A model generated the notes under the pieces. The model was not told the DNA's origin. It searched no databases and saw only the letters and a program-made list of their open reading frames with translations. The translations under genes were made by a program, and so were the position numbers. Below are positions 1 through 64,000 of a stretch of DNA of 64,000 nt, in pieces. The stretch is taken from contig CAILCG010000017.1 in the NCBI GenBank assembly GCA_903832665.1, positions 62,001 through 126,000 on the forward strand. Direction: 5' to 3'. How positions within the stretch are numbered: position 1 is the first letter of the stretch; each line of letters opens with the position of its first letter. Source of the stretch: an uncultured Methanomicrobiales archaeon. GTDB lineage: Archaea > Halobacteriota > Methanomicrobia > Methanomicrobiales > Methanospirillaceae.

Positions 1-11
1 CAGTGATTTTC

Positions 12-285
12 AAATTTTTCCTGACAAACCTGCATGAAGTCAAAGACCTCGCACCGAAGCGATGAAAATTATCCAACCGTAAAAAGAATTCCGTATTTGT
101 CTTTCATTGTCAGAGGTTTAAAATTTTTCCTGACAAACCTGCATGAAGCCAAAGACCTCGCACCGAAGCGATGAAAATGATCCAACCGTAAAAAGAATTC
201 CGTATTTGTCTTTCATTGTCAGAGGTTTAAAATTTTTCCTGACAAACCTGCATGAAGCCAAAGACTTTGTACCGGAGCAATGAAA
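12..285. repeat. Tandem 109-bp repeat (two full units plus a diverging third)
   Basis: Units begin at 12, 121 and 230, each with AAATTTTTCCTGACAAACC followed by CTGCATGAAG. The first two units differ at only a few positions; the third matches for about 50 bases and then diverges. Each unit contains a GAAG(T/C)C-AAA-GACCTC segment resembling a short stem-loop. An inverted pair TTGTCAG (107-113) / CTGACAA (130-136) spans the unit junction. Related single copies occur at 811-925, 27955-28070 and 33750-33872. The window edge cuts the array, so its true length is unknown. No protein is supported. Confidence 0.85.
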
Positions 286-340
286 ATTTCCTGCAATCGG
301 AACTCCATTTCGCTTGGCCGGGTCCCTTGTCGGATTTTTC

Positions 341-810
341 AAAATTTTCATGATGAGAAGGACTGTCTATCTGTTTCTCCGACGTAAAAACCCGGTTATC
401 CATTTCCCTCCCACTACGCCCCACCGGACCCATATCAACCCCCCGTTCAGGACAAAACCAGCCACACTCCTTTTTTCTCCACCCAAAGCGGCCTAAAGAG
501 GGAAATTTTCGGGCGCGATTTGCCCGGAAATATCCCCATCCGGCCCTGAAATCACCACTACCTGAAAACAGGGGTACGCTTTTTTGCGAATGCGGTACGC
601 AAAACTCCACAAAGGAACCAAACGGAGCCCAAAACCGGCTCTGATGGTCTCACCCCAAAAATCGCTTACCCTACGACGAATAAATGGAACACCCGACGTT
701 GCAATAGATCCTGTTACCCGGTGACCGCAGCAACCAGATCACGAGTATATTTTTCCATCCGGACAAAAAATCGTGCAGGTTGTAACGTGTCGTTTGGTAC
801 AGAGTAAAAA
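341..810. other. Intergenic stretch, no gene recognised
   Basis: Short open frames exist here on both strands, but none resembles a known family or has a convincing start with a ribosome binding site. A GGTACGC heptamer occurs twice around 570-600. Nothing else supports a function. Confidence 0.5.
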
Positions 811-925
811 ACCTGCACGAAGTCAAAGACTTCGCACAAGAGCAATGAAAATTTTGCACACAAAACAAAAATTTACATTCGCCCACAATTGGGTCTGAAG
901 TTTTTAAAAATTTTCATGACAAAAT
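811..925. repeat. Dispersed structured repeat, single copy
   Basis: This copy carries a perfect 7-bp stem at 818-834, CGAAGTC-AAA-GACTTCG. It is followed by GCAATGAAAATTTTGCAC and ends in TCTGAAG, an A/T-rich tract and TTTTCATGACAAAA. The same order of elements is seen at 27955-28070 and 33750-33872 and, in tandem form, at 12-285. It lies in non-coding DNA upstream of the AIM24-like gene. Confidence 0.75.
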
Positions 926-1088
926 CATTCGATTATTTTCAAATTCCTGCCATGGATCTTTAAAAAAAATAACACCGGGTAAAAATTCCAAAAAACCGGC
1001 ACCATACAAAAAAAATAATTATCTCACACCAAAAAAAATCCCAAACACATTTCTTCTTACTCGGTGCATATACCGGTCAGGAAATATT

Positions 1089-1787
1089 ATGAAATATGAG
1101 ATCATAGGCAGCAATCTCCAGATGGTAAAGATCAACCTTGCAATGGGAGAAGGAATCTTTGCAGAAGCAGGAGCCATGGTGAACATGACCGGTTCATTCC
1201 AGATGGAGAGCCAGCTCAAGGGGGGCGTCATCTCGGGCCTCAAGCGCGCAGTGGTCGGGGAAAGTCTCTTTCTTACCCGGTTTTCTCCCGCGAATGAACC
1301 GGGTTTTGTATCCTTTGCCGGGACAATGCCGGGCAAGATCTTTATGGTGGCAATCTCGGAAGGAAACGAGTTCATCGCCAAGCGGGAATCCTTCCTTGCC
1401 TGCGAAGAAAGCGTAGATCTGGACATTGCTCTTGCCGACAAGATCCGGGCGGGCTTGTTCGGCGGACAGGGTTTCATACTCCAGTTAATGAGCGGGAAAG
1501 GGATTGTATTCCTGCACTGCTGCGGGGATATCATCGAGATGACCTTGAAGCCGGGCGAAGTTGTAAAAGTCCAGACCGGCCTGGTTGTCGGTTTTGATAA
1601 GACAGTCGGTTATGATATCGCGCTTGCCGGGGGCATCACCACCGCACTCTTTGGCGGCGAAGGACTCTTTGTCACGACCCTGACCGGACCGGGAAAAGTG
1701 GTTCTCCAGTCGATGAGCATTGCAAAGATTGCCGCATCCCTCATCCCGTACCTGCCCAAGCCGGAGATTAACGTAAAACCGGTATAA
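1089..1787 (+). CDS. AIM24 / TIGR00266 family protein
   Basis: This 232-residue protein has the glycine-rich, repeating beta architecture of the AIM24 family (TIGR00266), whose prokaryotic members have no settled biochemical role. Visible hallmarks are an N-terminal EAGAMVNM segment, a KRAVVGESLFLTRF segment typical of the family, and two similar GLFGGQG / ALFGGEG turns near residues 123 and 187, indicating duplicated beta-sheet units. Its length is normal for the family. It has no signal peptide or membrane segment. It stands alone, preceded by a repeat-bearing non-coding region and followed by about 500 bases without a gene. The family is clear; the function is not. Confidence 0.85.
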   Translation: MKYEIIGSNLQMVKINLAMGEGIFAEAGAMVNMTGSFQMESQLKGGVISGLKRAVVGESLFLTRFSPANEPGFVSFAGTMPGKIFMVAISEGNEFIAKRESFLACEESVDLDIALADKIRAGLFGGQGFILQLMSGKGIVFLHCCGDIIEMTLKPGEVVKVQTGLVVGFDKTVGYDIALAGGITTALFGGEGLFVTTLTGPGKVVLQSMSIAKIAASLIPYLPKPEINVKPV

Positions 1788-2291
1788 TTTTTTACCGGCA
1801 TTTGTTGCCGGGTGCCTGCCCGTCAGACCGGAACATTGCAAATAACTGCTCGGTAGAAACATACCTGAATGGGGTTCACACCAGAATCATGAAAAATAAG
1901 ATCCAGACTTTTTTTGATGTGAATTGTTACCTTAAATTTAGTCAATTTTCAGGGAATCATCCGTTGAATGAAACATATTTTTCACTCATCGACAACGGCT
2001 GTCACGCCACTCTTCGGATCATTGTCCGGAGCCTTTATTTTCAACTGCGATAAACCCCACGGTCCCAGGAATGACCCCACGGCTTCCGGTATTATGCTCA
2101 TCTGAACGGAATCAGGTTGCCCCTCTGGTCCAAAAAGGACCCGTGGCTGGATGACACATGCGAGTGAATGACCGTCCGTAAAAACGATCGGGAAGCTGAG
2201 GAGGTCACTATCCCCTATTCCTAAGAGGATGAGCAGGTAACGGGAAAACGATGATTTCTAGAGAGTACAAATAACCGGAACATTACAAAAA
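1788..2291. other. Intergenic stretch, no gene recognised
   Basis: A plus-strand open frame of 83 codons at 1802-2053 has no family resemblance and atypical composition, so it is not called. No RNA gene or clear repeat was seen. Confidence 0.5.
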
Positions 2292-2993
2292 TTATTTTTT
2301 CCAGCCAAGTTTTTCCATCAGTGCACCAGTCTCATCCTGTGCCTTACTTCCCACAGTGCGGGGCTGGACCACGAGCGTGATTGCATCCTTTAAGGGAATG
2401 TTCCTGCCTTTTTCCTTGCACAGGATATAATCCCCGTTGAAGCGCTGGAGCGCCTTTTCAAAAGCATCGAGAATCTTCTTCCGGCTTTTGAGGTCGCTCT
2501 TTTTGAGTTTCATCAGGTGCTCGAAGATCGAGACATCGATGAGCGTGCTCGCCATCCAGCCGATCTCGCAGGTGTACCCGAAGATCCATGCGATATGGGA
2601 ATTTTTCGTAGTAGAGATGAAATCATCGATATTATTTCCCACGCTGCACGAGCCGATCAATACTCCCTCAATATTGGAATAATTCGCCGCATTCCTCACC
2701 GCGGTAAACATGGCGGGAAGTTTCATGCCGGTCTTGGCCTTCAGCCCCCCGATACGTTTGCCGGTGCCGTGCGCTGCCACGTAGAGAAACAGCCGGTCCT
2801 CCCGGGTGTTGGTCAGGTCGTCTTCGAGTGCCCGGCGGAATCCTTCCTTCTCGTAAAAATTCGCATAATAGATATTGAAGTCGCCCCGGAAACTTTCCAG
2901 TCCCTCCAGAAATAACAGGACCGACGGGCGCTTGGGCTTCTGCTCCGGTGTCCACCAGAGCCCCTCAATAACCAGGAGTGCGGAACTTGACAT
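2292..2993 (-). CDS. Caspase-fold-like (clan CD) putative cysteine peptidase
   Basis: This 233-residue soluble protein has no assigned family that I recognise with certainty. Its order of elements resembles the caspase/legumain fold: a first hydrophobic strand (SVLLFLEGL, residues 24-32), a helix, a strand ending in LYVAAHG with His75-Gly76, and a strand ending in VLIGSCSVG with Cys116. In clan CD peptidases the catalytic dyad is a His in an HG motif and a Cys at the end of the next strand, which matches the spacing here. It could instead be an inactive relative. The ATG at 2993 follows an AGGT-type ribosome binding site. No obvious substrate or partner gene is adjacent. Confidence 0.6.
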   Translation of the reverse strand: MSSSALLVIEGLWWTPEQKPKRPSVLLFLEGLESFRGDFNIYYANFYEKEGFRRALEDDLTNTREDRLFLYVAAHGTGKRIGGLKAKTGMKLPAMFTAVRNAANYSNIEGVLIGSCSVGNNIDDFISTTKNSHIAWIFGYTCEIGWMASTLIDVSIFEHLMKLKKSDLKSRKKILDAFEKALQRFNGDYILCKEKGRNIPLKDAITLVVQPRTVGSKAQDETGALMEKLGWKK

Positions 2994-3156
2994 GGATAAA
3001 CCTGCAAGGAATTGATTAAATGATCAAGAGTGCGCCTGCGGGATAAAGATTTGGCAAAAGGATCCTCACACCAACCTATTTATCCGTACAAGCACGACAG
3101 TTTTTATCATAATTATCGCCGGTAAAAAACCATCTTCAAAATTCCCGAGGAAAACC

Positions 3157-3501
3157 GTGACCCCTGAGAAAGAAACACCTGACACTATACTCCCTGGGGA
3201 TGTCCCGGAACCGGGTGTCACCTCACCTCCTCCGGAGATCGTCCGGTGCAACTCGCTCGAACGGATCATCGATCTGACCGATGAGATGGCCCATCTCAAT
3301 GAACTCATAATGATGTATCTGGATAAAAACGGCGGGTTTACCACGCTGGAAGCGTATTTCGCATTGGTGCAACCGGTTCTCGATTTGCTGGAAGTTGAGA
3401 TCAGTGTCCGTTATCACCCGGGGATGACGACGACAGAAATGAAACTGGTGGTACAGGACTGGATAGATGGCGAGATCGCTGAACTCCACAGATCCTGTTG
3501 A
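3157..3501 (+). CDS. Small hypothetical acidic protein
   Basis: This 114-residue protein starts with GTG. The first 25-30 residues are rich in Pro, Glu and Thr and look disordered. The remainder is predicted helical (SLERIIDLTDEMAHLNELIMM, then LEAYFALVQPVLDLLEVEI) and ends in an acidic segment, QDWIDGEIAELH. It has no membrane segment, metal motif or recognised domain. It lies between the caspase-like gene and a convergent TraB gene, apparently as a single-gene unit. Codon use matches its neighbours, so it is probably a real lineage-restricted gene of unknown function. Confidence 0.65.
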   Translation: MTPEKETPDTILPGDVPEPGVTSPPPEIVRCNSLERIIDLTDEMAHLNELIMMYLDKNGGFTTLEAYFALVQPVLDLLEVEISVRYHPGMTTTEMKLVVQDWIDGEIAELHRSC

Positions 3502-3642
3502 TCTTTTCTCTCAATATTCCGGAGAAACAATTTTTACCATTGGATTGTGTGAACTGTTGCGATTTTTGTAAAAAAAACTTCGGGAAATTTTTTTTGAATC
3601 CGTATTTTTGCCCCGGATGGACTCGGCAGAAGGTTAAAAAAA

Positions 3643-4848
3643 TTACAGGAGATGTGTGACCCAGGTCCACATATTGTGAATGCCGGTTGAAATGACGACA
3701 CCCGGATCAATTCCCAGCACGGGAAAGACAAAGATGAAGTACAGGATTGTGCCCAGCAGGCTTCCCAGGTTGGTCAGGGCTGCGACCAGCACCACCTTGA
3801 ACAAGGGGATCTTTGCCATCTCGCCCAGCGACTGGGCATCGTAGATCTTCCGGAAATCCGATACCGGTGGTTTTCTTACCTTTGCTTCCACAAACGCTGC
3901 AATCCAGCCGGAGTGGAGCATCGGGTTGAGCGACGTCATCCAGGCAACGCCAAAACTGGCAAGTGCGGTATAGGGGTGTCCCCCGGCAGCGAGGGTCCCG
4001 AGGGCTGCAAGCACGCCGTGAATTATTACCCAGAATACAAAGGCATAGAGCAACACACCCCACCCTACACCGGAAAAGGCGATCGCTGCGAGAAGGAAAG
4101 CAAATAATGCGGTAACCGTAAACCCAAAGATCTTGGCCCAGGGAAAGGATCGCGGTTCCCGCGTGAGCGAATCGAACGCGGGGAGACTGGCCGGGTCTGC
4201 CAGATAATTCTCAATCCCCTGCCGGTGTCCTGCACCAACGACCGCGAGGATGCGCCCTTCAGGACGCTGTACTTTTAACAGGACAAGCTGATGGGCAATA
4301 TACGCGTCCCGTTCATCGATCAGGGCGCGGGCGCCATTGGGAGAGAATTTCCGGAATTCCTCCATTACCATATCGATCATGTCCTGCTGCTTGAGCGATT
4401 CGATATCGATCTCCTGCCCGTTGTCCACTTCCGCAATCGAGATGACCAGCGCCCAGATCATCTTGAGTTTCTCGACAAAACCCATTGCACTCCAGAAACG
4501 GAGGAGCGTGAGCCGGATGTCCCGGTCAACAAGCCCGATGTCGATGCCGCGCTTCTCTGCCTCCTCTATCGCCGCTTTCATCTCGGCGCCTGGTTCGACA
4601 CCCACATCAAAACCGATCTTACGCTGGAGATAGGCCATCAGCCACTGGACAAGAAGGGTATTAAAATTTTTTACTTCGAGGACATCATTGACTGAGGGAT
4701 CACGGCCCTGCTTTTTTAAGGCTGCATAGCGGGACTGGTCAAGTTCAATGGCTACGATATCGGGCTTATATTCCTCGATAGCCAGTCGCACTTCATCGAC
4801 ACTTTCCTGCGAAACATGCGCAGTTCCAATTATTTTTATTTCGGCCAT
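3643..4848 (-). CDS. TraB family protein (TraB/PrgY/GumN-like membrane protein)
   Basis: The N-terminal domain has the TraB/TIGR00261 signatures: GTAHVS with His11 in the first strand, IVAIELDQSRY about 35 residues on, and GAGHRQGI near residue 215. These conserved Gly, His and Glu residues are thought to form a peptidase-like active site in the TIKI/TraB group. The C-terminal third holds about four hydrophobic segments, so the protein is probably anchored in the membrane. A GTG in frame at 4866 is possible, but the ATG at 4848 is preceded by GGTGG at good spacing and begins the conserved MAEIKIIGTAH sequence. The archaeal role is unknown; the bacterial namesake inhibits a mating pheromone. 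Confidence 0.85.
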   Translation of the reverse strand: MAEIKIIGTAHVSQESVDEVRLAIEEYKPDIVAIELDQSRYAALKKQGRDPSVNDVLEVKNFNTLLVQWLMAYLQRKIGFDVGVEPGAEMKAAIEEAEKRGIDIGLVDRDIRLTLLRFWSAMGFVEKLKMIWALVISIAEVDNGQEIDIESLKQQDMIDMVMEEFRKFSPNGARALIDERDAYIAHQLVLLKVQRPEGRILAVVGAGHRQGIENYLADPASLPAFDSLTREPRSFPWAKIFGFTVTALFAFLLAAIAFSGVGWGVLLYAFVFWVIIHGVLAALGTLAAGGHPYTALASFGVAWMTSLNPMLHSGWIAAFVEAKVRKPPVSDFRKIYDAQSLGEMAKIPLFKVVLVAALTNLGSLLGTILYFIFVFPVLGIDPGVVISTGIHNMWTWVTHLL

Positions 4849-4876
4849 TAACCACCGTATTGTCACCAGTATTGGT

Positions 4877-4918
4877 GCCCGGGGCTGATTAAGAATAGCC
4901 CGGGGCTGATTAAGAATA
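4877..4918. repeat. Perfect 21-bp tandem duplication
   Basis: The unit GCCCGGGGCTGATTAAGAAT(A) occurs twice, at 4877-4897 and 4898-4918, without a mismatch. It lies just upstream of the TraB start, in the gap between two minus-strand genes. Confidence 0.85.
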
Positions 4919-5016
4919 GGTATGAAGGACAGATACCCACCAGGAAATTCCAGTTCCGGGATTATTAAGAACTCTGAGGCTCAAGTCCCCGGCGGCTATT
5001 TCGGTACGCGATAGTA

Positions 5017-5064
5017 AAATTGCGAGCTGCTTATAATCTTAAATTGCGGGCTGCTGATAATCTG
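5017..5064. repeat. Imperfect 24-bp tandem duplication
   Basis: Two adjoining 24-bp units (5017-5040 and 5041-5064) begin with AAATTGCG and share GCTGCT and ATAATCT, with three differences. They sit just downstream of the trkH stop codon. Confidence 0.75.
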
Positions 5065-5119
5065 AAATGGGATAGTCCGAGTCCATCGGGGAGGACACAG
5101 ACAAAAATTACCTCGTGCG

Positions 5120-6643
5120 TCAAATCTCGTAAGAACGATCCCGATCGGAATCCTCCTGATCCTGCGACTTGTTGCGGGTGTCCAGTTCGATCTCCCGGGC
5201 AACCCCGAGAATAATAATGATGACCGGCACGATCTCAAGCCTTCCCAGCCACATGAGCAGGATGAAGATCCATTTGATGGTGATGGGGCTTGCGAAACTG
5301 ATGAACCCAACACTGAGCCCGACATTGCTCAACGCTGAGACCAGTTCAAAGACCACCTCTTCCAACCGGAAGGAAGTGATATACAGATGGAGGGTCACGA
5401 TCGTTGCGATGAAGATCGTGATCGCATACATCACAATGACCAGCAGGTTTTTCGAGATCGCCAGTTCGGAGATCTCTTTTGAGAGGGTGCGACCGCCGGA
5501 TTTCAGCGGAATCAGGACCCGGCTGCTCACAAAGAAGCGCCGGAACCACCACCGCACCCCGTCATAAATCAGCATTACCCGGTTCACTTTTACCCCGCCG
5601 GCGGAACTTCCCATGGCTCCGCCAATGAACATCAGCATGGTGACAACCGCTAGCGGGATTGCCGCCCACAGGTGGGGCGATGAATTCTGGAGACCGCAGG
5701 TACAGAGCCCCGAGACCGCAGTAAAGACACCTTCCCGGAATGCCTGGGTGAGCGGGAGATTTCCCACGAGAAACAGATCCAGGGACGTGATCAGGGAGCC
5801 GATGAGGGCAATGAAGAGCAATATCCTGACAATCGGGTCCCGAAACATATTGACAATCTTTCCATGGTACAGGAGAAAAAAGACCTTGAACGGGATCGCA
5901 CCCGCCAGCATCACCGGAATGAGGAGGGCTTCGAGCAGGGGATTGTTGTAATAACCCAGGCCTCCCGAATGAATGGTAAATCCCCCGGTTGCAATTGCCA
6001 CCATGACCAGGTTGAGGGAATCCCAGAGCGGAATTCCGCTGAGCATGATGAGGCCGGTGAACGCGAATGTGAGGACCAGGTAGATCATCCAGACCCGCCG
6101 GCTTGATGATTCCGATGCGGAGACCAGCTCTTCTTCCCGGCCTTCAGAACGATAGAGCCGGAACAGGGAGGTCCGGGTTTTCCGGCGCAGGGAGATCCCA
6201 AACGCAATGATCCCGATACCGCCGATCCATTGGGTGAATGAACGCCAGAAGAGAAGAGTTTTTGGCGTCGTATCCAGGGAAGCGATCATCGTAAAGCCGG
6301 TCCCGGTCCAACCGGACATTGCCTCAAAGACGCTGTCCACGTAGGTCATATGCAAACCGAAGACAAACGGCAGCGCACCGATAAGAGCGATCGCCAGCCA
6401 TGACAGGGCAACTGCGGCAATTGTGATGGAAGAAGATGGTTCGATATCGTCCCGGTACGAGATATGGGAGATCCCGTACCCCAGGATGAGGAAGACGATG
6501 GGCGCAGAAGCCATCGGCAGGATCAATGACCACTCGCGGAAGAGCACGAGCACCAAAAATGGCACGAGTGAGACAACACCCAGGAACTCAAAGATCAGCC
6601 CCATGTCGTGCGCGATCATGGCGATATGCTCGAGGCGCTTCAT
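5120..6643 (-). CDS. trkH: TrkH family potassium uptake protein
   Basis: This is a 507-residue polytopic membrane protein with the fourfold membrane-pore-membrane layout of TrkH/KtrB. The selectivity-filter loops are visible in order: MSGWTGTGFTM, IATGGFTIHSGG, VSGLCTCGLQ and LSNVGLSVG, each carrying the key glycine. It would form the K+ channel of a Trk system, which normally needs a cytosolic TrkA gating subunit. No trkA lies next to it or elsewhere in the window. The charged tail (about 25 residues, many Asp and Arg) is hydrophilic. A second K+ transporter, Kup, is encoded 1.2 kb away, so the region looks devoted to potassium uptake. The ATG at 6643 begins the normal first helix. Confidence 0.92.
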   Translation of the reverse strand: MKRLEHIAMIAHDMGLIFEFLGVVSLVPFLVLVLFREWSLILPMASAPIVFLILGYGISHISYRDDIEPSSSITIAAVALSWLAIALIGALPFVFGLHMTYVDSVFEAMSGWTGTGFTMIASLDTTPKTLLFWRSFTQWIGGIGIIAFGISLRRKTRTSLFRLYRSEGREEELVSASESSSRRVWMIYLVLTFAFTGLIMLSGIPLWDSLNLVMVAIATGGFTIHSGGLGYYNNPLLEALLIPVMLAGAIPFKVFFLLYHGKIVNMFRDPIVRILLFIALIGSLITSLDLFLVGNLPLTQAFREGVFTAVSGLCTCGLQNSSPHLWAAIPLAVVTMLMFIGGAMGSSAGGVKVNRVMLIYDGVRWWFRRFFVSSRVLIPLKSGGRTLSKEISELAISKNLLVIVMYAITIFIATIVTLHLYITSFRLEEVVFELVSALSNVGLSVGFISFASPITIKWIFILLMWLGRLEIVPVIIIILGVAREIELDTRNKSQDQEDSDRDRSYEI

Positions 6644-6760
6644 CTGATAACCAAGGTGTTTGGGCGGTTATTAGTGTTATGGGTATCGTTTTTATACAGG
6701 TTTCCCGGTTTTTCCCGGCGGAGTTATTAATTTCCCAGCATGTCCAATAGGTATTCATTT

Positions 6761-7789
6761 ATGATCCGTATCCGGGCTGACCAGTTTCCTTCAATCCTTT
6801 TGATCCTTCTCACGATCCTCGCCTTTGCCGTATTCTGGTCCATCATGGATATGGTGCTTCTCGGGGCATCCCTGGCAGTCGTACTCATCCCGCTCCACAA
6901 CCGTCTTTCCCTCCACATGAGGCCATGGATATCTGCAACGGTGATGACCCTTGGGGTACTGGGAGTCTGCTGTGCAATGGGACTCATCACCCTTGCGATT
7001 TTTTCAGCAAATACCTCTACCCTTACCCATATGTTTACGGTCATCGGAGACTGGCTCAATAATCCCCTGACCAACCCGATCTCTTACGGGGTTCCCTTGA
7101 GCAAGACAACTCTCACCACCCTTCTCCAGGAAGGAACCGGGCTCTTTGTCGATTACCAGAAGACGATTCTTACCAACCTCCCGGTCATCCTGTTCAAAAT
7201 GTTTGTCTTCTTTTTTACCCTGTTCATGCACTTCTTGCGAGGTGAAGAACTCAGGACAAAAATTATCGGTCATGTGCCGGCACCGTTAAAAAAATACGTG
7301 AACCGCCTTTCCGATGCTACGGGAGATACATTGTATGCGATCTATTATGTCCAGATTGCCATCGCAGTCCTCACGTTCTTTATGGCGCTTCCGGTCTTCT
7401 ACCTGCTCGGGTATGGCGATATTATCTTTTATGCGTATTTTGCGGCATTCTGCGAACTGATCCCCATCATCGGTTCCTCCGTTGCATTCATTCTCATCGG
7501 GGCGTATGCCCAGGCCATTGGTGATACTATGGGGGTGTTGATCCTCTTTTTTCTCGGGTACATCGTCGTCTCGCTCCTGCCGGAAGTCTATGTACGGCCG
7601 GTGCTGGTTGGCCGGCGAGTAAAAATAAACCCGGTGATCATGTTCATTGGTATCATCGGGGGCCTGTTAACCATGGGACTTGCGGGTTTCGTGCTCGGTC
7701 CGCTCATTATTGTGCTTCTCATCACCAGTTACCGCATGTACACCGAAGAGAAGAAAGAACGCAATGCCTTGTCAGTAGTGGTGGAATAA
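6761..7789 (+). CDS. AI-2E family transporter (PerM/TqsA-like)
   Basis: This membrane protein of about 342 residues has the AI-2E/PerM layout: two N-terminal helices, a third after a short loop, a long amphipathic extracytoplasmic region, and four or five C-terminal helices. The family signatures GDIIFYAYFAAFCELIPIIGS and a C-terminal GLLTMGLAGFVLGPL are present. Members export small molecules or act as Na+/H+ antiporters; the substrate here cannot be told. An ATG exists at 6740, but the ATG at 6761 has a TAGGT ribosome binding site eight bases upstream and is preferred. It is divergent from trkH and in the same direction as kup. A second family member is encoded at 30264-31322. Confidence 0.88.
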   Translation: MIRIRADQFPSILLILLTILAFAVFWSIMDMVLLGASLAVVLIPLHNRLSLHMRPWISATVMTLGVLGVCCAMGLITLAIFSANTSTLTHMFTVIGDWLNNPLTNPISYGVPLSKTTLTTLLQEGTGLFVDYQKTILTNLPVILFKMFVFFFTLFMHFLRGEELRTKIIGHVPAPLKKYVNRLSDATGDTLYAIYYVQIAIAVLTFFMALPVFYLLGYGDIIFYAYFAAFCELIPIIGSSVAFILIGAYAQAIGDTMGVLILFFLGYIVVSLLPEVYVRPVLVGRRVKINPVIMFIGIIGGLLTMGLAGFVLGPLIIVLLITSYRMYTEEKKERNALSVVVE

Positions 7790-7865
7790 ACAAATGCAAG
7801 GTTCAACGCACCGGGTAATAAAAGGGAAAGCATTAAACCCTATTTTCAACGACTGGTAATAACGA

Positions 7866-9680
7866 ATGGCGCATTCTTCTTTTTCCCTGCAGGGCGTAGT
7901 CAAGTCCATGGGACTGGTGTTTGGCGATATCGGGACCAGTCCCATTTATGCGCTTACCGCGATCTTTTTCCTGACTCCCGTGACGGAAGAAAGTGTCATG
8001 GGTATTCTCTCGCTGATCATCTGGACTCTCACGCTGCTGGTCACGTTTGAATATACCTACCTTGCCATGAATCTTGGTAAGAAAGGCGAAGGGGGGACGA
8101 TCGTGCTCAAGGAGATCCTGCTGCCGATGCTCAAATCCGGAAACCAGATCGCCTTTGTCTCCCTTATCGCTATCGTGGGGATCTCGCTCTTTATTGGCGA
8201 CGGTGTTATTACCCCTGCGATCAGTATTCTTTCCGCGGTCGAGGGTCTGCTGCTTATTCCGGGGTTTGAAGGTACGACCCAGCTGACCATCATGATCATC
8301 GCAGCGATCATTGCCATCGGCCTTTTTATGTTCCAGGCACGGGGTACGGAGCGTGTTGCCTTTGCATTCGGTCCGATCATGGTGCTGTGGTTTATCTGCC
8401 TGGCGGGATTTGGGATCTTCTCAATATTATCCAATACCAGTATCCTGCTCGCGATAAACCCGATGTTTGGATTTAACTATCTCTCCCATCACGGACTTGA
8501 AGGATTCCTGATTCTCTCTTCCGTGATTCTTTGTGCAACCGGTACGGAGGCCCTGTATGCCGATATGGGCCACCTGGGAAGAGAGCCCATCATCCGGGCA
8601 TGGTACATTGTCTTCATCGCGCTGGTATGCAATTACCTGGGACAGGGTGCTTTCCTCCTGTCCCACCCGGGCACACACAATATTCTTTTCGGGATGGTGT
8701 TTACCTACGCACAGGTAATCTATATCCCATTTCTCCTCTTGAGCGTTGCTGCCACGGTGATTGCTTCGCAGGCAATGATCTCGGGACTGTTCTCCATCGT
8801 GTACCAGGGAATCACGACCCGCATCATGCCGCTCCTGCGCATCGAATATACCTCTCCTCAGCTCCGTTCCCAGATTTATATCGATATTATGAACTGGCTT
8901 CTCCTGTTCGCGGTACTGGCAGTCATTATGATCTTCCAATCGTCCAACAACCTCACCATGGCGTACGGGCTTGCGGTGAGCGGGGATATGGCGATCACGG
9001 GGTTCCTGATCACATGGATTCTTTTTGCCCGGGGAAATATTGTCAAGACCGTGATGGCAGGAAGCCTCTTCTGTATCAATATTATCTTCCTCCTTTCCAA
9101 TGTGCACAAGATTCCCCAGGGAGGATTCTGGTCCCTGCTGATCGCGTTCGTCCCGTTCTGTATCATCATGATCTATGTCAGCGGCCAAAAGAAACTCGCC
9201 ACCGCATTGAGCCCGATTCCCCTGGATGACTTTTTGGTTAAGTTCAATGAGATCTACCCGAAGGTGAACCGTATCTCGGGCACCGCATTATTCTTTGCCC
9301 GGGATTTCCGGAAACTCCCCCAATACGTGTCGCGGATTATGTTTACCAACAATATCGTCTATGACGACAATATCGTCATCTCGATTATCCGGACGGAGCA
9401 ACCGTTCGGAGTTACGTGGGGAGTCACGCGGGAGATCACCCGGGGTTTTTCGATCTTCGAGATATATCTTGGCTATATGGAGATCGTGGATATCGGGAGC
9501 ATTTTAAAAGAAGCGGAGATTGAGGAGAAGACAATCTTTTACGGGATGGAGGATATTATCACTGCCCATGTGGTCTGGCGAATCTTTGCTGCAATCAAAC
9601 GGCTTTCCCCTTCGGTCGTGCAGTTCTACAAGCTGCCATCGGATAAGATCCACGGTGTGGTGACGAGGGTGGAGATGTAA
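7866..9680 (+). CDS. kup: Kup/HAK/KUP family potassium uptake protein
   Basis: This 604-residue transporter begins with the KUP signature GVVFGDIGTSP-like segment (here GLVFGDIGTSPIYAL, about residues 17-31). It continues with ALFIGDGVITPAISILSAVEG-type sequence near residue 110, TGTEALYADMGHLGR near 230, and about twelve membrane helices. The C-terminal domain of about 150 residues is soluble. Kup proteins take up K+ with protons at low affinity. The length is normal. With TrkH nearby, the cell has two encoded K+ uptake routes here. It starts at an ATG preceded by a TAATAACGA spacer without a strong ribosome binding site. Confidence 0.93.
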   Translation: MAHSSFSLQGVVKSMGLVFGDIGTSPIYALTAIFFLTPVTEESVMGILSLIIWTLTLLVTFEYTYLAMNLGKKGEGGTIVLKEILLPMLKSGNQIAFVSLIAIVGISLFIGDGVITPAISILSAVEGLLLIPGFEGTTQLTIMIIAAIIAIGLFMFQARGTERVAFAFGPIMVLWFICLAGFGIFSILSNTSILLAINPMFGFNYLSHHGLEGFLILSSVILCATGTEALYADMGHLGREPIIRAWYIVFIALVCNYLGQGAFLLSHPGTHNILFGMVFTYAQVIYIPFLLLSVAATVIASQAMISGLFSIVYQGITTRIMPLLRIEYTSPQLRSQIYIDIMNWLLLFAVLAVIMIFQSSNNLTMAYGLAVSGDMAITGFLITWILFARGNIVKTVMAGSLFCINIIFLLSNVHKIPQGGFWSLLIAFVPFCIIMIYVSGQKKLATALSPIPLDDFLVKFNEIYPKVNRISGTALFFARDFRKLPQYVSRIMFTNNIVYDDNIVISIIRTEQPFGVTWGVTREITRGFSIFEIYLGYMEIVDIGSILKEAEIEEKTIFYGMEDIITAHVVWRIFAAIKRLSPSVVQFYKLPSDKIHGVVTRVEM

Positions 9681-10025
9681 ACGGTTTTGCAACTACTCCT
9701 GTTATGGAGCTGAATTGCACTGTCTGGTACAGGAATTTATCATTCGCAACTGCCCGGGTCGGATGCCTTACGATAGGTACCGGGGGTTCTCATTTCAAAG
9801 ACCTTTCAGAGGCAGTTGTTTTCATAACCGTATGAACTTTTTTCTTAACGAAGCACAGAATACTCCAGAGTGAATGGGATTTTTTTACTCATAGTGTCAT
9901 CTTTCAAAATACGAAAGGGGGTTACACAATTATATCACGAATCATCATGACAAAATCTCCAGAAAACCGGAGGTATCTGATGATAGTTTTTTTACAATCA
10001 GATGCTCTATAGATCGTGAGGGATT
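9681..10025. other. Intergenic stretch, no gene recognised
   Basis: AT-rich DNA between kup and the toxin-antitoxin pair. The only visible structure is an inverted CTCC-AGAAAACC-GGAG around 9957-9972, and it has no assigned role. Confidence 0.45.
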
Positions 10026-10250
10026 ATGGATACCACAATGGACAGTCAGAACATCAGCATGATGCTTCAGAAGATCCTGGGAAAACTTGAGATTATTGAA
10101 GAGCGACTGGATGAACTTGAATACCCGGACGAATCCACCATAAAGGCAGGTATAATTGACGAAGTAAGAGAAACCGAAACGGAAATTGATTCCGGGAATT
10201 ATGTTGAATGCAATTCTGCAAGGTCATTTATTGAAAACCTGAAAAAATGA
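10026..10250 (+). CDS. Putative antitoxin of a type II toxin-antitoxin pair
   Basis: This 74-residue acidic protein lies directly upstream of a RelE/ParE-like toxin and overlaps it by four bases (ATGA). It has a helical, coiled-coil-like N-terminal half (ILGKLEIIEERLDELE, about residues 18-33) and an acidic C-terminal half ending ARSFIENLKK, typical of the part of an antitoxin that wraps the toxin. No ribbon-helix-helix or HTH DNA-binding motif is obvious. The assignment rests mainly on position and size. GAGGGATT precedes the ATG. Confidence 0.7.
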   Translation: MDTTMDSQNISMMLQKILGKLEIIEERLDELEYPDESTIKAGIIDEVRETETEIDSGNYVECNSARSFIENLKK

Positions 10251-10510
10251 TGTATACACTGCGCTATCGCCCGGGTTTGAAAGAAGAGATCCTTAAATAT
10301 CTCAGAAATGATCCGGTTCGATTGGAACAGCTCGCCAGAAAGATTGAATTTCTTATCGAACACCCGGAAAACGGTAAACCACTTCGCAACCATCTCAAAG
10401 GAAAATGGAGAGTGCATATCGGACCCTATGTCCTCATCTATAAAATTGAACAGGAAGATCAGTGTGTGGTCTTATTAAAGTTCAGACATCATGACGAAAT
10501 TTATCATTGA
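10247..10510 (+). CDS. RelE/ParE family toxin
   Basis: This 87-residue basic protein fits the RelE/ParE fold: a helix pair (LKEEILKYLRNDPVRLEQLARKI), then a strand-rich C-terminal half with PLRNHLKGKWRVHIGPYVLIYKI and a terminal RHHDEIYH. The KPLRxxLKGxWRxxIGxYRxxY pattern is the usual signature of mRNA-interferase RelE relatives, and the late Arg and His resemble catalytic positions. It overlaps the upstream antitoxin by four bases, so the two are probably translationally coupled. The pair sits beside tRNA-Leu at the edge of an AT-rich accessory segment, a common place for such modules. Confidence 0.85.
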   Translation: MMYTLRYRPGLKEEILKYLRNDPVRLEQLARKIEFLIEHPENGKPLRNHLKGKWRVHIGPYVLIYKIEQEDQCVVLLKFRHHDEIYH

Positions 10511-10631
10511 TTGATGTCTGTATCATTTCTTCATCAGTATATACTACATTGGTAAACATTACATTGCATACGTTTCGATTAAAAAACCGCACAATCTCTT
10601 TATCAAATTCAGACCAATACTTGAAGAGCAC

Positions 10632-10716
10632 GCGAGGGTTGCCGAGCTAGGTCAAAGGCGCTGGATTTAGGGTCCAGTCTTGCAGGAGTTCAAGGGTTCG
10701 AATCCCTTCCCTCGCA
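10632..10716 (+). tRNA. tRNA-Leu (anticodon TAG)
   Basis: The acceptor stem GCGAGGG (10632-10638) pairs perfectly with CCCTCGC (10709-10715), followed by discriminator A. The anticodon stem CTGGA/TCCAG encloses TTTAGGG, giving anticodon TAG at 10668-10670. A long variable arm and a GGTTCGAATCC T-arm identify a class II leucine tRNA. CCA is not encoded and no intron is seen. Confidence 0.95.
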
Positions 10717-10912
10717 TTAGTTTTGGGAATTTTTTGGGTTTCAGGAGAATATTTGCCGGTTTCGGCCAGATTGATCAGTTTCTGAAGATTCGATATCCAT
10801 TGCATGAGTAAATATCATTCCTCAAATTATCGATAAAGAAATCGTTATGATTTTCGATTTTAGATTTCGTTTAAAAATTCAAAATTGAAAAAAAAGAAAT
10901 TTTAACGGACAA

Positions 10913-11338
10913 CTACACATCCTTTTCGAGAAGTACCTGCGCCGACCCGTCATTAAAATGACCAACGACAGTTACATGATCATAACCAGCAGTTCCCGCA
11001 CCATAAAGGATCATCCCGGAGCCGACGTCAGGTCTGACTGGAATTCCGGTGTATGATAATGATCCCGTCGCACTAGTGGTAAAAAATACCGAACCATTGG
11101 GAGCGATGATTGTCATATAGATCAAATCGGGATCTATAGTGCCTCCTGTAAAAGTAACACGAATATCAGAACCCGACTGTTCAATTTTTGTAGCAATAAT
11201 TTTGGTTTTATGGAGGTCATCTCCTCCCATACCAATTGCCACGGTGGCAATCATAGCTGCAAGTACGACCGTTATGGCAATCATTAAGATTGCGCCAATT
11301 ACCGGAGATACTGCCTCATTTTTTGAAATTGTATTCAA
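10913..11338 (-). CDS. Archaeal type IV pilin-like protein (Pilin_N domain)
   Basis: This 141-residue secreted protein begins with a short basic leader (MNTISKNE) followed by AVSPVIGAILMIAITVVLAAMIA, the archaeal type IV pilin N-terminal signature. A prepilin peptidase of the PibD/EppA type would cut just before the hydrophobic stretch, and the helix would polymerise as the pilus core. The C-terminal part is beta-rich. The start is TTG, supported by AGGTG eight bases upstream. It is a diverged relative of the two following pilin genes and lies in the same orientation. AT-rich gaps of over 150 bases separate them, so each may have its own promoter. Confidence 0.82.
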   Translation of the reverse strand: MNTISKNEAVSPVIGAILMIAITVVLAAMIATVAIGMGGDDLHKTKIIATKIEQSGSDIRVTFTGGTIDPDLIYMTIIAPNGSVFFTTSATGSLSYTGIPVRPDVGSGMILYGAGTAGYDHVTVVGHFNDGSAQVLLEKDV

Positions 11339-11509
11339 CTATATTGCACCTGTCTGAAAAACAATCCCTTGCCATTTAATATATACCGATCATGTAATTT
11401 ATTTTTATTTAGAATTTTTTTTAGGAGTTAGAAATTCATATAGTTCATGTGAAAAAACAACAAAAGGTTATGACAGAAAAATTCCTAAAGAATCATATAA
11501 AAAAAAAGA

Positions 11510-11920
11510 TTAGAGGGTCTGATCAATAATTACTTGTTTAGTTCCGTCAGCCCATGTTCCAACACCAATAACGTGGTTTTTGCCAGGTGCATTAGAACAT
11601 GTAGAGGCAATCGTCGTGCTGTTTCCAATTGGGTACGTTGTACCTACCACTCCAACGGTGGCTGCGGTACATGTATCATTTATTTTAAAACCAATTGTTT
11701 CGAGACCTGCCGAATCCTGCCCACCCATATAGGTAATACGGATTGAGCCACCATCGACTCGCTGTGCCGTTGCAGCAACCACTTTGGTCTTGCTGATATT
11801 TCCTGCCATGCCGAACACGAATGCAGCAATAACTGCTGCAAGGATCACGGTGATTGCGACCATTAAGATCACACCAATTACCGGTGATACTGCTTCTTCA
11901 TTCTTTTTGGTAAAAACCAT
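11510..11920 (-). CDS. Archaeal type IV pilin-like protein, copy 1 of a duplicated pair
   Basis: This 136-residue protein begins MVFTKKNEEAVSPVIG and continues with the hydrophobic helix of archaeal pilins (Pilin_N). An upstream in-frame start at 12004 is rejected because the ATG at 11920 has GGAG upstream and places the leader correctly. The globular part contains two Cys residues (NDTC and STCS), which may form a disulfide. It is about 80% identical by eye to the product of 12257-12667, and the first 60 residues are nearly invariant. It is probably a surface adhesion or attachment pilin processed by prepilin peptidase. Confidence 0.87.
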   Translation of the reverse strand: MVFTKKNEEAVSPVIGVILMVAITVILAAVIAAFVFGMAGNISKTKVVAATAQRVDGGSIRITYMGGQDSAGLETIGFKINDTCTAATVGVVGTTYPIGNSTTIASTCSNAPGKNHVIGVGTWADGTKQVIIDQTL

Positions 11921-12256
11921 AGTTATTCTCCAAAATATGCCCTCGTTTGGGCACGACAATGTGTGATTAAATAAATATTTGCCATCACATATAGTTATTT
12001 GCACCAGAATATCGATGAATTTGCTGAGTTTTATCTAGAATTTTTCACATTGGAGCCGAATAATCAAATTTATTTCCAATGATAATTTTTAACACTTTAT
12101 ATTCTAACCTGGAAAACTATAAAAATTTCCCAAAAAAAAAATCGTGTTTAATTTTAGCAAAATAAAACCGAAATTTATTCGCAAAAGATTAATTCGCGAC
12201 GTCCAATTAGCATTCAGAGATTATTGTAAAACCTAAATTGATATTAAAAAAAAAGA
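11921..12256. other. AT-rich spacer between duplicated pilin genes
   Basis: About 336 bases, very AT-rich, with several A or T runs near 12120-12140 and 12245. No open frame of interest. It probably holds the promoter of the pilin gene at 11510-11920 and the 3' end signals of the one upstream. Confidence 0.45.
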
Positions 12257-12667
12257 TTAGAGGGTTTGATCCACAATGACCTGATTAGTACCGTCAGACC
12301 ATGTTCCGACACCAACAACGTGATTTTTGCCGGGTGCAGTTGAACATGCTGTTGTAAGGGTCGTACTGTTTCCAATTGGATATGTGGTACCTGCCGTCCC
12401 AACCGTACCCGCGTTGCAAGTATCATTTACGGTAAAACCAATTATTTCCAGACCTGCCGAATCCTGTCCACCCATATAGGTTATACGGATTGTGTTACCG
12501 TCAACTCGCTGTGCTGTTGCCGCAACGACCTTGGTCTTGCTGATATTTCCTGCCATGCCGAACACGAATGCAGCAATTACTGCTGCGAGGATCACGGTGA
12601 TTGCGACCATTAAGATCACACCAATTACCGGTGATACTGCTTCTTCATTCTTTTTGGTAAACGCCAT
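12257..12667 (-). CDS. Archaeal type IV pilin-like protein, copy 2 of a duplicated pair
   Basis: This 136-residue paralogue of the 11510-11920 product begins MAFTKKNEEAVSPVIG with the same hydrophobic core. AGGAG precedes the ATG at 12667, so the longer frame to 12799 is not used. Differences between the copies concentrate in the exposed C-terminal region (NDTCNAGTVG versus NDTCTAATVG), while the helix is conserved, as expected for surface pilins diverging after duplication. The sequence upstream of the start runs into the end of a probably truncated gene at 12750. Confidence 0.87.
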   Translation of the reverse strand: MAFTKKNEEAVSPVIGVILMVAITVILAAVIAAFVFGMAGNISKTKVVAATAQRVDGNTIRITYMGGQDSAGLEIIGFTVNDTCNAGTVGTAGTTYPIGNSTTLTTACSTAPGKNHVVGVGTWSDGTNQVIVDQTL

Positions 12668-12749
12668 ACTGAATACTCCTATGGAATGCCCAATGTTGGA
12701 CATGACAATGTATGATGAGTTTATTTTACGTTTTTGTATATAAATTATT

Positions 12750-13325
12750 TCATTGTTTCGTAGAACTTTTATGACTCCGCTTTTTTGAATCCAGACCAAT
12801 ATCAGGATTTAGATACGTATTACTGATCAGGTTGGTTACATCTTTCCTGAACAGGGTTTCATTGGTCATATAGGCAGTATTGGACACCTTTGCATGATCC
12901 GCACAGTTATAGGAAGTCGATGAAGGATAAAATACAATATTGATTGCCCGGGAATTCGCGCCATTCGGGTTCAAAGAGACCAGCGATCCTTTTGACAGGT
13001 AAATTTCAGCAGTAGTCTGAGCGGGAGTGACGATTTTTTGGGTTACTTCCTTAAAATCGGATCGGGTAACCCTGACCGTGTGAGTTCCATCACGTACGTC
13101 CTTAATTACCAGGTTACCGCCTCCATCTGCTGAAGAGGTAATGCCACGGTATCCACCATCAAGATACACCTGTGCGTCATTCAGATTTTCTTTCGTTCGT
13201 GTATCTTTGACAACCACGATAACTGAATTAGTACTGGTGGCAGCTGAAACCGTATAGGTAAGGGAGAAGAGGAGAATGACAATAATGATCCAGCCGGTTT
13301 TCCCAATACACGAGAGCAAAGTCAT
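12750..13325 (-). CDS. Secreted protein with carboxypeptidase-regulatory-like domain, probably C-terminally truncated
   Basis: After a signal peptide or anchor (GKTGWIIIVILLFSLTYTVSA) comes one beta-sandwich domain of the PEGA/carboxypeptidase-regulatory type (VIVVVKDTRTKENLNDAQVYLDGGYRG ... GTHTVRVTRSDF, about residues 35-110). Then a segment INIVFYPSSTSYNCADH appears to start a second, larger domain. The protein stops about 45 residues later in a basic tail (SKKRSHKSSTKQ) unlike the rest, which suggests that a longer enzyme or surface protein has been cut off next to the duplicated pilins. The start is uncertain among 13346 (GTG), 13340 and 13325 (ATG). Confidence 0.6.
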   Translation of the reverse strand: MTLLSCIGKTGWIIIVILLFSLTYTVSAATSTNSVIVVVKDTRTKENLNDAQVYLDGGYRGITSSADGGGNLVIKDVRDGTHTVRVTRSDFKEVTQKIVTPAQTTAEIYLSKGSLVSLNPNGANSRAINIVFYPSSTSYNCADHAKVSNTAYMTNETLFRKDVTNLISNTYLNPDIGLDSKKRSHKSSTKQ

Positions 13326-13346
13326 AAAATCCGGAGACATACACAC

Positions 13347-13821
13347 ATTGGCATATTTTTATACTATATTTTTATTCCATGATATTTAGCACATTCCCTT
13401 TGCCCATAATCCATTTGTTTGCAAATGAGTATTTTTTCCTTTCAATACTCTGTAGAGTAAAGAGATTTTTAAAAAAAAAAAGGACAGGGACTAGACCTGA
13501 TTGCAATTCCCAATTCTCCGTATTAAAAAAGAAGACAGGAATGAATTGTACTTGCTCAAAATTTTTTAGGGAAACGATTTTTTTACGATCATTTTTGCAA
13601 GAGGACGGGCTGTTTTTCCAGAATAATGGGGTACATGATTGTGCTTACTCTTTCACCCATTCCGAGAACTTTAATATCCTTTGAGGTATTGATAATATAG
13701 AACCGTGAATTGATGCACTCCGGTACGGAATTTATTTGTCCTGCTTTGCATTTCCTTAAGATTTGGAAATGAATCATATGCAGAAAAAAATCCGCAGTGC
13801 AGCAGAGATCGGTGTAAGACA
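13347..13821. other. Intergenic stretch before tRNA-Arg, no gene recognised
   Basis: AT-rich, with an A-run near 13470-13481. The open frames on both strands (to about 100 codons) have no family resemblance and are not called. Confidence 0.5.
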
Positions 13822-13893
13822 GCCTCGGTAGGGTAGCGGACATCCTAGAAGCCTCCGGAGCTTTTGACCCGGGTTCAAGTCCCGGCCGAGGCG
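13822..13893 (+). tRNA. tRNA-Arg (anticodon CCG)
   Basis: The acceptor stem GCCTCGG (13822-13828) pairs with CCGAGGC (13886-13892), with discriminator G. The T-arm is CCGGG-TTCAAGT-CCCGG. The anticodon stem GAAGC/GCTTT (one G-T pair) encloses CTCCGGA, giving anticodon CCG at 13855-13857. The variable loop is four bases and the D-arm is short. CCA is not encoded. Confidence 0.88.
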
Positions 13894-14024
13894 CTCCATA
13901 TTTCGCGCCAAAATTCTTTTCTTGAATTCTTTATATCAGGTTATTTTATCATCACATTGCTTATAGCGCGCACATTTCGATCTGCAACGCCAGATGATAA
14001 TTAAAAAAAGAGAGCAATTAAAAA

Positions 14025-15062
14025 TTACAATACCGGCTTCTTCTTCAGCGCAGCTACCAGAATTTTCACACCCGCTTCGATATCAGTGCAGTCCAGCACC
14101 TCTACCGGGGAATGAATGTAACGGGAAGGTATGCTCATCGTTGTGCTGGGAATACCACCCTTGGTGAGGTGGATTGCAGTTGCATCTGTTGTCCCGCCAC
14201 TCCCGACTTCCATCTGAACAGGAATCGAGTTCGAATCTGCAGCTTCTTTGAGCCATTTGACTATTTTGCGATTGGCAATCAATCCCCTTCCGCTGCTGTC
14301 AACAATAGTAATGACCGGGCCCTTACCCATGAGAACAGGGGCATCCTTCATCTCAATGCCGGGGTGGTCCCCGGGAATGGTGACATCAGTTGCGATCGCA
14401 CAGTCCGGGTCAAGAGCATACGCACTCGTGCGTGCACCTTTGAGGCCGACCTCCTCCTGCACGGTGAAAACACCAAAGATTGTTAGAGGCGAATCGGTCT
14501 CTTTCAGGGTTTTTATCAGCATGGCAACTCCGGCCCGGTTATCAAAGGCCTTACCGGTTACCCGTGAATTCGCCAGCTCGCAGAATTCCCGGTCAATTGT
14601 TACAGGGGTACCAATTTCAACACCAAGATAATCCACCTCATCGGGGTTAGTCGCGCCGATATCGATGAACAGGTCATCCACTTTAACGCCTTTCTTGCGT
14701 TCTTCATCGTCCATCATATGAGGTGGTTTGCCGCCAATGACACCGACAACGGGACCGTTTGCCCCGTGCAGGATCACCCGCTGGTTGTAGAGGGTGGGGC
14801 CATACCAGCCGCCAAGTGCAACGAACCGGATGAAACCTTTCTCCTCAACATACTTCACCATGAGGCCGATCTCATCCATGTGGGCAGCCAGCATCACCTT
14901 AAATTTGTTGCCGTGCTTGATGGCGATCAGGTTTCCCATTGCATCTTCGCGGATCTCATCAACATGGCCCTTGAGCTCTTTCTTGATGAGTGCATAGACG
15001 TTTCCTTCACTGCCCGAAACACCGTGGGCATTGGATAATTTGCGTAACAGTTCTTTGACCAT
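14025..15062 (-). CDS. M42 family metallopeptidase (TET-type aminopeptidase)
   Basis: This aminopeptidase of about 345 residues carries all M42 landmarks: LAAHMDEIGLMV (first metal His and catalytic Asp), GKAFDNRAGVAML (bridging Asp), TVQEEVGLKGA (Glu-Glu, base and ligand), ATDVTIPGD, and a late IPSRYIHSPVEV with the last His ligand. Such enzymes form dodecameric tetrahedral complexes and trim peptides in the cytosol, complementing the proteasome. GTG at 15071 is an alternative start, but the ATG at 15062 has GGTG at normal spacing. It directly follows the aminotransferase gene and is probably co-transcribed with it and hxlB. Confidence 0.93.
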   Translation of the reverse strand: MVKELLRKLSNAHGVSGSEGNVYALIKKELKGHVDEIREDAMGNLIAIKHGNKFKVMLAAHMDEIGLMVKYVEEKGFIRFVALGGWYGPTLYNQRVILHGANGPVVGVIGGKPPHMMDDEERKKGVKVDDLFIDIGATNPDEVDYLGVEIGTPVTIDREFCELANSRVTGKAFDNRAGVAMLIKTLKETDSPLTIFGVFTVQEEVGLKGARTSAYALDPDCAIATDVTIPGDHPGIEMKDAPVLMGKGPVITIVDSSGRGLIANRKIVKWLKEAADSNSIPVQMEVGSGGTTDATAIHLTKGGIPSTTMSIPSRYIHSPVEVLDCTDIEAGVKILVAALKKKPVL

Positions 15063-15063
15063 A

Positions 15064-16170
15064 TTATTCACCTATTACTTTTTTGATCCTATCAAGGGCA
15101 CGCTCCAGGTTCTCCCGGGATGTGGCATAACTCATTCGGGCAAACTCCGGTGCATTAACCCCAAAGGCTGAGCCGGGAACAATCACAACACCCGCATCGA
15201 TAATCTTCTGGGTGAGCGCAGGTTTCATGGGTACAAACGCATAGAATGCCCCTTCGGGAAGAGGAAAATCCAGGCCCAGCGCAGATAATCCCCTACAGAA
15301 AAGATCGCGCCTTGCGTTGTATTCATCCCGCATAACGGAAACAGGCTGCTGATCTCCTTCATACGCAGCAACTGCAGCGTACTGGGAGATGGAAGTGGCG
15401 CAGGCCTGGCAGTACTGGTGCACTTTTATGCACTGGCTGACAATTTCAGGAGATGCGGCAAGATAGCCAAGACGCCAGCCGGTCATTGCATACGTCTTGC
15501 TGGTAGCATTGATGGTGATGACATTATCGCCAAACTGACCGGCACTCCAGTGTTTTTTGCCGTAGATGAAGTGCTCATATACCTCGTCAGAGATAACCGT
15601 AACGCCAGCATCGGCGGCATATTCTACAATGGCTTTTATTGACTCTTTGCTCTCAACGGCACCGGTAGGATTTGCCGGGGAATTCAGGACAAAGAGCTTT
15701 GCCCCGTCCATCAGCTCTTTTGCCCGTTCTACATCGATATGCAGATCAGCAGTCAGCGGGAAACTGACTGGATGAGCTCCCGCAAGAATAGCCAAGGATG
15801 CATATGAGACAAAACCCGGATCCGGGCAGAGTACCTTGTCACCATCGCCAACCATTGTCTGCATTACAATATGGAGTGCTTCACTTGCACCGGCAGTTAC
15901 GATGATCTGATCCGGGGAGTACGTGAGATTATACTCTTTTTTAAACTTTGCACTTATAGCCGTGCGAAGTTCAGGGATACCATTATTGCCGGTATAACCG
16001 GTCTTCCCTTCCTGAATCGCTTTGATCGCGGCATCCTTGATATGCCGGGGGGTATCAAAATCCGGTTGCCCAAGCCCGAGATTGATCGAGTCCGGACCCG
16101 CAGCTTCAAACAAACGTCGTATACCGGAAATTTCAATATCCTTAACCCTGTCTGCAAATTGTGGTCTCAT
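15064..16170 (-). CDS. Class I/II pyridoxal-phosphate aminotransferase (aspartate aminotransferase-like)
   Basis: This 368-residue fold-type I aminotransferase shows the standard motifs: INLGLGQPDFDTP at the N-terminus, LNSPANPTGA (substrate-contacting Asn), VISDEVYEHF with the cofactor-contacting Asp, and INATSKTYAMTGWRLGYL containing the Schiff-base Lys. The C-terminal FARMSYATSRENL has the carboxylate-binding Arg. The subgroup is that of archaeal aspartate or aromatic aminotransferases; the exact substrate cannot be read. AAGGGGGAT precedes the ATG. It lies 12 bases after hxlB and next to the M42 gene, forming a probable three-gene operon. Confidence 0.92.
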   Translation of the reverse strand: MRPQFADRVKDIEISGIRRLFEAAGPDSINLGLGQPDFDTPRHIKDAAIKAIQEGKTGYTGNNGIPELRTAISAKFKKEYNLTYSPDQIIVTAGASEALHIVMQTMVGDGDKVLCPDPGFVSYASLAILAGAHPVSFPLTADLHIDVERAKELMDGAKLFVLNSPANPTGAVESKESIKAIVEYAADAGVTVISDEVYEHFIYGKKHWSAGQFGDNVITINATSKTYAMTGWRLGYLAASPEIVSQCIKVHQYCQACATSISQYAAVAAYEGDQQPVSVMRDEYNARRDLFCRGLSALGLDFPLPEGAFYAFVPMKPALTQKIIDAGVVIVPGSAFGVNAPEFARMSYATSRENLERALDRIKKVIGE

Positions 16171-16182
16171 AAAAAATCCCCC

Positions 16183-16782
16183 TTATTCAATATTGGTATG
16201 CCGGTTCTTGAGGGCACTTTCATCGGTCTGGGTGATCTCCATCAAGCGTGAGACTACCGCATCGGCAAAGATCATGGAGACAGTCTCAAACAATGTCCCT
16301 AACGGGGCAAACGATTTGTGCTCGCCCATCATCTGCCGGATCTCAAACTCAACCGCATCATCTTCCACAGAGTCGCGATGATTTTCAATAATCACGATAC
16401 AATCCGCGATCTTCCCGATACGCGAATCTGCATTTGACGAGATCAGGCAGATTCTCCCCCCAATATCTTTTGCAGTCTCAGCCAGATCAGCGACAGTCTT
16501 TGTCCGGCCTGAACCGGAGAAGATGACCATCAGGTCACCCTTGTTCAATGCGGGCGTTATGGTCTCGCCGACTACATATGCATGAAATCCAAGATGCATG
16601 AGACGCATTGCAAATGCCTTTGCCACGAGTCCTGAACGTCCGGCACCGATCACATAAATGCGATTTGCGTTCAGCAGTTCGGTAATGAACTTCCCGACAT
16701 CATCATCAGATATGGTATCGGCAATTGAACGGATCTTTGATGCCATCAACCGCATCATTTCCTGTACCCTGTGGCCTTCCAT
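16183..16782 (-). CDS. hxlB: 6-phospho-3-hexuloisomerase (SIS domain)
   Basis: This 199-residue single SIS domain protein contains IYVIGAGRSGLVAKAFAMRLMHLG, VIFSGSGRTKTV and a C-terminal PLGTLFE segment, as in archaeal PHI enzymes. It interconverts 3-hexulose-6-phosphate and fructose-6-phosphate. In archaea lacking the oxidative pentose phosphate pathway, the reverse ribulose monophosphate route supplies ribulose-5-phosphate for nucleotides. The partner synthase (hxlA, or the Fae-Hps fusion) is not in this window. It is first in a minus-strand cluster with the aminotransferase and the M42 peptidase. Confidence 0.93.
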   Translation of the reverse strand: MEGHRVQEMMRLMASKIRSIADTISDDDVGKFITELLNANRIYVIGAGRSGLVAKAFAMRLMHLGFHAYVVGETITPALNKGDLMVIFSGSGRTKTVADLAETAKDIGGRICLISSNADSRIGKIADCIVIIENHRDSVEDDAVEFEIRQMMGEHKSFAPLGTLFETVSMIFADAVVSRLMEITQTDESALKNRHTNIE

Positions 16783-17007
16783 ACGTTACCCACACAAGAT
16801 GCTATTGCAAAGTAGATGAGAATTTCGCAGAAGTTTCCTGGATCAAGGTATTTACTTTTTTGATCAACGAAACTTATGAAAAAAATATTCGACGATCACA
16901 TTCAAAAATTTGAGAGACGTATCCAAAAAAAACGTAAGCTTTCACAACATTGCCTGAAATCTTTTAAGGATTCTTAAAAAAAAGAGTAAGTATTTAGGAC
17001 CATAACA

Positions 17008-18516
17008 TTATGGCACGTAGTGCTCAATATCGCCAGAAGCCACGAGTTTTCCGTCAACTAGTACGGACACAGCCCCATGACCCCCGCATATCAGGCACTG
17101 TTTTCCTACAGAGGAAAGGATAGTATCAGTTTTTTGAACAAGTTCAAGAAGTCCTTTTCGTTCTTTCTTTGCGCTCTCACTGTCAACATTGACGGAAGTT
17201 ACCAGAAATGCAGCCAGCGAACTATAATCTGCACGTTCTCGAGAAAGACTTGCGAAATTGATCAGGCTGTCGGCGGCAAACAGCAGGCCATACACCGGAG
17301 AATACAGGAATACCTGACCGGCCGTGTGTCCGCTGAGGCCATCGAGAATTTCCAGGTCAACTGTACCTATTGAGATTTTGCCAATCACGGGAAAAATTCC
17401 CCGGGATGTTCCGTCCGCTGCGGAAAAGCATTCGATATTCTTGGGATTGTTGAATTTTGAGAAAAGATTGATCATCTTGGTATAGAATTCATCAAGCGAA
17501 GAATGATCGCTTCGTGACCCATATGCACGGTTATTTGTCCGGATGATCTCAAGGGTACTGGGGTGCATCAGTACGGGTACGGTAAAAAAACCGGAAGCCC
17601 CACAGTGATCCGCATCGGCATGGGTAACTACAATACGGGCGATCTTTCTGACATCCCCAATACCATATCGGGAGAACATGGCAATAACGTCGTGATGATA
17701 AATCCCGTATCCGGTGTCAATCATCAGCAGATCGTCTTCTGACTGTAAAAGAAAGATATTTCCCCCACAGGGTACCTGGAAACAGAACAAGGTGGTGCGA
17801 TCATCAATCGCAAATTTCTGGACGTCCGCGTAAAAATTCTCCCCGGTTGTCCCTTTCATAGTTTCACCGGATGCGAGCACGCTTTCAAATACTTTTTTGG
17901 GATCGCACCCCCGGTCCATCAGTTCCTGTGCCATATGGTTGGTATCGGCAAGAAACGACAGAAGGAACTGATCTTCAGATTCTCCAATGAGCTCACGGAC
18001 TGACTGGGCATAACGGACGTAAAAAACCGTATCATCGAGTTGTTTTCCCGAAGTATCGTATTCAATGATCTCAAGGCGGTATAACGATTTCAGCTGATCG
18101 AGCAACCGCTCCACAACAGCACCCTGTTCCAGGTTCAGGCTCACCGTGAGCCGATCCGGATGCCGGCTCCGGTCATCAAAATCCAGGAAAGATATGTTTG
18201 CCCCAACCGCGGTAGTGAGGCTCAAGAAATCGTACAGAGCTCCCGGACAATGGGGGAGATATACACAGAACTTTAAGAAACTCTGGGGTTTTATGGAGCT
18301 CTGGAGGTACCCGATCTCTTCGAGATCCTGAATAATCCGATTGTAGGATTCTTCAGAGGCAGTAACTTCATAAAAGACCGTCCCGGGATCGATTCGACGG
18401 TCAAACTGGATGCGGTTGATGTTGCCCAAATAGTGTTTGATGATATCAGCTGCACGGTGCAGCGATCCGGGAGTATCGGGCATGTGTGCGATAAAAGAGA
18501 ATTTCTTCACGGACAT
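17008..18516 (-). CDS. ACT-ACT-metallo-beta-lactamase fold fusion protein
   Basis: This 502-residue soluble protein has two consecutive ACT-like domains (first from FSFIAHMPDTPGSLHRAA, second from FCVYLPHCPGALYDFLSL near residue 83) and then a linker. A metallo-beta-lactamase domain follows, containing LMIDTGYGIYH, VVTHADADHCG (the HxHxDH-type motif, with Asp replacing the first downstream His), GLSGHTAGQVFLYS and CGGHGAVS. ACT domains usually sense amino acids, so a ligand-regulated hydrolase is plausible. The substrate is unknown. A GTG at 18510 has GGTGA at better spacing than the ATG at 18516 and may be the true start. Confidence 0.8.
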   Translation of the reverse strand: MSVKKFSFIAHMPDTPGSLHRAADIIKHYLGNINRIQFDRRIDPGTVFYEVTASEESYNRIIQDLEEIGYLQSSIKPQSFLKFCVYLPHCPGALYDFLSLTTAVGANISFLDFDDRSRHPDRLTVSLNLEQGAVVERLLDQLKSLYRLEIIEYDTSGKQLDDTVFYVRYAQSVRELIGESEDQFLLSFLADTNHMAQELMDRGCDPKKVFESVLASGETMKGTTGENFYADVQKFAIDDRTTLFCFQVPCGGNIFLLQSEDDLLMIDTGYGIYHHDVIAMFSRYGIGDVRKIARIVVTHADADHCGASGFFTVPVLMHPSTLEIIRTNNRAYGSRSDHSSLDEFYTKMINLFSKFNNPKNIECFSAADGTSRGIFPVIGKISIGTVDLEILDGLSGHTAGQVFLYSPVYGLLFAADSLINFASLSRERADYSSLAAFLVTSVNVDSESAKKERKGLLELVQKTDTILSSVGKQCLICGGHGAVSVLVDGKLVASGDIEHYVP

Positions 18517-18619
18517 TCACCGATTATGTCATTACAAGTCAGCATTTTTACCCAATATAGATTCTTGTCTGAAAAAACATGGATTTTTAAATGATATAAT
18601 TAAAAAAAAGAATATTTTT

Positions 18620-19732
18620 TTACGCTCTTTTCCGTATGAGAATGACCATCCCGGCCATGAACAGGCCGACCAGCACCGTAACCGGTGAGAGAGGAATTGG
18701 AGAAGGACTCTTTACGAGCACTGGCGATAGGGTAACCTGTGATCCTTCCTGCACACTTGCCTGGAGAGAATACGGCTGGTATCCGGACGATTTTATCTCA
18801 ATCAGGTGACTGCCATAATTAAGATTTCCCAGGTTAACCGGTGTTTTTCCCATCAACACCGAATCAAGGTATACGGAAGCTCCCGGAGGAGTTGATGTAA
18901 TGGAGATTGAGCCATTGCCCGATGAAACAGCCGGGGGATTGGTGGTAGTTACCACGGATACAGGAATAGTAACGGGAGTCGACGGGTTAGAAATATCGGA
19001 AGTTGCGGGAACCGTTATGTTTGTATCCAGCGGGGTTCGGGAAGAGGCGACCGTAAGTACGATCTTGAGAGGAGAGTTTATTGCAGGATTGCTCACCGTG
19101 AGGAAATATTTTCCCGGTTGCATATCTACATGGAAACCATAATTGAAATATCCAGAAGCACTGACGGGAGAAGAATAAGAGTGAAGGATTTTGCCCGCGC
19201 TATCAGTAATATCAATCTGGACATAAGAGATACCCCGTTCAGCAGAACCGCTTAAGGACACATATTCATTAAGAGTCGCAGGGTTCGGAGTAAGGGTAGC
19301 ATAAAATTCAGATTTCTTCATTAGTACGGATGTTGTTGAGGAAATTTCCGGATGGACCAGATCCGCGGCGGTAAAATAATAGCGTGCAGTCTGCATCTTT
19401 TCCACTCCCTTGATATTCGAGGTATACCATGCAAGCCTCCAGGTACCATCAGGATTGACTTCAACGGGATTTCCCGAACCCGGGTTTCCGTTAAGATCAT
19501 ATATCGGGACTCCACCGGGAGGAAGATCAGGGCCGGTGATTCGGATGAATGTAATATTTCCCACCGTGTTTTTACCATCAAAAATTATGGTATCGCCAAT
19601 ATAGCTTCCGCCGGATCCACGGTACGCGATGGATACCGTGCCGTTAATACTCAGCACCGGCTGAATGATACAAATAGCTGCAACCAACAGCATAATAACG
19701 GAAAAAAACTTGTTAAACCGCATGATACTCAT
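18620..19732 (-). CDS. Secreted, membrane-anchored PEGA domain protein
   Basis: The chosen start at 19732 gives 370 residues and has GAGG at good spacing; an in-frame start at 19762 is less likely. A signal peptide (FFSVIMLLVAAICIIQPVLS) leads into several Ig-like beta domains, then a Thr/Ser/Pro-rich linker. A PEGA domain follows (ISITSTPPGASVYLDS ... LIEIKSSGYQPYSL, about residues 270-340), and the protein ends with a C-terminal helix (VLVGLFMAGMVILI) and RKRA tail that anchor it in the membrane. This architecture is common in Methanomicrobiales surface proteins. It is divergent from the acs operon, and there is no sign of functional linkage. Confidence 0.85.
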   Translation of the reverse strand: MSIMRFNKFFSVIMLLVAAICIIQPVLSINGTVSIAYRGSGGSYIGDTIIFDGKNTVGNITFIRITGPDLPPGGVPIYDLNGNPGSGNPVEVNPDGTWRLAWYTSNIKGVEKMQTARYYFTAADLVHPEISSTTSVLMKKSEFYATLTPNPATLNEYVSLSGSAERGISYVQIDITDSAGKILHSYSSPVSASGYFNYGFHVDMQPGKYFLTVSNPAINSPLKIVLTVASSRTPLDTNITVPATSDISNPSTPVTIPVSVVTTTNPPAVSSGNGSISITSTPPGASVYLDSVLMGKTPVNLGNLNYGSHLIEIKSSGYQPYSLQASVQEGSQVTLSPVLVKSPSPIPLSPVTVLVGLFMAGMVILIRKRA

Positions 19733-19842
19733 TTTCTCGCCTCTCATTAAAGAGAATAGCATTTAAAAGGGATATATATTTTCGTTATCGTCAGCAAACG
19801 AAAATCATTTTTTAAGTAAGACATAATCAATTTACCCCATAA

Positions 19843-19855
19843 CGAAAGTATATCA
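19843..19855 (+). promoter_or_regulatory. Putative archaeal promoter (BRE/TATA) of the acs operon
   Basis: CGAAA (19843-19847) followed by GTATATCA (19848-19855) matches the order of a TFB recognition element and TATA box. It lies about 40 bases upstream of the acsB ATG, which allows a short leader containing the GAGGGA ribosome binding site at 19880-19885. Inference from sequence only. Confidence 0.45.
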
Positions 19856-19893
19856 ATAATACCGGGCAACGGTTTATCCGAGGGAATTTGACA

Positions 19894-21924
19894 ATGACCG
19901 ACGTTGAGTTGGCAATAAAAAAGGGAGAATCCCAATTAAAAGCCGAAATAACGAAAATTGAGGGAACTTTTTCTTATGAAGATACTGCCTATCATCTCCC
20001 CATCTCCTACGCACTTACGGGAATTCCGGTGTATGACCGGATTACGTCGCTGGATGTATTTTCCCGTACAAAAGATAACCCCCTGGTAGCTTCCGAGTGT
20101 ATTCTCGCCAAGGAGACGGCGCAGGAAGGAAAAGAGGTATCTCCCTATACCGGTTTTATCGGGGATTCGATCATAAGGAAGCTCGGATATTCTCTTGTCG
20201 ACGGCAGTATTCTGGGTCTGGCACTCATAGTCGGGTCTCCAAAAAGTTCCGGCACAGCAGCTGCGATCTGCCGCGAACTTCAGGAAAAATATATGCTTAC
20301 CTTCCTCGCGGGTCCTGTCGTTCCATCGTTATCTTCTGCCGGAGTGAAACTGGGTCTCGATTATCGCCTCATCCCTCTGGGTTCAAAGACATTGCACGGG
20401 GTCCACTTTGTCGACATCATCGCACGAGTCGCCATGATGTTTGGAGGAGTGACCCCCGGTGACATAAACCGGCTTCTTACCTATGCTGCAGAACGGGCAA
20501 AGGCCATAGTCATTGTTTTTCCCGGTCTCTCTGATGAAGAGATTGCTCTGGTTGATGGCATGAGGGTACTTGGGTTTCCCATCCTCTCGCTCGGAGATTA
20601 TTCCGGGGGAGCATGGATACCATCAACTCCGGAGGAGATCGTCAGTACTGGCATGGAATCAAAGGGCATCCGGGTCAATGTAACCGCTATTCCGATTCCC
20701 ATGGGTTGTTCCCCCGCATTTGAAGGGAAAAGTATCCGGAAAGAGGAGATGTACGTTGAGTTTGGTGGTGGTCGATCACCAGCATTTGAACTGCTCTGCA
20801 TGAAAAATTCAAACGAGATCGTTGACGGACAGGTGACTGTTATTGGTCCCGAGATCGATTCCATGGTCGAAGGGAGTGCAAACCCGCTGGCAATTATCAT
20901 CGAGGTTGCCGGCAAAACCATGAAAAAAGATTATGAACCGGTTCTCGAGCGAAGAATTCATAATTTTGTCAATTATGGCGAAGGGTCATGGCATGTCGCC
21001 CAACGGGATCTCATCTGGGTCAGATTGTCAAAAGAAGCAGTTGCAAAAGGAGTGAAGATCGAACATCTCGGAAAATTACTGGCAAGTAAATTCCGGATGG
21101 ACTTCCCCCAGCTGCTCGATGCAGTTTCGGTTACGCTCATTACCGACAAGGAAAAAGTTTTGGCTGCGAAGAAGGAAGCAGAACTGGTCTATGAGGAGCG
21201 GGATGCACGTATCAAAGGTATGAGGGATGGTGACGTCAACATCTATTATTCCTGCACACTCTGCCAGACATTTGCACCAAACCATGTATGTGTTATTACT
21301 CCGGAACGCCCGGCACTCTGTGGTGCTATCAGCTGGCTGGATGGCAAGATCGCGTACGAGATGTCACCTTCCGGTGCAAACCAGCCGATTGAAAAAGGAC
21401 CCGAGATCAATGCACAGAATGGTGAATTCGAAGGGGTTAACCGGTTTGTGAAGAAGGCCAGTCACGGAGAGATCGATCGGTGCTCTCTCTATAGTGTCAT
21501 GGAATATCCGATGACCTGTTGCGGATGTTTCGAATGCATAGCCCTGATGCTCCCGGAAGTAAACGGTATCATGGTTGTGAACCGTGAGTTCAAAGGACTC
21601 ACTCCCTCGGGCATGTCATTCTCTACTCTTGCCGGCACCATTGGAGGGGGAGCGCAGACACCGGGTTTTGCAGGAATATCAAAAGGGTATATTCTTTCTG
21701 ACAGGTTCTTACAAGGAGAGGGAGGAATAGAGCGCCTTGTCTGGATGCCCGCTCAACTCAAAGAGGAACTCAAATCCCGCTTGTCAAAGAAACTTGCGGA
21801 GCAGGGAAAACCTGACCTGTTTGACAAGATCGCTGATGAGACAAATGCAGCTACGATAGAAGACCTCATGGTCTATATGGACCGCATAAAACATCCGGCC
21901 CTCACCATGAAACCCCTGGTGTGA
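19894..21924 (+). CDS. acsB: Acetyl-CoA synthase, bacterial-type AcsB
   Basis: This 676-residue enzyme would assemble or cleave acetyl-CoA from CoA, a corrinoid-bound methyl group and CO. The A-cluster is intact: Cys454, Cys457, Cys466 and Cys476 for [4Fe-4S], and Cys543-Gly-Cys545 for the distal Ni. The 89-residue spacing between Cys454 and Cys543 equals that in Moorella AcsB. Unlike the usual archaeal CdhC, it keeps the large N-terminal CO-dehydrogenase-facing domain (DTAYHLP, YTGFIGDSIIRKLG, MMFGGVTPG), though this is about 50 residues shorter than in Moorella (compared from memory). The ATG at 19894 has GAGGGA upstream; the TTG at 19888 is less likely. It is first in a six-gene operon lacking CODH. 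Transfer from bacteria is inferred. Confidence 0.93.
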   Translation: MTDVELAIKKGESQLKAEITKIEGTFSYEDTAYHLPISYALTGIPVYDRITSLDVFSRTKDNPLVASECILAKETAQEGKEVSPYTGFIGDSIIRKLGYSLVDGSILGLALIVGSPKSSGTAAAICRELQEKYMLTFLAGPVVPSLSSAGVKLGLDYRLIPLGSKTLHGVHFVDIIARVAMMFGGVTPGDINRLLTYAAERAKAIVIVFPGLSDEEIALVDGMRVLGFPILSLGDYSGGAWIPSTPEEIVSTGMESKGIRVNVTAIPIPMGCSPAFEGKSIRKEEMYVEFGGGRSPAFELLCMKNSNEIVDGQVTVIGPEIDSMVEGSANPLAIIIEVAGKTMKKDYEPVLERRIHNFVNYGEGSWHVAQRDLIWVRLSKEAVAKGVKIEHLGKLLASKFRMDFPQLLDAVSVTLITDKEKVLAAKKEAELVYEERDARIKGMRDGDVNIYYSCTLCQTFAPNHVCVITPERPALCGAISWLDGKIAYEMSPSGANQPIEKGPEINAQNGEFEGVNRFVKKASHGEIDRCSLYSVMEYPMTCCGCFECIALMLPEVNGIMVVNREFKGLTPSGMSFSTLAGTIGGGAQTPGFAGISKGYILSDRFLQGEGGIERLVWMPAQLKEELKSRLSKKLAEQGKPDLFDKIADETNAATIEDLMVYMDRIKHPALTMKPLV

Positions 21925-21931
21925 TACTATC

Positions 21932-22888
21932 ATGGCTTATGATCTGCATTTTGACTGGAGCAGCTCGATAACGGAAGTTATGCTCGGAGCCACAAAAGCC
22001 GAGGGGGGAACCCGGAGACTCTCGTACCGTATTGGTGGAGGAACAACGCTTCCCTTCCTGGAAACAACACAAGGTTCATCAGCCCCGCTCATTGCCTTTG
22101 AGATCTGCGATAACCCCCAGTACTGGTCCCCGATTGTCCGGAATTATTGCGGGGATCTGGTAAATGACTGTGGAGAATGGGCAAAAACCGCTGATTCTGG
22201 TTATGGGTCGGATATGATTCGCCTGTACCTGACCAGCACACGCCAAAGGAATTTTTCTGATATTCCCTCCGTGGGAAAGACCGTAGAATCTGTCCTGTCC
22301 AATACCAGTCTTCCCCTCATCATTGAGGGGAGTAACGAACCCAAAATTGACAGCGAAGTTTTCTTAAAATGCGGAGAAGCGGGTCAGGGTGAGCGCCTGT
22401 TACTGGGGACAGCTGAAGCGGGCCGGTACCGCAGTATTGCAGCTGCCGCGATGGCATACAATCATTCAGTGATTGCGCAGTCCCCTATCGATGTCAATCT
22501 GGCGAAACAACTCAATATCCTGTTAAAGGAGATTGGCCTGTCCCGCGATCATATCATCATCGATCCGTACACCGGCTCGCTTGGTTACGGGTTTGAGTAC
22601 TCTTATTCCGCCATGGAGAGGATTCGCTTCTCCGCACTCAAAGGGGATACAGATCTTGCCATGCCGATCATCTGTTCTGCTGTCGATACCCTGACCGTAA
22701 AGGAAATCAGGGAAGCAGGACCCGCAATCCAGGATGATATTGCAGTCCAGTGGGAGTTCACGACTGGCCTTGCAGCAGCGATCGCCGGTTCAGAGATCAT
22801 CTGTGTACGGCATCCAAAAACTATTCCACTTCTCAGAAAAGCGTTTGCAAGCCTAAAATCCGGAAAAAATACAATCGGAGGGCAGTGA
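21932..22888 (+). CDS. acsD: Corrinoid iron-sulfur protein small (delta) subunit
   Basis: This 318-residue protein is the TIM-barrel small subunit that pairs with AcsC to form the corrinoid iron-sulfur protein, the methyl carrier for acetyl-CoA synthase. Recognisable stretches are LIAFEICDNP, IEGSNEPKIDSEVFLKCGEA, DHIIIDPYTGSLGYGFEYSYS and VQWEFTTGLAAAIAGSEI. It starts seven bases after acsB and is followed almost at once by acsC, as in bacterial acs clusters. It has no membrane segment and its length is normal. Archaeal equivalents are called CdhD; the choice of symbol here follows the bacterial style of the operon. Confidence 0.92.
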   Translation: MAYDLHFDWSSSITEVMLGATKAEGGTRRLSYRIGGGTTLPFLETTQGSSAPLIAFEICDNPQYWSPIVRNYCGDLVNDCGEWAKTADSGYGSDMIRLYLTSTRQRNFSDIPSVGKTVESVLSNTSLPLIIEGSNEPKIDSEVFLKCGEAGQGERLLLGTAEAGRYRSIAAAAMAYNHSVIAQSPIDVNLAKQLNILLKEIGLSRDHIIIDPYTGSLGYGFEYSYSAMERIRFSALKGDTDLAMPIICSAVDTLTVKEIREAGPAIQDDIAVQWEFTTGLAAAIAGSEIICVRHPKTIPLLRKAFASLKSGKNTIGGQ

Positions 22889-22889
22889 T

Positions 22890-24224
22890 ATGGCTCTCAA
22901 GGCACTTGATATCTACAAACTTCTGCCCAAGAAAAACTGTAAGGAATGTGGCGATCCCACCTGTCTGACATTTGCCATGAAACTTGCCGGGGGAAAAACC
23001 GATGTGGATCTCTGTCCGTACATGGATGATGCAGCCAAGGCGGTTTTAAGTGCAACTACCCGGCCGCCAATAAGGCTCGTGAAACTTGGGATTGGGGAGC
23101 GATCCTTTGCAGTGGGCGAAGAGTTTGTTCTCTACCGTCACGAAAAGACATTTTATCACCCCCCGGGAATTATGTTCAAAATCGCCGATACATCTACCCC
23201 GGAAGAGATTCTGGCAGTCACCGTGCGAGTCCGGGATGAATCCTTTACCCGGGTAGGTACAGAGCTCAGGTTCAACGGTATTGCTATTGAAAATACAAGC
23301 GGCTCTCCGGAGCACTTTGCCCGGGCAATTGAAACAATAGAAAAAACCGCGGATCTACCGCTTGTCCTGATGGCTTCGGATCCTCTGGCCTTGTCGGCAG
23401 CACTTACTTTTTGTGGAACCTACCGGCCGTTAATTCATGCTGCGACACCGGAAAATTATAAGGAATTCTGTGCTATCGCAAAACAGCACGGTTGCCCGCT
23501 GGTCATTAAAGGAAAGAGTGTCATTGAACTTGCCCAACTCTCCAAGGATTGTACAACTGAAGGGGTACAGGATCTTATTATGGATCTTTCCCCGGAATCA
23601 TTTCAGGAGTTTATCGTCCGTTCTACCACTATACGGCAGCTTGCCATCACTCGTGAGGCTCCCGATCTCGGGTACCCGGTGTTTCTCGATGCATCCGTAA
23701 TGGAGATGCAGGATGCCGCAATCACCCTGGGTATCTCGAAATATGCATCCGTAATCATTTCAACACCACTTCCTTCAGCAACAGCACAAGCGGCACTGAC
23801 GCTCCGCCAGAATATTTACACCGATCCCCAGAAGCCGATCCAAATGAACCCGGGCCTGTATCGCGTTGGGAATCCCGGTAAGAATGCCCCGGTCCTCATG
23901 ACCGTGAACTTCTCACTCACCTTCTTCACCCTGCAGGGATATCTCGAATCAACCCGCCTGCCCTGTTTCATGCTGATCGTAGACACTGAAGGATTGTCTG
24001 TCCTCACCGCAGTTGCTGCGGGAAAACTGAGTGAGGTGCTGGTAAGAGATTCGATCAAGAAATTCGATGTTGAAAATGAGGTATCCCACCGGAAACTCAT
24101 AATTCCCGGATACGCGTCCCCGCTTTCGGGGCGGATCGAAGAGGCTACCGGATGGAAAGTAATGGTCGGACCCCGTGACGCAGCCGAGATAGGGGAATTT
24201 TTGCACGAGGAGTGGAAACAATAG
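22890..24224 (+). CDS. acsC: Corrinoid iron-sulfur protein large (gamma) subunit
   Basis: This 444-residue protein has an N-terminal [4Fe-4S] motif, NCKECGDPTCLTFA followed by VDLCPYM (four Cys within residues 16-41). A TIM-barrel domain and a C-terminal cobamide-binding domain (from about residue 320, with VNFSLTFFTLQGYLES and LSVLTAVAAGKL) follow. It carries the methyl group on cobalt and receives it from methyl-tetrahydro(methano)pterin or returns it. GGAGGG precedes the ATG, one base after the acsD stop. Archaeal name: CdhE. Confidence 0.93.
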   Translation: MALKALDIYKLLPKKNCKECGDPTCLTFAMKLAGGKTDVDLCPYMDDAAKAVLSATTRPPIRLVKLGIGERSFAVGEEFVLYRHEKTFYHPPGIMFKIADTSTPEEILAVTVRVRDESFTRVGTELRFNGIAIENTSGSPEHFARAIETIEKTADLPLVLMASDPLALSAALTFCGTYRPLIHAATPENYKEFCAIAKQHGCPLVIKGKSVIELAQLSKDCTTEGVQDLIMDLSPESFQEFIVRSTTIRQLAITREAPDLGYPVFLDASVMEMQDAAITLGISKYASVIISTPLPSATAQAALTLRQNIYTDPQKPIQMNPGLYRVGNPGKNAPVLMTVNFSLTFFTLQGYLESTRLPCFMLIVDTEGLSVLTAVAAGKLSEVLVRDSIKKFDVENEVSHRKLIIPGYASPLSGRIEEATGWKVMVGPRDAAEIGEFLHEEWKQ

Positions 24225-26126
24225 ATGCGAACGGTCACTTTCCTCCCAAGTTATCGAAAGATTGAGATCGCCCGGGGGAGCACCATCCTGGATGCAGCCC
24301 AGCGAGCCGGACTGAACATGAATGTAGTGTGCGGCGGTCAGGGAAAATGCGGCAAATGCATTGTCTATGTCCAGTCAGGAAAAACAACGTTTGACGGGCA
24401 GAAATACGGACGATTCTTTACCGATGATGAACGTTCCCGGGGTGCCTGCCTTGCCTGCGAAACCTCAATTGAAAGCGATGTGCAGGTGTTTGTTCCCGAG
24501 AGCACCTTGATCCAGGAACAGAAGATCCTTATTGACGGACAGGAGACTGCAATCGAATTCCATCCGTCGGTCAGGAAATATTATGTTGAACTGCAGCCCC
24601 CTTCACTTTCTGACCCGTCGCCGGATCTTTCACGGTTACTCTGGGGAATCCAGAAAAACGGGGGGCCGACTGCAGAAAAGATGTACGTTCCCTTAGAAGT
24701 GCTCCGGGAAATTCCGGCAATCCTGCGTCATTCCGAATGGAAATCCACCGGGACAATCGCACTCGTCCCGGGAGGTTACCGCCTGGTGGACCTGCAGGAA
24801 AATGACACCTCAAAAAGGCTCTATGGCGCGGCAGTTGACCTGGGCTCGACAACGATTGTCGTGTATCTCTGGGATCTGGTCTCGGGCAAAGTTGCAGGTG
24901 TTGCTTCGAATTATAACCGGCAGATCAGTTGCGGGGAGGATATTTTAGCCCGCGTGAATTTTGCCCGGAAGAACGGGCTTGCAAAACTCCAGACCCTTGC
25001 TACTGAGAGTATCAATGCTGCTATTACCTCCGCATCAAATACTGCAGGTATTGACCGGGAAGATATCTACGAAGTAGTAGTGGCAGGAAATACCGTAATG
25101 ACCCATATGCTGCTCGGAATCGACCCGGCTTATATGATCGCGGAGCCTTACGTTCCGGTAGTCCGGAGGGCACTTTCAGTAGCTACCGGAAGAATTGGTA
25201 TTGCCTGCAATAAAAACGGGGGACTCTTTGTCTTTCCGGCAGTAAGCGATTTTATCGGCGGGGATATCATTGCCGATATTCTTGCCTGCGGAATGAGCGA
25301 GAAAGAAGAGATCTCTCTCCTCATTGATATCGGGACCAATTTCGAAGTAGTACTCGGCAACAGCGAATGGATGTTCTCCTGTGCCGGTGCCGCGGGTCCC
25401 GCACTTGAAGGCGGGGAGGTACTCTTTGGCATGCGGGCAAACCCGGGTGCGATTGAGAAAATTACCATTGAACCCGGGATGCTGACTCCTGCATTTTCTA
25501 CGATAAATGGTATAAAACCCCGGGGGATTTGCGGATCCGGCCTGATTGACCTCCTGGCAGAACTCCTCAGCACCTGTGTCATCGACCGTACCGGGCGTAT
25601 CAACACCGGGATTGAAAATCCACGGATACGCACCACCGGACACTTCCCGGAATACGTTGTTGCATGGGCAAACGAGACTGATATTGGCAAAGATATTGTG
25701 ATCACAGAAAATGACATCAAGAACCTCATCATGAGCAAGGCATCGGTCCATGCGGCCTGCCTGACCCTGATGAAACAAGCCGGAATAACCCGCCGTGAAA
25801 TTACCACCATTTATTTTGCCGGCGCATTTGGCAACTATATCAACAAAAACAATGCAACCATCATTGGCCTCATACCTGAGATTAACATTGACCAGATCAT
25901 CAACATCGGTAATGGCGCAGTTACCGGTGCAAATATTGCCCTCATCAACCGGAGGAAAAGAAAAACCCTGGATGAGATCGCCTACCGGATTGCCTATATC
26001 GAACTCAACGCAGAAGCCTCATTTATGGATGAATATACTTCCAGCACATTCCTCCCCCACACGGATCTGACCCTCTTTCCCCGGGTCCAGAAAATGCTGG
26101 ATACCTGCCGGGTGGCAAAGAGGTGA
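24225..26126 (+). CDS. acsV: Reductive activator of the corrinoid iron-sulfur protein (AcsV/RACo)
   Basis: This 633-residue protein has an N-terminal [2Fe-2S] ferredoxin domain (VCGGQGKCGKCIVYV with a later ACLAC, within about residues 35-85), a linker, and a large ASKHA ATPase domain starting near residue 200 (AVDLGSTTIVVYLWDL). The latter includes VVAGNTVMTHMLLGIDP, LLIDIGTNFEVVLG and GAAGPALEGGEVLFGMRA. Such proteins use ATP to drive an electron onto inactive Co(II) of the corrinoid protein. It begins directly after the acsC stop, which suggests translational coupling. The length matches bacterial RACo. Confidence 0.92.
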   Translation: MRTVTFLPSYRKIEIARGSTILDAAQRAGLNMNVVCGGQGKCGKCIVYVQSGKTTFDGQKYGRFFTDDERSRGACLACETSIESDVQVFVPESTLIQEQKILIDGQETAIEFHPSVRKYYVELQPPSLSDPSPDLSRLLWGIQKNGGPTAEKMYVPLEVLREIPAILRHSEWKSTGTIALVPGGYRLVDLQENDTSKRLYGAAVDLGSTTIVVYLWDLVSGKVAGVASNYNRQISCGEDILARVNFARKNGLAKLQTLATESINAAITSASNTAGIDREDIYEVVVAGNTVMTHMLLGIDPAYMIAEPYVPVVRRALSVATGRIGIACNKNGGLFVFPAVSDFIGGDIIADILACGMSEKEEISLLIDIGTNFEVVLGNSEWMFSCAGAAGPALEGGEVLFGMRANPGAIEKITIEPGMLTPAFSTINGIKPRGICGSGLIDLLAELLSTCVIDRTGRINTGIENPRIRTTGHFPEYVVAWANETDIGKDIVITENDIKNLIMSKASVHAACLTLMKQAGITRREITTIYFAGAFGNYINKNNATIIGLIPEINIDQIINIGNGAVTGANIALINRRKRKTLDEIAYRIAYIELNAEASFMDEYTSSTFLPHTDLTLFPRVQKMLDTCRVAKR

Positions 26127-26132
26127 CGGATA

Positions 26133-27173
26133 ATGGCAAAAATGATTCCCTCTCCCCATTCAGATGCAACCGGTGTCGGTGCACTTCCCCATAAAAATTC
26201 ACGGGAAGCGTGCCAGGATGTCCTGGAAATCTTTCCATCGTTTCCCTATATCCCAACGTTACCTGATCGGGGACAACTGGAAAGTATTGTTTTCAATGAT
26301 TCCGAACAATTACCCGGAAGAATCATTCGCGATGATCGTCTCCTCTTTGACAGTTCTACGGATCAGACAGCCGCAATGGAACAGGTTTACATGGATTATG
26401 TGGTGGAAAATTTCTCCTCATATCCGCTCCACGAAAATTACGCATCCGCATTTATTGAGATGATGTCGCATGATCTCTCGCAGGTCAGCATATTAAAATT
26501 TCAGGTTACCGGCCCGGTCACGTTCGGGATGCAGGTGGTGGATGCAAATAAGCGTCCTATCTATTATGACACACAGCTTGCAGATGTTCTTGCAAAAATG
26601 CTGGCACTAAAAGCCCGCTGGTGCGAAGTTGAGATGCAAAAAAAGACCGGAGTGAGAGAGACCCTGATTGTACTCAACGAGCCATATCTTGCATCCCTCG
26701 GTTCTTCAGTAGTACCGGTAGACAAAGAAACAGTAAGATCCAGTTGGGAGGATATTGCCTCGCTGGTTCAGGGAGGGTTGGGCATCCATTGCTGTTCGAA
26801 TACGGACTGGGAGTTTGTCCTTGGGCTCAACCCATCGGTAGTATCTCTTGATGCCTATGCTACGGCAAAAGAATTTCTCCTTTACGCCGGCAGCATAACC
26901 GGATATATGGAACGGGGAGGAGTAGTCGCATGGGGCATTGTTCCCGCTGATTCACGTATCTATGTGACAGAGACGACAGATTCCCTGTACAGGAAATACA
27001 TGGATATCCGCTCGCAGCTCTGCAAATGTATGCCGGAAGACCTTTTCGATGCCCAGTCACTCATAACACCGAGTTGCGGAATCCGGTTTGCGGATCGCTC
27101 CTCTGCCTGTGCAATCATGCGGACAACGGCAGAAATATCACATCGTGTAAAAAAGGAAAGCGCGGATACCTAA
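26133..27173 (+). CDS. Core (folate-independent) methionine synthase, MesB-like
   Basis: This 346-residue protein corresponds to the C-terminal catalytic barrel of cobalamin-independent MetE without its folate-binding half. The zinc ligands are visible: GIHCCSN (His-x-Cys type, near residue 215), Glu in the central part, and the final TPSCGIRF near residue 310, matching the PDCGL motif of MetE. An N-terminal VGALPHKN resembles the homocysteine-binding region. Core synthases of the MesB family take methyl groups from the corrinoid iron-sulfur protein; here the gene sits six bases after acsV within the acs operon, which supports that donor. An alternative is a related methylcobamide:thiol methyltransferase. 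Confidence 0.8.
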   Translation: MAKMIPSPHSDATGVGALPHKNSREACQDVLEIFPSFPYIPTLPDRGQLESIVFNDSEQLPGRIIRDDRLLFDSSTDQTAAMEQVYMDYVVENFSSYPLHENYASAFIEMMSHDLSQVSILKFQVTGPVTFGMQVVDANKRPIYYDTQLADVLAKMLALKARWCEVEMQKKTGVRETLIVLNEPYLASLGSSVVPVDKETVRSSWEDIASLVQGGLGIHCCSNTDWEFVLGLNPSVVSLDAYATAKEFLLYAGSITGYMERGGVVAWGIVPADSRIYVTETTDSLYRKYMDIRSQLCKCMPEDLFDAQSLITPSCGIRFADRSSACAIMRTTAEISHRVKKESADT

Positions 27174-27185
27174 ACAGGTTTTGTC

Positions 27186-27950
27186 ATGCTCAACCGACCA
27201 TATACCATTGTCGTCTCAGGAAAAGGCGGAACAGGTAAGACTACACTCAGCTCTCTTCTTGTCCGTTCATTTATCGAAATGGGAGAAAAACCCGTGCTTG
27301 CGGTTGATGCAGATCCCAATGCAAATCTCCATGAAGCACTTGGGGTAACCATTCATGAATCCCTCGGAAGTATGCGGGAAGAGGCATTCACCCGGAAGAT
27401 CCCCCCGGGTATGAACCGTCATGATTATGTCCGGTTCAGGTTTCGACAGGCACTTGTCGAATCGGAAGGTTTCGATCTTGTTGCCATGGGCAGACCCGAA
27501 GGGAGCGGATGCTACTGTTTTGCCAATGATCTGCTGTCCGAATGTATGACAGAATTGGAGCGGGAATACCGGTTTATTGTCATCGACACGGAAGCGGGTA
27601 TGGAACATATCAGCCGGGGGACCATCGGGAAACCGGATATGCTTCTGATTGTCAGTGATCCCGGAGCACGCGGCCTGCGTACGATAACACGGATACGTGA
27701 AATTGCCACCCAGCTGGGGTTGGAGCCGGAAAAGATTCACATTGTTTTCAATAAATACAAGACCGTAACTGCACCCGTTGATATCGGAACAGAATTCCCT
27801 ATTGCCTTACTTCCTGATGATCCCGAAGTGGAGGCTGCGGACCTCGCTGCAACACCAGTCTCACAGATTCCCGCAAAGAGTCCTGCCCGGATCGCAGTGC
27901 GTGACCTTGCAGAAAAGATTCGTTCCATGGCAATAGCCCGCACAAAATAA
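27186..27950 (+). CDS. CooC/AcsF-type nickel-insertion ATPase
   Basis: This 254-residue MinD-like ATPase has a deviant P-loop (VSGKGGTGKTTLSS, residues 10-23), AVDADPNANLHEALG (switch I), the GCYCFAN metal-binding CxC typical of CooC proteins, VIDTEAGMEHISRG, and VFNKYK for nucleotide specificity. CooC matures the Ni cluster of CO dehydrogenase; the homologous AcsF inserts Ni into the A-cluster of acetyl-CoA synthase. Because no CO dehydrogenase gene is present here, the AcsF role is the more economical reading. It is last in the operon, 12 bases after the methionine synthase gene. Confidence 0.9.
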   Translation: MLNRPYTIVVSGKGGTGKTTLSSLLVRSFIEMGEKPVLAVDADPNANLHEALGVTIHESLGSMREEAFTRKIPPGMNRHDYVRFRFRQALVESEGFDLVAMGRPEGSGCYCFANDLLSECMTELEREYRFIVIDTEAGMEHISRGTIGKPDMLLIVSDPGARGLRTITRIREIATQLGLEPEKIHIVFNKYKTVTAPVDIGTEFPIALLPDDPEVEAADLAATPVSQIPAKSPARIAVRDLAEKIRSMAIARTK

Positions 27951-27954
27951 CAAA

Positions 27955-28070
27955 AAATCCTCATGAAGTCAAATACTTCGCTCCAAAGCAATGAAAATCT
28001 TGCACTCAAAACTCAATTTCCCATTTGCCTTCTCTATCGTCTGACGACTTCAAATTTATCTTGACAAACC
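27955..28070. repeat. Dispersed structured repeat, single copy after the acs operon
   Basis: Contains TGAAGTC-AAA-TACTTCG (about 27964-27980), AAGCAATGAAAATCTTGCAC, a CAATTTCCCATTTGCC block, CTATCGTCTGA, and ends TTTATCTTGACAAACC. This is the same order as the copies at 811 and 33750. Its position just beyond the cooC stop could also place it in the 3' untranslated region of the acs mRNA. Confidence 0.75.
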
Positions 28071-28164
28071 AAACCGGGATACTACAAATTTACCGGCATA
28101 TTGTTTATTTTGGAATAAGATCCTGACGCAATCTGCTGTGGAAGGGATTTGAAAACAGAATAGT

Positions 28165-28707
28165 TTAAAGGAAGACTGCCACAGCAATAGTGGTCGTCCA
28201 GAGGCCGTTCTTGTCACCCTCCGCGGATTGGCAGACATGTTTTGTCTTGATTATTTTACCACTTGCCTTATAGATCTGTTCACGTTCCTGCCACGCAAGG
28301 CTTGCATCGAATTTGATACCAAGGGTAGTGGCAAGCATGGTGGCTGCAAGGTCTTCTGCATATTCTCCGGTCTTTTCCTGGGTTTCACCATATGCATGAT
28401 GTTCGGAGAGATACCCATAATCTTCCACTTCCTTAGGCAGCGCAAGACCAATGGCAGAGGATACCAGACGGTTGGGTTCATTGGTATCATTCCGGGCCAT
28501 AACGCAGAACGTTATCCCCCCGGGAAGAAGTTGAGCTAACCCATCAGATTTACAGATCTGTTTGCAGTTGGGGGGAAATATGCTCGAAACATACACCAGG
28601 TTGCACTTCTCTATCCCGGCCCTTCGTAATGCCAGCTCAAATGAGGCAAGACGGTCTTTATGGACACCTACACCTTTGGTGAAAAATATCCTGGTCGGAA
28701 CAAACAT
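28165..28707 (-). CDS. pdaD: Pyruvoyl-dependent arginine decarboxylase
   Basis: This 180-residue proenzyme cleaves itself to make a pyruvoyl group and converts arginine to agmatine, the first step of archaeal polyamine synthesis and the source of agmatine for tRNA-Ile2 agmatidine. The self-cleavage site is the VSSIFPP motif (Ser41-Ser42); other family segments are [39 protein letters not shown] and [13 protein letters not shown]. The length is normal. It lies alone, about 6 kb from the homospermidine synthase operon. Confidence 0.95.
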
Positions 28708-29014
28708 ATTTTTTAAATTTTATCTGTTTCCTTTTTAAGTTATGGTCATTTGAACTTTTTTTTTTTCCAAACTACGCAGTTTTCCCAGAAAAAAAACAGA
28801 CGCGCCCTGTTAAGGGGTACACACAACCAGATCCAAAAATCATCAAATCGTTCGTTTTTCAAATAATTTGGATCATACAATGATGTCTAAAACCGGATTT
28901 CCTTTAATTGTCTGCCAAAAATCCTGTGTGATTCTTCGATATGCTGCCCGGTTGTTGAAATTAATAGCTGAATTATTTATGCAATGAATTCAAGAAACCA
29001 TGATTGATTGAATC
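28708..29014. other. Intergenic stretch, no gene recognised
   Basis: AT-rich DNA with a T-run near 28760-28770. It probably contains the pdaD promoter (minus strand) and that of the small plus-strand gene at 29015. Nothing else was seen. Confidence 0.4.
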
Positions 29015-29347
29015 ATGCGAAATACATCTGATCTGGTTAATGAGATGCTTACCGAGGCAAAAAATACATATCTCGTAGCAATTGCGGTTGGGTTTCCCAA
29101 TGAAACGAAATTTGTATTCAGTTCGGCGAAATTTCCCCTAATCGATTTAAACAAACTCGTGCAGATGGAAGGTGCTCCTATTGGGTTGTTGCGGTTTGAA
29201 AAAGAGAATGCAATAATTCAGGGTTCATTCAGTCCGTTTTTTGAATATGAAAAAGAAACATGGGCAGGAAAATATCTCGCAGGTCTTCTGGAAAACGCCG
29301 GGGATATCTTAACCTTAAGTCAGCAACCGGATCTTATGGAATATTAA
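29015..29347 (+). CDS. Small hypothetical protein
   Basis: This 110-residue soluble protein has alternating strands and helices (TYLVAIAVGFPNE, FVFSSAKFPLIDLNKLV, PIGLLRFEKENAIIQGSF) and a helical C-terminus (WAGKYLAGLLENAGDILTL). No known domain, metal motif or membrane segment is recognised. The composition is normal for the genome and the frame is clean, but no strong ribosome binding site precedes the ATG. It is isolated between AT-rich gaps. Confidence 0.6.
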   Translation: MRNTSDLVNEMLTEAKNTYLVAIAVGFPNETKFVFSSAKFPLIDLNKLVQMEGAPIGLLRFEKENAIIQGSFSPFFEYEKETWAGKYLAGLLENAGDILTLSQQPDLMEY

Positions 29348-29610
29348 CCAAAGATCATCAACCGTTTTTCCCATCGGACATTTTCCTTAAACTGCCTTAC
29401 TCATTACACCCATTGAAGGTTTTTTAAATCGGTCGTAAAAGGTGTGAACCGAAGCATTCCAAACAGAAATATGACGGAATATTATGGGAAAAACCGCTTT
29501 TTCCCCTTTTCGGTTTTTCCACTTAAATACCAGGTAAAAACGGCAGATTTTTTTTTTACGCGTGAGATAATTTTTCCTCTTGACTCACGGACGCGCATCG
29601 TAAAAAAAGA

Positions 29611-29826
29611 TTATACAGAAGTATAGGCCGAATTATGAATGCCGGGTGTAATAATCCGGGAACGTTTCTTACACTGCTTACATGCCGCATCCCGCGTCTC
29701 TTTATAGTGATCCCGGGGGGATTTGTTTACGATCGCATTTTCTGTGGAACATTCTGGGCAGGTGAACCGGATAACATACCCGCTTCGGGTTCCGGGGATT
29801 TCAGGTTTTACGGAATTTTTTATCAT
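29611..29826 (-). CDS. Zinc-ribbon protein, possibly missing its 5' end
   Basis: This 71-residue protein has two Cys pairs, FTCPECST near residue 23 and ACKQCKKRSRI near 49, a classic zinc-ribbon arrangement, with basic residues after the second pair. It may bind nucleic acid or act in protein contact. The reading frame stays open for roughly 33 codons upstream of the ATG and looks coding-like (LREHPTYVLKTM), yet contains no ATG, GTG or TTG before a stop. The gene may therefore be 5'-truncated, or may use CTG or a leaderless start. The opposite-strand open frame is judged a shadow. Confidence 0.55.
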   Translation of the reverse strand: MIKNSVKPEIPGTRSGYVIRFTCPECSTENAIVNKSPRDHYKETRDAACKQCKKRSRIITPGIHNSAYTSV

Positions 29827-30263
29827 TGTTTTAAGGACGTATGTTGGGTGTTCTCTCAGGGTGTGATTAGGCCTGATCTCGTGTTCTTCAAAGAAGATAG
29901 AAAAGGTTCAGCAAAAGATGAGTAAGTAAACGCACCGAACGTGGGAGACGTTCCTGACTGCCAAAACCGATTGTTACGTATATACTATTAGTCTTCATTG
30001 GCTAAAGCATGATAGGGTAATAAAACTGCTCCGAATAGAGAAAAATGGAGAATAAAATTCGAATTTTCCTGATATTGTATCTTCATGCTTTTCCGGAAAT
30101 TTCAGAACCTGAATTCTCACGCATTTGTCAGGGATCCCTAACTTTCCTGCACATCGATATAATGCAATTTGTAATTTGAATCCGGACAGTATAGCGGAAA
30201 AAGGAATCGAAAATTTCTATGGGGTAGAAAAATAATATTTGTCATCTTTCTGCATGGGTATTA
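29827..30263. other. Intergenic stretch, no clear gene
   Basis: The left 100 bases are a coding-like extension of the zinc-ribbon frame (minus strand). The rest is AT-rich, with no recognisable gene or RNA. Confidence 0.4.
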
Positions 30264-31322
30264 TTACCGGCCTTTGCCCCGGATTTCTTCAAAAAGGTGA
30301 TTGACCCCAAGAATTGCATTGATCCATCGGAAATCCTCACTCATCTGGAGGACCAGCAGGACAAAAAGAGTCATGGGAACAGCAAAAAGCATGCCAACAA
30401 GACCCAACAGCCACCCCCAGAATATCACTGACAGTATAACGATAAGAGCTGGCATATCGAATTTCCGTGCAGCAAGATAGGAATAGACCGGGTTTTCCAC
30501 AATCAGGTTCAGTACGCAGACCGCGACAATGACCGCAACGGCACCAGGAATGCCGAACTGAAGCCATGCAAAAAAAATCGCAGGAATCGCAGCGATAACC
30601 AGACCAAAAAAGGGAATGTACCCCAGGATGAAAGTCAGAACGCCCCAAAGGATTGCGCCATGGACCCCCATTACGCTCAAAAAACCCCCGAACAGAACGG
30701 CATGCACAAAGTTCGTCTCAGTCCTGACAACGATAAAATCGATGATATAGCCGGTCATACGATTGAGTTGTTGTATCATGTCCGACTCTTTCCCAAACTT
30801 CTGTTCCATACGATCGACCACATTCGGGGTTTCGAGAAGTATGAAAAATGTTGTCGCTCCTACAAAGAAGAGGAACATCCCTCCCTCGATAAGACGGGTT
30901 GCTCCCCCAACACCCATTGATAGGAGATCCCCCAGATTAATCGAAGGCACCCCATTCATACCGCTAAGGATTCCCAGAGAAGTAAAAATGGAATAAATAT
31001 CCGCTAAACGGGCATTAAGCTCAGTCTGGAACTGAGGAATATCAGAGAGCAAGGTCTGAAAGGAAAGCACTGTCATAACCACGACCGAAAGAATAACCAG
31101 TCCGGCAAATACCGAGACAACAATCGTTGCGGGGAAATTTGGCAATCCCTTTCCTTTCAACCATAACATGGCAGGGGCGAGGAGAAATGTTAGAATTAAG
31201 GACATCAGAAAAAGGGTCACGATGTAAGAAGTCATCTTCACCGCAATAAGAATGATAAAAATGAGCACAATAACGAGAAGTGAGTGACCAGTCCGCGACA
31301 GGGAATCGGGAAACATACTCAT
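30264..31322 (-). CDS. AI-2E family transporter, second copy
   Basis: This 352-residue polytopic membrane protein is of the same family as the product of 6761-7789: two opening helices, a third after KGLPNFPATIVV, a large amphipathic segment rich in FQTLLSDIPQFQTEL, and C-terminal helices with ILGYIPFFGLVIAAIPAIFFA and FWGWLLGLVGMLFAVPM. The family exports small molecules or ions; no substrate is apparent. ATG codons at 31322 and 31316 are both possible starts. It precedes, on the same strand but after a 165-base gap, the YqjD/YqjE-like cluster. Confidence 0.87.
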   Translation of the reverse strand: MSMFPDSLSRTGHSLLVIVLIFIILIAVKMTSYIVTLFLMSLILTFLLAPAMLWLKGKGLPNFPATIVVSVFAGLVILSVVVMTVLSFQTLLSDIPQFQTELNARLADIYSIFTSLGILSGMNGVPSINLGDLLSMGVGGATRLIEGGMFLFFVGATTFFILLETPNVVDRMEQKFGKESDMIQQLNRMTGYIIDFIVVRTETNFVHAVLFGGFLSVMGVHGAILWGVLTFILGYIPFFGLVIAAIPAIFFAWLQFGIPGAVAVIVAVCVLNLIVENPVYSYLAARKFDMPALIVILSVIFWGWLLGLVGMLFAVPMTLFVLLVLQMSEDFRWINAILGVNHLFEEIRGKGR

Positions 31323-31488
31323 TACTGTATGTCCCGGTTAATATTATTCATCCCTTCCAGGGGTCCTGACCGATTTCATTCAAATACCAAAAAATAGAGG
31401 CACAATCAGATCTTGATCTTAGAGAAATTCCGAATACGTTCCCAAAGATCCATTTTGAAAAAATTTTAGGAAATTGTTTCCGGAGGTA

Positions 31489-31854
31489 TCAATTCGGCGG
31501 GATATGGTTGTCAGTATTTCTCTCTGGATTACGATCCAGGGTTTTTTCGAGATAACGCGTGAGATACGGGAGGGCAACCGGAAGAATAGCTGAAAGAATA
31601 TCCATCATAGGATCGTGACGACGCTTTGCCTTCTTTTTTTTGCCAGATTTCTTTTTACGTTCTTTCCCATTCTCATTTGGGGTCATCATCCGGGCGATAC
31701 CGTACGCGGCAATACCTCCACCAACCGCAGTCGCCGCTGCTTCCAAAGGATGCTCCCGGATAGTTGTACTTATTGTATTGCTGATAGGTTCCAGAGCGCG
31801 AACGGGATCTTCAACAAGCCTTTTTTTCAACCTGCCATAAGACTCTGCAATCAA
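31489..31854 (-). CDS. Small hypothetical protein of the YqjD/YqjE-like cluster
   Basis: This 121-residue basic protein has an N-terminal helix (YGRLKKRLVEDPVRALEPI), then REHPLEAAATAVGGGIAAYGIARMM, a DUF883-like 'HP' membrane helix. A highly basic KKKSGKKKKAKRR segment and a helical C-terminus (MMDILSAILPVALPYLTRYLE) follow. The only standard in-frame start is TTG at 31854, with no clear ribosome binding site. It follows the holin-like gene by about 30 bases and completes a three-gene unit reminiscent of bacterial yqjD-yqjE-yqjK. Function unknown. Confidence 0.65.
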   Translation of the reverse strand: MIAESYGRLKKRLVEDPVRALEPISNTISTTIREHPLEAAATAVGGGIAAYGIARMMTPNENGKERKKKSGKKKKAKRRHDPMMDILSAILPVALPYLTRYLEKTLDRNPERNTDNHIPPN

Positions 31855-31883
31855 AGCTTCGGTAACGAGAAGATCATCTGCGG

Positions 31884-32273
31884 TTATCTGCCTGGTTTTT
31901 CAGGATCGATCATCTCCGCAGTAGGGGTATTCAGGATGATTTTATTGGATAGGACATAATATGCCATCAGTACACCCGATGCAACAATGACAGATCCGGT
32001 GATCAAAAGTGCTGCCCAGAAAGGTACTACCGTTGAGATGAGAAATATGACTCCCAATACGAGAGTGACAATCCCTGCAACAAGTAATGTAACGATCACC
32101 GACAGGAACATAATACGTTTGAACAGGAAATCGAACGGTTCGAAGACATAGTTTTGCAGGAACAGGTCTGTTTTTTGTTGAACATAAAGATCGATATACT
32201 TGTACATTCGGACAAATTCTGATTCGATCGAGGGATTATCATTGTTAGTACTTGGGTCCATGAGTACACTCAT
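31884..32273 (-). CDS. Holin-superfamily-III / YqjE-like membrane protein
   Basis: This 129-residue protein has a soluble N-terminus with an amphipathic helix (FVRMYKYIDLYVQQKTDLFLQNYV), two adjacent membrane helices (IMFLSVIVTLLVAGIVTLVL and LISTVVPFWAALLITGSVIV), and a short cytoplasmic tail. This is the layout of YqjE-like proteins (Phage_holin_3_6 type), which despite the name are not phage lysis proteins. It starts immediately after the stop of the DUF883-like gene, so the two are almost certainly co-expressed. Confidence 0.75.
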   Translation of the reverse strand: MSVLMDPSTNNDNPSIESEFVRMYKYIDLYVQQKTDLFLQNYVFEPFDFLFKRIMFLSVIVTLLVAGIVTLVLGVIFLISTVVPFWAALLITGSVIVASGVLMAYYVLSNKIILNTPTAEMIDPEKPGR

Positions 32274-32618
32274 TTAGTCACGGTTTTTGAAAAGTAACAT
32301 TCCTATGAGAACTCCTACACCAGCGGCTATCAGAACCGATGGAATCGGATGATCGATGATGATGCGTTCCACGGGTTCGATTTTTTTATGATAATCTGCC
32401 TCAACCTTTTCATACCCGTTACTGACTTCAGTTTTAATCCGGCGTACCTGGAATTCGACATCATCCAGGAGAGCTCTCACGTCATCGCTGTTTGCTGATC
32501 GGTCAGCACTCCTCAGCCTGCGGGCCGCTTCTTCGAGTGCCTCGGCGGTCTGAATCTTATAACTATCAGCGGGGGTAACACCAGCGGTCACCAAATTGTC
32601 TGAAGTTTCATTTGACAT
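32274..32618 (-). CDS. DUF883/YqjD-like membrane-anchored protein
   Basis: This 114-residue protein has a long helical, charged N-terminal part (ALEEAARRLRSADRSA, LLDDVEFQVRRIKTEVSNGYEKV) and a C-terminal membrane helix preceded by the DUF883 hallmark HPIPSVLIAAGVGVLIGMLLF and a short basic tail. E. coli YqjD and ElaB, of the same layout, tether ribosomes to the membrane in stationary phase. The archaeal role is unknown. It is first of three packed minus-strand genes. Confidence 0.75.
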   Translation of the reverse strand: MSNETSDNLVTAGVTPADSYKIQTAEALEEAARRLRSADRSANSDDVRALLDDVEFQVRRIKTEVSNGYEKVEADYHKKIEPVERIIIDHPIPSVLIAAGVGVLIGMLLFKNRD

Positions 32619-32885
32619 TGTTACTCACGAAATCCTGTTCATTAACGGCTTTTGTTTTTGATTTATTGTGAAATTATCATTAATTATTGGTAAAGTTTTG
32701 CACGGAAAGGAGATACGATTGGTTTTTGTAGGATCCATCATTGCTCTTTATCATCAAAATTAGTACAATGTACCATATAGCCGGACTAATCAGCGTCCCG
32801 ATAGCATTTTCCTATTGGATTACTTCAACCATCTGACAAACCATGCTCACCATGAATGAGAAAAAGACTGCAGAGGCAGATGATA

Positions 32886-33167
32886 ATGACTGATTCTATC
32901 CTCATTGTTGATGACAGCTCGTTCATTGTTGAGGGACTTGTGGCAATATTAAAGAAAAGTTACCGTACACTGGCAGGTTACGGAGGGCAACAATGTCTGG
33001 ATATTCTCAAAAAGGAGAAACCGTCCATCATCATCCTCGACATTATGATGGAGCCCATTGACGGGTGGGAGACCCTGGCACGAATCAAAGAAAATCCGGA
33101 TACCCGTAAGATTCCTGTCCTGATGTTCTCTGCAAAAAAGATCAGTGCTAAGGAAGCTGAAGAATGA
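32886..33167 (+). CDS. Response regulator receiver domain, shortened
   Basis: This stand-alone CheY-like domain begins MTDSILIVDDSSF with the acidic pair Asp9/Asp10, the phosphoacceptor Asp52 in IIILDIMMEP, and Ser82 in VLMFSAKK. A full receiver has about 120 residues and a conserved Lys-Pro followed by a last helix. This one ends at residue 93 with a TGA, so the Lys-Pro and alpha-5 are missing. ATG codons at 32856 and 32880 are also in frame, but GAGG at 32873-32876 is best spaced for 32886. It is possibly a decaying gene. No histidine kinase is adjacent. Confidence 0.7.
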   Translation: MTDSILIVDDSSFIVEGLVAILKKSYRTLAGYGGQQCLDILKKEKPSIIILDIMMEPIDGWETLARIKENPDTRKIPVLMFSAKKISAKEAEE

Positions 33168-33245
33168 CGAATTCCGCAAAAGTGAGATGAACTCCACGGA
33201 TCCGGTGAAGAAATCCCCCCGCAAAAGATCCCGTATGTAAATTCA

Positions 33246-33701
33246 ATGATTAGTTCAGATCAGTCCAACCCAGAGAATGCTGAATTGGATGTCAGGGTTA
33301 ACAACTCCATTTCAACCGCAGAAATACCTGAAACGTTTTCAGGTACCCGGTCTCTCCCTGCAGAACCATTCACGGAAAAGGCTGCCATGGGTTTGAACAA
33401 CAACCCGACACCCCCGGTCCCGGAACAAATAATTCCCGCACTTCGGGATTCCCGCCCTTTCACGGGAAGGACTCTCGATAATACACCCCTCTCAGATGAA
33501 CCTCTGCGCAGGGCTATCGGTTCCGGAACGGATACCACAATTTCCCGGGAATCCCGCCAAGGTAGTAAATCCCAAGGGGATAGAGTGGGAAACAGCAAGA
33601 AAATGGATCTCCAGACAAAAATGGATCACCCCCCTGATAATGGATTTATCTCAAGAATTATCTCCGCAATCTTCGGATTATTTTCCCAAAAAAGAAAATG
33701 A
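33246..33701 (+). CDS. Hypothetical low-complexity protein (doubtful)
   Basis: This open frame of 151 codons starts 79 bases after the receiver gene. The predicted protein is largely disordered and rich in Ser, Pro, Thr and Asn, ending with an amphipathic or hydrophobic helix (FISRIISAIFGLFS) and QKRK. That ending could anchor a disordered protein to the membrane. No domain is recognised, and a 112-codon minus-strand frame overlaps it. It could be real but fast-evolving, or non-coding. Confidence 0.4.
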   Translation: MISSDQSNPENAELDVRVNNSISTAEIPETFSGTRSLPAEPFTEKAAMGLNNNPTPPVPEQIIPALRDSRPFTGRTLDNTPLSDEPLRRAIGSGTDTTISRESRQGSKSQGDRVGNSKKMDLQTKMDHPPDNGFISRIISAIFGLFSQKRK

Positions 33702-33749
33702 GGGGACCATATTTCCGCAGATTCGAGAACGATCCGGCTTTAAAATATA

Positions 33750-33872
33750 TAAAAAACCTGCACGAAGTTAAAAACTTCGCATCCAAAGCAATGAAAATTT
33801 TGCACTCCAAACTCAATTTCTCATCAGCCTGTTCTATTGTCTGAAGGTTTCAAAATTTTCATAACAAATAAT
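33750..33872. repeat. Dispersed structured repeat, single copy
   Basis: A perfect 7-bp stem at 33763-33779 (CGAAGTT-AAA-AACTTCG) differs from the copy at 818-834 by a paired change on both arms (C to T and G to A). It then shares GCAATGAAAATTTTGCACTC, CAATTTCTCAT, CTATTGTCTGAAGG, TTTCAAAATTTTCAT and AACAAA in order with the other copies. Downstream, 33873-34012 holds no gene. Confidence 0.78.
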
Positions 33873-34012
33873 TACAACAGAAAGTTGGTTATCAAAATTC
33901 AATCTTGTTTTTCAAGGATTTCAAAAAAAGCCGACATTTGAGCAAAAATAAGGAATGCTAAAAAACCCAACCAACATAGTATATTTCATCCACACATTTT
34001 CCGGTGTTTCCC

Positions 34013-34408
34013 ATGCCCCCGACTCAGGATTGTTTACAATGCGGCAAGTGCTGTGAAAAGTGGGGTTGGGGACAAAAAGGTGTTATTGAAGATCTAATCC
34101 CGTGGATTTTAGCAAAACGACAGGATATCCTGGAACATGTTCTCATCAGGTTTACCAATGGTAAACAATGCACGGGATGCACTATTTCTGAAGATGACCT
34201 CTCCAATATTGTCCGTATCGATTACTGGACAGATTCAAATGGGCGGACAATAACATATTGCCCTTTTTTCTGGAGAAGAGATGATGGAAAGGTGTATTGT
34301 AAAATCCATAACACCAAACCCAGGGTCTGCATCGGATTCACACCATGGAACGAAGGCATTCGTGACTATGCTCTGGAATGCCCTGCCTGCCGGAACAGTT
34401 CACCGTAA
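34013..34408 (+). CDS. YkgJ family cysteine cluster protein
   Basis: This 131-residue protein has the UPF0153/YkgJ pattern: DCLQCGKCCEKWGWG at the N-terminus, CTGCT in the middle, YCPFFW, YCKIHNTKPRVCIGFTPW and a final ECPACR, about a dozen Cys in all. Such clusters bind zinc or an iron-sulfur centre; the biochemical function is unsettled. A GTG at 34004 lies in frame, but the ATG at 34013 with CGGTG upstream is preferred. It is convergent with the polyamine decarboxylase gene. Confidence 0.88.
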   Translation: MPPTQDCLQCGKCCEKWGWGQKGVIEDLIPWILAKRQDILEHVLIRFTNGKQCTGCTISEDDLSNIVRIDYWTDSNGRTITYCPFFWRRDDGKVYCKIHNTKPRVCIGFTPWNEGIRDYALECPACRNSSP

Positions 34409-34437
34409 AAAAATTATGATTTTTCCCGAGTGAAAAC

Positions 34438-35664
34438 TCATTTGTTGATGTGTACAACTTTTGCCGGAGGGAACCCGTTGAAGTACGTGGATGAGGCATG
34501 CGAATATGCCCCGATGTTTTCTGAATATACAAGGTCTCCAATCTCAAGATCCGGCAGTTCCGCTGACAAGGTGATAGTATCGAAGGCGTCACAGGTAGGG
34601 CCGAATACCGCAGAAATGTGTGTCTCACCTTCCTTGAACGCAAGCACCGGGTACGTGCTATGGTCAAAGACCTGCCCGGAATAGGTATGGTAGACCCCGT
34701 CGTTAATGTAATAACAGGGTTTCCCATCGCGGAAGGATTTTCCAACAACTTTAGCTACACATTCACAGGCATTTGCAACCAGGAACCTTCCGGGTTCTGC
34801 AAGGATCTGCATATCTTTGGGAAATAACCGTTTTATCTCAGCGGTCAGCTGTTTTGCCAGAATCCTGAAGGATTTTACCTCCGGATGATATTTAACCGGG
34901 AAGCCACCACCAATATCAAGAATTCGGAGTTTGTGGCCGGTTCGCGTCTCCACTTCATTAATGATATCGGCAGATAATTGCAGAGCCTGGACATAGTTCT
35001 CAAAATTTGTGCATTGGCTGCCAACGTGGAAGCTGAGTCCCTCTACCACAAGCCCCATCTCGAACGCTGCCACAATAAGATCTACTGCTTCACCCGGATG
35101 AGCACCGAACTTTGATGAGAGTTCCACCAGTGAACCCGTATTGGGCACTCGTATTCGAAGCACCAGACCCGCATGCGGAGCATGACGACAGAGTTTTTTC
35201 AATTCCTCAATATTGTCGAACGTGACCAAGGGGTTGTATTTATCGAGAGCTTCCAGCGTTTCTATCGGCTTGATCGTATTTGCATAGATGATCTTATCCC
35301 AGATCCAGTCCTGTCGTTCTTTTGCAGGCATCTTCTTGATTTTTTCATAGACGATCATGAACTCAGGCATGGAAGCCACATCGAAACTGCTTCCCATATC
35401 AAAGAGGGTCTTGACAATTTCCGGGTTCGAATTCGCCTTTACGGCAAAATAGACCTGAACCTTGGGCAGATTTTCCCTGAATTCCCGGTAATTGTCCCGG
35501 AGTTTTTCATGATCTATGACAAAGATAGGAGTACCGTGTTCTTTTGCCAGATTCTGCAACAGTTCTTTGCGTGCATCGCTGATATGATGGACTCCGTCAT
35601 CAGTCCCTTTCTTCTTCCGCTTCTTTTTTGCATCCACTGCAATTTTTGTCATTACATGATTCAT
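34438..35664 (-). CDS. Fold-type III PLP-dependent ornithine/lysine-type decarboxylase
   Basis: This 408-residue enzyme is of the eukaryotic-ODC/alanine racemase fold. VYFAVKANSNPEIVKTL contains the PLP Lys, ILDIGGGFPV binds the phosphate, AEPGRFLVANA is conserved, and GPTCDAFDTI carries the catalytic Cys of ornithine decarboxylases. It would produce putrescine (or cadaverine) for the homospermidine synthase encoded directly upstream, whose stop abuts this ATG. The substrate (ornithine, lysine or carboxynorspermidine) cannot be fixed from sequence, but the operon partner favours putrescine formation. A basic KKKRKKK extension precedes the barrel. Confidence 0.85.
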   Translation of the reverse strand: MNHVMTKIAVDAKKKRKKKGTDDGVHHISDARKELLQNLAKEHGTPIFVIDHEKLRDNYREFRENLPKVQVYFAVKANSNPEIVKTLFDMGSSFDVASMPEFMIVYEKIKKMPAKERQDWIWDKIIYANTIKPIETLEALDKYNPLVTFDNIEELKKLCRHAPHAGLVLRIRVPNTGSLVELSSKFGAHPGEAVDLIVAAFEMGLVVEGLSFHVGSQCTNFENYVQALQLSADIINEVETRTGHKLRILDIGGGFPVKYHPEVKSFRILAKQLTAEIKRLFPKDMQILAEPGRFLVANACECVAKVVGKSFRDGKPCYYINDGVYHTYSGQVFDHSTYPVLAFKEGETHISAVFGPTCDAFDTITLSAELPDLEIGDLVYSENIGAYSHASSTYFNGFPPAKVVHINK

Positions 35665-37107
35665 TCATTGCACAAATAAGAAGTTTTTGAATTGCCAGAC
35701 ATCTTCGCGGTCATAGTCATTTTCCGGATTCTCTTTGAAGTAGACCATCCGGTTTTTCAACGGAGTCCAGTCTGAAGAGCCAGAGTAGAATTCTCCCAGA
35801 TATGGCCTTGCAATATCAAGGACAAACTCATGGGGAAGATCATCAGGAAGACAAAATCCACGCTTGGGGTTTTCTATCATCCACATGACCGCGGTCACAA
35901 TACCAAGACCAACCTGCACAGTTGTGGCATTCTGACCAGGCGCCAGGGTTTTTGCCTCCTCGATTGAAAGGATGCTGCCCGTCCACCAGGAATTATAGGG
36001 ATGACCCATCAGGAGTGCGCCCAATGCGTCAGATCCGCTGATGATCTCGCGGTCATTGAGGATGCGAAGTTTTGGCTGCAGTTCATAATTCCTCCCGCGT
36101 AGTTCATGCAGCGATGCGATGGTTGCATCACAGGGCAGGTACGCGTAATGGACGGTTGGCCGGTAGATCGCAGTTCCATCTTTCCAGACGGTCCAGCGAT
36201 CTGATATACCAAATGCCTCGCCGTGACGTATGACCATGCCCACTATCTCACTATGAGGAAGCCATGAACGCACCCAGGTATTAATCCCCATCTTTGCAAG
36301 CAGGATCTCATTTTTTGGGCCAACGGGAGGGATAGTAGCTTTATCCGGTAGCTCTTTTTCATGAGTACCCCAGCCGATCTCTGCGGGAGCGGTTCCCTCT
36401 TCACGGAGTCCTTCAATACACCATGTTCCTACAAATTCGTCTACATTTTTGGGGGAGCGGGAGATCTGGGTATCCCGCTCGGAACAGTGGATGACCTTGA
36501 CACCGGTCTCCATGGCAAGCCCCGCAAAGTTCTGCTCCAGAATAAGGTGCTTCATCTTCTCGGGATCCGGTGCGATGTCATCGGCAATCATCCGGCGCGC
36601 GATATCGCAAAGTCCCTGCCGTGCAAAATGTGAGATAAGGCCGGGATTGGCCCCGTGATCCACAACACAGGTTGGTCCATCGTGCCAGTCTTTTGTCAAT
36701 TCATGGAGTTTCATCTGCCGGAAATACAAGGTCTTTTCATAAGGACTTGCGGTGAATTTCTCGGCGTCGGGATCCCAGGCTTCCACGGAAGTATTCACGT
36801 ACATGACATTATGGTCGTGGCACCACTGCACCAGTTCGCAGCAGTCGATGTTCCATGCAAGATCGATCAACAAGCCCCCATCCTGCAGATATTCCGAGAG
36901 GATCTGAGTCAAGTTGTCCCGGGTCACCTTCCTCTTAAAAAAACGAAGACCCCCGGTTGTCCATGCTTTGAGGTCCTGGGCTTTATTTTTAAAATCGATG
37001 ATGGTTATATTCTCGAGCGGTATCGTCACATGCCTGAGTAAGATAGGCAGTGTACACTTGGATACGGCACCATAACCGATAATTAACACTTTATTTTTAA
37101 ACTCCAC
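35665..37107 (-). CDS. hss: Homospermidine synthase
   Basis: This 480-residue NAD-dependent enzyme makes sym-homospermidine from two putrescines. It is of the bacterial HSS type (saccharopine dehydrogenase-like), with the Rossmann motif VLIIGYGAVSKC at the N-terminus and LIDLAWNIDCCELVQWCHDHNVMYVNTSVEAWDP. It also has VDHGANPGLISHFARQGL, GWGTHEKELP, GSDALGALLMGHPYNSWWTGS and a C-terminal LDIARPYLGEFYSGSSDW. The length matches Rhizobium/Blastochloris HSS. The start is GTG behind GGGGGGTCTGA. It forms an operon with the downstream decarboxylase. Confidence 0.93.
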   Translation of the reverse strand: MEFKNKVLIIGYGAVSKCTLPILLRHVTIPLENITIIDFKNKAQDLKAWTTGGLRFFKRKVTRDNLTQILSEYLQDGGLLIDLAWNIDCCELVQWCHDHNVMYVNTSVEAWDPDAEKFTASPYEKTLYFRQMKLHELTKDWHDGPTCVVDHGANPGLISHFARQGLCDIARRMIADDIAPDPEKMKHLILEQNFAGLAMETGVKVIHCSERDTQISRSPKNVDEFVGTWCIEGLREEGTAPAEIGWGTHEKELPDKATIPPVGPKNEILLAKMGINTWVRSWLPHSEIVGMVIRHGEAFGISDRWTVWKDGTAIYRPTVHYAYLPCDATIASLHELRGRNYELQPKLRILNDREIISGSDALGALLMGHPYNSWWTGSILSIEEAKTLAPGQNATTVQVGLGIVTAVMWMIENPKRGFCLPDDLPHEFVLDIARPYLGEFYSGSSDWTPLKNRMVYFKENPENDYDREDVWQFKNFLFVQ

Positions 37108-37295
37108 TCAGACCCCCCGGCCTAACTTTACCTACCGGTTTTTACTCGTAAGAATGGATCACCATAGATGATAAACTGTTGAGGAAAAGGTGATACCTCT
37201 ATCACCCGGGCTATCAAACTATTAATAATGAAATGGACGATGAAAGACCGATCCGACAAAAAAACATTTCCAAAGAGGTTTATGGGAAGAATAAT

Positions 37296-37829
37296 CTAAG
37301 GGATGTCCTCTGTCACCACACTGCCAGATTCAACAATGGCACCTGCTCCAACATGTACCCCTGGGGCGAGAACGGTATCCGGTCCTATCGTGCATCCATC
37401 TTCAAGAACTGTACCCCGACGTTTCCGCGCAGTTATCGGGAAACGGATCGGACTTGTGAGAAAACGAACATTGTCACCAATAACAACTCCGCTGCCAATA
37501 CGGACAGAACGGGAAACATTAACAGCATCCCCGATAATTGCCGAATCTGCAACAACAACGTCCGAATCAATAAATGATCCATTTCCTATGGTGACTTCAT
37601 CCCCAATGGAAATATTGTCCCGGATGAGTACGTTGTTACCGCATCTGAACTGGTTGCCAATAAACACATTACCAAATATTATACAGTGATTTCCCATGAC
37701 AGGGTCCAATCCGATGCGCACACCGGGGAATTTGTCCATCAGAAGAGCAGATGGTGATGGAAGTCCAATCAGGGAGGATTGCATAATCCGGAACAATGTC
37801 TGATTATTCTTCAGGTTATCTGGTATCAT
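37296..37829 (-). CDS. Left-handed beta-helix acyltransferase-like protein
   Basis: This 177-residue protein is made of hexapeptide repeats (IFGNVFIGNQF, NVLIRDNISIGDEVTIGNGSF, IDSDVVVADSAIIGD, VRIGSGVVIGD, CTIGPDTVLAPGVHVGAGAIV) forming a left-handed parallel beta-helix. Such proteins are trimeric O- or N-acyltransferases acting on sugars or, less often, gamma-carbonic anhydrases. The loop SPIRFPITARKRRG interrupts the helix and may form the active site. No sugar-pathway genes are nearby, so the acceptor is unknown. Confidence 0.83.
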   Translation of the reverse strand: MIPDNLKNNQTLFRIMQSSLIGLPSPSALLMDKFPGVRIGLDPVMGNHCIIFGNVFIGNQFRCGNNVLIRDNISIGDEVTIGNGSFIDSDVVVADSAIIGDAVNVSRSVRIGSGVVIGDNVRFLTSPIRFPITARKRRGTVLEDGCTIGPDTVLAPGVHVGAGAIVESGSVVTEDIP

Positions 37830-38070
37830 GAAATCACCGTGCCGTACTAGAAAATTAGATGCATGTATATTGTATGTATTATGATTGTCACAACAATACT
37901 ATAATCATTTTCTTTTGCGTTTCGGGACCCTTGATTATAGGATGCCCGTATTCTGGGATCATCGGAGGAAAAAACGGATAAAAATAAACACGGGTAAGCT
38001 CTGTTCAAATCCTATTCATTAAAATATGTGGATCTTTTTACCGATTAAAGGCATATAATAAACACGATAC

Positions 38071-38775
38071 ATGTATTTTTTCTTCCATCTGATCACCGGA
38101 ATTATTCTCGGCCTCCTGATCAGCGATTTTTTAAAAGATCAGAGATGGCTCATTCCCTGTGCCATTGGTGCTGTTCTCCCGGACCTGATCGATAAATCGA
38201 TCGATTATCTGCTCTTTCCCACGACCATCGGGTTCGGTCGGATTTACTCCCATACACTGTTTATAGCGATCCTGGTTCTGGCGGCAGGACTCGCAATCTG
38301 GAAAGTCAAAAAAGATCCCGACCTTATGGCAGTAGGGGTAGGAATCTTCTCACACCAGGTCCTTGACGTAATGTGGCTGCAGCCGCAAAACTGGTATTTC
38401 CCCTTCCTCGGACCATTCAAGGGAGCCGGAATGAGCGATTATTTTTTCGTCATGACAATGCGCGAACTCAAAAACCCTTTAGAGATGATCCTGGCAATAC
38501 TTTTTGGCGCTGCTATCCTGATCATGATCTATGGAATAAAAATTCCTCATTCAGTCAGCAGGACCAGCCGGGTAGTTTCTATAATGGCAACCGCTGGCGC
38601 TCTTTTGCTCTGCATCATCTCAGGAATTCTAATAGGACAGGGTATTTCTCACCAGGTCTTCCCTGAACTTGGCTGGGTGAAACCGGAGGAATTAATTATT
38701 GGGGGTATAGTGATTGCTCTCGGTGCAGGTCTGATCTGGCGCTGGCAAAAAAATGTCTTTGAAGCATCAAAGTAG
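38071..38775 (+). CDS. YdjM-like membrane metal-dependent hydrolase
   Basis: This 234-residue protein has about six membrane helices and the motifs of the PF04307 (YdjM/LexA-binding membrane hydrolase) family: IGAVLPDLIDK, RIYSHTLF and FSHQVLDVMW, whose Asp and His residues could bind a metal near the membrane face. The enzymatic activity is unproven. It begins with the typical MYFFFHLITGIILGLLI helix. It is a single plus-strand gene flanked by AT-rich gaps of about 240 bases on each side that hold nothing recognisable. Confidence 0.83.
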   Translation: MYFFFHLITGIILGLLISDFLKDQRWLIPCAIGAVLPDLIDKSIDYLLFPTTIGFGRIYSHTLFIAILVLAAGLAIWKVKKDPDLMAVGVGIFSHQVLDVMWLQPQNWYFPFLGPFKGAGMSDYFFVMTMRELKNPLEMILAILFGAAILIMIYGIKIPHSVSRTSRVVSIMATAGALLLCIISGILIGQGISHQVFPELGWVKPEELIIGGIVIALGAGLIWRWQKNVFEASK

Positions 38776-39025
38776 ATAATTTTTCTCGACCAAATGCGTC
38801 TTGGATAGTGCAAATCAAAAAAATACTGAAAAATATTATAGAATGAAAATGCTATTTTCCTCATAGTGCAGCTGAATGCCTTTTAAAAATTTGATGACGG
38901 CAGTTCCTGGGAATTGAGGTAAAGAACATTCTAAAAAATTTAACAAACTAAAAACGGTTTTCCTTCACGGATAAGGCCCTGTGTGGATTAAAACGGGGAT
39001 ATATTTATTCAAAAAGTCCTTTCGA

Positions 39026-40138
39026 TTATGAGGAAAAAATATCCTGTTTTGGATCGAGCAGGATCTCGTTTGGGAGTCCGGCAAGTGCAACCGCGCCAAG
39101 TGCTCCGATCACTCCATTACCGCCCGCAAGGACGATATTGAATTTTTCTGCTGTTGCCTCAGCTATCGTCCGGGAGATCACCTGATCGCGAACCAGCCTG
39201 CCATATTCTCGCAAATATCGGGGAACCCCAAGACCCGTATGAATCGCAACGCCCCATTCATGGGAAAGAGATTCGTCAGCTACAAACCGCCTTACCTTAT
39301 CACTGATATTTTCAAGTTGATCTGGTACCACAGCTACTTCAATGAAACTTGCCGAATTACCGCCAGTCTTGAGAAAAACATCCGGGTTGAGCATTGCAAT
39401 GTGATGGCTGATGGGCAGCACGCCTTTGATCCGGGTCACATGCGTGAGAAGGGCAAGTGCAAGGGCAAAGGTTGCCCCGCCATCCTTTGAATCAGTGTCG
39501 TCTATTCCGATCGTCACGTGAACCATTGCCCGGGTCCAGACATCTCCTTCAACTATCTGTCCACGATGATGGGTATCGACCCTAGTTACGCCATCAGCCC
39601 GTGCCATCATACCCGATAGGGAATAGGCAGGCCCTCCAATGCACCGTATCTTCTGGATTACCGAATCACCGGAACGTTCAACGCCAATCACCCCCACCGC
39701 GGGAAGAGGCTGCAACCCTACAGGTACGTCCAGGTAACCAATGCGGGCGCATTCCCGGAGAAGTGTCCCGTCACGTTGGATATGGGATAATACTCCCGCA
39801 GCAAGCGCGTGATGATACCCGCAGAACGCCGCACATGCCCCGCTCATACAATCGTGATAAATCTCTACGTTATCCCCATCGACGGTCGTGAAGATACGTC
39901 GGCAGGTACTTGTTGGTACAGCGCTTATTGCAGCATAGCGGGCTGCACTTCTCCCCCGCTTCTCCTCGCGGAGGAACACGCATCCCTCACGAACCAGGCG
40001 GTTTACCCAGTCCTGAGCGGTACTTCGAGGAATTTTTGCAGACTGATGAATATCGGTGACCGTAAAAAAACCTTTATCGAGTGTTTGTTGCCGCATCAGG
40101 CGCAGATATTCGCGCCGGTGCTCAAGCACGCCCGTCAT
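39026..40138 (-). CDS. Winged-helix plus TiaS-like domain protein (related to methanogenesis marker 11)
   Basis: This 370-residue protein begins with a winged-helix DNA-binding region (FFTVTDIHQSAKIPRSTAQDWVNRLVREGCVFL, about residues 20-55). Next comes a middle domain containing four Cys and two His (DCMSGACAAFCGYHH), and then VHVTIGIDDTDSKDGGATFALAL near residue 208. That last motif is shared with TiaS, the tRNA-Ile2 agmatidine synthase, and with the methanogen marker 11 family. The ending AGGNGVIGALGAVALAG also fits. The start overlaps the end of hom by 17 bases, implying coupled translation. Its role is unknown; the assignment to marker 11 is from memory of motifs. Confidence 0.7.
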   Translation of the reverse strand: MTGVLEHRREYLRLMRQQTLDKGFFTVTDIHQSAKIPRSTAQDWVNRLVREGCVFLREEKRGRSAARYAAISAVPTSTCRRIFTTVDGDNVEIYHDCMSGACAAFCGYHHALAAGVLSHIQRDGTLLRECARIGYLDVPVGLQPLPAVGVIGVERSGDSVIQKIRCIGGPAYSLSGMMARADGVTRVDTHHRGQIVEGDVWTRAMVHVTIGIDDTDSKDGGATFALALALLTHVTRIKGVLPISHHIAMLNPDVFLKTGGNSASFIEVAVVPDQLENISDKVRRFVADESLSHEWGVAIHTGLGVPRYLREYGRLVRDQVISRTIAEATAEKFNIVLAGGNGVIGALGAVALAGLPNEILLDPKQDIFSS

Positions 40139-41108
40139 AACGATCCTTTATGTAGAGGAGATCCCCGATGATCGCACTCGCGGTCTCGATCGATCCCGCC
40201 CCCCTCCCGATCAATGTGATCTCTTTTGCCATATCGGTCTCAAGAGTCAGGGCGTTTAACGTGCCATTGACCACAAGGGGATGACTCTTCTCAATGATAC
40301 GGGGAGACACCCGAAGAATATGTTTACGGGGAATTGCTTCGGCAATAAGACGAATTGTGCATCCGTCCGTTTCAGCAAGGCGCAGGGCATCCGGGGTAAG
40401 AAGATCGATTCCCGTGCAATCCACATCTTTTAATGTAACGCCATTTCCCCAGATCGTGTTTGCGAGAATCACCAGTTTGATGGCCGCATCGATACCCTTG
40501 ACATCATAGGTCGGATCAGCTTCGGCATATCCCATTTCGCGGGCTTCCATCAATGCCTGTTCGTACGTAAGGCCTTCGTCAGCCATACGGGTGAGGATAT
40601 AATTACAGGTGCCATTGAGCACACCATACAGTGCGAGAATATCATTCCCGGCGAGCCCCTGTTCAAGGGTATGCATAATTGGAATTGCGCCCGCGACCGT
40701 TGCTTCATACCTGAGGGCAACGTTATTTTCGCAGGCAGTTGCCCGGAGTTCTTTATTTGCAAGAGCAATGGGTCCTTTATTGGACGTGACGACATGCTTT
40801 TTTCGGGCGAGAGCGGCCCTTATGTACCCGATAGCAGGTTCTCCGGACAAAGCATTCGTAGGGGAGACTTCAACCAGGGCATCATAATCAGCCTTATCAA
40901 TGATATCAAGGGAAGAAAGGTTTGGATCGCCACAATATCCCAGCGTTTTCTTGTGAGCGAGAAGTGCCGGGATATCGAGACCCCGGGGATCCATTGCCCC
41001 GCTCTTCGAATCAGCAATGCCGGTAATAGTCAGACCCAGGTCTTTTTTCGTTATCATCTCTGCTACGCCGCGTCCCACAAATCCAAGACCAATCAATGCG
41101 ATTTTCAT
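40122..41108 (-). CDS. hom: Homoserine dehydrogenase
   Basis: This 328-residue enzyme reduces aspartate semialdehyde to homoserine, the branch point to methionine and threonine. It has the nucleotide-binding LIGLGFVGRGVAEMI, the VVTSNKGPIAL catalytic segment, ALRYEATVAGAIPIMHTLEQGLAG, GVLNGTCNYILTRM and AEADPTYDVKGIDAAIKLVILAN with the catalytic Lys. It lacks its own C-terminal ACT domain; the separate ACT protein upstream overlaps its start by four bases. The homoserine made here could feed the methionine pathway suggested by the acs operon. Confidence 0.95.
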   Translation of the reverse strand: MKIALIGLGFVGRGVAEMITKKDLGLTITGIADSKSGAMDPRGLDIPALLAHKKTLGYCGDPNLSSLDIIDKADYDALVEVSPTNALSGEPAIGYIRAALARKKHVVTSNKGPIALANKELRATACENNVALRYEATVAGAIPIMHTLEQGLAGNDILALYGVLNGTCNYILTRMADEGLTYEQALMEAREMGYAEADPTYDVKGIDAAIKLVILANTIWGNGVTLKDVDCTGIDLLTPDALRLAETDGCTIRLIAEAIPRKHILRVSPRIIEKSHPLVVNGTLNALTLETDMAKEITLIGRGAGSIETASAIIGDLLYIKDRYDGRA

Positions 41109-41596
41109 GCGATCTCCTCCAGGGGTTCAATGAGCAGCAGAGATTTTTGTTGAGATACCCGGCGAAGGATGGTCAAAGCCGCTTCCATATCCTCTTTGGT
41201 TACCGATTTTATTGTCAGACGGGATGATGAACGTTCTTTAACCGCGGGCATGCTCATGGCAAGCTCGCTCACTTCTGCAAAGCCGGTGGAATCTACCTGG
41301 TCAACCGTATCAGAAAGATCCGTATGCATGAGATGACCGATCAGGATGACGGTCCGTTTGTAAAGCAGGCGTTGCTCACCAATGCGCTGGATATAAACCC
41401 CCTGTTCCTTGAGAAGACCTACCAACATCTCGACCCGCCCTTCCGGTAATTCCAGTACGATCTGGACTTCGAGAGTCCCATGGTCCGGCCCTGGTTCCCG
41501 CTGGTGAATCACCGCGATAATATTCCCACCGACATCTGATATGGGTTTTAAGGCCGCAACCAGCTGACCCGGCGAATCTTTCATCTCAAGTTTCAT
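41105..41596 (-). CDS. ACT-domain protein, predicted regulator of homoserine dehydrogenase
   Basis: This protein of about 163 residues starts at the ATG at 41596 with GCAGGT upstream (a longer frame to 41671 looks unused). An ACT domain covers the first 75 residues (MKLEMKDSPGQLVAALKPISDVGGNIIAVIHQ), followed by a second regulatory-like half with a hydrophobic strand (TVILIGHL) and SSSRLTIKSVTKEDMEAAL. It matches the COG2061 group, predicted allosteric regulators of homoserine dehydrogenase. The ATGA overlap with hom strongly supports a shared role in feedback control. Confidence 0.87.
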   Translation of the reverse strand: MKLEMKDSPGQLVAALKPISDVGGNIIAVIHQREPGPDHGTLEVQIVLELPEGRVEMLVGLLKEQGVYIQRIGEQRLLYKRTVILIGHLMHTDLSDTVDQVDSTGFAEVSELAMSMPAVKERSSSRLTIKSVTKEDMEAALTILRRVSQQKSLLLIEPLEEIA

Positions 41597-41762
41597 GGAG
41601 ACCTGCACAAAACCACCTGTCCAGTAGTAGCACGGCCATTTAGATAAGTCTTTTATTTTGATTATCAGCACCGTAACTTGAGATACGCAGGAAATACCTC
41701 CCTATTTTCACATCATTACCATGAAAAAAATTTGGCGGGACAATTATCACAGGAGCTGATAG

Positions 41763-42575
41763 TCAGAGTTTTCGTAATTTGTTATCCACTTTTTCAAAAA
41801 AGTTCCGTCCGATATCAATAAACTTTGCCGGGTATTCCGCAGGTTTTACCTCTAGAGTCATGGAATTGCCCAGTTCGATAGTCTGCTGACCGTCAATAAC
41901 AAGATTTGCTGGTTTTGTGCTCTCCAGTCTCACTTCAAGGCGCCGGCTGCTGCAGATGATATGAGGGCGTGATGACAACAGGTAAGGAGCGAGCGGAACG
42001 AGAATAAATCCCTGGATACGGGGATCAACAATAGGGCCGCCGGCACTCATTGCGTACGCCGTTGACCCGGTGGGAGTGCTGATGAGAAGTCCGTCTGCCC
42101 GGAACTGCTCCGTTGTTATGCCATCAATGATGATTGAAAACCTGAGCATTTTGGCAGGACGTGTTGTTACAATCAGGGCTTCATTCAGGGCAGTTCCCAG
42201 ATTACACCCATCCTTCGAAAGGGTGATTCGCATCCTTTCTTCGATCGAAAAGCCCCGGGGAAGGGTCCTTATGTATGTTATTGCCTCTGACGGATCGAGA
42301 TCCGCGAGAAAACCTACCTCTCCGCGGTTGATTCCAATTACCGGGACCGGATGTTTCATTTGCTGGATGGTGCGGAGAATTGTACCATCCCCGCCAACGA
42401 TTACCACAGCATCGGCAGTGGTGTCAGTTAATGGCAACCCGGATTCACCAAGTATTTCAGCAGTATCGGTATCGAAATAAACCTCGATTCCATCCCGTTC
42501 CAGCACTGCCTTAATCTCACGAGAATAGGCGATAGCCTCCGGGTTATCAATACGGCAAACAAGTAGCAGACGCAT
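41763..42575 (-). CDS. nadK: NAD(+)/NADH kinase
   Basis: This 270-residue kinase phosphorylates NAD to [18 protein letters not shown] carries the GGDG motif, and [15 protein letters not shown] and [27 protein letters not shown]-type segments (here [19 protein letters not shown]) bind NAD. It begins at ATG with GCGGTGA upstream, seven bases after the phosphatase stop, so the two genes form an operon. In several archaea, NAD kinase and this phosphatase are adjacent or fused, as here. Confidence 0.94.
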
Positions 42576-42582
42576 AGTAAAA

Positions 42583-43362
42583 TCACCGCAAATATTCGAT
42601 TACTTTATGATGAACTGTCCCATTGGTCGCAACAATAGATCGACCAATGGTCACTTCATTGGGAAACTGGATGGTTTCACCATTAAGATCCGACACTTTT
42701 CCCCCGGATTCGGTACAGACCAACATACCTGCCGCGGCATCGGTTATCCGTAGGGTATCACGCAGATCAATAAAACCATCAATTCTCCCACATCCTACGT
42801 AACAGTGTTCCAGCGCTGATGCACCGAACAAACGCCAGCGACGAATTTTTTGCCCGAGCTGCATCACGCGCGTCGGGTCAAATTTTCGCCCGTTGCTCAT
42901 CGCACATTCATCAAGATTGGTGACCCCGGATACCTGTATTGGTTTATCATTACAACGCGCAAATTTTCCCCGGATTGCCGTAAAAGTTTCGCCACTCGAG
43001 AAATCCCGTACAAACGCCTGCTGGATCTTCCCTTTTTCTGCATATGCGATGGAAAGGGCATAGAATGGGATTCCGGCGACCGCATTGAATGTGCCGTCAA
43101 CAGGATCAAGAAAGATTGTTCCTTTTTCCCCATTGATTTCAACTTTCCCGGCTTCCTCGCTGATGAGAAGTTTACATAGGGGGTTTTCTTCCAAAAAACG
43201 CAGGATGCTGTCTTCTGCAACCTGATCGATTAACTTTGTCGGAGTGAGATCCGCACCCATCCGGACGGTCTTACCGCCTTCCTGAGTTCCAACCAGATCG
43301 GAGATACTCTCTTCTACTTCCGCCGCCATCTGGTTGCATGCTGACAGGAACTCCATGACCAT
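42583..43362 (-). CDS. suhB: Inositol monophosphatase family phosphatase (IMPase/FBPase)
   Basis: This 259-residue Mg-dependent phosphatase has LLISEEAG (first metal Glu), [24 protein letters not shown] (the DPxDGT metal site), and [20 protein letters not shown] with the last conserved Asp. Archaeal members act on both inositol-1-phosphate and fructose-1,6-bisphosphate, so it may serve gluconeogenesis or inositol lipid synthesis. It is co-directional with and next to nadK. ATG at 43362 or 43356. Confidence 0.92.
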
Positions 43363-43453
43363 ATTTCCCGATTTTCTACGCTGTATTTATGTAATGCTAT
43401 GGTGATAAATTACTACCGCGATTATTAATTCAAAAAAATGAGATGTGAGTGCG

Positions 43454-43831
43454 ATGAAAGAACAGACTGAATTTGGAAAGATCAAGGAAGGACGTTATAT
43501 TGTTATTGAAGATGAACCCTGCAGGGTGCTGAGCATTGCAACCTCCAAGCCGGGAAAACATGGCGCGGCAAAAGCCCGTATCGATGCTATGGGCCTTTTT
43601 GATGGGGTCAAACGCTCTGTCGTTTCGCCGGTTTCGGCAAAGACCTATGTCCCGGTTGTTGAGCGGAAGAGCGGCCAGGTCCTTTCCATTACCGGAAATA
43701 CAGCACAACTGATGGATATGAAAGACTTTACCAATTTCGAAATTCCGATTCCGGACGACAAAAAGGGAACCATCGAAGTTGGAAAAGAGTATATCTATAT
43801 GGAATCGATGGGCAAGAGAAAGTTCGATTGA
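43454..43831 (+). CDS. eif5a: Translation initiation factor aIF5A
   Basis: This 125-residue factor has the hypusination loop SKPGKHGAAKA with Lys35 as the modified residue, an N-terminal SH3-like KOW region and a C-terminal OB fold. It helps ribosomes through peptide bonds that form slowly, such as polyproline. Hypusine or deoxyhypusine is made from a polyamine, and the homospermidine pathway encoded 6-8 kb away may bear on which polyamine is used. GTG at 43445 is in frame, but the ATG at 43454 is more usual for the family. Confidence 0.93.
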   Translation: MKEQTEFGKIKEGRYIVIEDEPCRVLSIATSKPGKHGAAKARIDAMGLFDGVKRSVVSPVSAKTYVPVVERKSGQVLSITGNTAQLMDMKDFTNFEIPIPDDKKGTIEVGKEYIYMESMGKRKFD

Positions 43832-44006
43832 TTCAGTATTTTTTTTAAAGTTGTTTCTTTTTTAATATTTTTGTAAAACATCAATTCATCTGGTGACGTG
43901 GGTCATAAAAATAGTATGAATCCTGCCAATGAATCCTACAGCGATTCTTTTTATTCATCTAGTACGAACTGAAAAATAATCCCGTCAAAGAAACAGAAAA
44001 ATACGA

Positions 44007-44843
44007 TTATTTGATATATTCGGAAGGAACCCGAATTTCAATACTGTATGAATTAATTGCGTGGGTATTAATGATGAAAAAATAATTCTTCTGCCCTTCG
44101 AAAAACCGTTCTTTCCAAGGACGAGGATCTTTTATGATTGTTGAACCGGAGTAATCACCATCAATTGTAGTGTCCTTCCACAGGGAACTATCAAGTCCGC
44201 CAGGGGGAGTGATCGTTCGGATAATCCGGTTCGGATCGTCCGCATCCATCACCTGTATTGAAAACGTGGGGTTAATTACAGAGAAGGATCCCTGGATCAC
44301 CTGGGCACTTCCAATAGTGCTCGAACCTCCACTTTGTTTCGGACCTGTCACGGCCGAAGAACTGAGGGATTGGGCTTTTCCACCCATATCAGAAAATGGA
44401 TCGACCGTATACCACATTTCCCAATAGGGGAATGGAATGTTCATTATCTGAGTTGTACCGCTATATTGTCCTGCAATTTTTGCGATAGTCGTCAGGCTTC
44501 GGTTCTGCGGAATATTATCGATCCGGGTACCCCCGGGCATTGATTGGTTGAAGTTAATCCCGTAGGTCGAAGGATCTACAAAAACGACCGATGAGACATT
44601 TTTATCCCAAGTCGGAATGGGAGTAGGTGTTGCAACGGTTGTGGGGATTGTAGTTGTGAGGTTGAAAACTTGTGGTGTACTGTTTGTATAATTCATATTT
44701 ATGGGAGTAACGGTTGGTTGTGTTGTAGGCACTGCGATTCCGGTATTGACCGGTTGACCAGTCATGACGGGTTTGATTACCAGTGCTATGATGAGTATTA
44801 TGCCGAGTGCGCCAACCATATACATAATATCTTTTTTATCCAT
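44007..44843 (-). CDS. Membrane-anchored hypothetical surface protein
   Basis: This 278-residue protein has a single N-terminal membrane helix (YMVGALGIILIIALVIKPVM) followed by a Thr/Pro/Asn-rich linker of about 60 residues, probably glycosylated. A beta-rich domain of about 200 residues (from VSSVVFVDPSTYGINFNQ) contains WEMWYTVDPFSD and ends NSYSIEIRVPSEYI. No enzyme motif was seen. It is divergent from the archaellin genes, and its topology suggests a cell-surface role, perhaps in the same structure, but this is only positional. Confidence 0.75.
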   Translation of the reverse strand: MDKKDIMYMVGALGIILIIALVIKPVMTGQPVNTGIAVPTTQPTVTPINMNYTNSTPQVFNLTTTIPTTVATPTPIPTWDKNVSSVVFVDPSTYGINFNQSMPGGTRIDNIPQNRSLTTIAKIAGQYSGTTQIMNIPFPYWEMWYTVDPFSDMGGKAQSLSSSAVTGPKQSGGSSTIGSAQVIQGSFSVINPTFSIQVMDADDPNRIIRTITPPGGLDSSLWKDTTIDGDYSGSTIIKDPRPWKERFFEGQKNYFFIINTHAINSYSIEIRVPSEYIK

Positions 44844-45105
44844 TGCTCAACAGTATGCTATTGAATTTTACCAGATAAATATTCGTTCAATCTGGCATCA
44901 GTACCTGAAACGGAATTCTATTTCTCCGACGTATTTCACGATAGATGGAGGGTTCAAATTCGGCATTATTCTACTCAATTTTCAAAAAAATCTGAATATG
45001 AGTTCATTTTAATTCCGGATTTTGACGAACACTTAAATACAATGACATCTTCCTATGAAACATGGATGCTGGGACAGCTGGTATCCGCTATTAAAAGGTG
45101 AAAAA

Positions 45106-45690
45106 ATGAATTCCTCAAAACGCAATGATGAAGGGTTCACTGGCCTTGAGGCGGCGATTATGCTTATCGCATTCGTCGTGGTCGCGGCCGTGTTCTCGTA
45201 CGTGGTTCTCGGTGCCGGGTTCTTTACAACCCAGAAGGCACAGGAGACCGTCCACACGGGTGTGCAGCAGACAACATCGGCAGTTGAGCCATCGGGACCG
45301 GTTAGTATATACTCCTCAGATGGTAACGCTGTTGGTAATGTAACCTTCTATCTCCAGCTCGCTGCCGGGGGTGCCGGCGTTGACATGAGTAAAGTCGTTT
45401 ATACCGTCTCCACTCCGAAGAAGATCTTGACCTTCACAAATAACGCAGTCAATTACTCATGGGTCAAGTCAAATGGAGCAGCTGGAAGCAGTAACCAAGG
45501 GACCCATGCGGGATTATTAAATCCCCGTGAGATGGTCTATGTGGATATTAATCCCGGATTTTCCAAAGATGATATGGGTATCAATGATAAGTTTATTGTT
45601 GAAGTGAAGCCCCCTGTTGGTGCTGCACTACCCATTGCAAGGACTGTTCCCGCGGGAATGTCTCCCGGAACATGGTATGAGGTATTTTAA
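45106..45690 (+). CDS. flaB: Archaellin (FlaB-type major filament protein)
   Basis: This 194-residue preprotein begins MNSSKRNDEGFTGLEAAIML, a class III leader followed by the archaellin hydrophobic helix (AFVVVAAVFSYVVLGAGFFTTQKAQE) that forms the filament core. Prearchaellin peptidase would cut just before the FTGLE segment. The C-terminal half is a beta-sandwich. AAAGGTGA precedes the ATG. A second archaellin follows after 14 bases; the motor and export genes (flaCDE...J) are not in the window. The longer frame starting at 45055 is rejected. Confidence 0.92.
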   Translation: MNSSKRNDEGFTGLEAAIMLIAFVVVAAVFSYVVLGAGFFTTQKAQETVHTGVQQTTSAVEPSGPVSIYSSDGNAVGNVTFYLQLAAGGAGVDMSKVVYTVSTPKKILTFTNNAVNYSWVKSNGAAGSSNQGTHAGLLNPREMVYVDINPGFSKDDMGINDKFIVEVKPPVGAALPIARTVPAGMSPGTWYEVF

Positions 45691-45704
45691 GGAGGGTGAA
45701 AAAA

Positions 45705-46331
45705 ATGAAAAATCTTTACTCATAGGATGCATTCACCGGCCTTGAAGCCGCAATCGTACTGATCGCATTCGTAGTTGTCGCTGCTGTATTCTCCTACGTG
45801 GTGCTTGGCGCAGGGTTCTTCACATCCCAGACGGCACAAGCAACTGTCCACACGGGCGTGCAGCAGGCAAGCTCAAGTATGGAACTTGTCGGGAACATCT
45901 ATGGTGTTGCAGATGGTACGTTAGCACATCTGAAATACGTGAACGTAACCATTGCCCTGACGGCTGGTGGCACCCCCATTGATCTTTCCCAGATGGTAGT
46001 TTCCTATAGTGATAACCATCAGGGATACAATGCAAATGTCAAAGGAGGTAACGGAGGTACAGATCTGTTCTTCTGCGATAACGCAATAGCCGGCGGAGCC
46101 GGGGCAGCTCAGGAATGGTGTATCGGATCGAAAATCAATTCGGTAACCGGAACTGCCACAACCGGAGCAATGCTCGATAACAATGCTCAGATGGTTATTA
46201 TCGTAGGAGTACCAACTACAGCAGACCCGAACACAAAGATCAGCATTAATTTCCAGCCCGCTGTCGGTGCGGTTCTTCCGATCACCAGAACAGTCCCCGG
46301 TGGACTTACTGTAGTTCAACCACTCTACTAA
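45705..46331 (+). pseudogene. flaB: Second archaellin with an in-frame TAG in the leader peptide
   Basis: Behind a strong GGAGGGTGA site, the ATG at 45705 opens MKNLYS, then TAG at 45723-45725, then DAFTGLEAAIVLIAFVVVAAVFSYVVLG and an otherwise intact archaellin of about 208 codons. In the neighbouring copy the equivalent leader position is a sense codon (KRNDEGFTGLE), so a single-base change (for example GAG to TAG) would explain it. Starting at the next in-frame GTG (about 45798) would delete the signal and half the core helix, so it would not give a working archaellin. Options are a recent nonsense mutation, a sequencing error or stop readthrough. The remainder shows no further damage, with a long C-terminal domain. 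Confidence 0.85.
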
Positions 46332-47159
46332 TCTCTTTTTTTTTCAGATTATTTCCGCTTTCATTAGTGCCAATTATAACAGTGGTTTCAATTCTTCTGT
46401 ATCCGATACGAAATCCAGATATTATCGCACAAAAAAACGAATAGAAAAAATTATTCGCAAGCGGTGATACTCACCATAAAATACAAACAGATCCACAACT
46501 CGACCACAGAATTGTCCCATCAAACCGTCTCCGACATTATGAACTCCCCTATACTAGTCTCATTCAAGAAGAAAACTTCCGAGGTTGCCAGAAAGAGAAA
46601 ATCCTACCGGATAACGAAATCCTGAAAATACGGTTTCATTGTTCTTCCCAGATCCTGCCACAAATCCTTGGCCTAAATCTTGCAAGAGGATGCATTAGCG
46701 GAATTAGCTCTAGTATATTCCGGGCTGGCTTCAGACACCATTTTTGGCACAGTTTGATAAGCAGACCCTGCTTAAAAAATTTTAATCGCGATCATGAGAT
46801 GTTAGTTGAGGACCCGATTGTAGGATAATTATCCGACTAAAGGTATGTACAACTTACAAAGAAATATTTTCTCCGGCGTGACGCTTCATGCATAGAAATC
46901 AAGGTCCGATTGAAAAATTTCGAGCAGGGGGCGAGGGGTCAATTGAAAAAATTTTGCCGGAGTTTGATTGAAATTTTTTTCCGAATTGGTCCGGGCTTTG
47001 CATAACCCGCATACAGCATATGATCCAGATGGGTTCATTTTTTAATCATCAGAATTGTTGAGATGAATAAAAGTAGAGAAGTTTCCTACATCAGGTTCTT
47101 TATGATGCAATGGGACTAAAAATTCTGCCCACAAAAAGAACGATTATTTTGAACAGGGA
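46332..47159. other. 828-bp intergenic stretch, no gene recognised
   Basis: A T-rich run (46337-46346) right after the archaellin stop may end transcription. Beyond it no credible open frame or RNA gene was found. Three similar ATTGAAAAA/TTT motifs occur at about 46908, 46941 and 46966, spaced 33 and 25 bases apart. No other structure stands out. Confidence 0.5.
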
Positions 47160-48413
47160 TTATTTTCCCAAAAGTTGACTATTCTTTTCAAACGTCTTCC
47201 GGATCCCCTCAGCTGCAAGGTACCCGGTAGAGAACGCAGCCTGTAAATTATATCCCCCCGTATCGCCATCAATATCCAGCACTTCGCCGGCAAAATACAA
47301 GTGGGAAATGATTTTAGATTCCATAGTCTTCATATCAACCCCATCGAGAGCCACACCGCCCCTCGTCGCCATCGCAACTGCATAACCGCCCGGTGCAGTA
47401 ACCGTCATGGGAAATTCGGTGCAGTTTGTCACAAGCCGCGTTCGCTGTTCTACTGAGAAATGATTACATTTGAGATCATCGGGAATATCTGATAGTTTCA
47501 AGAGTTTGCGGTTGAGTCGCTCCGGAATCGGGTACCCGGCAAGAATCGTGCTGACTTGCCAGGTCCGGTTTTCCTGGACACGCTTTGAAAGATCTGCCGT
47601 GAATTCCTCACGCTTCATCGCACCAACAAACGAGAGCTTGATGAGATCATCTGGGAGGATATACCGCGACGCGTCAAGTACGCCAGGGCCGGAGATACCC
47701 AGATGGGTAAAAAGAACATCGCCCTTGTAGTCTCCCACTTTTTTCCCGGCCCGCCAGACGGTAAATGGCATATCTTCAAATGAGATCCCCGCAAGTGCCG
47801 CAAACGGGAAATTCCTGATAAGCAGCGGAGTCAGAGCAGGTGCCGTTTCACTGACCGGCTGTCCCAATGATTCGCTCAAACGGTAACCATCCCCGGTGGA
47901 ACCAGTCCGGGGATAGGAAGCTCCACCGGTCGTGATCACTACAACCAGGGAGTGATAGGCCGCCCGGGAAGTCATGATATCGAATCCTCCCTTTACGCGG
48001 GTGATACCAGTTACCGGTTCACCGCAATGGATCTCAACCCCCCTCATTTTACATTCAGCCAGCAGAACTGCCAGAACATCGGAAGATAGCCGGGTTTTTG
48101 GAAACACTTTGCCATTCTCCTCGGCCTGCATCGATAGCCCGCGTTCTTCAAAAAATGCCAGAAGAGCTTTGTTGGTAAACGAAAAGAGTGCCGGTTTTAG
48201 CCATTTGCCGTGGCTGCCATAATGGGAAAGAAAATCCCGCATCTCCCCGCCATGAGTGATATTGCACTGGCCGGTGCCCGATAGGAGAAGTTTTTTCCCA
48301 GGTTCTTCCATCTTTTCCAGGAGAAGGACCCTGGCACCTGGTGTCACTGCACGAATTGCGCAGAAAAGCCCAGCGGGTCCTGCACCGATCACCGTAATAT
48401 CATATGGCTCCAT
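47160..48413 (-). CDS. HI0933-like FAD-dependent oxidoreductase
   Basis: This 417-residue flavoprotein has an N-terminal FAD-binding Rossmann motif (ITVIGAGPAGLFCAIRA), KKLLLSGTGQCNITHGG, SLVVVITTGGASYPRTGSTGDGYRL in the middle, and VALDGVDMKTMESKIISHLYFAGEVLDIDGDTGGYNLQAAFSTGYLA at the end, all typical of the HI0933/YhiN family. The reaction in archaea is unknown. ATG codons at 48422 and 48413 are both in frame; GGAGG is correctly spaced only for 48413. Confidence 0.9.
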   Translation of the reverse strand: MEPYDITVIGAGPAGLFCAIRAVTPGARVLLLEKMEEPGKKLLLSGTGQCNITHGGEMRDFLSHYGSHGKWLKPALFSFTNKALLAFFEERGLSMQAEENGKVFPKTRLSSDVLAVLLAECKMRGVEIHCGEPVTGITRVKGGFDIMTSRAAYHSLVVVITTGGASYPRTGSTGDGYRLSESLGQPVSETAPALTPLLIRNFPFAALAGISFEDMPFTVWRAGKKVGDYKGDVLFTHLGISGPGVLDASRYILPDDLIKLSFVGAMKREEFTADLSKRVQENRTWQVSTILAGYPIPERLNRKLLKLSDIPDDLKCNHFSVEQRTRLVTNCTEFPMTVTAPGGYAVAMATRGGVALDGVDMKTMESKIISHLYFAGEVLDIDGDTGGYNLQAAFSTGYLAAEGIRKTFEKNSQLLGK

Positions 48414-48520
48414 CAATCTCATCCTCCATTATAGTGCCACCCGTGAACATCTTGAAGTATTGCACTGCCACATATTTTGAACAAAAATAGACTTAACGCG
48501 CGGTCCAGTTCCCCGGTTTT

Positions 48521-48790
48521 TCAATATCCACAACCAGTTTTACAACAAAAAAGTAACTCATGGGATAAACGGAATAAGAAAATCATTCTTCTTGTTGAAT
48601 CACTCGCGTCTTTTCTTATCTTCAATACCTGACCTTCCCTCACGGGGTCAATACCGCCAATGGCTGCCCAGTTCTCTGCGGATACCGTAACTCTGGGTTG
48701 GATCGCATCGACCCATACCGTATCAGCAGTCATTTGGTTGTTCCCTTTGGTCATCGGACTGACAACTAGGGGGTAAGAAAATCTTCGCAC
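48521..48790 (-). CDS. Doubtful small open frame
   Basis: The minus-strand frame contains a coding-like core (TADTVWVDAIQPRVTVSAENWAAIGGIDPVREGQVLKIRK, split here only for description) that looks beta-rich. The N-terminus and the Cys-containing C-terminus look random. It follows the zinc-ribbon gene on the same strand. It could be the remnant of a frameshifted gene or a short real protein starting at an internal ATG (about 48733). No family is recognised. Confidence 0.3.
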   Translation of the reverse strand: MRRFSYPLVVSPMTKGNNQMTADTVWVDAIQPRVTVSAENWAAIGGIDPVREGQVLKIRKDASDSTRRMIFLFRLSHELLFCCKTGCGY

Positions 48791-48818
48791 GGGAGAAATT
48801 TAAAAAAGAATGTCTGTC

Positions 48819-49103
48819 TTAGTGTGTGTGATGCCCGGGAACCCGTTTGCGCAATGCTTCTGCATAATGCTGACGAAGATCCGCGGTCTCCTCAGGATTG
48901 AAATCTTTTTTCTTGTTCGCATGGAGATGTTTTTGCATCTGTTTTACGATATGTTCAGCCTCATGAAAATCATGAACTTCCAGATATGAAGGGGTTTTTA
49001 TGACTTCATGCGCATGCCCGCACTGGGGACACAGTTTCCACTTCTGGAAATGATCCACGTACGCAAAGGTACTGCAGGACGGGCACCGGATGATCACGTA
49101 CAT
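48819..49103 (-). CDS. DUF1922-type zinc-ribbon protein
   Basis: This 94-residue protein begins MYVIIRCPSCSTFAYVDHFQKWKLCPQCGHAHEV, a CxxC...CxxC zinc ribbon of the archaeal DUF1922 type. A helical, charged C-terminal half (EAEHIVKQMQKHLHANKK, ADLRQHYAEALRKR) follows, ending in HHTH. It probably binds nucleic acid or another protein; the function is not known. It is divergent from cofE, with about 170 bases between the starts. Confidence 0.83.
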   Translation of the reverse strand: MYVIIRCPSCSTFAYVDHFQKWKLCPQCGHAHEVIKTPSYLEVHDFHEAEHIVKQMQKHLHANKKKDFNPEETADLRQHYAEALRKRVPGHHTH

Positions 49104-49274
49104 GATAATGAGGTCATAGGCGTTGTCCTTTTAAAAAGATATCTGAAGAATATTAGTTCGCGGATCCCAGAGAAACCACCCCATAGGTCCCCGGGGGACG
49201 TAAAACCTGAAATAGAAACCCGGGAAACGAAACGAAACTCCTATATCGTCAGATCATCCCATAGAGATGTTACT

Positions 49275-50036
49275 ATGGAAAATATTCAGGTCATGGGCGT
49301 GAAGTGTCTGCCCCTCATCCATGCGGGCGACGATATTGCCCAAATGATCTGCGATCATATCCCACTGCAGGATGGAGATATCCTATGTATCGCATCAACA
49401 ATCCACTCCAAAGCGAAAGGATGCACGAAAAAACTCTCAGCGATTATCCCCACAAAGCGGGCCGAACGCCTGGCGAAGACGAATGGTGAAGATCCCCGTT
49501 TTGTACAGGCGGTTCTGGATGCATCTGCTGATATTATCATGGAACAACCATTCATCCTTTCCGAGATGGCATTTGGGCATATCGGTGTCCGGGCTGGTGT
49601 TGACCAGAGCAATATTGAAGACGGCATGGTCATTTTCCTGCCGGCAGATCCCATGAAGTCCGCACAGGAACTCCAGGAAGAAGTAAAAATGATCTGTGGC
49701 AGGGATGTTGGGATCATAATCACCGATACCTGCGGAAGATCCTTTCGTCGCGGGCAGACCGGTCATGCGATCGGCTGGAGTGGTTTTACCGCAATCCGTG
49801 ATTTCCGGGGAGATACTGACTTGTTCGGCCATGTGCTCAAGATTACCGAAGAAGCGGTTGCCGATGAAATTGCCGGATTTGCAAACTTTGTAATGGGTGA
49901 GAGCAACAATGGCGTCCCGGCTGTCGTCTTCCGCAACTGTCCGAAGTGGACAGGTCATGATAACCTGTATTTCCGGAATGATGAAGACATCACAAAAAAA
50001 GTCTTGAAAAAGGAATGGTCTCACGAGAGACAGTAA
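49275..50036 (+). CDS. cofE: Coenzyme F420-0:L-glutamate ligase
   Basis: This 253-residue enzyme adds the first glutamates to F420-0, completing the hydride carrier used in methanogenesis. Family segments include GDILCIASTIHSKAKG, IMEQPFILSEMAFGHIGVRAGVDQSNI, GIIITDTCGRSFRRGQTGHAIGWSG and DFRGDTDLFGHVLKITEEAVADEIAG. The open frame extends upstream to 49008, but the ATG at 49275 has a GAGATG site and begins the conserved region. It is convergent with the tiny Sec61-beta gene, with three bases between the stops. Confidence 0.95.
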   Translation: MENIQVMGVKCLPLIHAGDDIAQMICDHIPLQDGDILCIASTIHSKAKGCTKKLSAIIPTKRAERLAKTNGEDPRFVQAVLDASADIIMEQPFILSEMAFGHIGVRAGVDQSNIEDGMVIFLPADPMKSAQELQEEVKMICGRDVGIIITDTCGRSFRRGQTGHAIGWSGFTAIRDFRGDTDLFGHVLKITEEAVADEIAGFANFVMGESNNGVPAVVFRNCPKWTGHDNLYFRNDEDITKKVLKKEWSHERQ

Positions 50037-50039
50037 AAA

Positions 50040-50201
50040 TCATTTGTAGATAATATTCAGGATCATGATAATGATACCAATCCCTGCCGCAACTCCCATC
50101 ACGATGAGAGGATCGATATGAATTGCACGCCGGTCCTCGCTCTCATAATAATTAACGAGACCTGCGGATGAGAGTAATCTTCCACCTTGCTTCTTTGCCA
50201 T
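50040..50201 (-). CDS. secG: Preprotein translocase subunit Sec61-beta (SecG)
   Basis: This is a 53-residue open frame. The product starts MAKKQGGRLLSSAGLVNYYE, continues with SEDRRAIHIDPLIVMG, and ends in one membrane helix (VAAGIGIIIMILNIIYK). The KxGGxLxSSAGLxxYY motif and IDP before the helix are the archaeal Sec61-beta signature. It is the small non-essential subunit of the SecYEG channel. It is convergent with cofE and divergent from the amidohydrolase gene, whose start is 45 bases away. Confidence 0.92.
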   Translation of the reverse strand: MAKKQGGRLLSSAGLVNYYESEDRRAIHIDPLIVMGVAAGIGIIIMILNIIYK

Positions 50202-50246
50202 GCAAATATATTTCATTTTTGGACATATAAAGGAGAGTCACCGCGA

Positions 50247-51287
50247 ATGAAAAAAAATATGCAGCAATGTTCCGGATATGCCCTCCTTGGCAATGAACTA
50301 ACGCTCTCGCCGGTTGATATTTATATAGAAAATGGTTTCATCTCTTCAATTGAGGACAATCCACATGCCCCACAATTGTGGATCTGCCCGGCATTGTTCA
50401 ATGCTCATACCCACCTGGGGGATACCATTGCCATGGATTGCGGAGTAACCGGCGATCTTACGGCACTCGTCACTCCCCCCTATGGGCTGAAGCACACCCT
50501 GCTGGCCGCGGCATCCCGAGAGGATCTCACGGGAGGAATGCGGACAAGCATCCAGGGTATGATTGCCGGCGGGACTGCAGGATGTGCCGATTTCCGGGAG
50601 GGGGGTCTTTCCGGTGTTGCACTCATGAGAGAAGCCTCAAGCGAACTCCCCTTCACGACAGTGCTTTTCGGGCGTGACGGGGGGGAGAACAACGCCGATG
50701 GACTCGGCATCAGCAGTACCCGTGATGTCTCTGACGTTGAACGTAAGGTAAATGACGCAAGACTGCAGGGAAAAAAAATTGCCTTCCATGCCGGTGAACG
50801 GGATTCGGAGGATGTTGACGCTGCGCTCGCGTTCGAACCGGACCTGATCATCCATGCCACGCACGCAACAAAGAAACAACTGCGGTATTGCGCTGATCAT
50901 CAGATCCCCATTGCGATCTGCCCGCGATCCAACTGGACTTTGGGTGTCTCCACATCTTCAAAAAAGCCACCAATTAGTATGATGCAGGAGCTTGGTTGCA
51001 CGCTTTACCTGGGTACTGACAATGCGATGTTTGTTAACCCAGACTTATTTGCCGAGATGGCATTTGTCTCAGCCATATACAATATGGAGCCTGAACCGCT
51101 GCTTCGTGCAGCGATACAGGGATCGGAACTGTCAGCCGAATCTTTTTTTATTCGCACCGGGGCGCGGGCGAATATGTTCGTGATCGATCCCTGCCAGTCA
51201 TCACTCCAATTCAGCCGCGATCCCATTGCCAGCATCACAAAAAGGGTCTCCTGCGGTCACGTTGTCCATAATATTTTTAATTCATAG
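50247..51287 (+). CDS. Amidohydrolase family protein (deaminase-like)
   Basis: This 346-residue metal-dependent hydrolase has the amidohydrolase barrel signs: PALFNAHTHLGDT (the HxH metal pair), KIAFHAGERDSED (metal His), IIHATHATKKQLRYCADHQIPIAICPRSNW, and LYLGTDNAMFVNPDLFAEM with the metal Asp. These resemble the chlorohydrolase/S-adenosylhomocysteine or methylthioadenosine deaminase group, though the protein is shorter than the usual 420-440 residues. AGGAGAG precedes the ATG at 50247; an upstream in-frame start at 50187 is less likely. The substrate is unknown. Confidence 0.87.
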   Translation: MKKNMQQCSGYALLGNELTLSPVDIYIENGFISSIEDNPHAPQLWICPALFNAHTHLGDTIAMDCGVTGDLTALVTPPYGLKHTLLAAASREDLTGGMRTSIQGMIAGGTAGCADFREGGLSGVALMREASSELPFTTVLFGRDGGENNADGLGISSTRDVSDVERKVNDARLQGKKIAFHAGERDSEDVDAALAFEPDLIIHATHATKKQLRYCADHQIPIAICPRSNWTLGVSTSSKKPPISMMQELGCTLYLGTDNAMFVNPDLFAEMAFVSAIYNMEPEPLLRAAIQGSELSAESFFIRTGARANMFVIDPCQSSLQFSRDPIASITKRVSCGHVVHNIFNS

Positions 51288-51326
51288 ACCCAAATAAAAA
51301 AGGAATGTTTATTTTGGGTGATTCCG

Positions 51327-51755
51327 GTGTTTACTAACATACTCGTTGCAATTGATGGCTCTGAAGTGAGCGATCGGGCATTGGCCCGGGCCGTTGATGA
51401 AGCACGGATCTGGAATGCTAAGATCCATGCAGTCTATGTCGTAGAGACGGGGCTTTTTTCCTCCCTTCCCACTGATAATACCGTAGAGATTATGTACCGC
51501 GTCCTTGAAAAAGAAGGGCAGGAAAAACTTGCCCAGGCCAAGGCGATTGCGGCAACACAGGGACTTACCCTAATTACCCATCTGAAGCAGGGACACGCAG
51601 GCACTGAGATCCTTGCCATTGCCGAAAAAGAAAAAATTGACCTGGTTATTGTTGGTTCCCATGGTAAGAGCAACGCTGATAAGTTACTTATCGGGAGTGT
51701 CAGCTCGTTTGTTGTATCCCATGGCAAAACCGCAACCCTGGTGGTGAGATCATAA
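51327..51755 (+). CDS. Universal stress protein (UspA family)
   Basis: This single-domain Usp of about 142 residues begins with the usual MFTNILVAIDGSEVSDRAL. It contains the ATP-binding pattern VIVGSHGKSNADKLLIGSVSSFVVSHG near the C-terminus (G-2x-G-9x-G-S), so it is of the nucleotide-binding class. Start choice: GTG at 51327 with GGGTGATT upstream; a GTG at 51318 is also in frame. It is followed six bases later by a CBS-domain gene, a common pairing in which both proteins sense adenine nucleotides. Confidence 0.92.
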   Translation: MFTNILVAIDGSEVSDRALARAVDEARIWNAKIHAVYVVETGLFSSLPTDNTVEIMYRVLEKEGQEKLAQAKAIAATQGLTLITHLKQGHAGTEILAIAEKEKIDLVIVGSHGKSNADKLLIGSVSSFVVSHGKTATLVVRS

Positions 51756-51760
51756 CCGAA

Positions 51761-52606
51761 ATGCTTGTCAAGGATTATATGACCCGCGACGTGGTCCATG
51801 TAGAGATCCCCGGTAATCGCGATGATGTGCTGAAGATATTGAAACGCACGGGAATTTCCGGAGTACCGGTCATCAAGAATAAGAAAATTGTCGGTATCAT
51901 CACCCGTAAAGATCTCCTGCGAAAACCTGAAGAGACCCAGCTCGGGCTCCTGATGACATCAAAGCCGATCAGTATCGGACCCGATGCAGATATCCGGGAC
52001 GCTGCCCGGCTCCTGGTTACCCACTGTATCCGGAGGTTACCGGTTGTTGAAGATGGTCACCTGCTCGGCCTTCTATCAGTCTCTGACTTGATTCACGCCA
52101 TGGCCCAAATGAAGTTCAAGGAAGAAATCAAGAACTCCTATACGAGCAAGACGTTTGCACTCTGGGAAGAGACACCTCTCCCGGTCGTAGGCAGAGTTAT
52201 GGAGATCTCGGGTGTCGATGCAATTCCCATTCTGGACGGGGACAATATATTACAGGGTATCATATCGGAACGTGATCTCATCAGAAATTCCAGCATCGAG
52301 GATTCAGTCGGCGTGAGTGATTTCTCAAACGGGACTGATGATGATGAATGGACATGGGAGAGCATCCGGGATAACCACACCATCAGTTTCGGCATATCAA
52401 AAGTCCAGTTACCCAATCGCCCTGTCAAGCTGGCAATGGTAAAAAATGTGGTTGCGGTCCCAACGAACGCAGAAGTGAGCGAATGTGCCTTGAAGATGCG
52501 CCGGGCCCGGGTTGACCAGCTGCCGGTCATTAATAACGACAAACAACTAGTTGCGATGCTCTATGATCGAGAGCTTATCCGTGCCCTCTGTAAAGATGGG
52601 GCGTAA
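51761..52606 (+). CDS. Protein with four CBS domains
   Basis: This 281-residue protein consists of two CBS pairs. Repeats start near residues 3 (VKDYMTRDVVHVEI), 66 (SKPISIGPDADIRDAARLL), 130 (ETPLPVVGRVMEISGVDAIPIL) and 222 (VKNVVAVPTNAEVSECALKM). Each carries the GVPVI/RLPVV/AIPIL/QLPVI strand and the following D/E-L/L helix that shape the adenosine pocket. CBS pairs bind AMP, ATP or SAM and regulate partner proteins. It is probably co-transcribed with the upstream UspA gene. Confidence 0.92.
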   Translation: MLVKDYMTRDVVHVEIPGNRDDVLKILKRTGISGVPVIKNKKIVGIITRKDLLRKPEETQLGLLMTSKPISIGPDADIRDAARLLVTHCIRRLPVVEDGHLLGLLSVSDLIHAMAQMKFKEEIKNSYTSKTFALWEETPLPVVGRVMEISGVDAIPILDGDNILQGIISERDLIRNSSIEDSVGVSDFSNGTDDDEWTWESIRDNHTISFGISKVQLPNRPVKLAMVKNVVAVPTNAEVSECALKMRRARVDQLPVINNDKQLVAMLYDRELIRALCKDGA

Positions 52607-52804
52607 ACAACCTCCATTTTTCCGATTCGAACAAAGATAATCACCTCTTTTTTAACAAAGATAATATAAAAGAAATTTATCCCAATGTACCGTTAGAAAC
52701 CTTTAAGTTTCTGGATGTCATCTAATATCTTACAGCGCTTTTAACAATAGTTAGCGTTAATTTGTTTTTGGGGTGTTACTATACCTGAACAGTTACCGGA
52801 GTCC

Positions 52805-53422
52805 ATGAAGGGGACAACGACCATCGGCATTGTTTTCAAAGATGGTGTGATCCTTGCTACCGAGAAGCGTGCGACCATGGGTTACATGATCGCAAGCAAA
52901 AAAGCAAAGAAAGTGTACAAGGTGGCAGAACGAATAGGCATGACCACAGCCGGGGGTGTAGGAGATGCCCAGCAACTCGCACGAATCCTGACAGTTGAAT
53001 GCAACCTGTACCAGATCCGCAGATCGCGATCCATCACGGTAGGGGCTGCAGCCACACTGCTCTCGAATCACCTGAACCAGAACCGGTCCTTCCCGTATTA
53101 TGTCCAGCTTCTTGTAGGAGGCATTGATGAGACAGGGCCTAGTGTATACTCGGTGGACGCAATGGGTGGCGCAACCAAGGAAGAAGAGATTGTTGCAACC
53201 GGCTCCGGTTCTCCCATGGCATATGGTGTACTCGAGGACCGTTTCCGCAAGGATATGAACGAAGATGAAGCAATCGATATTGCTATTCGTGCATTGAAAT
53301 CTGCAATGAAGCGAGATGCCGGATCCGGGGAAGGCATCCATGTTGTCGTCATCACCAAAGACAAGTACCAGGAAATGGGAGAAGACGCACTTCAAAAATA
53401 TCTTGTAAAATCTCCCGCATAA
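52805..53422 (+). CDS. psmB: Proteasome beta subunit
   Basis: This archaeal 20S proteasome catalytic subunit of about 205 residues has the self-cleavage junction MKG-TTTIGI, with the Thr after Gly becoming the nucleophile. Lys of ATEKRAT, DAQQLAR and GSGSPMAYGVLE are also conserved. The ATG at 52805 gives a propeptide of only three residues and its GGAG lies too close. Upstream the frame reads IPEQLPES from an ATA at 52781 with GGGGTG five bases before it, so translation may start there. It is followed by aCPSF1 after a 30-base gap. Confidence 0.94.
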   Translation: MKGTTTIGIVFKDGVILATEKRATMGYMIASKKAKKVYKVAERIGMTTAGGVGDAQQLARILTVECNLYQIRRSRSITVGAAATLLSNHLNQNRSFPYYVQLLVGGIDETGPSVYSVDAMGGATKEEEIVATGSGSPMAYGVLEDRFRKDMNEDEAIDIAIRALKSAMKRDAGSGEGIHVVVITKDKYQEMGEDALQKYLVKSPA

Positions 53423-53452
53423 AAAAAACTTTTTTTTAGGACGTCAATCATT

Positions 53453-55372
53453 ATGTTAATTGAAGAACGGCTCAAAGAGCTTAAAGACAAGATCAATGAA
53501 AAGGTGCCCCACGGCATCACGGTGACGCAGGTAGAATTCGAAGGCCCTGAGCTCGTCATCTATACTGATGATCCGAAAAAGTTTGCCGATGAAGCAGACT
53601 TAATCAAGATTCTTGCACGCGATTTACGCAAGCGGATAGTAGTCAGACCCACAATACTCGAAGATCCCGAAAAGGCGTACAATGAAATTAAGGCAGTTGT
53701 CCCGGAGACAGCCGGTATCACCGATATCTTTTTTGATGCCGATACCGGCGAAGTGCTGATCGAAGCAGAGAAACCCGGTGTGGTAATCGGCAAGAACGGC
53801 ACCACGCTCCGGGATATTACCCGTCACATTGGCTGGACTCCGAAAGTAGTGCGGACTCCCCCCATTGAAAGTTCTACGGTAAAACAGATCCGCCAGTATC
53901 TTCGTTCCACCAACGAAGAGCGCAAGGCATTCCTCCGCACGATCGGACGTCGGATTCACCGTGACATTCCAGGTAAAGACGATACCAGCAAGGATGCCGT
54001 CAAGCGGGACCAGTGGGCACGGGTCACCATGCTCGGCTGCTGCCGTGAAGTCGGACGAGCCGCATTCCTCCTCACTACCCCCAACAGCCGGATACTGATC
54101 GACTGCGGTGAAAAGCCGGATAATCATGGCGGTACACCGTACCTCTATGTCCCTGAGATCCACCCCCTCGCCCAGCTCGATGCAGTTGTACTCACCCACG
54201 CCCATCTTGATCACTGCGCGCTGGTGCCTCTTCTGTACAAGTACGGGTACGAAGGTCCGGTTTACTCCACACCACCGACACGGGACCTTTCCGCGATGCT
54301 CCAGCTGGACTATCTCGATGTGATCCATAAGGAAGACCGGAAGATTCCGTACTCCTCCAATGAGGTCAAGACCTATATCCGGCACTCTATCACCCTCAAC
54401 TATGGAAGCGTCACAGATATTGCCCCGGATGTCAAACTCACCTTCCATAACGCAGGCCATATTCTCGGTTCCGCCATTGCGCACTTCCATATCGGCGATG
54501 GAATGTACAACATCGCTTTTACCGGCGATTTCAATTACGGCAAGAGTCGCCTGTTCAACCCGGCCGTCAACCAGTTCCCCCGTCTTGAAGCACTCTTCAT
54601 GGAAAGTACCTATGGGGGCAGCAACGACTTCCAGCAGCCGCGTCTGGATGCCGAAGCCCGTCTCTATGAGACTATCAATAATGTAGTATCGCGGGGAGGC
54701 AAAGTCATCATCCCGGCATTCTCGGTTGGGCGTTCCCAGGAAGTGATGCTGGCCCTTGAAGAGGGTATGCGCCTGGAAAAGATTCCCAAGGTGAAGATAT
54801 ACCTCGATGGAATGATTCGTGAAGCAACTGCAATTCATACCTGCTATCCGGAATATCTCAATACCGAGCTCCGGAACCAGATCTTCCGCGAAGGCATGAA
54901 CCCATTCCTTGCCGAATGTTTCCAGCAGGTTGACTCACAGGATCTCCGTGAAAAAGTTATTAACGGTGATCCCTGTGTGATCATCACCACGAGTGGTATG
55001 TTGAACGGTGGCCCGGTTATGGAATACCTCCTGAACCTTGCCCAGGATGAGAAGAATGCTCTCATATTTGTCGGGTACCAGGCAGACGGGACCTATGGCC
55101 GGCGGATCCAGAAAGGATGGCGCGAAGTGCCGATGGGCCGTAAAGGTACCATTACCATCAACCTTGAGATCGTCACGGTCGACGGATTCTCAGGACACTC
55201 AGATCGCCGGCAACTGATGAATTTCATAGGCCAGATCCAACCCCGCCCGGAAAAGATCTTCTGCATCCACGGTGATGAGAACAACACGATCGATCTGGCA
55301 AGTTCCATCTACAAGCGGTTCCATATCGAAACGCACTCTCCCATGAACCTGGAAACATACCGCATGGTTTAG
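53453..55372 (+). CDS. Beta-CASP ribonuclease aCPSF1
   Basis: This 639-residue protein has two N-terminal KH-like RNA-binding domains (first about 1-70, second with VVIGKNGTTLRDITRHIGW near 105-125). The metallo-beta-lactamase core has VVLTHAHLDHCALVP (HxHxDH), NAGHILGSA, FTGDFNYGKSRL and MESTYGG. A beta-CASP insert includes IPAFSVGRSQEVMLAL and a terminal VDGFSGHSDRRQLMNFI. In archaea aCPSF1 cleaves mRNA 3' ends at U-rich sites and acts as the general transcription termination factor. Length and order match the conserved family. AGGACG precedes the ATG. Confidence 0.96.
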   Translation: MLIEERLKELKDKINEKVPHGITVTQVEFEGPELVIYTDDPKKFADEADLIKILARDLRKRIVVRPTILEDPEKAYNEIKAVVPETAGITDIFFDADTGEVLIEAEKPGVVIGKNGTTLRDITRHIGWTPKVVRTPPIESSTVKQIRQYLRSTNEERKAFLRTIGRRIHRDIPGKDDTSKDAVKRDQWARVTMLGCCREVGRAAFLLTTPNSRILIDCGEKPDNHGGTPYLYVPEIHPLAQLDAVVLTHAHLDHCALVPLLYKYGYEGPVYSTPPTRDLSAMLQLDYLDVIHKEDRKIPYSSNEVKTYIRHSITLNYGSVTDIAPDVKLTFHNAGHILGSAIAHFHIGDGMYNIAFTGDFNYGKSRLFNPAVNQFPRLEALFMESTYGGSNDFQQPRLDAEARLYETINNVVSRGGKVIIPAFSVGRSQEVMLALEEGMRLEKIPKVKIYLDGMIREATAIHTCYPEYLNTELRNQIFREGMNPFLAECFQQVDSQDLREKVINGDPCVIITTSGMLNGGPVMEYLLNLAQDEKNALIFVGYQADGTYGRRIQKGWREVPMGRKGTITINLEIVTVDGFSGHSDRRQLMNFIGQIQPRPEKIFCIHGDENNTIDLASSIYKRFHIETHSPMNLETYRMV

Positions 55373-55388
55373 GCCCCTTAAAGCTGCC

Positions 55389-56474
55389 ATGAGGACACAA
55401 CTAACTCTTTTTTTCGGCGTCTTTATCGTGATGGCATTATCCAATGCCATTGTTCCCGTGCTTCCATCATTTGCCAGTACTTCTTTCTTACAGGGAGCGA
55501 TCTTTGCTGCATACTACCTGGGGGCAGTGATCAGTACGCTGCCTGCCGGAATGCTCTCTGACCGGATTGGCCGCATCCCACTCATACGCGTGGGTCTTCT
55601 CATCACCGTTATCAGTGGTATTGCACTCTACGCGGTCTCATCGCCATTTCTCGTAATGTCAATCCGTTTCATCGAGGGCGTGGGAGCAGGGTGCTTTGTT
55701 GCATCTGCCATGTCGTGGGTCAATGCTGTGGAGAATCATGAGAGGATGAGCGGATATTTCATGGCAATGCTCAATGCCGGGCTGGTCACGGGTCTTGTTG
55801 TCGCAGGCTGGGTGAGTGCTGTGTTCCGGCACCCGGCACTGGGAATACTGTTTTTTGCTGCATGTGCGGTCATTCCCACTGGAGCCAGCATGTTCATGCG
55901 CGAATCACTCCAGCCTGCAAATCGGACTGATCTCCGCCAGTTGATCCCTCTTGTGAGCAGGTATCGTTACCTCTGGCATTCTTCCGTGATCCTTATCGGG
56001 ATAACCGGGGTAGTAATTACTTTATATCCGGAATTTTCCTCAGTCTCCCCGGAAATTGCCGGAACCTGGATCGCGATGATGAGTATCTCAACCATCATTG
56101 CAGTTCTCGCAGCATCCCGTTTGTCGTTATCCCCGGTTCCAGCCATCCGTTCGTCCGCGATCCTGATGGTCTTTGGAGTCCTTCTTACTTTTTACTCACC
56201 GCTTGGATTCATCGTAATCGGAGCACTGGCTGGAATCGTCATGATAGCCCAGATGGCCTTTCTCGCTGAAACGAAAGAACCTCAGGGGTTTACCATGGGA
56301 CTGTTCTCGACAACAAGTTACCTAGGTATGGCAATCCTACCGTTCTTTGCCGGACTTATCGCAGATTCGTTTGGATTTTTTCCAGCATTCTGTGCAGCAG
56401 CATTCTGTGCGATAACCGTAGCACTCACGATTGGATATTGTACCCCTGAAAATCAGCAAGAAGTATCACCATAA
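55389..56474 (+). CDS. Major facilitator superfamily transporter
   Basis: This 361-residue protein has about eleven or twelve membrane helices and the MFS loop 2-3 signature (AGMLSDRIGRIPLIRVG, residues 54-70). A second-half GFTMGLFSTTSYLGMAILPFFAGLIADSFGF-like stretch shows the internal duplication. It is shorter than most MFS proteins, as common for archaeal members of the drug-efflux-like group. The substrate is unknown. It begins 16 bases after the aCPSF1 stop and may be read from the same transcript. Confidence 0.9.
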   Translation: MRTQLTLFFGVFIVMALSNAIVPVLPSFASTSFLQGAIFAAYYLGAVISTLPAGMLSDRIGRIPLIRVGLLITVISGIALYAVSSPFLVMSIRFIEGVGAGCFVASAMSWVNAVENHERMSGYFMAMLNAGLVTGLVVAGWVSAVFRHPALGILFFAACAVIPTGASMFMRESLQPANRTDLRQLIPLVSRYRYLWHSSVILIGITGVVITLYPEFSSVSPEIAGTWIAMMSISTIIAVLAASRLSLSPVPAIRSSAILMVFGVLLTFYSPLGFIVIGALAGIVMIAQMAFLAETKEPQGFTMGLFSTTSYLGMAILPFFAGLIADSFGFFPAFCAAAFCAITVALTIGYCTPENQQEVSP

Positions 56475-56577
56475 AGAATCTTACCCCAGAGATCTTGTTG
56501 AACCTGAATACCGTGGTAAAGGTATGGTGAAAATGAATACATTCATCTGCGATTAAAGAAAATTTTGTCATGAGATT

Positions 56578-57570
56578 ATGAGATCAAAAACAATTATGCT
56601 GGTTGTTCTTTTAGCCATCCTGGCGATTCCTGCTGTTCACGCGGAAGATGCCCAGGAATGGTATTCAAAGGCACAGAACTCTGCCACGGCGGGAAATTAT
56701 GCTGACGCCATTACGTATTACAATAATGCCCTTGCACTCGACACAAATTATGCCGCTGCAATGGCCGGCAAGGCTGCGGCTCTGAATATCATGGGTAACT
56801 ACACGGAGGCTGTAACCCTTTCCGGGCAGGCACTGACCATCAAATCCACAGACCCGGTCGCACTAAATGCGAGAGCATTGGGACTGTTCAAGCTTGGCAG
56901 ATATGAAGAGTCCGTTGCCGCATATGACAAACTGTTTGTTGTGCAGGAAAACCGGGTGGATGCATACTGCAACCAGGGATATGCTTACTTTAAGATGGAA
57001 AAATATGATGCAGCAGTCGTCCCTTACGATCGCTGCACTTCCATGGACCCCCTCAATTTCATGTCATGGAATTACCAGGGACTCGCGTACATGGGCAGCC
57101 AGAAATATGATAAGGCACTCAGTTCATTCAACCGGGCTACGGGCGTTACCGTAACCAATGCAACGATCTGGAACAACAAGGGACTTGCGTACATCCAACT
57201 GGGAAAACCCCAGGACGCGGCAGAATGTTTCAAAAAAGCCCTTGGCATTGACCCCAATTTTGCTGATGCAAAGACGAACCGGGACAACATGGTAGGAAAA
57301 CTCCAGATTGTCAACATCACTGGCACGATTACACCGGAAGTCACCATCAGCCGGATCGGGACTTTTTACACAACGGCAACTCCTGCACCGCTGAATACTG
57401 AAGTTACAACCGTACCGCAAATAACGCCGGAAGTCACAACGATTGCAACCACTGCGACAACCCCCGTTCCCCGGAAAACTACCTATTCACCGCTCTCTCC
57501 GCTGACTGCATTGGGGGCAGTAATTGGGATGTGCGGGATCTTTTTATCCGGCAACCGCCGGAAAAACTAA
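56578..57570 (+). CDS. Secreted, membrane-anchored TPR protein
   Basis: This 330-residue protein has a signal peptide (KTIMLVVLLAILAIPAVHA) and about six tetratricopeptide repeats from residues 25 to 235 (AQEWYSKAQNSATAGNYADAITYYNNAL and so on). A Thr/Pro-rich stalk then leads to a C-terminal helix (LTALGAVIGMCGIFLSG) ending NRRKN. The same C-terminal anchor plan occurs in the PEGA protein at 18620-19732. It probably binds partner proteins at the outer cell face. Single gene, convergent with the M20 peptidase. Confidence 0.87.
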   Translation: MRSKTIMLVVLLAILAIPAVHAEDAQEWYSKAQNSATAGNYADAITYYNNALALDTNYAAAMAGKAAALNIMGNYTEAVTLSGQALTIKSTDPVALNARALGLFKLGRYEESVAAYDKLFVVQENRVDAYCNQGYAYFKMEKYDAAVVPYDRCTSMDPLNFMSWNYQGLAYMGSQKYDKALSSFNRATGVTVTNATIWNNKGLAYIQLGKPQDAAECFKKALGIDPNFADAKTNRDNMVGKLQIVNITGTITPEVTISRIGTFYTTATPAPLNTEVTTVPQITPEVTTIATTATTPVPRKTTYSPLSPLTALGAVIGMCGIFLSGNRRKN

Positions 57571-57592
57571 TTTTTTCCTATCTTTTTTTGGT

Positions 57593-58768
57593 TTATACAT
57601 ATTTTGCCATAATTGCCTGATACACGAGTGAAGCTTTTTCCAGAGAATCGATTGCAGTCCGTTCATTTACCGCATGCAGGCTCGGGATCTCTCCGGGACC
57701 ATACTCGATCACCTTAAATCCAGCAGCACGAAGATGACGGGCATCGCTTGCAGCCCACTGCACAATGGGAAATACCTCGCCACCATACACGTCTTTTACG
57801 GCTTTGCAGGTAACGGCAACCAGTGGGGAAGCCGGATCCGTAATCGAGGGATTGTGAGTCTCCTGGGAGATAATTTTTCCGCACCGGGCATGCTCTGTTA
57901 TGGATGAGATGAGTGCGGGAATTGAACATCCCCACGGGACCCTGAGCTCCAGTTCAAGAGCGCAATGCTGTGCTACAACATTCGATTTCTCCCCACCTTT
58001 GATGATCCCCGGGTTGAAGGTAAGACTTTTTAATACATCGCGAACACCGGCAATACCGAATTCCTTACTGAGAACGGCAGATGACTGGACTATGATCTTG
58101 TCAAAAGAGGGATCAACCGGATATGCAATCTTATTCAGTTCCCTGACATGGTTCAGCAACGTCATGACTTCCATGATGGCACTGGTGCCGACAGCCGGAT
58201 ACAAAGAACCATGGGCTGGTGTCCCGGAAAATTCCATGTCCAGCCGACAGAGTCCTTTCTGGCCAATACAGGGGTGCCGTGAGGGGGTTGGTTCGGCTAC
58301 AAGGCAGTCACAGGGCCTGAGTGCATGAGCAGCGAGGAGCCGCCGTATACCGTTCTCACCCCCGGTCTCTTCATCGCAGACAAATGCAAGGTTCGCCGGC
58401 ACGTCCTGATTGCGGTTCACCACTGCTTCGCAGGCCGCAAGAATGGATGCGCACCCCCCTTTCATATCGGTAGCACCACGCCCGTGCACAAATCCGTTTT
58501 CGATGATACCGGAGAACGGGGGATGCGTCCACCCCACATCAAGAGCAGGAACTACGTCCACGTGGCCACAGACAAGCAGCTGCCGGAGTTTACCTGACTC
58601 GCGGGTGACGAGATTGCACATTCCCCCGGTATTTCCCGTGACGGACGAATCAATGCCAATCCCGTCGAGAAACGACCGGATATATTCGATAACCTCGTCC
58701 GTGCGGCCGGGAGGATTTTCACTATGGATTTTTACCAGGTCGGCACAGATATGACTGACATCCTTCAT
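57593..58768 (-). CDS. M20 family metallopeptidase (ArgE/DapE-like deacylase)
   Basis: This 391-residue di-zinc amidase has VCGHVDVVPALDVGWTHPPFSG (metal His and catalytic Asp), GRGATDMKGGCASILAA (bridging Asp), VCDEETGGENGIRRLL (catalytic Glu pair), VAEPTPSRHPCIGQKGL and SLHAVNERTAIDSLEKA with the last His. These features fit succinyl-diaminopimelate desuccinylase or acetylornithine deacetylase; the substrate cannot be decided without context. AAGGAC precedes the ATG. Confidence 0.9.
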   Translation of the reverse strand: MKDVSHICADLVKIHSENPPGRTDEVIEYIRSFLDGIGIDSSVTGNTGGMCNLVTRESGKLRQLLVCGHVDVVPALDVGWTHPPFSGIIENGFVHGRGATDMKGGCASILAACEAVVNRNQDVPANLAFVCDEETGGENGIRRLLAAHALRPCDCLVAEPTPSRHPCIGQKGLCRLDMEFSGTPAHGSLYPAVGTSAIMEVMTLLNHVRELNKIAYPVDPSFDKIIVQSSAVLSKEFGIAGVRDVLKSLTFNPGIIKGGEKSNVVAQHCALELELRVPWGCSIPALISSITEHARCGKIISQETHNPSITDPASPLVAVTCKAVKDVYGGEVFPIVQWAASDARHLRAAGFKVIEYGPGEIPSLHAVNERTAIDSLEKASLVYQAIMAKYV

Positions 58769-58786
58769 AATAGTCCTTCAAAAATG

Positions 58787-59290
58787 TTAATGAACGGCTG
58801 CATAGGTCTCGAACAGGGCCGAGAGTGAATTCCCCACATAGAGGCTCTTTAAGAAATCCTGGTCAAAAAATTCGTCAATAACGGCATAGAAGAAATCCAC
58901 CGGGATGCCAACTCTGCTATTGGGATCGGGTACTATCCGGAAACTCCGGTAGCTAGCGGAGTTGTCTGTATCATAGATCATCTGCCAGAGAGAAGGCAAC
59001 GCCGCGAATTTCTGCGGATGGTTCTCTTTGAGCCAGTTGATAAATCCATTAAATTTTATACGGTCCCCTTTCTTCTCCTCATCAATGCGCCAGCGGAGGT
59101 ATTCGCCCCCCAGGATATTTTTCGGTGATTCGTAATGGTACGCATAGATGCTGGCGGTATAGTCGATATGAGCTAACGCATCGATAAAGAAAAAATAGAG
59201 TGTCTTATTGAAGCTTCCTGTGTCATGAAGCATGAGTGATTTCTCATACAGGTGGGTGAGGACCTTTAAGTATTCGTTATCATCCTGCAT
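58787..59290 (-). CDS. Hypothetical soluble protein
   Basis: The open frame reaches 59431, but the segment before the ATG at 59290 looks non-coding (HHHYNAHPVAGGCNT). The shorter product of about 167 residues is preferred. It is helical and rich in aromatic and acidic residues (LTHLYEKSLMLHDTG, FNGFINWLKENHPQKFAAL, VDFFYAVIDEFFDQDFLKSLY), with no membrane segment or known motif. It lies 18 bases upstream of the M20 gene on the same strand and could be transcribed with it. Confidence 0.65.
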   Translation of the reverse strand: MQDDNEYLKVLTHLYEKSLMLHDTGSFNKTLYFFFIDALAHIDYTASIYAYHYESPKNILGGEYLRWRIDEEKKGDRIKFNGFINWLKENHPQKFAALPSLWQMIYDTDNSASYRSFRIVPDPNSRVGIPVDFFYAVIDEFFDQDFLKSLYVGNSLSALFETYAAVH

Positions 59291-59514
59291 AGCAACAGGT
59301 TCGTCATGGCATTGTAAATATATTGCCGTGTTGCAACCCCCTGCGACCGGATGAGCATTGTAGTGATGATGCCGGATTTTATCGGTAACCTGAACGAATT
59401 TTTTTTCCTGACCGGTAATCCGGGAAGACAACCGGATATGTCACTTCCCCGTACCTGAACCTGACTCTTTATGCTAACCTGCGTGCAATTTCTAGAGCAC
59501 CAAGGTACCTGATC

Positions 59515-60156
59515 ATGGACTTATCGATTCTTACCCAGCTCAATGTCCTCCTGCAGCTCATGTGCGTCATCATCGTTGCTGCATACCTCCTTACCCGAAG
59601 CCGGATCTTCCCGGAGATACTGGACGGTCGTGCAACACTCATTGACAAGATCATCCTGGTCCTGCTCTTCGGCGGCCTTTCCATCTACGGCTCCGTCAGC
59701 GGGATCGACTTTATGGGTTCCGTAGTAAACGTCCGCGACCTCGGACTCATGCTTGCCGGTCTGCTGGCCGGGCCATGGGTAGGACTCGGAGCAGGGCTGA
59801 TAGGAGCCGCGTTCCGTCTCACCATGGGAGGTCTCACGATCTATGCCTGTTCAGTGGCAGCACTCTTTGCCGGCCTCTTTGGCGGGATCATATGGCTCTG
59901 GAAAAAGAAGCAATTTGCCGGCACGAAGATTGCCGTGATCCTCGCCATCCTGATGGAAGTCTTCCACAGGGTGCTCGTTCTCCTCACCGTCACCCCGTTC
60001 GACGCAGCGCTTACCGTTGTCACGCGAGTATTTATCCCCATGATCCTTGCCAATGCAATCGGTATGTACGTCTTCTGCATCATGGTCGGGGAGATCCAGC
60101 AGGAGCGGAAACTGCAGGCTGAACGCGATTCACTGATCCACGATAAAGAACAATAA
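59515..60156 (+). CDS. LytS/YhcK-type 5TM receptor domain protein
   Basis: This 213-residue membrane protein corresponds to the 5TM-5TMR_LYT sensor domain: hydrophobic helices with VRDLGLMLAGLLAGPWVGLGAGLIGAAFRL (the NxR...GP motif) and YACSVAALFAGLFGGIIWLW. A short coiled-coil tail (EIQQERKLQAERDSLIHDKEQ, described in parts) ends the protein where a kinase or cyclase would normally follow. The stand-alone receptor may signal through a separate partner. AAGGTA precedes the ATG. Confidence 0.85.
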   Translation: MDLSILTQLNVLLQLMCVIIVAAYLLTRSRIFPEILDGRATLIDKIILVLLFGGLSIYGSVSGIDFMGSVVNVRDLGLMLAGLLAGPWVGLGAGLIGAAFRLTMGGLTIYACSVAALFAGLFGGIIWLWKKKQFAGTKIAVILAILMEVFHRVLVLLTVTPFDAALTVVTRVFIPMILANAIGMYVFCIMVGEIQQERKLQAERDSLIHDKEQ

Positions 60157-60284
60157 AATTTCCGCATCCCGTTAACCAGAATCGGGCACGGTTTTTCCGG
60201 TGCAATTCTGGCAAACGGTTGTAAGTAAGACAAAGAACATTTTTTTGAGTCTTCACGGGATCAGGAAAGAATCTGAAATAAATT

Positions 60285-61163
60285 TTATTTGTAAAAAGGT
60301 TCCCGGAGCGAGACCGCTTTCCGGAAAAGATCCTCGAGTTCTGCCCCGCTCTTTCCCCGAATATCAATATGATTGTCCGTGCGCAGGAGACAGGGTTTAA
60401 GTTTCCCGTCAGATGTGACCCTGAGCCGGTTGCAAAAGGCACAGAACTCGGTGTTATGCAGCGGCCTGACTACTTCGACTTCAGCGTCGTCAAGACAGTA
60501 TTTTTTCCGGTGATGCATTCTCCGGGTGATGATCTGTTTTGACCGGGCCGCAAGCGCATTTTCAACGCCATTAAGATCCCCATGGTTGGTGCATTCATTG
60601 AAATGTATCAGCTCGATAAGCTGGAGAACGAGATTCCGGTTTCCCCGCACCAATGCGAGGAAATCATCGATCTCGTGATCATTGATCCCCGCAAGAACCA
60701 CCATGTTCAGTTTTACCGGTGTCAGACCCACATTTACGGCAGCACTGATACCCGCAAGTACCTCGTCAAGCTTGTCCGTGCCGGTGATTTTTTTATAGGT
60801 TTCGGGGTTCAGGCTGTCGATACTGACATTTACCCTGCGCAACCCAGCCTTCTTGAGATCGGCCGCAAGACCGGCAAGACAGGTCCCGTTGGTAGTGATT
60901 GAGGATTCCATCCCGGCAGGCACAGACCGGATAATTTCCAGCAGGTCGGTGCGGAGCATCGGTTCGCCGCCGGTAAATTTTACACTGCGGATCCTTATCT
61001 TTTCTGCAACACGTAATATTTCTGCAATTTCAGCAGCAGAGAGCGGTTCTTCCGGCTTCTTCTCCCCTTCGCGGTGGCAGTATATGCAGGCCAGGTTACA
61101 CTTGGGCGTAAGACTGATCCGCAGGTTGCTCACCGGGCGATTGAAGGGGTCTTTTAAGGTCAT
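60285..61163 (-). CDS. moaA: GTP 3',8-cyclase (molybdenum cofactor synthesis)
   Basis: This 292-residue radical SAM enzyme starts the molybdopterin pathway. The SAM cluster motif is CNLACIYC near residue 19. VKFTGGEPMLR, VNVSIDSLNPETYKKITG and the second cluster AFCNRLRVTSDGKLKPCL near residue 255 are typical of MoaA. The usual C-terminal Gly-Gly is absent; the protein ends REPFYK. The ATG at 61163 overlaps the rlmE stop by four bases, so the open frame continuing to 61271 is not used. Molybdenum or tungsten pterin is needed for formylmethanofuran and formate dehydrogenases. Confidence 0.93.
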   Translation of the reverse strand: MTLKDPFNRPVSNLRISLTPKCNLACIYCHREGEKKPEEPLSAAEIAEILRVAEKIRIRSVKFTGGEPMLRTDLLEIIRSVPAGMESSITTNGTCLAGLAADLKKAGLRRVNVSIDSLNPETYKKITGTDKLDEVLAGISAAVNVGLTPVKLNMVVLAGINDHEIDDFLALVRGNRNLVLQLIELIHFNECTNHGDLNGVENALAARSKQIITRRMHHRKKYCLDDAEVEVVRPLHNTEFCAFCNRLRVTSDGKLKPCLLRTDNHIDIRGKSGAELEDLFRKAVSLREPFYK

Positions 61164-61753
61164 GGAACTGCGGGGCCTATGAAATTCTTTGCAACTATGT
61201 AGAGTTCGGTGCTCCCTTTCCTGGTGGATTTGGTCATGCAGGTTTTCACTGCATAGAAATTCAGCTTGCATTTCGCATAAAACTCAGGAAAATCTGATCC
61301 CTGGAATGATTTTACGGCAAAATTTCCGCCCGGCTTTAAGACCTTACAGGCAAACCTGAGTGCCTGTTCATTTAAGTCAATGATTCTTGCCTGATCGTAA
61401 CTTTTATGCCCGGAAAGTTTTGGTGACGCATCGCACAGGACGATATTGACAACTTCGAGTTTTTCCTTGACCATCTCTACAACCGCAGGATCATTGATAT
61501 CCCCTTCAATTGTTTCGATGCCGTCAAGTTCAGCTATCGGGTTGAGATCAATGCCTATAATACGGGCATCCGTAAGTGTCCGTTCTATCTGGAGCCAGCT
61601 TCCCGGAGCTGCACCAAGATCAACGATATTGTCGTCCCTTCGTATGATCCCAAATTTTGTCTGGATTTCCATGAGCTTATAGGCTGCCCGTGAACGGAAG
61701 CCCTCATTTTTTGCCCGCAGATATGTCTTATCTTGTCCCCATTGTGAACCCAT
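61160..61753 (-). CDS. rlmE: 23S rRNA 2'-O-methyltransferase RlmE (FtsJ)
   Basis: This 197-residue SAM-dependent methyltransferase has FRSRAAYKLMEIQTKFG (catalytic Lys), IVDLGAAPGSWLQIE (SAM motif I), IVLCDASPKLSGHKSYD (catalytic Asp), LKPGGNFAVKSFQG (catalytic Lys) and RKGSTELYIVAKNF (catalytic Glu). It modifies the ribosomal A-loop uridine. The length is normal, and there is no TRAM extension as found in some archaea. It is upstream of and overlaps moaA. Confidence 0.94.
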   Translation of the reverse strand: MGSQWGQDKTYLRAKNEGFRSRAAYKLMEIQTKFGIIRRDDNIVDLGAAPGSWLQIERTLTDARIIGIDLNPIAELDGIETIEGDINDPAVVEMVKEKLEVVNIVLCDASPKLSGHKSYDQARIIDLNEQALRFACKVLKPGGNFAVKSFQGSDFPEFYAKCKLNFYAVKTCMTKSTRKGSTELYIVAKNFIGPAVP

Positions 61754-61852
61754 TGTCTTAATCGTTCCCCTAAATAGTCCGGGTTAAACCCAAAACGCTA
61801 TAATTAAAGTATGACGATATACTGTATAAGATAATGTGTTAAGGGGTATGCA

Positions 61853-62596
61853 ATGTTAAAAGCTACGATTGATGCAGATATTTTCAAGGAATTCATCGAT
61901 GCGATCTCGGCTCTCATCCCGGAGTGCCGGCTGCATACGGACGAAAATGGGATCTCCACACGGGCAGTCGATACCGCCAATGTGGCCATGATCGGTCTTA
62001 CGCTCAAGAAAGAAGCATTCGATTCGTTCGTTGCAACCGAAAGCCAGATGGGCATTGACATATCCAAGATGAAGAATATCTTTGGCATGGCCGGAAAGGG
62101 CGACCTGATCAGCCTTGAACTCGGGGACAATGCCCAGAAGATGTCGGTCTCGGTGCATGGATACCACTACTCCATCACGCTCCTGGACGTCAATACCATC
62201 CGGAAGGATCCCAATCCCCCGACCATCAACCTGCCAGGCAAGATCGTGATAGCGGGCGAAGATTTTAACAACGCCATGAAAGCCGCAGCAGTAATTTCAG
62301 ATAAGATAGCACTAGGTATAAATCCGAAAGACCAGACCTTTTACCTGGTTGCCGAAGGAGATACCGATCATATCCGCCGCGAGTTCTCCAAAGACGAACT
62401 CAAATCCTTAACCCCCGTTGAGGCCCGGTCACTCTTCTCCCTGGATTACCTAAAAGATATGGGAAAAGTCATGAGCAAGGCCGCAGAGGTTGAGATCTTC
62501 CTCGGTATCGATCACCCGGTCAGGTTCTCGTTTGACATTGCCGGTGGTAACGGGCATGTCGAATACCTCCTTGCACCCCGGATCGAGGCCGATTGA
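61853..62596 (+). CDS. pcn: DNA polymerase sliding clamp (PCNA)
   Basis: This 247-residue clamp encircles DNA as a trimer and tethers replicative polymerases. It starts MLKATIDADIFKEFIDAISAL, has the interdomain connector near residues 118-132, and ends VEYLLAPRIEAD with the usual acidic tail. AGGGG lies upstream of the ATG. Its stop overlaps the priL start (TGATG), so clamp and primase are translationally linked. Confidence 0.96.
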   Translation: MLKATIDADIFKEFIDAISALIPECRLHTDENGISTRAVDTANVAMIGLTLKKEAFDSFVATESQMGIDISKMKNIFGMAGKGDLISLELGDNAQKMSVSVHGYHYSITLLDVNTIRKDPNPPTINLPGKIVIAGEDFNNAMKAAAVISDKIALGINPKDQTFYLVAEGDTDHIRREFSKDELKSLTPVEARSLFSLDYLKDMGKVMSKAAEVEIFLGIDHPVRFSFDIAGGNGHVEYLLAPRIEAD

Positions 62597-63648
62597 TGGA
62601 TTTTACCCCATCTGCAAAGGAACTTTCCCATTTTCCCTTTTTAAAAAAAGCCCAGGACCATGTCAAAGGGCGTTTTTCATCGCTTGATTTTTTGTTCACC
62701 GATACAAAAGGTGAAGCCCTGATCGATCGTGCGCTCGGTCGTATCCAGGATGCAATAACCCCCAAAAAAACATTCACACCCGAAATAACCGGAACTGCGG
62801 GTGACGAAATTGCCGGGTATGCGCTTGCCCGCATTATTGTTTCATGTCTTCACGACAAAACCCTCATCGATCGCCTCACCCGGTACGAAGCCGAACGGGC
62901 ATATTATTTCCTGGTCAATGAAGAGGAATGGAACCAGAACTACAAGCAAGGCGAAGGCGAGTACTCCCGCTTGTGTATTATCCTTGCACAGGAACTGGGC
63001 ATACAGATCACCAAAGATCGTATCCCGCTCGTGGATTATGTTGAACTGGTAGCCCCCCTGCATCAGGACCGGTATCACCTGGTGAACCGGAGGCTCGAAC
63101 ACGGTTTTGTGGATATAAAAAAAGACGAACGCTATGAACTGCTCAGGGAACGGATCCGCGTACTCCTGCGCCGGGATCTCCCCCATAAGGTTCCCGCAAC
63201 AGTCTGCGAAAAACTTTCACCACGGTTTGCCCTGCTGAAAAAAGCGTACCAGGAGCAGATGCTCCAGCAGTTCGGCACTATCGAAGAGAGTTCTTTTCCC
63301 CCTTGCATGCAGAGCCTGATAACAGCCCTTACTGCAGGAGTAAACCTCACGCACGCGGGAAGGTTTTCTCTCACCACATTTCTCCACACAATAGGCATGG
63401 ATGCCAACGCCATTGGTGAACTCTATGCACGTTCACCGGATTTTGACCTGGATAAAACCATGTACCAGGTGGAGCATATCACCGGCAGGGGGGGGTCAGG
63501 AACCGAATACACTGCCCCCGCATGCGCAGCCATGAGAACAACCGGGCTTTGTATTCACCCGGATGCCTTATGCGAAAAGGTCAACCATCCGCTCAGTTAT
63601 TACAAGGCAAAAAAACGGGACCTGAAAAAATCCATCAAAAAAGAATAA
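62596..63648 (+). CDS. priL: DNA primase large subunit PriL
   Basis: This 350-residue subunit lacks catalysis but regulates primer start and length in the PriSL complex. The C-terminal Fe-S domain has four Cys: FPPCMQS near residue 235, then APACAAM, GLCIHP and ALCEKVNHPLSYY between about 310 and 335. The ATG at 62596 shares an overlap with the pcn stop; a TTG at 62593 is also in frame. The small catalytic subunit PriS is not in the window. Confidence 0.94.
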   Translation: MDFTPSAKELSHFPFLKKAQDHVKGRFSSLDFLFTDTKGEALIDRALGRIQDAITPKKTFTPEITGTAGDEIAGYALARIIVSCLHDKTLIDRLTRYEAERAYYFLVNEEEWNQNYKQGEGEYSRLCIILAQELGIQITKDRIPLVDYVELVAPLHQDRYHLVNRRLEHGFVDIKKDERYELLRERIRVLLRRDLPHKVPATVCEKLSPRFALLKKAYQEQMLQQFGTIEESSFPPCMQSLITALTAGVNLTHAGRFSLTTFLHTIGMDANAIGELYARSPDFDLDKTMYQVEHITGRGGSGTEYTAPACAAMRTTGLCIHPDALCEKVNHPLSYYKAKKRDLKKSIKKE

Positions 63649-63661
63649 AAAACGATCTCTT

Positions 63662-63838
63662 CTATGCAATCTTCTCGTTGACGATATAACCGGCACCAGA
63701 AAGAACAAGAATAAAGATTATTATTGCTGTAATATAGGCAATACCTGCTGTCATTACCATGGGCATCACCGCAAGCAGGGCAATCAGGATTAAAAATGCA
63801 ATCAGTCCGATGATCACATCAAGTAGTCGGGCATCCAT
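63662..63838 (-). CDS. Small two-helix membrane protein
   Basis: Starting at the ATG at 63838 (MDARLLDVIIG), the product has about 58 residues and two membrane helices (LIAFLILIALLAVMPMVMT and IAYITAIIIFILVLSGAGYIV) with a short NEKIA tail. The longer frame to 63919 adds a non-conserved-looking N-terminus and is not favoured. It is convergent with priL. No function is known; small two-helix proteins like this are common in Methanomicrobiales. Confidence 0.65.
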   Translation of the reverse strand: MDARLLDVIIGLIAFLILIALLAVMPMVMTAGIAYITAIIIFILVLSGAGYIVNEKIA

Positions 63839-64000
63839 TGGTAAAATTTTCGTTGCTGAAGGATATAGGCTTATCCGCCCGGCCTTGATCGAAGACACCC
63901 CAATAGCAGATGACCTCAAGACACGAAGACATCATTATGCTGCATTGAGTTCCACCACTGTACCGATGAAAGATCCGGTGCAGGAACGAAACGAAGTACT

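Follow-up and report, generated by a model that had tools for sequence, protein, structure and literature searches.

A six-gene operon in the window (the whole 64,000-nucleotide stretch of DNA that was analysed) combines a bacterial-type acetyl-CoA synthase (ACS) with a core MetE-barrel methyltransferase. It may represent an order-wide pathway of methanogens independent of CO dehydrogenase (CODH), in which a naturally tunnel-closed ACS dedicated to cleavage would pass the methyl group of acetyl-CoA via a corrinoid protein to a thiol (homocysteine or another) and release CO; we put the chances of this overall reading slightly below even. ACS is usually regarded as inseparable from CODH and the gas tunnel. 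The genes occupy positions 19894-27950 of the window, all on the + strand and with successive spacers of 7, 1, 0, 6 and 12 bases, in line with the original prediction of six co-directional genes separated by at most 12 bases:

19894-21924, + strand: acsB, acetyl-CoA synthase of bacterial type with three domains, 676 aa
21932-22888, + strand: acsD, corrinoid iron-sulfur protein, small subunit
22890-24224, + strand: acsC, corrinoid iron-sulfur protein, large corrinoid-binding subunit with an N-terminal FeS domain
24225-26126, + strand: acsV, corrinoid-protein reductive activator of the ASKHA/RACo type
26133-27173, + strand: mesB, core MetE-barrel methyltransferase without folate domain, 346 aa
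27186-27950, + strand: acsF, P-loop ATPase of the kind that matures ACS with nickel

The same gene order recurs throughout the order Methanomicrobiales, being identical in all sufficiently long loci from five families, and the operon is thus non-random, far above chance.

The acsB open reading frame opens at TTG 19888, and homologues begin at ATG 19894, giving the 676-residue product. AcsB matched the NF040764 equivalog over its full length (residues 7-678) with 910.7 bits (cut-off 800), and phmmer matched it to Carboxydothermus AcsB in the PDB with 637 bits. Foldseek matches of its AF2 model were CODH/ACS subunits, with TM scores of 0.83-0.86 to whole bacterial ACS. The A-cluster comprises C456, C459, C468, C478, C545 and C547 (TTG numbering), all six invariant in alignments A1 and A5 and each lying exactly 50 positions below its Moorella counterpart (C506/509/518/528/595/597). 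The exact A-cluster spacing claimed earlier was recovered (C456 to C545, 89 residues), as was the bacterial N-terminal domain, which aligns to its Moorella and Carboxydothermus counterparts, though with shortened CODH-side segments.

The individual proteins were compared to known systems. Against bacterial CODH/ACS operons (Moorella, Carboxydothermus and the Bacillota loci L163-L177), AcsB, AcsC, AcsD, AcsV and AcsF share approximately 35-46% identity and the same A-cluster; in contrast, CODH (acsA) lies directly upstream of acsB in 12/12 bacterial loci with upstream sequence, while the archaeal operon loci lack acsA there and carry mesB. Similarity to archaeal CODH/ACS (CdhA-E) amounts to 42% for the catalytic C-terminal ACS part and 32-34% for the corrinoid protein, but CdhC adjoins CdhA/B and lacks the N-terminal domain found in the operon AcsB. 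Phylogeny separates operon AcsB and archaeal CdhC into distinct clades (support 100/100 and 99/99), and AcsC likewise forms a clade apart from its archaeal counterpart. Together with the NF040764 score, this confirms AcsB as bacterial in type; a position inside archaeal CdhC had been named as telling against the original prediction, and the tree places AcsB outside it. With a small bacterial sample, operon AcsB and AcsC came out as sister to the bacteria and not nested within them, which does not bear out the claim of a transferred module. A bacterial origin of the operon is plausible.

AcsD matched PRK04452.1-2 with 357 bits (cut-off 280) and PDB 4djd_D with 215 bits, while AcsC matched PRK04165 with 549 bits (cut-off 306) and contains the PF04060 FeS domain. 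AcsV scored 550.5 bits against NF040756, short of the 800 bits that this family strictly demands; its RACo domains are complete, and its Pfam matches are PF14574, PF17651, PF17650 and PF00111. The sixth protein had been described as a CooC/AcsF ATPase; it scored 170-200 bits to bacterial AcsF compared to 74-92 bits to bacterial CooC (71.7 bits to the PDB CooC 3kje), and CooC was dropped in favour of AcsF.

The mesB product gave no match in a Pfam search and just 18.8 bits to NF002119. Its AF2 model (pLDDT 94.6) has a predicted MetE fold, with MetE and the MesD structure 3RPD as top Foldseek matches. The protein is a single MetE catalytic barrel in which the folate domain is missing, as had been claimed for the fifth gene, and the zinc site is intact, its ligands (His219, Cys221, Asp240 and Cys315) being invariant in 64/64 operon MesB. 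Identity to bacterial homologues is 24-33%; the MesB criterion (at least 130 bits, approximately 29%) refers to DET0516 instead. At the position of MetE Asp599, 55/64 operon MesB have Asn or Ser and 9/64 have Asp, compared to Asp in 9/9 bacterial homologues, and the equivalent of Ser433 is Ala or Gly in 51/64 and Ser in 13/64. The window protein carries Ala17 and Asn182 at the Ser433 and Asp599 equivalents and does not retain these homocysteine-contact residues. Price et al. describe these residues as "mostly conserved" in MesB and not obligatory (PMC7857596), and "MesB-type" is therefore retained here to denote resemblance. A few MesB matches contain an internal TGA, which was rejected as recoding, since the one match that was compared, in genome G082 (locus L045), seems to continue past its usual stop codon into acsF, which overlaps it. 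A MesB tree was left unused, the MesA rows from loci L096 and L097 being in wrong reading frames.

The replaced residues, which in MetE bind the amino-acid part of homocysteine, would fit a chain of the same kind in which the MesB-like protein methylates a different thiol, for example coenzyme M, which is present in methanogens (textbook knowledge). Methionine is moreover already covered by MesA in nearly all genomes. Against this, both Ser and Asp are retained in some operon MesB, bacterial MesB is a methionine synthase in an organism without coenzyme M (PMC7005905), and nothing points directly to coenzyme M as the acceptor; we consider another acceptor unlikely.

Targeted searches of the source genome found archaeal CdhA/B/C/D/E on contig C16, with CdhA nowhere else, and a MesA-type methionine synthase on contig C28. 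CooS gave no match above cut-off in the genome, and neither CooS nor CdhA was matched at the operon. The claim that CODH is lacking thus holds for the operon and the 64-kb window but not for the genome, and the combination that had been named as refuting the original prediction, a complete CODH/ACS locus elsewhere together with another methionine synthase, is literally present. With both in place, the module is neither the sole CODH/ACS nor the sole methionine route here. The predicted lack of AcsE was upheld for the operon, and the sole Pterin_bind protein of the genome, which sits between FolD- and CofE-like ORFs, looks like a dihydropteroate synthase and not like AcsE. AcsB is therefore the only methyl loader encoded with AcsCD.

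A close precedent is Dehalococcoides mccartyi, where AcsB, AcsC and AcsD occur with a core MetE (MesB), CODH and AcsE are missing, and the methionine methyl group derives from acetate (PMC7857596, PMC7005905). Unlike here, this is the sole methionine route of an organism without MetF; the archaeal genes form one operon that includes AcsV and AcsF, in organisms with methyl-tetrahydromethanopterin and MesA. AcsBCD with MesB in a genome free of CODH, the Dehalococcoides-type arrangement, does not describe the source genome but does describe 10/63 high-quality operon genomes. No Dehalococcoides AcsB was among the best 80 matches of the genome-contig scan.

AcsB and MesB occurred together in 63 of the 135 high-quality Methanomicrobiales genomes, and neither was ever found alone. 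CdhA is missing in 32 of these 63 and present in 31, including the source genome, and in ten neither CdhA nor CooS was detected, so that the system must function without CODH there. In the same set, AcsB showed no association with CooS (Fisher p 0.72), CdhA-bearing genomes without AcsB also lacked MesB, and one congener that has kept CdhA and CooS lacks both AcsB and MesB. CooS lies close to the operon in a few genomes, within a few kb in loci L069 and L036. MesA is encoded by 216/232 genomes, the source genome included, and methionine need thus not depend on the operon. The comparative evidence supports a CODH-independent module coupled to MesB. A link between the operon and the need of Methanospirillum hungatei JF1 for acetate (Mhun_0686-0690) was also considered and rejected, as the apparent JF1 genome (G197; 3,544,738 bp) has an archaeal Cdh locus and no operon.

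This distribution bears on the donor of the methyl group. Methyl-tetrahydromethanopterin could methylate AcsCD for methionine synthesis by MesB, with AcsB only returning or removing methyl groups. Archaeal CdhDE complexes accept the pterin methyl directly (textbook knowledge), and Price et al. propose AcsCD as the MesB donor (PMC7857596). However, AcsB and acsF would then be dispensable, yet AcsB accompanies MesB in 63/63 high-quality genomes, and MesB is absent from CdhA-bearing genomes lacking AcsB; we regard a pterin-derived methyl group as improbable.

The residues lining the CO tunnel were compared between 82 operon AcsB, 13 bacterial AcsB and four CODH-fused archaeal AcsB (Moorella numbering). 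Position 222 is Ile, Leu or Val in 82/82 operon AcsB, whereas all 13 bacterial and all four CODH-fused archaeal sequences have Ala there. Further changes are A218 to Phe (79/82), A225 to Val (79/82) and I146 to Tyr (82/82), the last being the only replacement in the alcove set; G145, V149 and F229 are unchanged in 82/82. Positions 265 and 269 were rejected as discriminators: they are bulky in operon AcsB, yet Ile/Val in the CODH-fused controls as well, which leaves 222 as the only discriminator, backed by 218, 225 and 146. Two of these alanines are replaced by Leu and Met in the engineered Carboxydothermus variants 8cmw and 8cjb, judging from PDB sequences and titles, and mutations of this type reportedly block the tunnel (same titles; PMC12289521). 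The tunnel to CODH thus looks filled in, and residue identity suggests that it is physically closed. The bulky residues also occur in operon AcsB from genomes with CdhA or CooS. This, the shortened CODH-side segments and the retention of the operon in genomes without any CODH make it very improbable that AcsB is a spare subunit of archaeal CODH/ACS or a partner of CooS, although CdhA also occurs in 31/63 high-quality operon genomes.

A tunnel-blocked ACS is still able to use CO from solution (PMC12289521). AcsCD could accordingly be methylated from methyl-tetrahydromethanopterin and AcsB add dissolved CO, from the environment or produced by CooS or CdhA, to form acetyl-CoA, with MesB as a side outlet. 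Since ACS is reversible, such synthesis could occur, and the retained A-cluster and alcove Phe229, the CooS or CdhA of many operon genomes and the nearby CooS in two loci would suit it. On the other hand, ten of the 63 operon genomes lack CODH, AcsB is completely associated with MesB and unassociated with CooS, and there is no AcsE for methyl loading; CO assimilation thus appears fairly unlikely.

We favour, at about an even chance, a self-contained and CODH-free methyl-transfer chain from acetyl-CoA via AcsB, AcsCD and MesB to a thiol, most likely homocysteine. AcsF would load AcsB with nickel, and the A-cluster would cleave acetyl-CoA, transferring the methyl group to AcsCD and releasing CO and CoA. 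Zinc-dependent MesB would contact AcsCD and transfer the methyl group to the thiol, in the case of homocysteine forming methionine, while AcsV would re-reduce oxidised corrinoid. The tunnel joining bacterial ACS to CODH would be closed because no CODH docks. Methyl-tetrahydromethanopterin is the cheaper methyl source in methanogens, which counts against acetyl-CoA as the donor. The proposed methionine-supplying module is partly supported, as MesB-coupled methyl handling but not as the sole methionine route, and homocysteine is unproven as acceptor given the nearly universal MesA and the two mostly replaced contact residues.

Clusters of mesB with acsCD in methanogens, and some Methanomicrobiales with both MesA and MesB, have already been published (Price et al. 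2021, PMC7857596). To what the accessible text of that paper says on acsC, acsD and mesB, the present analysis adds that AcsB is bacterial in type, that six genes form one unit, that some genomes with it lack CODH, that AcsB and MesB always occur together and that the tunnel residues have changed. A whole lineage retains the ACS catalyst, seemingly closes its tunnel and couples it to a methyltransferase, making the operon AcsB a natural test case for the role of the ACS tunnel, and automatic acsB/cdhC annotation in Methanomicrobiales is no proof of CO2 fixation. The operon is apparently present in two type strains in culture, Methanosphaerula palustris E1-9c and Methanoregula formicica SMSP, and is thus directly testable. 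If the cleavage reading is true, some hydrogenotrophic methanogens would make methyl groups from acetate and not from their own C1 pathway, and CO would be released intracellularly.

The window encodes six genes in one direction at 19894-27950 (+), separated by spacers of 7, 1, 0, 6 and 12 bases. The first four products were assigned to AcsB, AcsD, AcsC and AcsV by profile searches, and the AcsB carries the bacterial N-terminal domain, as originally predicted, with six A-cluster cysteines at the Moorella positions minus exactly 50. For the fifth protein (MesB), Pfam gave no hit and the methionine synthase profile a trace one only; its predicted structure (pLDDT 94.6) had MetE and the core methionine synthase 3RPD as Foldseek neighbours, which agrees with its earlier description as a MetE-barrel protein. 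The zinc ligands (His219, Cys221, Asp240 and Cys315) were found without variation in 64/64 operon sequences. The sixth protein, a P-loop ATPase by profile searches and previously labelled CooC/AcsF, is of the AcsF type, as it scored 170–200 bits against bacterial AcsF and 74–92 bits against bacterial CooC. Downstream of the operon, a pyruvoyl-dependent arginine decarboxylase-like ORF (28165-28707 (-)), recognized by eye, is apparently unconnected with it.

The order acsB-acsD-acsC-acsV-mesB-acsF was kept in all sufficiently long loci, covering five family-level groups, and was also found in named Methanoregula, Methanolinea and Methanoculleus MAGs; contigs named Methanospirillum stop before acsF, with locus L142 extending to mesB. 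Insertions or wider gaps occur in a few loci, e.g. L123 from a Methanoregula MAG, where approximately 3 kb is inserted from acsC to acsV (L123:14330-17377), and acsF is missing after mesB in L071 and L072. Among the matches listed, the closest named loci came from Methanoregula and other Methanomicrobiales MAGs (82–91% AcsB identity), and the nearest bacteria shared 43–46% AcsB identity. In the bacterial loci, CODH was encoded immediately upstream of acsB in all 12 with upstream sequence (in L170 it lies downstream, and L173 is truncated). No CODH adjoined the archaeal operons, save for CooS a few kb beyond in two loci:

Two genera with CooS-type CODH and CooC-like ATPase genes approximately 2–4 kb past the operon
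L069:15826-17937 (+), CooS-type CODH with a CooC-like ATPase
L036:1730-3682 (-), CooS-type CODH with a CooC-like ATPase

In the AcsB tree, the operon sequences formed a clade (99/99) that was sister to bacteria plus fused archaeal forms and lay far from archaeal CdhC (100/100). The AcsC tree had the same topology, and in the AcsD tree the operon sequences made up a separate clade whose placement was not supported. On these trees a CdhC origin of the operon AcsB is rejected. The operon clade is sister to the sampled bacteria, and the proposed transfer of the module, if from bacteria, goes beyond what trees with 12–14 bacterial sequences, picked as closest matches, establish.

In bacterial CODH/ACS, CO travels from CODH to ACS through a hydrophobic tunnel with small residues along its walls, and Ala222 (Moorella numbering, verified against 1oao_C) is among the positions used for tunnel blocking. 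The PDB holds engineered Carboxydothermus variants A225L (equivalent to 222) and A268M (equivalent to 265). Residue 222 is Ala in 13/13 bacteria and in 4/4 CODH-fused archaeal AcsB; in all 82 operon AcsB, a single clade and thus one evolutionary change, not 82, it is Ile (46), Leu (28) or Val (8). Moreover, A218 is replaced by Phe and A225 by Val (79 of 82 each), and the gating-helix I146 by Tyr (82/82), which falls outside the Ile/Leu/Val/Thr range of bacterial ACS (PMC12289521). Two N-terminal segments are missing, approximately 22–28 residues at the start and 22–24 around Moorella 80-101. The alcove residues V149, G145 and F229, the last required for tight CO binding and not for methylation (PMC11321310), are unchanged in all 82. 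With these three alcove residues kept and the tunnel residues replaced, the CO site appears to be retained and the link to CODH closed; the residue identities suggest a physical tunnel block. In L069 and L036, residue 222 is still bulky despite the nearby CooS.

Beyond the order, an even sample of 393 genomes across the phylum had the AcsB N-terminal domain in one other family only. In group f7/g41 (six genomes), from a different family of this phylum, CODH and AcsB, both bacterial in type, share one ORF in which the tunnel Ala222 is retained; acsD and acsC come next, and acsF and acsV are divergent. In L202 the reading frame is broken close to the end.

CODH-AcsB fusion ORFs of approximately 1,380–1,395 aa
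L200:8167-12297 (-), fusion ORF
L199:5247-9377 (-), fusion ORF
L201:6591-10775 (+), fusion ORF

A complete CODH/ACS locus elsewhere together with another methionine synthase had originally been named as grounds for refuting the proposed role, and the genome containing the window (2.88 Mb, 98.8% complete) has both: one contig (C16) carries an archaeal CODH/ACS locus with CdhA, B, C, D, E and an activator, and another (C28) a MesA-type methionine synthase. No CooS above the cut-off was found in this genome, nor any AcsE in a targeted search for Pterin_bind proteins, as the sole one, flanked by FolD-like and CofE-like ORFs, reads as dihydropteroate synthase. The C16 and C28 finds do not decide the role of the operon, because the comparison across genomes argues in the opposite direction.

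Within the order, the AcsB N-terminal domain was found in 114 and MesB in 112 of 232 genomes, these being relatives, so that tallies are not independent events. Both were present in 63 of 135 high-quality genomes and only one of the two in none; every mismatch in the larger set is an incomplete assembly. A pterin-fed methionine synthesis, for which AcsB and AcsF would be superfluous, is therefore very unlikely, and we regard AcsB as a spare subunit as highly improbable. MesB was absent wherever CdhA occurred without AcsB, and thus tracks AcsB rather than the corrinoid protein of the archaeal complex. The congener G182 lacks both AcsB and MesB yet has CdhA and CooS, as expected if the two were lost jointly. 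CdhA was missing from 32 of the 63 genomes, and both CdhA and CooS from 10, among them G056 (single contig, 99% complete), with CdhA and CooS sets of 70 and 121 that include large fragments (62 and 111 by cut-off). CO assimilation, with ACS running in the synthesis direction, would leave such genomes without an own CO source and is unlikely. AcsB showed no association with CooS (Fisher p 0.72) and a positive one with CdhA (odds ratio 6), of which phylogeny may be the source.

Clustering of mesB with acsCD in methanogens was published in 2021 by Price et al. (PMC7857596). The CODH-less case of Dehalococcoides is described both there and by Deobald et al. 2020 (PMC7005905), and the M. formicica genome paper reports the ACDS complex only, for anabolic CO2 fixation (PMC4155587). 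Targeted searches of a partial, open-access literature collection turned up neither the six-gene unit nor the CODH-less genomes, and no mention of the tunnel change.

We give about an even chance to the operon performing acetyl-CoA cleavage with methyl transfer to a thiol without CODH, and this reading is favoured over pterin feeding and synthesis on the grounds described. Its weakest point is the acceptor. MesA-type PF01717 proteins are nearly universal (216 of 232 genomes), and of the two residues that hold homocysteine in MetE, the Asp599 equivalent is Asn/Ser in 55/64 and the Ser433 equivalent Ala/Gly in 51/64 operon MesB, the former being Asp in 9/9 bacterial homologues. Another acceptor thiol would fit these replacements but is quite unlikely, the Ser/Asp pair being retained in MesB of L071, L061, L062 and L060. 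In the cleavage reading, AcsF would supply nickel, AcsB would cleave acetyl-CoA, AcsCD would carry the methyl group, AcsV would reactivate the carrier and MesB would transfer the methyl onto the acceptor thiol; each gene of the operon fits this chain, for which CODH and AcsE are unneeded.
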